Origin: a virus
Length of the DNA stretch: 24,442 bases
IMG/VR virus record: IMGVR_UViG_3300014711_000008
Span: 1 to 24,442 of that record
Reading direction: 5' to 3' (one strand)
Shown in pieces: positions 1-24,442 of the stretch; position 1 is the first letter of the stretch; every line of letters starts with the position of its first letter. A model generated the notes under the pieces. The model had not been told where the DNA came from. It saw only the letters and a list, made by a program, of their open reading frames with translations, and did not search any database. Both the position numbers and the translations under genes were made by a program.

Positions 1-1188
1 GGCAAGGTTTGTTTGTTGTGTGCGGTCCAGCTCCGCTTGCGCAGCGCTGAAGTTTTGCCGAGCAGTTTCCAATGCCTGTTGAGCTGCAATGCTCTTGTCG
101 GTAAGCGCGATTTGCTGTGCGCGGTCCAGGGCGGACTGAGCAGCGCTGAAAGATTGCTGGGCATCGGTCTGGCTGGCTTGAAACTCTTGGCGAGATTTTT
201 CAAGCGCTTGATTGGCCGTGATCGTTTTGTCGGCCAGCATGATCTCTTGAGCGCGGCTAAGCTCATTCTGGCTGGCCTGGAAAGCCTGATTCTCTTTTGC
301 CAGAGTTACAGCTTGATCGCGGTCAAGACCGGCTTGTTGGGCCTGGAAAGATTGACGAGCAATTTCAAGCGCTTTATTGGCGTCGATCGACTTGTCGGCC
401 AGCATGATCTCGGTCGCCCGACCTTTCTCGGCCTCAGACGCCTGGAAGGTTTGAGCTGCGGCCTGCAAGTTGACTTGCTGCACGCGATCGAGCTGGTTCT
501 GGGTGGCCGTGAACAGCTGCTGGCTTTCCTGCAAAGCCTTCTGGTTCTCGCGGTCCAAAGCGTTTTGGGCGCCTTGGAAATTCTGTTGCGCCGCCAGCAG
601 GGCTTGCTGGGCTTCGATCGACTTGTCGGCCAAAGCGGTCTGCTGGGCACGATCAAGCTGCGCCTGTGCAGCCTGGAAGTTCTGGGTTGCCAGGTTCTGT
701 CCAGCGGTGAAGTTCTGACCAGCCACGCGCTCGCTTGTCTGGAACGCCCGGCCTGCCAGGTTCTCAGCTGCCGTGAACTTTTGCTCGCCCAGCTGCAGGC
801 CGAATTTGTTTTGCTCGCCCACGTTGGTTAAGCCCGCCGTGTTGACGGCGTTCATGTTGGCCAAGGCGCGGTTGGAGTAGGTCTCAGCGTCTTGCTGCGC
901 AATAGGCGTTGCGCGGTCGATCATGGCGGCGACACCGGCGCCAGCTGCCATCGAGCTGTTGATCAACCCGCGCTTGCCCATGTCTTGCATGGCCTGCGTG
1001 CGGGCACGCTGCATCAGCGGGCTGTCTTTGGCCAGGATGGAGCTAAGCTGGCCAGCGGCGGTCTCAGTACCGGCTTGCACCGCACGCTCTTGCGCGGTGT
1101 ACTGGGCGGCGGACGTGTCTGTGGCGTTGGTCATGGACCCGCCAGAGATTCCGCTCTGAACGTTAAAAGGATTTGCTGATGTCGCCAT
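1..1188 (-). CDS. Virion-type protein with 11-residue (hendecad) repeats, partial
   Basis: The frame starts at an ATG at 1186-1188 with GGAG at 1194-1197 and stays open for 396 codons to the left edge, so the C-terminus is missing. Residues 1-125 are non-repetitive and include RGLINSSMA and PIAQQDA, which recall N-termini of virion-associated proteins of other podoviruses (from memory). From residue 137 to the edge the protein is 23 consecutive 11-residue units with no insertion or deletion, such as NFQAAQAQLDR, AQQTALADKSI and EAQQALLAAQQ. Phe recurs at 138, 149, 160, 171, 204, 226, 248, 281, 303, 336, 347 and 380, always in multiples of 11. This predicts a very long right-handed coiled coil or rod. 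The gene lies after the lysis region with its own predicted promoter. An ejection or tail role is inference; no enzymatic motif is visible. Confidence 0.85.
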   Translation of the reverse strand, partial: MATSANPFNVQSGISGGSMTNATDTSAAQYTAQERAVQAGTETAAGQLSSILAKDSPLMQRARTQAMQDMGKRGLINSSMAAGAGVAAMIDRATPIAQQDAETYSNRALANMNAVNTAGLTNVGEQNKFGLQLGEQKFTAAENLAGRAFQTSERVAGQNFTAGQNLATQNFQAAQAQLDRAQQTALADKSIEAQQALLAAQQNFQGAQNALDRENQKALQESQQLFTATQNQLDRVQQVNLQAAAQTFQASEAEKGRATEIMLADKSIDANKALEIARQSFQAQQAGLDRDQAVTLAKENQAFQASQNELSRAQEIMLADKTITANQALEKSRQEFQASQTDAQQSFSAAQSALDRAQQIALTDKSIAAQQALETARQNFSAAQAELDRTQQTNLA

Positions 1189-1207
1189 TATTGCTCCACA
1201 AATAGGA

Positions 1208-1246
1208 AAGCCGCACAAGGCGGCTTATTGCGGGCGCACTGGCCCC
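1208..1246 (-). promoter_or_regulatory. Two-hairpin 5' leader of the hendecad-protein gene
   Basis: On the minus strand the predicted transcript begins with GGGGCCAGTGCGCCC (1246-1232). It folds as a 5-7 bp stem with a bulge when flanking GC bases are included. An AAGCCGC/GCGGCTT stem with loop CTTGT follows (1226-1208). That second stem is identical to the one ahead of the first late gene at 20774-20791, though the U-tract here is only TTT. The layout matches the leaders at 15417-15467 and 20770-20821. Confidence 0.5.
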
Positions 1247-1252
1247 GCAGAG

Positions 1253-1281
1253 ATTTTACGTCAAGAATCCGGGCCCCACAA
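1253..1281 (-). promoter_or_regulatory. Predicted sigma70-type promoter
   Basis: The minus strand reads TAAAAT (1258-1253, 5 of 6 to the -10 consensus). A weak -35, TTGTGG (1281-1276), lies 17 bp upstream inside the loop of the hairpin that follows the endolysin gene. The 5' leader hairpin starts 6 nt downstream of the -10. The -35 is poor, so the call rests mainly on the -10 and on the same arrangement at two other late promoters. Confidence 0.4.
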
Positions 1282-1291
1282 GGCCCGGATT
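1266..1291 (-). terminator. Hairpin after the endolysin gene, likely terminator
   Basis: A 10-bp stem, AATCCGGGCC / GGCCCGGATT on the minus strand, has a 6-nt loop and starts at the endolysin stop codon. The downstream tail is ATTCTT rather than a clean U-run, so termination would be imperfect. It separates the lysis genes from the next unit. Confidence 0.5.
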
Positions 1292-1890
1292 TAAGCCAAA
1301 ACGGCCAGGGCCTGGTTGGTGTGGGCCAGGCGGTCCTCGTACCCGATCAGGCCGCCGTTGATCCGGCGGGTGATGGCTTTGTGGTCGCCGGCCTCAGCCA
1401 GGGCGTTGAGCCCGTGGGTGGACCAAAAGTACCCGGCCGTCAGGGCTGCGTACTGGGGCGTGGCCACCAGCTCGGGCTGCATGATGAAGTCCACCCCCAG
1501 GGCTTTGCCCGCGTGGAAGTAGTTGGCCGAGCCGGTGGTCTGGATGCAGCCGCGGCCGCGGAAGCGGTAGCCGTCGCCGGACGCCTCGTCCCGGTTGCCC
1601 ATGCGGTTGGCGTAGACCATGTTGGCGATCTTTTTGGGGTTGCCGGCGTACTGGTTGGCCACCTCCGCCGTGGGGAAGCGCTTGGGCCAGAGTTTCATCA
1701 GCGTGGCTGCGCGGTAATTCAGGTTCTCTTCGAGGATGCGAAAGTTGCCGCATTCGTGCCCACACTGACCAATCCAGGCGGCCTGCTGCTTGGGCGTGCT
1801 GATGCCGAAGCGCTCAAACGTCTGATTGAATGGGTCGACCCACTTGGGGTCGATGTGCAGCTGCCGAAGTTGTTCAGCGGTTACCGGCAT
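1291..1890 (-). CDS. Endolysin, glycoside hydrolase family 19 (chitinase-like lysozyme)
   Basis: This 199-aa protein should cleave the glycan backbone of peptidoglycan at the end of infection. It shows the GH19 signature order: a catalytic-type HE at residues 45-46 in GQCGHECGNF, a second acidic region EENLNY at 54-59, the YRFRGRGCIQTTG motif at 108-120, and ITRRINGG near 173-180. It is single-domain and of normal length for phage GH19 lysozymes. There is no signal peptide, so export would need a holin. The start at 1890 has GGGAG 8 nt upstream, overlaps the end of Rz by 17 bp and directly abuts the Rz1 stop codon. This places the endolysin after the spanins rather than before them. Confidence 0.92.
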   Translation of the reverse strand: MPVTAEQLRQLHIDPKWVDPFNQTFERFGISTPKQQAAWIGQCGHECGNFRILEENLNYRAATLMKLWPKRFPTAEVANQYAGNPKKIANMVYANRMGNRDEASGDGYRFRGRGCIQTTGSANYFHAGKALGVDFIMQPELVATPQYAALTAGYFWSTHGLNALAEAGDHKAITRRINGGLIGYEDRLAHTNQALAVLA

Positions 1891-2377
1891 TTATTTGCTC
1901 CCGGACAGTGTTGTAGGCGTCGATGCAAGCATTGAGCTGCTGGGTATTGCGTTGGCCTTCGGCGACGATGGCGGCGATGGCTGCGAGGGTGTCCCGCTCG
2001 GCGTCAGAAGGCGGGTCAACCGGTCGAGCTGGTCCGCTGGGCGCTTCGTCCCGACTTCCGCTGGGAGCGGGGGCACCTGGGGCGGCTTGTACACAACTGG
2101 GGGTGGGGATGCGCACCCGGCCAGCACGGATAGCACGCTGCAAAGCAGAAGATTCTTGTTCAAGGGCATTGTTTGCCTCCGAAAGGGTTTTGTTGACGTC
2201 GCCGATTTCCTCGACGAGCTTTTGCTCTTTGGCCCGAGCCTCGTCGTTTTTGCGGGCGATCTCGATCTGCATCTCAGCATCGCGCTCAGCCCAGCCGTAA
2301 TGATGCCCCGCAAAGTAGGCTGCAAGGGCCAGCAGCAGCCCGCCAAGGGCTGCGTAGGGCAAAGGGATGCCGAACAT
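1874..2377 (-). CDS. Rz: Rz-like i-spanin
   Basis: This 167-aa protein has one N-terminal transmembrane helix (about residues 5-24) followed by a charged coiled coil (about 30-85) and a Pro/Ala-rich linker. That is the layout of an inner-membrane spanin subunit, which joins an outer-membrane lipoprotein to disrupt the outer membrane in lysis. The identification is supported by a lipoprotein gene wholly nested in another frame (1891-2169), the hallmark of Rz/Rz1 pairs. The start codon at 2377 overlaps the stop of the upstream membrane-protein gene (TGATG), indicating translational coupling. The 3' end overlaps the endolysin gene by 17 bp. Sequence identity to lambda Rz is not evident; the call rests on topology and context. 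Confidence 0.85.
   Translation of the reverse strand: MFGIPLPYAALGGLLLALAAYFAGHHYGWAERDAEMQIEIARKNDEARAKEQKLVEEIGDVNKTLSEANNALEQESSALQRAIRAGRVRIPTPSCVQAAPGAPAPSGSRDEAPSGPARPVDPPSDAERDTLAAIAAIVAEGQRNTQQLNACIDAYNTVREQINAGNR
1891..2169 (-). CDS. Rz1: Rz1-like o-spanin lipoprotein, nested inside Rz
   Basis: This 92-aa protein is encoded entirely within Rz in a different frame. It has a signal peptide ending in the lipobox LAGC with the lipidated cysteine at residue 19. The mature part is proline-rich (SPPPVVYKPPQVPPLP), as expected for outer-membrane spanin subunits. The start at 2169 was chosen because GGAGG lies 6 nt upstream and because it puts the signal sequence at the N-terminus. The stop codon (1891-1893) directly precedes the endolysin ATG at 1890. 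It should act with Rz across the periplasm. Confidence 0.85.
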   Translation of the reverse strand: MPLNKNLLLCSVLSVLAGCASPPPVVYKPPQVPPLPAEVGTKRPADQLDRLTRLLTPSGTPSQPSPPSSPKANAIPSSSMLASTPTTLSGSK

Positions 2378-2868
2378 CAGGCGGCCTCTCTGCGGGCCAG
2401 GGCCAGGGCTTCACGTTCGCTGTCGGGCTCCTGGTGATCCGGCGCGGTTGTGGGCGGCGGGCCAGGGGTCCAGCTCTCGTCGAGATCCGGGTTCTTGTAG
2501 CCCATCCAGTTGAAGTTGGGCATGCCGTTCGCGGCAACCACCGCGGGCGCGGGCTGCGGGACCGGCGGACAGGGCGTAGGCGGCTGGGGCCCGGCAATCG
2601 TCTCAGCCAGGGCGCCGACGCCTTTGCGGCTCATGACGCCGCCAATACCGCCCACCACCAGCAGAACGATGTCGTTCAGCATCTTGGTGTAGGCCTGGTC
2701 GATGGGCGCCATCGACTTGATCGGCTGCGTGACGAAGGTCACGGAGTACAAGAGCGCCACCACGATAAACGCCAGGATCAGCGTGACGATGATGACAACA
2801 AAGCCCCAGATGCGGACTTCGATTTGCTCAACGGACAGAGGAGGCTTCTGAGGCTGCTGGTTGGACAA
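2377..2868 (-). CDS. Two-helix membrane protein, candidate holin
   Basis: This 163-aa protein has two hydrophobic segments (about residues 20-45 and 64-80) and a long polar, proline-rich C-terminal tail. The start is TTG at 2868 with GGAG 7 nt upstream; no better ATG explains the N-terminus. It overlaps the lipoprotein gene by 41 bp and is coupled to Rz through TGATG, so it is in the lysis operon. Position directly before Rz and two membrane segments are compatible with a class II holin, but the long C-terminal tail is unusual and I see no specific family motif. The two proteins at 3043-3543 and 3553-3858 are competing holin candidates. Confidence 0.6.
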   Translation of the reverse strand: MSNQQPQKPPLSVEQIEVRIWGFVVIIVTLILAFIVVALLYSVTFVTQPIKSMAPIDQAYTKMLNDIVLLVVGGIGGVMSRKGVGALAETIAGPQPPTPCPPVPQPAPAVVAANGMPNFNWMGYKNPDLDESWTPGPPPTTAPDHQEPDSEREALALARREAA

Positions 2869-3046
2869 TTTGCTTCTCCAGGATGGGAGCCACTAGGTAT
2901 TCAGGGCACATCTGAGTGAATTGGCACCGGGGCTTCTGGCACTCGGCCTTGTAGAAGTTGTCCGGGTTCTGGCACGGGTATCGATACCTGTCCTGGCACC
3001 CAGCCAAAGACAGTGCAGCGAGCAAAACGCAGCCGACGCGCTTCAT
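2828..3046 (-). CDS. Small phage lipoprotein with four cysteines in the mature part
   Basis: This 72-aa protein starts at 3046, where ATGA overlaps the stop of the upstream gene by 4 bp. It has a short signal peptide with lipobox LAGC (lipidated Cys 17), followed by QDRYRYPCQNPDNF. Cysteines at 25, 36, 41 and 47 could form two disulfides in the periplasm. From memory, small lipoproteins with this RYRYPCQ-type core occur near lysis genes of other aquatic podoviruses, but I cannot name a function. It is distinct from the Rz1 lipoprotein. Superinfection exclusion or a lysis accessory role are possibilities only. Confidence 0.75.
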   Translation of the reverse strand: MKRVGCVLLAALSLAGCQDRYRYPCQNPDNFYKAECQKPRCQFTQMCPEYLVAPILEKQIVQPAASEASSVR

Positions 3047-3543
3047 TTGAACCACCCCTGCTCTATGGCGTAGAGCACCCCATAGATCAGCGCAAACAGG
3101 AGCGGCGGCACCAATAGCCCAACCAAGATAATGCCGACGATCATCTCGATCATTTGCGCCGTCTTTTTGGCTTTCTTGATGGCGGCCTCGCGGGCGCGGC
3201 GCTGAGCCTCGCGCTGCTCCTTCTCGCTGTCGGCAACTCGCTTGAGGATGTTCTGCCAAACATCGATGTTGCCGGTCTGCATGAAGATCAACTGCAACTC
3301 GTCCTCGAACTTCTTTTGCTGAAGGAGCTGCATCTCGATCTCAATCGCTTGCTGCAAGCTTGTGCCGCCCTGCTTCTTTGCTTCTGCCACCGCTTTGATA
3401 GTTTGCTGCTTGGCACCGAAGTACTGGCCAAGCATTGGGCCCAGGCTCGACACATCGTCAACTGTCTTCTGGGCTTGTTTGATCACCTGAACCGTCTTTT
3501 GGACGGCGGCGAATGCGGCCATGGCGGTGGTGATCGGGTCCAT
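3043..3543 (-). CDS. Membrane protein with long coiled coil and C-terminal transmembrane region
   Basis: This 166-aa protein is mostly helical. An N-terminal Ala/Lys/Gln-rich helical part (about residues 1-60) precedes a charged coiled coil (about 65-130), and a strongly hydrophobic segment follows at about 131-157, ending just before a short C-terminal tail. The start at 3543 has GAGGT upstream. It is coupled to the downstream lipoprotein gene by ATGA. No enzymatic motif is visible. Location between tail and lysis genes allows either a lysis role or a membrane-inserting virion role; the function is unknown. Confidence 0.75.
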   Translation of the reverse strand: MDPITTAMAAFAAVQKTVQVIKQAQKTVDDVSSLGPMLGQYFGAKQQTIKAVAEAKKQGGTSLQQAIEIEMQLLQQKKFEDELQLIFMQTGNIDVWQNILKRVADSEKEQREAQRRAREAAIKKAKKTAQMIEMIVGIILVGLLVPPLLFALIYGVLYAIEQGWFK

Positions 3544-3552
3544 GGCTTTACC

Positions 3553-3858
3553 TCACTTGAAGCCGAACTTCGTTTGAATGCCGACCATGATCAGACCGAG
3601 CACAATGATGAGCAGGCCCCAGGTGCCCTTCTTGGCGATGTCCATCTTCAGCTCGCGCCAGAACGCGGCCTGCTCTTTGGCTGCCTCGATCATCGATTCG
3701 TGATACCGGCGGTGACCATCAAAGTCGACCGAACCGTCATCGTCGCGAGCAAAAGCGCCTTCCATCCTTGCAAGGTGATCAAGGATCAGATCAAGCTTCT
3801 TTTCGATTGAAACTTCCTCTGCTGTTTCCAATCGCTGCCCCTGGTCATCAGTGAACAT
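3553..3858 (-). CDS. XhlA-like membrane protein, candidate holin
   Basis: This 101-aa protein has a polar, partly coiled-coil N-terminal domain and one C-terminal transmembrane helix at about residues 79-95, flanked by KK before and K after. This tail-anchored layout resembles haemolysin XhlA-type proteins and single-helix holins, an analogy of topology rather than a recognised motif. The start at 3858 lies 3 nt after the stop of the 50-aa gene, with GGAG overlapping that stop. It opens the membrane-protein block that leads into the spanins and endolysin. Confidence 0.65.
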   Translation of the reverse strand: MFTDDQGQRLETAEEVSIEKKLDLILDHLARMEGAFARDDDGSVDFDGHRRYHESMIEAAKEQAAFWRELKMDIAKKGTWGLLIIVLGLIMVGIQTKFGFK

Positions 3859-3861
3859 GCC

Positions 3862-4014
3862 TCACTCCAAGAAATGCAATTTGAAAATCGTGCGGTCGTA
3901 CAGCTCGCCACTGATGACGCTGAGCATCTCGGTAATGGTCTTGTTGGACAGCGTCTGTGCGCCCGACGCTGTGACGATGTTCCCTGGCGGGAGAAGGTTT
4001 GATAAGTTGGCCAT
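3862..4014 (-). CDS. 50-aa protein with a tail-fibre-like QTLSNKT motif
   Basis: The frame runs from ATG at 4014 to TGA at 3862-3864 with AGGAG 8 nt upstream, and is followed almost immediately by the next gene. The peptide contains SGAQTLSNKTITEML, which matches the TQTLTNKTL motif in the large fibre gene of this phage (residues 109-117 there). It may be a small fibre-tip or assembly protein, or a degenerate fibre fragment kept as a gene. Good ribosome binding site and tight packing argue it is expressed. Confidence 0.7.
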   Translation of the reverse strand: MANLSNLLPPGNIVTASGAQTLSNKTITEMLSVISGELYDRTIFKLHFLE

Positions 4015-4039
4015 CTGGCGCTCCTTTCGATGTTCTGAA

Positions 4040-4055
4040 AGGCCCAGACGGGCCT
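4040..4055 (-). terminator. Hairpin between the beta-repeat protein and the 50-aa gene
   Basis: A 6-bp stem AGGCCC/GGGCCT with a 4-nt loop (minus strand AGGCCCGTCTGGGCCT) is followed by TTTC. It lies 20 bases after the stop at 4075-4077 and before the ribosome binding site of the next gene. The U-tract is short, so it would be an attenuating rather than a complete terminator. Confidence 0.45.
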
Positions 4056-4074
4056 ATATCATTGTGATACTGGA

Positions 4075-6162
4075 CTACATGAAGAAAGCGATGAAGTTGC
4101 CACCACCTGCCGAAAATATCCACCCCGAGTTGTTTCCAGCATCAATGTTGTTATTGCTTGTAAGCGCTTGCCATGTCGCCCCGCCAGTGGCGTCAAGGTC
4201 TTGGATTGAGCAGTTGCTGACAGATACCGTCCCAGAGCTTTTGGAAAGAGTAGCTTGGGTTCCCGCAAGATCGCTGGAAAGGGTGAGTGTGTTACCCGGT
4301 GCGCCAGACGCTGTAAAGTTCGTAAAAGTCTGGGTGAATAGTCTAAAAAATAGAATACTTGTTGCGCCAGTCGCGGCGTAACTGTTTTGCAAGTCCTGAA
4401 ACGTGCATCCGCTTGTGGTTAAAGTCAGTGCGCCTGCGCCGCCTTGGTTGATGACACAGTTAAACACCACGCTAGAACCGGAAAATGTCTTGGCAGACGC
4501 GCTGGTAAACGAAATAAAACCAGTCCCAGTACCGGCAGTGGTGGTAAATCCTGACGGAAATTGCGTTTGAAAAGCAGTGCCGCTGCCAGCCAGCGCCAAA
4601 GTGCCGCCGTTGAACGTAATATTTCGGGTTGAACCATCCTCGACGTTAAACTTCCCAAGCGTGACAGTTTGCCCATTAAGATTTAAAGTTCCATTAGCTA
4701 TTGTTGAAGAGTTGGCGTTTGCTACACCTGCGGATAAAGCGTCAAGTGGGCGTATAGTGCCGCCAACGTTATTGAATCTAAAGTATTGAGTAAATGACAC
4801 ACCCGTACTGGTGATGTCTTGTGTGCCTCCACGTTGTGCAAATTCAATAAAGGATGTTCCCGTTACCGTCACTGCGCTCGACATGGTGAGGGAGCTATAA
4901 CACCGTACTTGCTGCGATCCGGTAGCAAATGTTATTGCGTTGCTACGCGAGGCAAAAGATAAATTTCCTACATTAAAGTTACCATTTATTGTCAAAGTCG
5001 CCGCAGAGTTAAGGCTGGAGTTGTCAATAACTGCGTTATCTTGTGCCAACGGGAAATTGTTTACATCCGTTGCACCGCCGCTTGACGTTGCCCACTGCGC
5101 AGACCCCCAATTCGCAGATCCCGTCCCTACAAAATAAACTGTCTTCGCTGCGGAAAACGTGATATTTAAATTGCCCCCGCAATTACCCAGCCTAGTCCCT
5201 GAACGGGACGAGTTCATTCCAATGTCGCGGAAGTCAACGTCGGAAATAGTGCTCCATGTTGTAACTGTCAGCGTCCGTCGAGTCCCCGGCGTATCTGAGA
5301 ACAGGCAAAGTCTGCGAATAGCAGTCGCTCCGGCGCATACAAAGGTAGTGATTGTTTGATTATCACCGATTTTGACGTTTTTAACCCCCGTTGACGACGG
5401 CGCAGTAATTGAAAGCTGGGCAAATGTATTTGTATCCCAAATCGCAGTAGGCGAAGATACAGTTGCCGCTGTTGTTGACGTAAAATTGACAATGTTGAAT
5501 GCTTTACCCCCACCGTAAAAAGTTGCACTGGATGAGGAAAGAGTTATTGTTGAAGTGCCAGCATTAACTGTGAGGTTTGTGGACTCAAAGTAAAGCGCCG
5601 CAGACGAAGTGGTTGTACCTCCGCCACTTAAGGTGACTGTAGAGCCGTTCAAGTTGATTGCGCGGGTAGAGGTGCCGCTGGATTCTAAACTGGGCGTGGT
5701 AATAGAGTAGTTACTTGCGCTGGTAGTAAACGTTCCTGCAGTAATAGCAAGCGCTCCGCCACTTGCCACAGTAAGAGCGCTGCCCAACGTAACAGTGCCA
5801 CCTGTGGCTGATATGGTAAGCGAATCAAGTGTCTTACCCGCAGTTGTTACGGTCCCAGTACCAGCGATTATAAACGACAGACCAGTGGACGTCATCGTAG
5901 AGTTCAAAATAACGCTTCCGTAGACGGCGTAGTTAATTACGGTCGAGTTTAGCCCCCCTGTGAAACCAGTACAGTCAATAGATTTCGCACTGGTGAGTCC
6001 GCTTGTAATCGTGCAAGTACCAGTCGAGTTTGCGTCAAAGAACACATCATCAGCGTTTGTCGGGACAGACGCGCCGCCCGCCCCTCCAGAAGTGGTTGCC
6101 CACTTGGTACCCGCTACAATGTCCCAGTTCGCAGTACCGCCGACCCAATACCTGTTTGCCAT
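4075..6162 (-). CDS. Beta-repeat virion protein, probable tail fibre or appendage
   Basis: This 695-aa protein is rich in Thr, Ser, Gly and Asn with regularly alternating hydrophobic residues, as in beta-helix or beta-solenoid appendages. The N-terminal module (MANRYWVGGTANWDIVAGTK, with WATTSGGAG and DDVFFDA following) recurs in diverged form near the middle: VYFVGTGSANWGSAQWATS, with DNAVIDN following. This suggests duplication of a cap or strand module. The start at 6162 has GGGAG 8 nt upstream and follows the preceding gene by 2 nt. The gene is visibly richer in A and T than its neighbours, suggesting recent acquisition. A receptor-binding or surface-decorating role is inferred from position after the main fibre. 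Confidence 0.75.
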   Translation of the reverse strand: MANRYWVGGTANWDIVAGTKWATTSGGAGGASVPTNADDVFFDANSTGTCTITSGLTSAKSIDCTGFTGGLNSTVINYAVYGSVILNSTMTSTGLSFIIAGTGTVTTAGKTLDSLTISATGGTVTLGSALTVASGGALAITAGTFTTSASNYSITTPSLESSGTSTRAINLNGSTVTLSGGGTTTSSAALYFESTNLTVNAGTSTITLSSSSATFYGGGKAFNIVNFTSTTAATVSSPTAIWDTNTFAQLSITAPSSTGVKNVKIGDNQTITTFVCAGATAIRRLCLFSDTPGTRRTLTVTTWSTISDVDFRDIGMNSSRSGTRLGNCGGNLNITFSAAKTVYFVGTGSANWGSAQWATSSGGATDVNNFPLAQDNAVIDNSSLNSAATLTINGNFNVGNLSFASRSNAITFATGSQQVRCYSSLTMSSAVTVTGTSFIEFAQRGGTQDITSTGVSFTQYFRFNNVGGTIRPLDALSAGVANANSSTIANGTLNLNGQTVTLGKFNVEDGSTRNITFNGGTLALAGSGTAFQTQFPSGFTTTAGTGTGFISFTSASAKTFSGSSVVFNCVINQGGAGALTLTTSGCTFQDLQNSYAATGATSILFFRLFTQTFTNFTASGAPGNTLTLSSDLAGTQATLSKSSGTVSVSNCSIQDLDATGGATWQALTSNNNIDAGNNSGWIFSAGGGNFIAFFM

Positions 6163-6164
6163 GC

Positions 6165-6401
6165 TTAGACTCCCACGGGTTTGAGTACGACTTGACCGTC
6201 GATCTCAATCTTTTCGTATTGAACCCCGTCAATTTCAACGTAGTCAGGAGCCGGAGGTGCGGTGATGATGGCGATCCAATTGTCCACACGCTCTTGCTTC
6301 ATGGCCTCAATAGTTGCCTCGTCCGGGACGGCGTTGTCTTCAAAGTACAGCGCGTCGCAGAAACGCCCATGCTCGGTATCCACGCAAAAATCAATCTTCA
6401 T
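6165..6401 (-). CDS. 78-aa protein downstream of the fibre, unknown function
   Basis: This small acidic protein starts at 6401 with AGGAG 6 nt upstream, 9 bases after the fibre stop codon. It includes DTEHGRFCDALYFEDNAVPD and ends in a short beta-rich DYVEIDGVQYEKIEIDGQVV. The location between two appendage genes suggests a fibre chaperone or tip protein, but there is no recognised domain. Confidence 0.7.
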   Translation of the reverse strand: MKIDFCVDTEHGRFCDALYFEDNAVPDEATIEAMKQERVDNWIAIITAPPAPDYVEIDGVQYEKIEIDGQVVLKPVGV

Positions 6402-6410
6402 GTCGGCTCC

Positions 6411-9182
6411 TTATGCTTGTGTGGTTACGGCGATCACATCCCAGCGCGTGTTGGCGGCGTTGTAGACGCAGCCCACATACGTCATCTTCCCGGCAGTCGT
6501 GGCTGTCGGCAGAGTCACGCCGATGGCGGTGTATGTCGCGTTCCAAGTGAGTGTGCGAGACGTGCCGTTGTCCAAGATGCGGAAAATCAACTTATTGCCA
6601 TCTACAGGTGTTCCGGTGGGGGCATTGATTGTCAGGTTTGCAGCCAGCGCAGTGTAGGCATATTGGTCAGCGGTGGCGATTGATGGGGTCAGTGACGAGG
6701 CGGATGCCGCGCTAACGACACGAGGGTCGATACGCTTGTTGGTCAGGGTAGCCGTACCATTACCGGTCGTAAAACCTGCGGCAGCGTCAGCTGCTGTGCC
6801 GAGTGCAGTCGCGACGTTTGTGCCAAGACCGGAAACACCTGTAGAGATCGGCAGTCCAGTGGCATTGGTCAACGTGCCGGAAGAAGGGGTGCCCAAAGCG
6901 CTTCCGTTGACAACAAAGGCTCCGGCGGAACCGACTGCTATGCCGAGTGCGGTTACCACCCCGGTACCAGTGGTAGTGGATGTCACGGCAGAGCCGGAAC
7001 CGCCGCCCAGCAAAATCGCGCTTGCAGCCAAAGCACCCGATTGAGTGACCAGGCCGCCGGTGGTGTTCACCGCGGCGCCGATGGCCGTGACCACGCCAGT
7101 GCCTGTGGTGGTCGAAGTGATCGCGTTACCTGCGCCACCGCCGAGAAGCAGCGAGTTTGTGGCTAAGGTGCCCGATTGGGTGACCAGGGCGCCCGTAGTG
7201 TTTACAGCGTTGCCGATGGCCGTGACCACGCCAGATCCAGTAGTGGTCGTTCCTGGCGCAACACCGGCCCCACCGCCAAGCACGATCGCATTTGCGGCCA
7301 GCAAGCCCGAAGACGCCCAGCCAGTGGTGCTGCTGAAGTAAGGGATGCCACCAGATGTGCCAGCAACCGTAAACGCCGGGGTTGTTGTTGCGTTTGCAAC
7401 CGAAACGATGCCGCCGGTCCAGCTGACCGAGGTCACGGTGCCGGTTCCCGAGCTGGGGGTGTAGGCTTCCCAGGCTGTTCCGCCGGCGTTGACGCGCACG
7501 GACTGTCCGGCTGCAGGCGTCACGGTGGTATACGTGTTGAGCGAGTTGGCCACGGGAATCGACAGCGCGGCAATCGTGGTCAAGCCCGTGCCGCCGTTGT
7601 TAACAGCCACGGTCCCGCTGATGTCAGCAGCACCCAGCGCGGCCATGACCACGTTGGTGCCGTTGCCGCGCAGGTAGTAGCCGTTCGTGACCGCGCCAGC
7701 AAACGCGTTCATGGCAGCTTGCGCAGTCGTTGCGCCAGAGCCGCCGTTGGCGATGGCCACCGTGCCGGTGACGTTGGCTGCAGTGCCCGTCGTGTTTTGG
7801 TTCAGCGTGGGGACGTCAGCAGCCTGGATGGTGTTCAGCACGACGTTTGTGCCGTTGCCGCGCAGGTAGTAGCCCGAGGTCACGCCGCCGGCAAAAGCGT
7901 TCAATGCTGCCTGGGCCGTGGTCGCGCCAGAGCCGCCGTTGGCGATGGCCAAGGTGCCTGCCAGGGTGATGGTGCCCGTGGCTGTGATTGGTCCGCCGGA
8001 GGTGGTCAGGCCGGTAGTTCCGCCGGACACAGCAACGCTGGTCACTGTACCCGTGCCGGACAAGGTGACGTATTCAATGTCGGTAGCCGTGGCGTTGACG
8101 ACAACCGCTTTGCCGGCGTTGCCGGTGAAGGTCGGCAGCAAGGATGTGCGAGCGTCGGCTGCGGTGGTTGCGCCGGTGCCGCCGTTGGCGACCGCGACCG
8201 TGCCGGTCACGTTGGCAGCGTTGCCCGTGATGTTGCCGCTGATCTTGGACCCGGCCAGGGCAGTGATCCAGGATGGGTTGGAGTACGAGCCCGTGGTGTA
8301 GACGCCGTTCGTCACGGTGTCGGCGTTGCCTGTGAGGGCACCCACGAAAGACGTGGAAGTCACCGAGGACAAGCCGGCAAAGGTGGTCACCGTAGCGCCC
8401 AGGGCCACCGAGGTGCTGCCGATGGTGACGCTGGAGTTGCTCAGGCTGGAGTTGCCGATGTTGCTCAGCGTGTTGCTCGAACCCGAGATCGTCTTGTTGG
8501 TCAGGGTGTCTGTGGTTGCGCGGCCGACCAGGGTGTCGCTGCTTGTTGGCAACGTCAGCGTGCCGGTGTTCAAAATCTGGGAAATGCTCGGCGTGGTCAG
8601 CGTCAGTCCAGCGATCGTGGCTGCAGTGCCGCCCAGGGACACCGATGTGCTGCCGATGGTGATGCTTGAGTTGGTCAGGCTGGCGTTGGCGATGTTGCTC
8701 AACGTGTTGGCCGAGCCCGAGATGCTTTTGTTGGTCAGCGTGTCGGTGGTTGCGCGGCCGACCAAAGTGTCAGACGACGTTGGCAGCGTCAGCGTGCCGG
8801 TGTTGACAATGGTCGAGATGACCGGAGACGTCAGCGTCTTGTTGGTCAGGGTCTGAGTGGCCGTGGTGGTGACGATGTTTGCGCCGCCAATCGTGCCGCT
8901 GGAGGCTGCCAGGGTCGTGAACGTACCGGCTGCTGCGGTCGTTGCGCCGATCGGCGTGCTGTCGATGGTGCTGCTGGTGATGGCCAGGGCCTGGAGAGCG
9001 GACGACGCGATGAGCGCCGTGCCAGCCGAGTTGACCATGGCCACCTTGTAGCCGTTGCCCGTGAGCGTGGGCAGCAGATCAAAGCCGTCGGTGATCGCCT
9101 CCAGCTCGGCCCGCAAAGCCGCCGACGAGCCAGGCGAGTTTGGCGTTGGGTAGGTGGTGTGGTTGTAGTAGCTGTTGCTCAT
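6411..9182 (-). CDS. Large repeat-containing tail fibre protein
   Basis: This 923-aa protein has the composition of a trimeric fibre. The N-terminal part (residues 1-60, with LRAELEAITDGFDLLPTLTG and then GNGYKVAMV) is the probable virion-attachment domain. The shaft has three internal repeat families: two 78-residue units at about 117-272, two 64-residue units at about 411-520 (AIANGGSGATTAQA), and three 45-residue units at about 628-762 (LGGGAG...GVVTAIG). The C-terminal 100 residues are non-repetitive and may form the receptor-binding tip. ATG at 9182 overlaps the stop of the upstream gene (ATGA), coupling it to the gp10-like tail gene. No chaperone-like autoproteolysis motif was recognised. 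Confidence 0.88.
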   Translation of the reverse strand: MSNSYYNHTTYPTPNSPGSSAALRAELEAITDGFDLLPTLTGNGYKVAMVNSAGTALIASSALQALAITSSTIDSTPIGATTAAAGTFTTLAASSGTIGGANIVTTTATQTLTNKTLTSPVISTIVNTGTLTLPTSSDTLVGRATTDTLTNKSISGSANTLSNIANASLTNSSITIGSTSVSLGGTAATIAGLTLTTPSISQILNTGTLTLPTSSDTLVGRATTDTLTNKTISGSSNTLSNIGNSSLSNSSVTIGSTSVALGATVTTFAGLSSVTSTSFVGALTGNADTVTNGVYTTGSYSNPSWITALAGSKISGNITGNAANVTGTVAVANGGTGATTAADARTSLLPTFTGNAGKAVVVNATATDIEYVTLSGTGTVTSVAVSGGTTGLTTSGGPITATGTITLAGTLAIANGGSGATTAQAALNAFAGGVTSGYYLRGNGTNVVLNTIQAADVPTLNQNTTGTAANVTGTVAIANGGSGATTAQAAMNAFAGAVTNGYYLRGNGTNVVMAALGAADISGTVAVNNGGTGLTTIAALSIPVANSLNTYTTVTPAAGQSVRVNAGGTAWEAYTPSSGTGTVTSVSWTGGIVSVANATTTPAFTVAGTSGGIPYFSSTTGWASSGLLAANAIVLGGGAGVAPGTTTTGSGVVTAIGNAVNTTGALVTQSGTLATNSLLLGGGAGNAITSTTTGTGVVTAIGAAVNTTGGLVTQSGALAASAILLGGGSGSAVTSTTTGTGVVTALGIAVGSAGAFVVNGSALGTPSSGTLTNATGLPISTGVSGLGTNVATALGTAADAAAGFTTGNGTATLTNKRIDPRVVSAASASSLTPSIATADQYAYTALAANLTINAPTGTPVDGNKLIFRILDNGTSRTLTWNATYTAIGVTLPTATTAGKMTYVGCVYNAANTRWDVIAVTTQA
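6897..7301 (-). repeat. Three tandem 135-bp repeats in the tail fibre gene
   Basis: Three 45-residue units (about 628-762 of the fibre) each carry LGGG(A/S)G and TTTG(S/T)GVVTA(I/L)G. Units two and three are closest at both protein and DNA level. Confidence 0.75.
7623..7952 (-). repeat. Pair of 192-bp-spaced repeats in the tail fibre gene
   Basis: Residues about 412-449 and 476-513 are nearly identical: AIANGGSGATTAQAA(L/M)NAFAG followed by GYYLRGNGTNVV. The DNA is highly similar as well, so recombination between copies could change fibre length. Confidence 0.75.
8367..8834 (-). repeat. Two tandem 234-bp repeats in the tail fibre gene
   Basis: Two 78-residue units (117-194 and 195-272) share NTGTLTLPTSSDTLVGRATT, DTLTNK(S/T)ISGS and SNSS(I/V)TIGSTSV-type segments. 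The matching DNA stretches include identical runs such as the block encoding VGRATTDTLTNK. Confidence 0.75.
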
Positions 9183-11224
9183 CGGAGTCCTCGGCGCAAG
9201 GTGTAGTGAACAATGACGCTGTTCACCGTGAAGGGTTGAAGGATGTCAGAGTACGACGAGATGCGGATCGCCATGTTTTCAGCGGTTCCAGTGATGCCGA
9301 TTTCCGAAGGCAAGACATCGGACCCATCCCAGATAAAGTTGTCCCAGATCATGCTGTCCCAATACGACGACCTCAAGTCCGCGTCATGCGTTTCGTCAGA
9401 AGCCTGGCTCAGGTACTGTGTGCGGTAACCCAGGTCGTAGCCGAATTGGATCTGGGCGTAGTAATCGCCGGTCAGCTCCACGCTGGCATGGCGGTAGCGT
9501 TTAAGCGTTCGCGGCGACTTGGTGCTGTTGTAGACCAGGTTGAAGTTGGCTGCGATAGGATCGCCGTCAAAACTTGTGCCCTTGTCGAGCTGGTAGACCA
9601 TGCCGTTGTCAGATCCGAAAAACTGCATGACAGAGCCATCGTCTGCCTCGCCCTCAACCGTGCAAAGCGCAGGGTCTAGCAATTGAACCGGCATTGTGCC
9701 CAGCAGCTTGCCGTTCAATACCGTCATGTAGAGTGCGCTGCCGTCGCTGAAAAACACTCGGTATTGGCCTTTTTCACGATTCAGCGAGCTGGCTGTGGCC
9801 AAGGGAATCCGGTTAGACAAAAACGGCCGTAACGTCATGGTCAGTGACGCCGGCAAGAAGTTACCGAAGTTCAGCGACGTGCCCAGGCTGATGACGCCGC
9901 GGTCATCCAGCACGTAAGACTGGTCCATGTTCTGCGCGGTGTAGGGCATGGCGCCCGTGCCGGTGTTGAAGGTGGACAGCGCAAAGTCTGCAGAGCTTGT
10001 GCCGTACAGGACTGAGGTGTCGTGGCGGGTGTACACCGCCAGTGCGCCGCTCGACTGGTCGCCAGGCAGCGCGATCAAATTGGTGATCGAACCGTTCATC
10101 GCGATCTCGCCTGCGCCCAACACCGGGTCCCACCGGTACGGGTCTCCGATGGACGAGAATTGCAGCGACGCACCGAAGCTCAAGAACAAGTGTTGCTTGT
10201 GGACAGCCAAATGCGTTGGCGTGTCGGTGGGCATGGTGGTGCGAATGGTCACGAATGTGGTGCCATCAAACTCAAAAGCACGCCCCACGCCGTTGACGCC
10301 GTACAGCTTGTTGTTGGCCCCACCGCCACCGAAGTTGGCAGTCGTCGTCTCATACCGGCCGCCAGGCGGGAATGCGTTGGCTGTGTTGGCCAAGGCAACG
10401 TGAGCATGCGTTGCTGCACCGACCTTGATGTTTTCGCCTACCTGAAAAGTGCCGGTGGTTGCGCCAACGATGATTTGGCCAGTGGCGTCGGAAGTGGTCC
10501 AAGCGCCTGACTCCAGGACGACTTTGGCAACCACGGCCGTGGCCCCGCTGGTCTGGCCGGTAATGGTAGAGCCGACCAGGATCTCGCTGCTGCCCGTGTC
10601 GAAACCGATGTAGCTGCCAAGGTTGACAGCGGTCCAGCCGGAAGACGTGGCCTTGTACATGATGGCGGCAGTAGCGCCGACGTTGTTGCGCCAGGCGTAC
10701 ACGTCGCCGGCGTGGACGGCAACGCCCAAGACGCTGCCGGAACCCGGCAAAGCCGAGATGGATGTGCGGTACTCATCGGCGGCCATATTGCGGTAAACCG
10801 CATCCTGATAACCGTCAGGGTCCACGCCCTGGATTGAGTCGATAGTGCCAACAGCCGCGGCCCCGACTTTGAGGGTTTCACCTGCGGTGAAGGTTCCAGT
10901 GTCACGGGTGGTGACGACTTGGGTGGTGGTGACCGCAATCACCTTGCCAGTTGCTGCCGAAGTCTGGCCGGTGACGGTGTCGCCGACAGCGACCGTGCCT
11001 GTGAAGGTGCACACCAGGATGTTGTACAGCGCAGCCGACGGACTGGCGTGGCCATCGTAACGCTCGTACCCGGCAATCCGGGTATAGCCTCCGGTGATGG
11101 AGCATTCAAAGTTGGCAGCCTTGCGGGCAAAGCCTGGGGGCAAGGAGAGGGTAGGGGTGACCTGGTCCACGCCGCCGTTCAGGCGGATCAGATCGTACTG
11201 GACGGGAGGGGTCTTGAGTGGCAT
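9179..11224 (-). CDS. P22 gp10-like tail hub / stabilisation protein
   Basis: This 681-aa beta-rich protein opens with GGVDQVTPTLSLPPGFARKA and has the bladed pattern typical of podovirus nozzle or needle-hub proteins. Characteristic segments are HKQHLFLSFGASLQFSSIGD, PYRWDPVLGAGEI and a C-terminal RLxSYSD-like region. The role is to close and extend the tail tube below the adaptor. It carries two copies of a small inserted module (about residues 79-122 and 217-270) built as G(D/S)T(V/I)TGQTS.AT...GTF..GE..KVG. The start at 11224 has a strong AAAGGAGG 5 nt upstream. It lies between adaptor and fibre genes, the expected order. Confidence 0.8.
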   Translation of the reverse strand: MPLKTPPVQYDLIRLNGGVDQVTPTLSLPPGFARKAANFECSITGGYTRIAGYERYDGHASPSAALYNILVCTFTGTVAVGDTVTGQTSAATGKVIAVTTTQVVTTRDTGTFTAGETLKVGAAAVGTIDSIQGVDPDGYQDAVYRNMAADEYRTSISALPGSGSVLGVAVHAGDVYAWRNNVGATAAIMYKATSSGWTAVNLGSYIGFDTGSSEILVGSTITGQTSGATAVVAKVVLESGAWTTSDATGQIIVGATTGTFQVGENIKVGAATHAHVALANTANAFPPGGRYETTTANFGGGGANNKLYGVNGVGRAFEFDGTTFVTIRTTMPTDTPTHLAVHKQHLFLSFGASLQFSSIGDPYRWDPVLGAGEIAMNGSITNLIALPGDQSSGALAVYTRHDTSVLYGTSSADFALSTFNTGTGAMPYTAQNMDQSYVLDDRGVISLGTSLNFGNFLPASLTMTLRPFLSNRIPLATASSLNREKGQYRVFFSDGSALYMTVLNGKLLGTMPVQLLDPALCTVEGEADDGSVMQFFGSDNGMVYQLDKGTSFDGDPIAANFNLVYNSTKSPRTLKRYRHASVELTGDYYAQIQFGYDLGYRTQYLSQASDETHDADLRSSYWDSMIWDNFIWDGSDVLPSEIGITGTAENMAIRISSYSDILQPFTVNSVIVHYTLRRGLR

Positions 11225-11234
11225 CGCGCCTCCT

Positions 11235-11927
11235 TTAAGCCAAAGGTGGGCCGCTTACCAGGGTCGGGAGTTGGTCGATCGTCAAGCGATTCATGAGCCG
11301 CTTGAATTCAAACTCGCCGCGGGAATAAACCTCGGGCGCGGCTTCATAGCCGCCGTAGAACATCATGGCCCGATAGACGATCATCATGTGAAAGCGATCG
11401 GGGAACACAGAAGGCGGCGCATCCGTGTTGGTCGAGAACGTGGTGGGCAGCTTGTAATACTCACCCGTGATCACGTAGGGCTGGTCTGGTATGGCACCAA
11501 AAGCCAGGTTCTTGTCTGGGTCGATGGAGACCACGACGGGGCGCGTGTACGTGTAACGCATGTTCGCGTAGATGTACAGGTTCCTGAACGTCGTCCACTC
11601 CATGTAGTTCATCAGCTGCTCGTCTTTGTACTGCTGGCCGACTGATGATGTGCGGAAGCTGTCGCGCTTCCAATTTCCAAACGTAGACCCCACACCGGCT
11701 TCGGTGGGGGTGTAGATTTGCTGCTGGCTGATGGTGTTGAATTGCAGGGATTCCCGCATCCACTGCCAGTCTTCCTTCGCTGTCTGGATGTCTTCCCAAG
11801 CCGAGTTAACCCAGCTGGCGATCCTTGCGGATTCGCCGGTCAGGCCGACGACGCTGGACAAGGGTGTGCTGGCGCCGGAGACGCCGCACTCCACCCGTGC
11901 GCGATTGACAAGCTGAAGGAAGTTCAC
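11235..11927 (-). CDS. Head-to-tail adaptor protein, SU10 adaptor / gp4-like
   Basis: This 230-aa protein begins MNFLQLVNRARVECGVSG, with WVNSAWEDIQTAKEDWQWMR at about residues 39-58. This is the pattern I know from SU10-type adaptor proteins, which form the dodecameric ring between portal and tail nozzle. The middle part is beta-rich and the C-terminus is helical. The start is GTG at 11927 with CGGAG upstream; the N-terminal family pattern requires this start. Its stop precedes the gp10-like gene by 10 bases. Confidence 0.8.
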   Translation of the reverse strand: MNFLQLVNRARVECGVSGASTPLSSVVGLTGESARIASWVNSAWEDIQTAKEDWQWMRESLQFNTISQQQIYTPTEAGVGSTFGNWKRDSFRTSSVGQQYKDEQLMNYMEWTTFRNLYIYANMRYTYTRPVVVSIDPDKNLAFGAIPDQPYVITGEYYKLPTTFSTNTDAPPSVFPDRFHMMIVYRAMMFYGGYEAAPEVYSRGEFEFKRLMNRLTIDQLPTLVSGPPLA

Positions 11928-11941
11928 AGGGCAGCTCCGGT

Positions 11942-12364
11942 TTAAGCGGGTTCAGCCAACACGTTTTGCAGCCAAGCGCGGCCCCGAGGGTTCTCGTCGT
12001 TCAGCATTTCAAAAGGGTAGGCCAAACCGTGACGCGCAATCATGTCGATCTGATCGGGCGCTGCTGGGTTGCGAGTCACCTGGCTGTACTTGGTTTCCTT
12101 CATACGTGCCAGGATCTCGACATACTTGCGACGAATGCGTGTGGGCGTGCCGCGCATGATTGGCTGATTGGTCCCGTTGCAGTTGAGGATGACATGGGGC
12201 GATTGGTTTTCGTCGGTGCTGGAATGCACCAGGACTTCGACCATCTCGTTCATGAAAGCCTCGCTTGCTGCCAGCTCGCGGAAGTCCACGACCTGAGAAA
12301 CCGGGTCAATGATTGGGGTGTCGTCCAGGATCTCGATGCCTGCGACTGTTTCTTTTTTTGCCAT
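11942..12364 (-). CDS. 140-aa conserved structural-region protein
   Basis: An acidic N-terminal half leads into HVILNCNGTNQPIMRGTPTR and RRKYVEILARMKETKYSQ. A similar basic KYVE.LAR.KET helix appears, from memory, in proteins between capsid and adaptor genes of other podoviruses. Function is unknown; a head-completion or DNA-associated virion role would fit the position. The start at 12364 has GGAG 8 nt upstream. Confidence 0.7.
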   Translation of the reverse strand: MAKKETVAGIEILDDTPIIDPVSQVVDFRELAASEAFMNEMVEVLVHSSTDENQSPHVILNCNGTNQPIMRGTPTRIRRKYVEILARMKETKYSQVTRNPAAPDQIDMIARHGLAYPFEMLNDENPRGRAWLQNVLAEPA

Positions 12365-12406
12365 CTTCTATTCTCCAGGGTTTTATGAAAGGGGTCTTGC
12401 CAAAAG

Positions 12407-12430
12407 GCTGAGGGGCCGGAGCCCCTCAGC
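12407..12430 (-). terminator. Strong hairpin terminator after the 145-aa head protein gene
   Basis: A perfect 10-bp stem GCTGAGGGGC/GCCCCTCAGC with a 4-nt loop is followed on the minus strand by CTTTTGG. It lies about 30 bases beyond the stop codon at 12459 and should reduce transcription into the adaptor and tail genes. Confidence 0.7.
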
Positions 12431-12458
12431 TAAAAGCCTCAGTGAAGAGGATGGCAAC

Positions 12459-12896
12459 TTACTGGGCAGAGCCAGGCATGTCCATGCAGTCGTAGTACGC
12501 GGCGGTCACGCCGGAGGCGGACAGGTCGGTAGTACCGGCAGTGAACGTGCCAGAAGAGCTGGTGGTCACTTTGATCAGGCCGACCAAAGTTGTACCGGCA
12601 GTGCTCTGCGAAGGCACGGGGCAAGGATCGCCAGCTGCAACGATGGGACCTTGAGTGGTCGTCACGGTGCCGCCGGAGCTGATCCAGACTGCGAACAGGC
12701 AAGCCTGCGACGCAGCCAAAGCGGTGCCGGTGTTGAAGGTCAGGTTGTCAGTCGCGCCTTTGGACTTGAACACGCCGTTGCTCGTGAAAGCCAGGGTGTT
12801 GGTGGTCTTGAAGGTGGCGGTGTTGGTGCCTTCGGCCAAGCCGGCGGCGGTCAGCGACAGGTAACCGCTGTTCGATTGTTCGATGTTGTAGGACAT
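12459..12896 (-). CDS. Probable head decoration or fibre protein
   Basis: This 145-aa beta-rich Thr/Ser/Gly protein is placed just downstream of the capsid gene and bounded by a strong terminator, the usual place for decoration proteins made in high amounts. It has no recognised domain. The start at 12896 has AAGGAG 8 nt upstream. Segments such as TATFKTTNTLAFTSNGVFKS suggest a beta-sandwich. Decoration is inferred from position and expression signals. Confidence 0.65.
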   Translation of the reverse strand: MSYNIEQSNSGYLSLTAAGLAEGTNTATFKTTNTLAFTSNGVFKSKGATDNLTFNTGTALAASQACLFAVWISSGGTVTTTQGPIVAAGDPCPVPSQSTAGTTLVGLIKVTTSSSGTFTAGTTDLSASGVTAAYYDCMDMPGSAQ

Positions 12897-12907
12897 GGTG
12901 TGACTCC

Positions 12908-13093
12908 TTAGTCGACGATGTATGTTGCGAAGTTTGCAGCGTAGGTGGTGTCAGCGACACCGGTGTCTGCGTCCAGTTGGGCCATAGTGGCTTGGAGACC
13001 TTCAAGCAATGCTTGGAGCAATGCCCGCAGTTCCTGTTCAGTCAGGCGATCGGGGATGCGCGTGACGCGGGCTTTCAATGATTCAGCGGCCAT
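12908..13093 (-). CDS. 61-aa helical protein downstream of capsid
   Basis: This short protein is predicted to be almost entirely helical (LTEQELRALLQALLEGLQAT) with a heptad-like pattern in its middle. The start at 13093 has AAGGAA upstream, and the stop codon overlaps the ribosome binding site region of the next gene. It is probably a small head-associated protein; there is no family assignment. Confidence 0.65.
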   Translation of the reverse strand: MAAESLKARVTRIPDRLTEQELRALLQALLEGLQATMAQLDADTGVADTTYAANFATYIVD

Positions 13094-13115
13094 GGTGGTT
13101 TCCTTTGAGTTAGAC

Positions 13116-13140
13116 GGGGCCGGAATTCAATTCCGACCCC
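13116..13140 (-). terminator. Hairpin after the major capsid protein gene
   Basis: On the minus strand GGGGTCGGAA/TTCCGGCCCC forms a 10-bp stem with loop TTGAA. One pair is a G-U wobble that would be a C-A mismatch on the other strand, so it is built to fold in the late transcript. It lacks a U-run, so it could act as an RNA 3' end stabiliser or processing site rather than a classical terminator. Confidence 0.55.
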
Positions 13141-13146
13141 AGGTCA

Positions 13147-14205
13147 TTACAGGGCGGTCACACCGGCTTCGATACGGGCCATGAAGGCGTCGTTCAGACG
13201 CACAGTCGCGAACCATGTGGAAGCGCCCACGTAGCCGAATTGGCCCAAGGGGTTGGCGTGGTTGGTCTGGGATGCTTTCAACACCACAGGCTTGATGGCG
13301 GACATGCCCTTGAGAGCGACTTGGCCCCAAGCGTCTTCACCGATGATGATGAAGGGGTACACGTCAACAGCCGAAGCGCCGACAGACAGCATGCCGTTGA
13401 TGGTGCTGGAACCAGCGCCGGCAAACGACTTCAACAGCGGCGAGCTGATGAAGCGGAAGTCTTCGCAAGCGCCGACTTCGCGGTCGTGGATTGGCTTGAA
13501 CGAGCCGTACTCTTCCACGCGGGTGAAGCCTGGCAGGTTACGGATGTCGCTGACGGCGTCAGTGTGGCAGAACACGACGTAGGCGGGCTGCACGGCACGG
13601 GTGCCGAAGTTGACGCCAGGAGCCAGGCGGCTGGTCACGCGACGTGAACGGTTGGACTCCAGGGTACGAGCGGCCTTGCGGATTGCGTTCAGGCTGATCG
13701 CTGTGTTGATGGCAGAACGGCTGGAGCCGTTTGCGTAGATCACAGTGGAGCCGGCCTTCAGCACGCCGTAACGGACCATTTCCATCACTTCGGCCAGGGT
13801 CTCGCCAGTCAGCTTGACCATCTCGCCGGGGATGTCGTCTTCGTACAGCTGTTCGACTTTGGAGCTGTACTTGAACAGCACGCCGTATTGCTGCAACTGA
13901 ACCGACACGTCCTGGAAGGAGATGGTGTTTGCGTTGGGGGTCACGCCTTCAGCCAACACGAAGTTGGAAGCGGTGATGTCAGGGGTGCCGACGTAGCGAG
14001 AAGAGTTCTCGATGGTCGTACCAGTGGTCGAAGCGCCGAAGGGCAGAGTACGACGGAACACCAGGGTGTCGGTCGAGTTCTGTGGCATCTCGCGTTGAGT
14101 ACCGAAGTCACCCAGGACGGTGATGGGCTGGGCGTGTTCAAGCATACCTTGGGCGGCGCGGATCAGGTTACGCGACGCTACGGTGCCGTAGTTTTGGATA
14201 GACAT
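13147..14205 (-). CDS. Major capsid protein, N4-gp56 family
   Basis: This 352-aa protein is the shell subunit. It starts MSIQNYGTVASRNLIRAAQG and shows typical N4-gp56 family features: GDFGTQREMPQNSTDTLVFR, LAEGVTPNANTISFQDVSVQ, a GEMVKLTGETLAEVMEMVR helix, and a late YPFIIIGEDAWGQVALKG strand-rich segment. Length is normal for the family. The start at 14205 has AAGGAA upstream. It follows the scaffold gene by 29 bases and is followed by a hairpin. It adopts an HK97-like fold by family knowledge. Confidence 0.92.
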   Translation of the reverse strand: MSIQNYGTVASRNLIRAAQGMLEHAQPITVLGDFGTQREMPQNSTDTLVFRRTLPFGASTTGTTIENSSRYVGTPDITASNFVLAEGVTPNANTISFQDVSVQLQQYGVLFKYSSKVEQLYEDDIPGEMVKLTGETLAEVMEMVRYGVLKAGSTVIYANGSSRSAINTAISLNAIRKAARTLESNRSRRVTSRLAPGVNFGTRAVQPAYVVFCHTDAVSDIRNLPGFTRVEEYGSFKPIHDREVGACEDFRFISSPLLKSFAGAGSSTINGMLSVGASAVDVYPFIIIGEDAWGQVALKGMSAIKPVVLKASQTNHANPLGQFGYVGASTWFATVRLNDAFMARIEAGVTAL

Positions 14206-14234
14206 GGTCTAAGTTCCTTGTTTTGAAAATTGAG

Positions 14235-15152
14235 TTAGTAGCCGCGATCCTTGAGCTCTCGCTCTCGTTTCTTGGCCTCGTAGTTCCACAGTTCGGCCGG
14301 TGACATGTCGCCAATGGTCTTAGGCGGCGGTGTCTGGCCGGGTCGAGTTGTCGCGGCTGCAGCGAGACGTGCTCCGCGCTCTTGCCGGATGTCCGAAGCT
14401 GAACGCGTCCGAGACTCGCTGAACATGTCCAGCATCTTGATCGCGTCTTTGGCTTGTGGGCTTTCTGCCAAGGCCTTGACCTCCGGCGACTGCACTGCGT
14501 ACCATGCGGCAAACTCTGGCGTGTTCACCACAGTTTTCCAGTCCTCGTGCTTGCCTTCGATCCTGGCCTCTTCAATGGCGGCTCGCATCTCTGCCTTGGT
14601 CTGCTCCACTTGTTGCTGCACAAAGCCTGCCACCTGTTCGGGTGTCAAACCTGCTTGCTGGGTGCCGATCTTGGCAGCGACGTATTCCTCCATCGCTCCT
14701 GCCCACTCCGGGAAATCCTGCTTGAGCTGCTCCCACTTCTCGGGGTTCTTGGCCGCTGTAGCGATAGCGCTCTGCGAAGGCGCGGCTTGCGGTGCGACTT
14801 GCGCCGCGGCTTGGCGTGCTTGCTGAGCCTCTCGCTGCATGGCGGCCACGCGACCCTCGGTCGTTTTTACGTGGTGCAGCAATTGAGCATTTGCCTGAGA
14901 CAGTTCGTCGATGCGTGCCAGTTGGGCACGAACCGCCGGTGACAGTCCGGCATATGGATCTTCCTCTTGCTCCGGTTGTTGCGCTTCCTGGACCAGTTCT
15001 GATTCAGGATCTAGTTGGACTTCATCCTGCGGCGTTTCCGGCGCAGTGGCCAAGGGGTCAGACGCGAGTGACGAATCACCGGCATCCAGCTTTGAGGCCT
15101 CTTCATTCCAAACTGCTTGTGCTTCTTCCGAAGACAGTTGGTTCACTTCCAT
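14235..15152 (-). CDS. Capsid scaffolding protein
   Basis: This 305-aa, acidic and Gln/Ala-rich protein has an N-terminal acidic disordered part, a long coiled coil at about residues 85-130 (SQANAQLLHHVKTTEGRVAA), and a basic C-terminus ending AKKRERELKDRGY. This composition, and placement immediately before the capsid gene, fit podovirus scaffolds, whose basic C-terminal helix binds coat protein. The start at 15152 (MEVNQLSSEEAQ) was chosen over an upstream ATG because GGAG lies 8 nt before it and the upstream extension overlaps a hairpin. Confidence 0.8.
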   Translation of the reverse strand: MEVNQLSSEEAQAVWNEEASKLDAGDSSLASDPLATAPETPQDEVQLDPESELVQEAQQPEQEEDPYAGLSPAVRAQLARIDELSQANAQLLHHVKTTEGRVAAMQREAQQARQAAAQVAPQAAPSQSAIATAAKNPEKWEQLKQDFPEWAGAMEEYVAAKIGTQQAGLTPEQVAGFVQQQVEQTKAEMRAAIEEARIEGKHEDWKTVVNTPEFAAWYAVQSPEVKALAESPQAKDAIKMLDMFSESRTRSASDIRQERGARLAAAATTRPGQTPPPKTIGDMSPAELWNYEAKKRERELKDRGY

Positions 15153-15167
15153 TTTTGCTCTCCAAAC

Positions 15168-15188
15168 AAAAACCGCCTTTCGGCGGTT
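15168..15188 (-). terminator. Intrinsic terminator-like hairpin before the scaffold gene
   Basis: On the minus strand AACCGCC/GGCGGTT with loop GAAA is followed by TTTG, so the U-tract runs TTTTT across the stem end. It stands between the 66-aa gene and the scaffold ribosome binding site, so it could tune scaffold and capsid expression. Confidence 0.6.
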
Positions 15189-15211
15189 CACTTACAAGGC
15201 CAAGCGGGAAG

Positions 15212-15412
15212 TTATTCCGGCTCGACCGCCACACCCCGAGTTGCCTCATTCGGCAAGTCGAGAAATCTTTTCAGTGCTCTGATCTCGCCCCTCAGCGCTG
15301 CCGTCTCAGTGTCGGAGAGCCCGACGGCATCGTTTTTCTTTCTGGCCAGGTCAAGCTGGGCTTCCGCCCATTTGCGCAACCGGTGCCAGGTGTCAGAGGA
15401 GTAATCAGTCAT
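15212..15412 (-). CDS. 66-aa helical protein between portal and scaffold
   Basis: The protein MTDYSSDTWHRLRKWAEAQL continues with LARKKNDAVGLSDTETAALR and RGEIRALKRFLDLP. It is mostly helical, and from memory similar small proteins follow portal genes in related phages. It is the first gene after the internal late promoter and leader. The ATG at 15412 lies only 4 nt beyond the U-tract of a terminator-like hairpin and has no recognisable Shine-Dalgarno sequence, so initiation may be weak or depend on leader folding. Confidence 0.65.
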   Translation of the reverse strand: MTDYSSDTWHRLRKWAEAQLDLARKKNDAVGLSDTETAALRGEIRALKRFLDLPNEATRGVAVEPE

Positions 15413-15416
15413 TCAC

Positions 15417-15440
15417 AAAAAAGCCAGCTTGGTAGCTGGC
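15417..15440 (-). terminator. Terminator-like leader hairpin with six-U tract
   Basis: On the minus strand GCCAGCT-ACCA-AGCTGGC (7-bp perfect stem, 4-nt loop) is followed directly by TTTTTT. It is a textbook intrinsic terminator, yet it lies after the internal promoter at 15474-15503 and 4 nt before the start codon of the 66-aa gene. It may both end portal-region transcripts and attenuate the internal promoter. Confidence 0.75.
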
Positions 15441-15452
15441 CTGGTAAATTTT

Positions 15453-15467
15453 GGGCGCACTTCGCCC
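15453..15467 (-). promoter_or_regulatory. 5'-terminal leader hairpin of the internal late promoter
   Basis: GGGCGAAGTGCGCCC on the minus strand (5-bp stem GGGCG/CGCCC, loop AAGTG) starts 6 nt after the -10 box, at the predicted transcription start. The last nine bases, AGTGCGCCC, are identical in the leader at 1232-1246. Confidence 0.6.
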
Positions 15468-15473
15468 GAAGAA

Positions 15474-15503
15474 ATTGTAGACCAAACTGTGGTTTGCGTG
15501 CAA
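15474..15503 (-). promoter_or_regulatory. Predicted internal late promoter upstream of scaffold and capsid
   Basis: The -10 TACAAT (15479-15474, 5 of 6) has TTGCAC (15503-15498) 18 bp upstream as a weak -35. It lies in the 131-base gap between portal and the 66-aa gene, a sensible place to boost scaffold and capsid expression. Confidence 0.55.
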
Positions 15504-15543
15504 CACATTTGTTTGTACGAAACCACCTGTTTGGTGTACGCAT

Positions 15544-17766
15544 TTAGATGCCCGAGCCGACCCGCAGCTTGAGGTTTTGCTCTGCCGCGAACAGCTCCTT
15601 GCGGCCGCGCTCCCTGATTGCGGTGTCGGCCAGCTTGGCCTTGATCGCTTCCAGGCTGATGTTCTGGCTGTTGGACATCTTCAGCATTTCGATTTCGCGG
15701 GTCATCTGCAGCTCGGCCATGCGCATCTCGGCTTCCTGCTGAGCGATCTGCTGGCGCAGCTGCAGCTCGGCCGCGTCGCCCTGATTCTGGGCCTGGACCT
15801 TGGCCATGTCGGCCTCGGCCCGGATCTGGGCTGCCTGGATGCGTGGATCTGGCGGCTCTTCCTGGCCCTGGGCCTGCATTTCCTTGATCTTCTCCAGCTC
15901 GTCCTCGGACTTGAACACCTCGGCCGGGTCAATGTGCTGGGCTTGCAGTGCCTTCTCGAACAGCTTCTGGGCGTCGATGTACACGCCGAACACGGGGTTG
16001 GAAGCCGCGGCCAGCAGGTTCAGGAACGCCTGATTCTGGACGTCACGCACCAGCAAGGCAGACGAGCCGCGGGCGTCGACGCTGAAGTCGCCCTTGACCT
16101 CTTCGTCCTCGTTGTACAGCATGTTGAAGTCGTAGTACCGACGGATGTGCGGGCGGGTGATCATGTCGTCGAACTGTTTGACCAGGCGGCGCAAGACCAC
16201 GTTGGCCGAGTTCATCAGCATCTGCATGCCACCCACGGTGTCAGGCGCTGCGCCCTGCTCGCCCTGCATGATGGTGGGCACACCGGTCTCTTGGTCCGCC
16301 AGCTCCATGGCCATCTTGATGATGTTGGCCAGCTCGCCCTGGTGGCTGTCAAACTCGAACGTCGCAAAGGCTTTGCTCACGTCGTCCACGTCGTCGGTGG
16401 CATACCAGATCTTGCGGGCAGACAGCTGCCACTGCTTGTCGGCGGGCTGGATGGTGTTGGGCTTGACCACGATCTGCGGACCGCTGGACACGCCGGCGTT
16501 GTCCATCATCTGACGCCATGCGGCGTTCAGGACCTTCTGCTGCGCACGCATGAGGTACGGGATGCCGTAGCCCCACACGCTGTCGGCCACCTTCTCCCAG
16601 ACGTAGAAGTCGTAAGGCAGGTCGCCGCCTTCCAGCGGATTGGGGAAGGCCTTGACCACGGTGTTGTTGATCATCACCACGCAGGCGCTCACGCTGCGCA
16701 GTGGGTCTTTCTCGCCCATCTTGACGCCCGCGGCTTCGAGGTCCTCGTGGTCAACCTCGCCCCAATAGGTCCACATCTCGAACGTGGCGCGGGCCACGTC
16801 ACGCTGGTCGTCGTCCTTGAGCTCCTGGAACACGGCGGCACGCTTGGGGCCTTCTTCCAGGACTTTGCGCAGCTGGTCTTTCATGAAGCCGGGCTGCTTG
16901 GCCAGCTCACGCACCTGGCGGCCGGTCATCTGTTCGCGTTCGTAGATGCCCTTGCCGTTGTGGATGGACTCGCCGCAGGCTGGATCGGGGAAGCAGTTGC
17001 GGGGGTCAACGCGGAACGACGCCGGGCTGGTCTCTTTGACGATCTCCAGCTGGTGCACGGTCTCGCCGCTGGCATCGGTCAGTGGCTGCCAGGCCTTGCG
17101 CGTGCGGTTGGTCACGACCGGGCCCTTGAGCACACCCGTGCCCAGCACGGCTGCGTCGTGGATCACCTTGCGCAGCTCGCCGTTGTAGTCGCACTCGACG
17201 AGCTGGTCGTCGATGGCGGTCTGCATGGCCTTGGCCTTGTCGCGTGCCGTCTGCATGGCGGCGCGTGCAATGTCCTTCATGCGCAGCGGCTGGCCAGTCG
17301 TCGGGTCAGCCAGGGGCTCGCCGGTGAACTTGTCGCCGGCCAGGCGGGCGTCGCGGCCCATCTCGGCGATCCGGGGCTCGGGCGTCGGCTGAATGCCCCA
17401 GTTGCGGTCGTCGGTCGGCAGCAGGATGTCGGCGATCCGGGCTTCGGCCGAGTTGGTCTTCTGCCGGGTCAGGCCAATGAACACCGTCGAGCGGTGGGGC
17501 TTGGCGTGCTGCGTGGTCACAGGGTAGCCCTGCTCCACCGACGTCATCATCTGGCTGGCTGCCTTGTTGACGTTGTCCTTGGCGTTGTACTGGTCCTCGT
17601 CCTCCAACCAGCGCTTGTCAACGCCGTAGCTGTAGCGCGAGCGAATCCATTCGTCGCGCTGCTGGCCAAGGCTGTGACCGAAGGTCTGCAAACGCTCGGC
17701 TTGCTTGGCCTCAAGGTCCTCTTCGGTCATGACCTCTACGTCGATCTGTTGTGGTTGGATTTCCAT
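15544..17766 (-). CDS. Portal protein, P22-like
   Basis: At 740 aa it is close to P22 gp1 in size. The portal is the dodecameric ring through which DNA is packaged and ejected, and it nucleates head assembly. The body contains KRWLEDEDQYNAKDNVNKAA near the N-terminus, a central FRVDPRNCFPDPACGESIHN, and VWEKVADSVWGYGIPYLMRA in the later core. The last about 110 residues are a long Gln/Ala/Met-rich helix (ELQLRQQIAQQEAEMRMAEL), matching the helical barrel of P22-type portals. The start at 17766 has GAGGA upstream. It follows terL and the small 121-aa gene, the usual order. The gene is followed by an internal promoter. Confidence 0.9.
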   Translation of the reverse strand: MEIQPQQIDVEVMTEEDLEAKQAERLQTFGHSLGQQRDEWIRSRYSYGVDKRWLEDEDQYNAKDNVNKAASQMMTSVEQGYPVTTQHAKPHRSTVFIGLTRQKTNSAEARIADILLPTDDRNWGIQPTPEPRIAEMGRDARLAGDKFTGEPLADPTTGQPLRMKDIARAAMQTARDKAKAMQTAIDDQLVECDYNGELRKVIHDAAVLGTGVLKGPVVTNRTRKAWQPLTDASGETVHQLEIVKETSPASFRVDPRNCFPDPACGESIHNGKGIYEREQMTGRQVRELAKQPGFMKDQLRKVLEEGPKRAAVFQELKDDDQRDVARATFEMWTYWGEVDHEDLEAAGVKMGEKDPLRSVSACVVMINNTVVKAFPNPLEGGDLPYDFYVWEKVADSVWGYGIPYLMRAQQKVLNAAWRQMMDNAGVSSGPQIVVKPNTIQPADKQWQLSARKIWYATDDVDDVSKAFATFEFDSHQGELANIIKMAMELADQETGVPTIMQGEQGAAPDTVGGMQMLMNSANVVLRRLVKQFDDMITRPHIRRYYDFNMLYNEDEEVKGDFSVDARGSSALLVRDVQNQAFLNLLAAASNPVFGVYIDAQKLFEKALQAQHIDPAEVFKSEDELEKIKEMQAQGQEEPPDPRIQAAQIRAEADMAKVQAQNQGDAAELQLRQQIAQQEAEMRMAELQMTREIEMLKMSNSQNISLEAIKAKLADTAIRERGRKELFAAEQNLKLRVGSGI

Positions 17767-17783
17767 GGGGTTCAGTCCTCAGC

Positions 17784-18149
17784 TCAGTAAGGCGACTTGG
17801 CGTAGCGGGCGTGCACAGCCAAAACCGCTTTGATCGTCACGCTTGTGCCGCCAGTGACGACGGGGCGCACGAAAGCCGGGTTCTCCTGGGAGATGTGCAG
17901 CGACGCGGCGGTGTAGGCCATGTCGCTTGTGCTGCCGCGCTGGGTCATCGGGTGCCAGTTGACGTTGTCGTTGGAGCCCTGCCAGGTGGTGGTCGAACCG
18001 CCGATGGTGCCGGACTGCTGGCAGCTCAGGTCGGCTGCATAGGCGATGGGCACGCCAGCGCCGACGTCGCCAGTGGTCATGCCGGTCCAGGTGGCCAGGA
18101 CGGCGCCGGGCACGGTGTCACGGTCGATGGTTGGGACGATAGTAGCCAT
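17784..18149 (-). CDS. 121-aa beta-rich protein between terL and portal
   Basis: A Thr/Ser/Gly-rich beta protein with WQGSNDNVNWHPMTQRG in the middle and a C-terminal VTIKAVLAVHARYAKSPY. Segments of the type GSND..NW are common in small virion proteins of phages, but I know no function. The start at 18149 has GAGGA about 8 nt upstream; it sits 24 bases after the terL stop and 17 before the portal start. A structural role is plausible from the tight position. Confidence 0.65.
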   Translation of the reverse strand: MATIVPTIDRDTVPGAVLATWTGMTTGDVGAGVPIAYAADLSCQQSGTIGGSTTTWQGSNDNVNWHPMTQRGSTSDMAYTAASLHISQENPAFVRPVVTGGTSVTIKAVLAVHARYAKSPY

Positions 18150-18173
18150 GAGTTTTTCCTCAGTTGAAGTTGA

Positions 18174-19643
18174 TCAATATCCAGTCGTCTCGTCAAAAAC
18201 GCTGAACGGTAAGACCGGCGCAGCGCGTCCCGGTCTCAATCTGGTCTCAGCCTCTTCCTGTGTCTTGGCGAAGCGGCGCATCATCATTGCGTACCGTGTC
18301 GCCGACATCAAGTCGTCGCTGATCTTGACGACCATACCGTCCTTGCGGTGGTACAGCCTGAATTCCTCGAACCAGTCCTCCAGGTGCGAGAACACGCGCA
18401 GCCGCATGGTTTGCATGCGGGTCAGCATCTCGGACAGACCGGCTTCGACGCCGTTGCTGCCGTCCTCGAACGTGGCCCGGTTGGCCAGCATGTTCAGCCC
18501 CTGATCTTTGTATTGCTTGGCCAGCTGCTCACCGCTGCCGCCCTTGTCGCGCTGCAGGCCGTCATGCGGCCATGCCAGTGGCACCCAGTCGCCGCGTGCA
18601 CGCACGGCCATGGCGTGGCCAGCGATGCCTGGCTCGCTGCGCCTGTAGCAGTCCGTCACGTACAGCGTGTCGGTGTCTCGGTCCCAGGCCATCCACACGA
18701 CGGCCGTCGGGTGATCGACGCCGAAGTCGATGGCCGCGATGCGTGCCCAGTGGGACGGGATCGGGAAAGCCCGGACCTTGATCGCATCCTCGACCACCGG
18801 GAACACCCGGCCGCTGCCCAGGATTGGAATGCCCTTGGCCCGAGCCTCGCGCTCGTGCTCCGGGTAGCTGGCAATGATGGCTGCAGCCTGTTCGGGCGTG
18901 TAGTGCTCAGCATCGCTGATCGTCATGTTGGTGACGTGCGTGCCTTCGGGCTTCTCCAGCAGGTAGCGCTTGACCACCTCGGACATGCCCAGCAACGGCG
19001 TGAAGGTCACGAACACCTGGCCGGCCGTCGCGTTGGTACGCGTCAAGCCTTCGGAGTAGATCGGCAGCGGCGGCTCTTCGTCGAACCACACGATGTCGAC
19101 CGTGTCGGCCTGCCACTTTGTGCGGCCCTGGTCGTAGCTGTTGAATTGCAACACGCTGTCCTCGCCACACTCGTGGCGCACCACGATGCTGGCCACCGCG
19201 TCGGGCACGCCCTGCTTCAGGCTGGTGTCCTTCAGCGCGTCCCAGGGAACCGCGCCCGTGCCCCACTCTTCCCGCATCTCAGGCGGGCCAAGCATCAAGC
19301 GCTGAATGCCCTTCTTGGTCAGCTCGGCCGACTCGGACCCGCACATGGCTCGGATGGCGTAGTTGAACCGGCGCCCAGTCCACCAGGACGGATAGCGGCC
19401 AGTCAGGTGCATGGCCATCTCGAACGCGCCGGCCCACGTCTTGCCCAGCTGGTTGCCGGCCATGAACAGGCGCTCACGGAAATCAGCGCCAGCTGCGTGG
19501 AACTCACGCTGCTTGGCGTATGGCGCATAAGCGGCCAGGCGGTTGCGCTTGGCCCTGATGTCCTTCAGTCGCAGCAGCTCGTACAGCTCCCGCTTCTCGT
19601 CGTCGTTCAACAGCGAAGTGTCGATGCGATCGAGCTTGATCAT
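18174..19643 (-). CDS. terL: Terminase large subunit
   Basis: This 489-aa protein is the DNA-packaging ATPase and nuclease. Walker A GNQLGKT is at residues 63-69, Walker B with catalytic glutamates IVWFDEE at 184-190, and the coupling motif FVTFTP at 211-216. The C-terminal RNase H-like nuclease has acidic residues in AAIDFGVDHPTA (D306), WPHDG (D361) and KISDDLMSA (D443/D444). Length and the YAPYAKQREFHAAG lead-in fit the P22/Sf6-like terminases, suggesting headful packaging by analogy only. The start at 19643 overlaps the terS stop by 4 bp (ATGA). Confidence 0.95.
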   Translation of the reverse strand: MIKLDRIDTSLLNDDEKRELYELLRLKDIRAKRNRLAAYAPYAKQREFHAAGADFRERLFMAGNQLGKTWAGAFEMAMHLTGRYPSWWTGRRFNYAIRAMCGSESAELTKKGIQRLMLGPPEMREEWGTGAVPWDALKDTSLKQGVPDAVASIVVRHECGEDSVLQFNSYDQGRTKWQADTVDIVWFDEEPPLPIYSEGLTRTNATAGQVFVTFTPLLGMSEVVKRYLLEKPEGTHVTNMTISDAEHYTPEQAAAIIASYPEHEREARAKGIPILGSGRVFPVVEDAIKVRAFPIPSHWARIAAIDFGVDHPTAVVWMAWDRDTDTLYVTDCYRRSEPGIAGHAMAVRARGDWVPLAWPHDGLQRDKGGSGEQLAKQYKDQGLNMLANRATFEDGSNGVEAGLSEMLTRMQTMRLRVFSHLEDWFEEFRLYHRKDGMVVKISDDLMSATRYAMMMRRFAKTQEEAETRLRPGRAAPVLPFSVFDETTGY

Positions 19644-20107
19644 TTCGATGCCTTGGCCAGCAACATGCCGAGCCGCTTGTCCAGCTGTTCGCTGGTCAGG
19701 TCCAGTGCCCCGGAGACCTTCATCTCCACGGCCTTGAGCTTGGGCTGCGTGTACTGCAGCACCTCGTTGAGCATGCGCAGACGCACATCGGCGTCCACGC
19801 GGTACGTGCGCATCACCTCGCCGGTGACCGGGTGGACCACGGGCTGGCCGTTGTCGTCGGTCATAACCTCGCCCTTGAGGATCTTGGTGATCTCGACCGC
19901 AGGGTCGAAACCCTCGTCCACCAGGGCGGCGCTCACGGCCTTGAGGTTGATGCGCAGGTCGCTGCCTTTGTGCTGGCTGGTGGTCTGCTTTGCATGGGCG
20001 CGGCCAGTGGCTGGTCCCGCGGCTTCCAGGTCTTCCGCTGTGGCCAAGCGGGGCGGCGCCCCGGCCAGCTCAGCGAGGCGCTTTGCGCCGGTTTTCTTTG
20101 TTGCCAT
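19640..20107 (-). CDS. terS: Probable terminase small subunit
   Basis: This 155-aa protein has a basic, Ala-rich N-terminus, a middle helical part with LRINLKAVSAALVDEGFDPA, and a C-terminal VRLRMLNEVLQYTQPKLKAV helix. It precedes terL with a 4-bp overlap, the usual place and size for the small subunit that recognises the packaging site. No DNA-binding motif is certain. The start at 20107 has GGAG 9 nt upstream and overlaps the preceding 62-aa gene by 38 bp. Confidence 0.65.
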   Translation of the reverse strand: MATKKTGAKRLAELAGAPPRLATAEDLEAAGPATGRAHAKQTTSQHKGSDLRINLKAVSAALVDEGFDPAVEITKILKGEVMTDDNGQPVVHPVTGEVMRTYRVDADVRLRMLNEVLQYTQPKLKAVEMKVSGALDLTSEQLDKRLGMLLAKASK

Positions 20108-20258
20108 CTTCTATCGCTCCTCGAATGAGGCCTGTGCCCGTGTCAGCTTTGTTGAATTCTTTTGCCACGGACGTGGGAATGCCCGCCTTCTTTGCGAAGG
20201 CGGGGTTATGCGCTGCAGCCGCCATCAGGCGAGCCTGAGCTGGCGACTTGCTGGGCAT
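20070..20258 (-). CDS. 62-aa basic helical protein
   Basis: MPSKSPAQARLMAAAAHNPA followed by FAKKAGIPTSVAKEFNKADT is a short pattern I recall from many phages near terminase genes, with no known function. It is basic and helical, so a nucleic-acid-binding role is possible. ATG at 20258 overlaps the upstream stop codon (TGATG), and its 3' end overlaps terS by 38 bp. Confidence 0.7.
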   Translation of the reverse strand: MPSKSPAQARLMAAAAHNPAFAKKAGIPTSVAKEFNKADTGTGLIRGAIEDGNKENRRKAPR

Positions 20259-20494
20259 CAGATCATCCCGTTGATGATGCCGCTGTTGAAGCCAACGGGG
20301 GTCTTGGCCTTGCCGCCGGTCTCTTTGCTCTGGGTGGTGTTTGTGCCAGGCATGGGCACGGACACCTTGCCAGGGATCTCGCCCTTGCCTTGTGTCTGGT
20401 TGCCACCACCGCCGATGGCTGCGCCGTTCTTGAGAGCGCCGCCTGCTGCACGCATGGTGTTACGCGAGGCTGGGTTGTTGTAGGACTGTTCCAT
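20258..20494 (-). CDS. 78-aa Gly/Asn-rich protein
   Basis: A low-complexity, glycine-rich protein (GGALKNGAAIGGGGNQTQGK) with no recognised domain. The start at 20494 has AGGAG 6 nt upstream. It is coupled to the next gene by TGATG. It is the second gene of the late operon. Confidence 0.6.
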   Translation of the reverse strand: MEQSYNNPASRNTMRAAGGALKNGAAIGGGGNQTQGKGEIPGKVSVPMPGTNTTQSKETGGKAKTPVGFNSGIINGMI

Positions 20495-20510
20495 TGTTTT
20501 CTCCTGGGGA

Positions 20511-20753
20511 TTAGGCCATCAGGCCCGGTTGGGGTTTGCGGCTGGCCGCCTCTTCATTCCACATCTGGCCGTAGTCTTCCTTGCCTTCTGTGGCCTGCTC
20601 TTCAGGTGCTTCGCCGGTCTCTTCGGCGAGCATCTTGCCAATGAACTGAGCGCATTCGTCAGCGCTTTGGCATTGGTAGGGTTCTGTCATCTCGGGCGAG
20701 GTGACTGTGATCGTGCCGTCGTCGGCCAGCTCGATGGTGATTGTCGTGGCCAT
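20511..20753 (-). CDS. 80-aa acidic protein, first gene of the late operon
   Basis: The start at 20753 (MATTITIELADDGTITVTSP) was chosen over an ATG at 20837. GGAG lies 6 nt upstream of it, and the earlier ATG would lie inside the promoter -10 region. The protein has a short beta hairpin N-terminus, a helical DECAQFIGKMLAEETGE, and an acidic C-terminal part. Function is unknown. It follows the leader with two hairpins. Confidence 0.7.
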   Translation of the reverse strand: MATTITIELADDGTITVTSPEMTEPYQCQSADECAQFIGKMLAEETGEAPEEQATEGKEDYGQMWNEEAASRKPQPGLMA

Positions 20754-20769
20754 GTGGGCTCCAGATGTG

Positions 20770-20791
20770 AAAAAAGCCGCGTCGGCGGCTT
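20770..20791 (-). terminator. Terminator-like leader hairpin before the first late gene
   Basis: On the minus strand AAGCCGC-CGAC-GCGGCTT is a perfect 7-bp stem followed by TTTT (U-tract of six with the stem end). It lies between the promoter at 20828-20856 and the first late gene. The stem is identical in sequence to that at 1208-1226. Confidence 0.7.
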
Positions 20792-20806
20792 GGTTTGAGA
20801 GGTTTT

Positions 20807-20821
20807 GGGACGCACCGTCCC
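20807..20821 (-). promoter_or_regulatory. 5'-terminal leader hairpin of the main late promoter
   Basis: GGGACGGTGCGTCCC on the minus strand forms a perfect 6-bp stem with loop GTG, 6 nt after the -10 box. It would be the first structure of the RNA, or an operator at the start site. Confidence 0.6.
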
Positions 20822-20827
20822 GCGCAA

Positions 20828-20856
20828 ATAGTAGCAAATGCTGAAAAACCGGTCAA
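20828..20856 (-). promoter_or_regulatory. Main late promoter, sigma70-type with extended -10
   Basis: The -35 TTGACC (20856-20851) and -10 TACTAT (20833-20828) are separated by 17 bp, with TGC just before the -10. It faces leftward into the packaging and head genes. Confidence 0.75.
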
Positions 20857-20879
20857 GTGCAAAAAGTCAAGCAAAGTTT

Positions 20880-20962
20880 GTTGCGTAAAAACAACACTTT
20901 TCAAAATGCCCCTGTTGCATAAAAACCACGATCTAAATAATTTTTCGTTGTATTTTTGCAAC
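20880..20962. promoter_or_regulatory. Three 16-bp GTTG/CAAC dyads between the divergent promoters
   Basis: GTTGCGTAAAAACAAC (20880-20895), GTTGCATAAAAACCAC (20914-20929) and GTTGTATTTTTGCAAC (20947-20962) are similar imperfect palindromes; the third is in inverted orientation. Starts are 34 and 33 bp apart, about three helical turns. They look like binding sites for a dimeric regulator, in an AT-rich setting. Confidence 0.5.
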
Positions 20963-20976
20963 ATCGAAAATAAACA

Positions 20977-21005
20977 TTGACAGTCAACTATCAACTAACT
21001 ACATT
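20977..21005 (+). promoter_or_regulatory. Early promoter, sigma70-type
   Basis: A perfect TTGACA (20977-20982), a 17-bp spacer and TACATT (21000-21005, 4 of 6). The -35 is half of a perfect inverted repeat TTGACAGTCAA (20977-20987), and the spacer holds a tandem TCAACTA repeat (20984-20997); both could be operators. It drives the rightward genes. Confidence 0.7.
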
Positions 21006-21011
21006 TGAGTT

Positions 21012-21034
21012 GTGGCAGGAAACAAACCAGCCAC
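21012..21034 (+). promoter_or_regulatory. 5'-terminal hairpin of the early transcript
   Basis: GTGGC (21012-21016) pairs with GCCAC (21030-21034), with a short inner GG/CC pairing around an A-rich loop. It starts 6 nt after the -10, the same offset as at the three late promoters. The remainder of the early leader to 21149 shows no gene; AACCAG recurs but without clear structure. Confidence 0.45.
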
Positions 21035-21154
21035 TCCCCGAAGGACCAGGGGGCTACAAAAAGGGAACCAGCCGATTACGCAGTACCAACCAGGGAACCT
21101 AAAGGCCAGACCGCTTAGAACCAGTCCCCCAGACTGACGAGTGCGAAGGATGGA

Positions 21155-21216
21155 CCAGAGAGCAGCGTGCTGTTCTCTGGCGGCGTATCCAGGCGGCCGT
21201 GACGGCCTGGTCTTTT
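21155..21216 (+). promoter_or_regulatory. Early leader hairpins ahead of the first early gene
   Basis: An 11-bp stem with one G-U pair (21155-21180, CCAGAGA...TCTCTGG) is followed by GGCCG-TGA-CGGCC (21195-21207) and a T-rich TGGTCTTTT that runs into the ribosome binding site. The second hairpin is terminator-like. A 26-codon frame (21150-21230) crosses both hairpins. Confidence 0.5.
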
Positions 21217-21226
21217 GGAGATCATC

Positions 21227-21436
21227 ATGAAATACCGCAACGAACCGCGCATCGTCCTGCTGGCCAGGGTCGACTTTCCCCTGGTCGAGCTCGGCGGCAA
21301 ACGCCTGGACACGCTCCGCGAGGACTTCTACGACAACGCAGTCAACCTGCAAAACAACGGCCGCAAGCCCGCTCAGCTTATCTCCCCCTACGACATCGCT
21401 TGCAGCGGTGGCGAACCCTACGCTGTTTGGAGCTGA
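21227..21436 (+). CDS. 69-aa early protein, unknown
   Basis: The start at 21227 (MKYRNEPRIVLLARVDFPLV) has GGAG 6 nt upstream; a TTG at 21215 in frame would lie within the ribosome binding site and was not chosen. The protein appears to be a small alpha/beta domain with VELGGKRLDTLREDFYDNAV in its middle. It is the first gene of the early operon, where host-takeover proteins are typical, but no motif is recognised. It is followed by a structured RNA element. Confidence 0.75.
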   Translation: MKYRNEPRIVLLARVDFPLVELGGKRLDTLREDFYDNAVNLQNNGRKPAQLISPYDIACSGGEPYAVWS

Positions 21437-21443
21437 TCCCAGC

Positions 21444-21485
21444 GTGCTGCACCGTGACAGGGTGTAGTGCAGTGTGATCAACACT
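21444..21485 (+). promoter_or_regulatory. Structured intergenic RNA element, copy 1
   Basis: Hairpin A: GTGCTGCACC/GGTGTAGTGC, 10 bp with wobbles, loop GTGACAG (21444-21470). Hairpin B: AGTGT/ACACT, loop GATCA (21471-21485). The similarity to copy 2 at 22178-22218 begins at the preceding stop codon. Pairing is conserved with compensatory changes. A weaker CCGGC/GCCGG hairpin (21491-21505) follows before the next ribosome binding site. Confidence 0.65.
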
Positions 21486-21525
21486 CCGTGCCGGCCGGAT
21501 GCCGGTGTGCCTTTTGGAGATAACC

Positions 21526-21813
21526 ATGGCCAAAGCAATCGCCCCCGTGACCCAGGATGACATCGACAACCTGGGCTTTTTGCTCGCTGACATCAGCCGC
21601 CTGACCAAGCAGGCCGACGACATCAAAACCCGGATCAAGGATTCGGGCGTCGACTTTGTCGACGGTGTCGTGTTCCGCGCCACCGTGGTCAAGCAAGAAC
21701 GGACCAGCTACGACCCGCGCAAGGTTGAGGTCATGCTTGGCGACAAGATCAGCCTGGTCGAGAAAGTGACCGCCGTCACCAGCGTCAAGCTGGTTGCCCT
21801 TCCCAGCTTTTAA
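21526..21813 (+). CDS. 95-aa early protein with helical N-terminus, unknown
   Basis: The start at 21526 (MAKAIAPVTQDDIDNLGFLL) follows TTTTGGAGATAACC. Residues 8-42 are helical with a coiled-coil pattern (ADISRLTKQADDIKTRIKDS), followed by beta-rich VVFRATVVKQERTSYDPRKV. The overall layout, a helix then a short antiparallel sheet, resembles several small early phage proteins of unknown role. It lies between two copies of the structured RNA element. Confidence 0.75.
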   Translation: MAKAIAPVTQDDIDNLGFLLADISRLTKQADDIKTRIKDSGVDFVDGVVFRATVVKQERTSYDPRKVEVMLGDKISLVEKVTAVTSVKLVALPSF

Positions 21814-21823
21814 GGAGCTCACC

Positions 21824-21997
21824 ATGAGATTCGTTTTCCGCGCTCAGAACGCGATCGTGTTCTACGACTTTGACTACGAGGAATTTGTGGTCAAGTTTTA
21901 CCGGGGTCCCGAGGTCATCGAAGACGGTGACTACTTCACCGACGACCAGGACGACGCCATTGCAACCGCCTGCAGTTTTCAATTGGAGCCAGCATGA
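21824..21997 (+). CDS. 57-aa acidic early protein, unknown
   Basis: The start at 21824 has AAGGAG upstream. The protein (MRFVFRAQNAIVFYDFDYEE) has a short beta-rich N-terminus and a strongly acidic middle (EDGDYFTDDQDDAIATA). Acidic early proteins can mimic DNA, but nothing specific supports that here. The stop overlaps the next start (ATGA). Confidence 0.65.
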   Translation: MRFVFRAQNAIVFYDFDYEEFVVKFYRGPEVIEDGDYFTDDQDDAIATACSFQLEPA

Positions 21998-22170
21998 GAG
22001 ACCAACTACTGTCCAACGCCAAGCAGTTTGACTACTACGCCAGCGTGACCACCGGCGAAAGCCGCGAGCGCTGGCTTGCCAAGGCAGCTGACTTGCGTGC
22101 CCAGGCTGCTGCCGCCCCCGTCAAGATGCCTGAATGGCAGATGCCCGAGTGGGGCACTCGCGGGACCTGA
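21994..22170 (+). CDS. 58-aa early protein, unknown
   Basis: The frame runs from ATG at 21994, coupled by ATGA, to TGA at 22168-22170. GGAG lies 6 nt upstream. The N-terminal half is helical (MRDQLLSNAKQFDYYASVTT, GESRERWLAKAADLRAQ) and the C-terminus holds a repeated MPEWQMPEWG. The structured RNA repeat begins at its stop codon. Confidence 0.65.
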   Translation: MRDQLLSNAKQFDYYASVTTGESRERWLAKAADLRAQAAAAPVKMPEWQMPEWGTRGT

Positions 22171-22177
22171 CCTCAGC

Positions 22178-22218
22178 GTGATGCACCGTGACAGGGTGCA
22201 TTGCAGTGCGGTCGCACT
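22178..22218 (+). promoter_or_regulatory. Structured intergenic RNA element, copy 2
   Basis: Hairpin A: GTGATGCACC/GGTGCATTGC with the same loop GTGACAG (22178-22204). Hairpin B: AGTGC/GCACT, loop GGTC (22205-22218). A CCAAC/GTTGG hairpin (22225-22239) follows before the ribosome binding site. See copy 1 at 21444-21485. Confidence 0.65.
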
Positions 22219-22257
22219 ACCGATCCAACCGGTTGTTGGAAATCATTGGAGAAAACC

Positions 22258-22602
22258 ATGAATGCACCTACCACCTACATGCGTCGCAAAGCCTACGGCG
22301 ACAAGTCCTGGACCGCCAAGACCGTCGAGGAATTCGAGCTCAACGGCCGGACAGCCCAGCTGACGGTCAGCACCAGCAAAAACGACCGGGGTGAGTTGAC
22401 CACCTCTGCCAGCATCGGTTTCGTCACCGGTCCTGGTGTCGTGACCACTGCGATCTTCAGCGACTACTTCAAGTGGCTGGAACGCAAAGCCACCCGCTGC
22501 ACCGAGAAAGCAGTCTCGGAACAGCAGGCCCGCAACGTCACCAACTGGGCCCAGCTCAAGGACGCCGTCTTCGCCTTCTACGCTGCCAAGGCAGCCGCCT
22601 GA
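22258..22602 (+). CDS. 114-aa early protein, unknown
   Basis: The start at 22258 (MNAPTTYMRRKAYGDKSWTA) has TTGGAG upstream. A beta-rich first half (AQLTVSTSKNDRGELTTSAS) leads to a helical C-terminus (YFKWLERKATRCTEKAVSEQ and WAQLKDAVFAFYAAKA). I recognise no family. The second RNA element lies just upstream, so it may be subject to the same control as the 95-aa gene. Confidence 0.75.
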   Translation: MNAPTTYMRRKAYGDKSWTAKTVEEFELNGRTAQLTVSTSKNDRGELTTSASIGFVTGPGVVTTAIFSDYFKWLERKATRCTEKAVSEQQARNVTNWAQLKDAVFAFYAAKAAA

Positions 22603-22616
22603 CAAGGGGACACGAG

Positions 22617-22886
22617 ATGCCTTTCACCGTCTACGTCAAACGCTACCAGGACGCCGAGCCGGTAGCCGTCACCAAAGCCACCACCGCCGGCCAGGCCCTT
22701 CGCAAGATGGGCAGCGTGATCAGTGGCAAGAACCGGATCGCCAGCCTGGAACAGTGCTACGCGATCGGCAGCCGGTTCGGCTGGATCTACAGCCGCGACG
22801 AGCTCGCCACGCTGGTGCGTCACAGCACCCGCCCCCTGAGAGGGACCGAAGCCCGGTTCCAGCCTACCGATAAACCTTTCGCCTAA
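22617..22886 (+). CDS. 89-aa early protein, unknown
   Basis: The start at 22617 (MPFTVYVKRYQDAEPVAVTK) has AAGGGG upstream, 14 bases after the previous stop. The middle has a helix ATTAGQALRKMGSVISGKNR and a GSRFGWIYSRDELATLV segment. It is basic overall. There is no recognised domain. Confidence 0.7.
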   Translation: MPFTVYVKRYQDAEPVAVTKATTAGQALRKMGSVISGKNRIASLEQCYAIGSRFGWIYSRDELATLVRHSTRPLRGTEARFQPTDKPFA

Positions 22887-22903
22887 CTTTTGGAGATACC
22901 ACC

Positions 22904-23848
22904 ATGGCACACGAACTCACCACACGCGCCGACGGCTCTGTCGAATTTGCTTACCTGGCCTCTGACGGCACACCCTGGCACGGCCTTGGCCAAGCCCTGG
23001 AGGACGGCACCAGCCTGGACGCCTGGCGCACCGCTGCCGGCATGGACTGGCGCATCAAGCGCGGCGTCGTCCGCTTCAACACCAGCTACGAAGGCGATCA
23101 GATGGAGCTGCCCGACCAGCACGTCCTGTTCCGCTCTGACACCAAGGCGCCACTCGGCGTCGTGTCTCGCAAGTACCAGGTGGTCCAGCCCGCTGAGGTC
23201 ATCGAATTCTTCCGTGACATCGCTCGCGCTGGCGGCCTGGAGTTGTCCGCAGCCGGCACGATCTACGGCGGCAAGCGCTTCTGGGCCACGGCCAAGATCG
23301 GCGAAGCAGCGCCCACCTCGGTGCGCGACACCATCGGCGGCTACATCCTGATCAGCACATCGGCTGACGGTTCGCTGGCCACCGAAGTGCGCCGCACCAC
23401 CGTTCGCGCTGTCTGCAAGAACACGCTGGCCATGGCCTTCGGCGACGCGGCTGCTATCAAGGTCTCGCACCGCTCGGTGTTCGACCCTGCCCAGGTCAAG
23501 GACTTCATGGGCCTGAACACTGCAGCCTGGGACTCGTTCCGTGACAACGTCACCCGTCTGGCCAACATGCCTGTGATCCAGGACGAGGCCGAAGACATCC
23601 TGGCCAAGATCTTTGGCGGCAACGAGAGCGCCGGGTTCAAGCGCACGCTTGGCCTGTTCAACGGCGAAGGCATGGGCGCCACGCTCGACGGCGTGATGGG
23701 CACCCGCTGGGGCCTGCTCAACGCGGTGACGGAATACGCCGACCACCACGTCCGCGCTCGCTCCGACGAGAACCGCTTCGTCGCCTCCCAGTGGGGTGCC
23801 GGTGCTGACCTGAAGAAGCGTGCCCTGGCTGCGCTTCTGCCAGCCTGA
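22904..23848 (+). CDS. DUF932 / TIGR03299 phage-plasmid protein
   Basis: This 314-aa protein starts MAHELTTRADG and has the PWHGLG signature at about residues 24-29, VSRKYQVVQPAEVIEFFRDI at about 87-106 and the later VRRTTVRAVCKNTLAMAF segment, all typical of DUF932 proteins found on phages and plasmids. The biochemical role of the family is not established; it is often near replication or anti-restriction genes. The start at 22904 has CTTTTGGAGAT upstream, shared with other early genes. It is the largest early gene here. Confidence 0.88.
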   Translation: MAHELTTRADGSVEFAYLASDGTPWHGLGQALEDGTSLDAWRTAAGMDWRIKRGVVRFNTSYEGDQMELPDQHVLFRSDTKAPLGVVSRKYQVVQPAEVIEFFRDIARAGGLELSAAGTIYGGKRFWATAKIGEAAPTSVRDTIGGYILISTSADGSLATEVRRTTVRAVCKNTLAMAFGDAAAIKVSHRSVFDPAQVKDFMGLNTAAWDSFRDNVTRLANMPVIQDEAEDILAKIFGGNESAGFKRTLGLFNGEGMGATLDGVMGTRWGLLNAVTEYADHHVRARSDENRFVASQWGAGADLKKRALAALLPA

Positions 23849-23859
23849 AGGGGAGCCGC

Positions 23860-23961
23860 ATGCGACTCATTGACCGCGTCTTCCCCCTGGTCTGCACCCT
23901 GCTGTTCATCGCAGGGTTGGTGATCCTTTTTCTGGATCTGATGGTATGGCGTCCGAACTGA
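23860..23961 (+). CDS. 33-aa single-helix membrane peptide
   Basis: The frame MRLIDRVFPLVCTLLFIAGL ends VILFLDLMVWRPN. One transmembrane helix covers about residues 8-29. GGGGAG lies 5 nt before the ATG. It overlaps the next gene by 16 bp. Small early membrane peptides can act in host takeover or exclusion; the function here is unknown. Confidence 0.6.
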   Translation: MRLIDRVFPLVCTLLFIAGLVILFLDLMVWRPN

Positions 23962-24143
23962 CGGACCTGGAACGCGAGCTGCTCAAGGCCCTGGCCCAGC
24001 TGCTCGCGGTTGCCACCTATGATGTCGAATCCGGGCCCGCCCGGCTTCGCATCAAGAACAAGGCCAAGCGCCTGATCAAGGAAAACCCCCTGTGTCCAAA
24101 AACTCCTGGCGCCGGTGCTCCGGCTGCAGCAAAGACCGCCTGA
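23946..24143 (+). CDS. 65-aa basic helical protein, unknown
   Basis: MASELTDLERELLKALAQLL is a helical N-terminus, followed by a basic KNKAKRLIKENP and an Ala/Pro-rich tail. The start at 23946 lies within the preceding gene, so translation may be coupled. The 3' end overlaps the next frame by 52 bp, so either the tail or the next gene's start is uncertain. Confidence 0.55.
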   Translation: MASELTDLERELLKALAQLLAVATYDVESGPARLRIKNKAKRLIKENPLCPKTPGAGAPAAAKTA

Positions 24144-24229
24144 TCGAAGGCGGCTGCGAACTGTCTCCCCTCAAGTGGCTGTGCGCCACTTGCTGGGGCC
24201 GCTTCATTCAACGGAAATTCAAGCTATGA
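24092..24229 (+). CDS. 45-aa CxxC...CxxC protein, probable zinc-binding
   Basis: A GTG start at 24092 (AAGGAA upstream) gives a protein with CSGC at residues 9-12, a further Cys at 22 and CATC at 31-34, a probable zinc ribbon. The stop overlaps the next ATG (ATGA), which supports translation. The unusual start and 52-bp overlap with the preceding gene lower confidence. Confidence 0.5.
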   Translation: MSKNSWRRCSGCSKDRLIEGGCELSPLKWLCATCWGRFIQRKFKL

Positions 24230-24442
24230 CCCCCGTAACCCTTGCCGCTTTCCTGGACCTTGACTGGTCCGACAACGTGCGCCACAAGTTGCGCGTCATC
24301 GCCGACCGCGACGACGTCAAGCACCTGGTGGGCGTCTACGTGGGCAAGAAGCTCACCGCTTCGGTGTTCACCGAAACGCCCGAAGAGTGGCCGCTCAACG
24401 CTGTGGTCTGGACCAAGGCCCCCAAGGCCGGACTGTCCAAGA
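24226..24442 (+). CDS. Early protein, partial, unknown
   Basis: The frame opens at ATG 24226 (ATGA with the previous stop) and is open for 72 codons to the window edge. MTPVTLAAFLDLDWSDNVRH continues with HKLRVIADRDDVKHLVGVYV and a beta strand with TASVFTETPEEW. No family can be named from this fragment. Confidence 0.65.
   Translation, partial: MTPVTLAAFLDLDWSDNVRHKLRVIADRDDVKHLVGVYVGKKLTASVFTETPEEWPLNAVVWTKAPKAGLSK

Follow-up and report, generated by a model that had tools for sequence, protein, structure and literature searches.

Why would a virus place a transcription stop signal between the promoters of its late genes and the genes themselves? The question is raised by the window analyzed here, a viral contig of 24,442 bases whose head and packaging module is P22/SU10-like and whose kin in GenBank are phages of the HMO-2011 type. 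A sequence-only reading of this DNA had described three minus-strand promoters, each followed by a short hairpin and then by a second, terminator-like one, and had proposed an attenuation or antitermination scheme. The coordinates of the three promoters, and of the 15-mers starting 6 nt after each −10, were correct. A second hairpin indeed follows each of these elements, with a clear T-tract in leaders 1 and 2 and a weak one in leader 3. The features are listed below.

20828 to 20856, minus strand: late promoter 1, with −35 TTGACC (20856-20851), a spacer of 17 nt and −10 TACTAT (20833-20828)
20807 to 20821, minus strand: leader 1 element GGGACGGTGCGTCCC, a 5' hairpin and pause-like site 16 nt after the −10 (G−10 = 20821, Y−1 = C20812, G+1 = G20811)
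20770 to 20791, minus strand: predicted intrinsic terminator 1 (AAGCCGCCGACGCGGCTT plus T-tract; hairpin 20791-20774), preceding the first late gene
20511 to 20753, minus strand: first late gene (80 aa, ATG at 20753), upstream of the packaging genes and with homologues in relatives
15474 to 15503, minus strand: late promoter 2, with −35 TTGCAC (15503-15498), a spacer of 18 nt and −10 TACAAT (15479-15474)
15453 to 15467, minus strand: leader 2 element GGGCGAAGTGCGCCC, pause-like site 17 nt after the −10 (G−10 = 15466, Y−1 = C15457, G+1 = G15456)
15417 to 15442, minus strand: predicted intrinsic terminator 2 (AGGCCAGCTACCAAGCTGGCTT plus T-tract; hairpin 15442-15421), directly 5' of a gene of 66 aa
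15170 to 15189, minus strand: predicted internal late terminator without a promoter of its own, 5' of the scaffold gene
1253 to 1281, minus strand: late promoter 3, with −35 TTGTGG (1281-1276), a spacer of 17 nt and −10 TAAAAT (1258-1253)
1232 to 1246, minus strand: leader 3 element GGGGCCAGTGCGCCC, pause-like site 17 nt after the −10 (G−10 = 1245, Y−1 = C1236, G+1 = G1235)
1208 to 1226, minus strand: terminator-like hairpin 3 (AAGCCGCCTTGTGCGGCTT), whose T-tract is weak here and strong in relatives

The gene of 66 aa (ATG at 15412) comes after the portal gene, and the gene behind hairpin 3, which starts at 1188, after the lysis genes. The start codon of the former lies a few nucleotides from the terminator T-tract and has no Shine-Dalgarno-like sequence (15412-15420, minus strand); in relatives, its ATG immediately follows GGCTTTTTCT. 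The possibility that promoter 3 has no −35 was rejected, since a TTG is present at 17 nt. This −35, TTGTGG, sits in the loop of a CCGGGCC-TTGTGG-GGCCCGG hairpin (1269-1288, minus strand), apparently the end of the lysis operon. The sole other strong promoter-like site near leader 1, an early promoter on the plus strand (20977-21005), is followed by neither the element nor a terminator.

A portal search identified 80 related viral loci, and a search with the leader pattern matched 43 stretches. Leaders were then collected by homology of the downstream gene alone, with no motif required, which gave 49, 71, and 16 sequences for promoters 1, 2, and 3, of which 49, 71, and 15 could be anchored; the statistics exclude three mis-anchored cases (the L132 and L173 entries and the L165 anchor). 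Dozens of related viral contigs have leaders at all three of these late sites, so that the design is present in relatives at all the places where the window has it, and the TTGAC of promoter 1 is kept in nearly all homologous leaders. A composite pattern of −35, −10, element, and terminator occurred two to three times per genome in six relatives of 50 to 55 kb, always at late positions; under slightly looser −10 rules it was found at 17 sites in the 320 kb of these six genomes, against 2 in the reversed sequence. It had no match in four annotated phages outside the group, whose portals are distant. Taken alone, the string GTGCGYCC is about as frequent in the window as chance would predict (5 occurrences against 4.6). 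Its significance lies in its fixed position after the −10 and before the terminator and in its recurrence in relatives, and on these grounds the three-leader observation is real and far beyond chance. Relatives also carry a late-region ferritin-like gene and an early-region protein of the phrog_3704 "ferredoxin" family (L122:4478-4969 and L124:9984-10613).

The second hairpin has the sequence of a conserved intrinsic terminator. Of the distinct leaders of promoters 1, 2, and 3, 41/43, 42/45, and 12/12 have it, where dinucleotide shuffles gave about 1.1, 0.4, and 0.3; in total, 95 of 100 carry it and about 2 would be expected to. In an alignment of 30 sequences, 98.6% of the cells of the stem are paired and the T-tract is also kept; 23 double changes are spread over five of the seven pairs, a level of covariation reached by 0 of 500 shuffles. 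The view that these are late promoters whose genes each have a terminator of their own upstream is thereby upheld, and a terminator before each gene makes antitermination probable. A simple terminator scan of the whole window gave counts no higher than those of shuffled sequence, so the terminators are significant only because of their position and conservation. The internal terminator 5' of the scaffold gene is found at the same place in the relatives G002, G003, G005, and G006. Another strong terminator (GCAG..CCTTCGGG..CTGC TTTTT) stands behind the capsid genes, inside the late region, at L123:7100-7123; it is conserved at the same place in G002, G003, G005, G006, and G008. Three leaders (L074, L080, and L087) keep promoter 2 and the 5' element, have lost the terminator, and have a start codon directly after.

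What the leaders share upstream of the terminator became apparent when they were aligned on the −10. A YGYGYC lies 16 to 18 nt downstream of it, whereas the hairpin's 5' arm moves by as much as 2 nt. Positions G−10, Y−1, G+1, Y+2, and C+3 are invariant in all 33 sequence clusters (less than 80% identity; 21/21, 10/10, and 2/2 for promoters 1, 2, and 3), whereas about 0.8 were expected from controls in which the −10 was held and the rest shuffled (0.62, 0.15, and 0.06). The score used for anchoring rewarded these very positions, and the shuffle control was put through the same test; the fixed spacing is shown independently by an ungapped alignment of promoters 2 and 3. The consensus elemental pause is G−10 Y−1 G+1 (PMC7876045), and the element matches this consensus at an RNA length of 10 to 11 nt. 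The conservation of Y+2 and C+3 goes beyond it, and the middle of the element varies freely. A −10-like NANNNT ending 8 to 13 nt before the pause-like site was found in none of 64 distinct regions. Promoter, pause-like site, and terminator are thus conserved as sequence, at fixed spacing and in three copies per genome.

A candidate for the factor acting at such sites is encoded by all six complete relatives. It is a zinc-finger protein of 150 aa (CxxCxGRGY...CxxCxGxGR), whose gene comes after those of a VRR-NUC protein and an SNF2 helicase on the strand of the late genes. The profile phrog_127, "anti-termination protein Q-like," was matched by 13 of 13 aligned members (best E value, 2e-6) and phrog_6060 by 11 of the 13. 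The best structural match of its AlphaFold model (pLDDT 79) was lambda Q in the engaged complex (7ubn; Z score of 8.7 over 141 residues), followed by AlpA (7xya and 7xyb; Z scores of 8.5 and 8.4) and another lambda Q entry (7.4); unrelated chains reached at most 4.5. Foldseek alone also ranked lambda Q first, with an E value of 0.09. Sequence searches gave no match among annotated phages at an E value of 0.01 and none in the PDB, so the case for a Q-like protein rests on the PHROG profiles and the predicted fold. The protein is below the curated Pfam and NCBIfam cutoffs, and PF03589 had no hit over its cutoff in eight genomes. Judging from G001, the gene is to be expected 1 to 2 kb past the right end of the window.

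The Q-like gene was also seen in other contexts. The mosaic phage L170 shares it (53% identity) and the portal (49%), while the other terminase, replication, and DUF932 genes are unmatched there; its promoter is also the same, and two terminators in tandem stand behind it. A viral contig of 62.9 kb (ends L187 and L188) has a Q-like gene near each end, which means either that the gene is present twice or that the genome is circular and the contig ends overlap. A terminator following directly on a promoter adjoins a gene for a zinc-finger Q-like protein in Pasteurella phage Pmp11 and Pseudoalteromonas phage Y3.

We regard it as likely that the window carries three late promoters of one regulon controlled by antitermination of the Q/AlpA type, and a mechanism that works like Q and AlpA is the best-supported explanation. 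Since the genomes encode a relative of the lambda and AlpA Q proteins, the late stop signals are probably the on-switch for virus assembly and lysis. The course of events that we infer from the conserved sequences, from the start sites and the pause itself to termination in vivo, loading by the Q-like protein, and antitermination, would be as follows. Host RNA polymerase with sigma70 would start at a G 7 to 8 nt after the −10 and reach the consensus pause site after 10 to 11 nt, when sigma may still hold the −10 of the promoter. Without a phage factor, most polymerases would end at the terminator 20 to 60 nt from the start, leaving a short leader RNA. Late in infection, the Q-like zinc-finger protein would be made from the distal end of an early operon and load on the paused polymerase, which, so modified, would pass the leader terminator and the further terminators within the late region. 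Packaging and head, capsid, and tail and lysis-side genes would in this way be switched on together from three places.

The attenuation or antitermination scheme of the sequence-only reading is in outline probable, in a form like that of Q and AlpA and not of put. The reading had taken the 5' hairpin to be the shared unit. The hairpin is common, occurring in all promoter 2 and promoter 3 classes and in many promoter 1 leaders, and the leaders of the window fold as described (z scores of −3.3, −3.3, and −1.0 for leaders 1, 2, and 3), the first hairpin of leader 3 having only 4 bp and beginning at the second G. If it acted in the nascent RNA, either by itself as in put or through a bound protein as with boxB/N or LoaP, antitermination would occur at the RNA level. 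One stem pair covaries between G-C and A-U with both sides changed (7 of 23 sequences), and the two stem-loops of HK022 putL likewise begin immediately after its promoter. However, against the 98.6% pairing of the terminator, three registers of the 5' stem give 72 to 80% of cells paired and no single register fits the alignment. Folding energies are only weakly better than those of shuffles (mean z scores of −0.8, −1.2, and −0.5 for promoters 1, 2, and 3), and about a third of the diverged promoter 1 leaders have no 5' hairpin. The most diverged leaders have lost it or pair differently but keep the pause-like positions, whose distance to the −10 is fixed while the 5' arm shifts. The second hairpin is a predicted terminator and not a put stem, and Rfam gave no match at gathering scores (a permissive search returned Trp leader and RNAI at chance level only). 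In the aligned leaders, no string like boxA was noticed. An RNA-level mechanism is thus unlikely, and the parallel with HK022 put was not borne out; the hairpin is a common feature of these leaders, and it is the pause-like positions that form their conserved core. Such a hairpin could also shield a long-lived late mRNA from decay at its 5' end, as in the leaders of ompA and T7 gene 10, with the second hairpin being a leaky terminator that trims upstream transcription and with no phage antiterminator. Hairpins at or near the 5' end of the RNA are common here and have the shape of these known stabilizers. A terminator after the promoter would, however, silence that promoter, yet it is kept in almost every leader, the pause-like positions are universal where the hairpin is not, and the complete relatives encode the Q-like protein. 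We therefore consider mRNA protection improbable.

Two further explanations act at the DNA, and both have a very low probability. The element resembles ops (GGCGGTAGCGTG), a consensus pause with a hairpin in the non-template strand (PMC5995543), and might with a small hairpin of this kind recruit a NusG paralogue similar to RfaH. The NusG family (PF02357) is absent from eight long relatives and was matched in control genomes, although a host paralogue is possible; the free variation in the middle of the element also argues against this. The palindrome at +1 to +15 might instead be an operator at which an activator or a repressor controls late transcription. In favor of this are the inverted repeats, and leader 1 (20807-20821, minus strand) contains, possibly by chance, the six-base sequence of the AlpA site, GGGACG, together with its mirror image CGTCCC. 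The half-sites vary in distance by 2 nt, the left half is lost in many promoter 1 leaders, and an operator would leave the terminators unexplained. For a phage RNA polymerase using hairpin promoters as in N4, PF00940 had no match in these genomes and none in the control either, and a protein of 1,957 aa had no match in Pfam and no sequence match in the PDB.

Antitermination of the Q/AlpA type has close counterparts and clear differences. Lambda Q, 21Q, and AlpA join polymerase while it is paused near the promoter and take it through terminators. Two DNA elements are required: a −10-like sequence within the initially transcribed region and, in the −35/−10 spacer, a binding site for Q. The arrangement of lambda pR'-tR' and of 21Q resembles ours in its constitutive-looking late promoter, pause or pause-like site, terminator, and zinc-finger protein, so that within the lambda-type parallel drawn earlier the Q, 21Q, and AlpA design is the nearest; the pause of lambda pR' is, however, 16 to 17 nt from the start and has a −10-like sequence, whereas the pause-like site here is at 10 to 11 nt and lacks it. 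AlpA acts at two promoters, and the terminators behind them begin 26 and 54 nt after the start site (PMC7969949). Its regulon in Pseudomonas aeruginosa (PalpB-tB and PA0807) shares with the phages more than one promoter, intrinsic terminators before the genes, and a factor of Q fold, predicted for the phages; here, the promoters are three and serve structural and late phage genes. The AlpA site between −35 and −10 and the −10-like pausing sequence were not found: no convincing motif is common to the three spacers of one genome, where a weak TG at 5/4 nt before the −10 is all that recurs. Since the −10-like sequence, one of the defining cis elements, was looked for and is missing, we do not claim membership of the Q family outright.

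In Escherichia coli, sigma70 pauses at 10 to 15 nt require only the canonical −10 of the promoter (PMC7876045), so the −10-like element may be dispensable here. The elemental-pause motif was, however, not seen near the promoter-proximal sigma70 pauses of that study. Our leaders are like these sigma70-dependent G1p pauses in their canonical −10, spacer of 6 to 7 nt, and distance of 10 to 15 nt from the start, and differ from them in that the pause consensus is invariant and tied to a terminator. We suggest, tentatively, that a consensus pause at an RNA length of 10 to 11 nt, maintained by the −10 of the promoter itself, recruits a Q-family antiterminator during promoter escape. No −10-like element would be involved, specificity would come from the initially transcribed region instead of the −35/−10 spacer, and the arrangement would serve at three promoters per genome as a phage-wide late switch. 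HK022 put shares the two hairpins and a structured RNA right after the promoter; its genes are early instead of late, and no conserved RNA of 70 nt exists in our leaders. In the RfaH/ops system, too, a consensus pause sequence can form a hairpin in the non-template strand, whereas here the element is tied to a promoter and its loop is variable.

Antitermination of the Q type is known from a few lambdoid phages and from AlpA. On the evidence of sequence, a large uncultured group of podovirus-like aquatic phages would use it as the late switch, with three copies in each genome and a pause lacking the −10-like element that has been held to be required. The leaders would offer natural variants for testing what the loading of Q needs. 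Their signature, a −10 followed after 16 to 18 nt by G...YGYC and then by a terminator, may be used to find late promoters in metagenomic phages.
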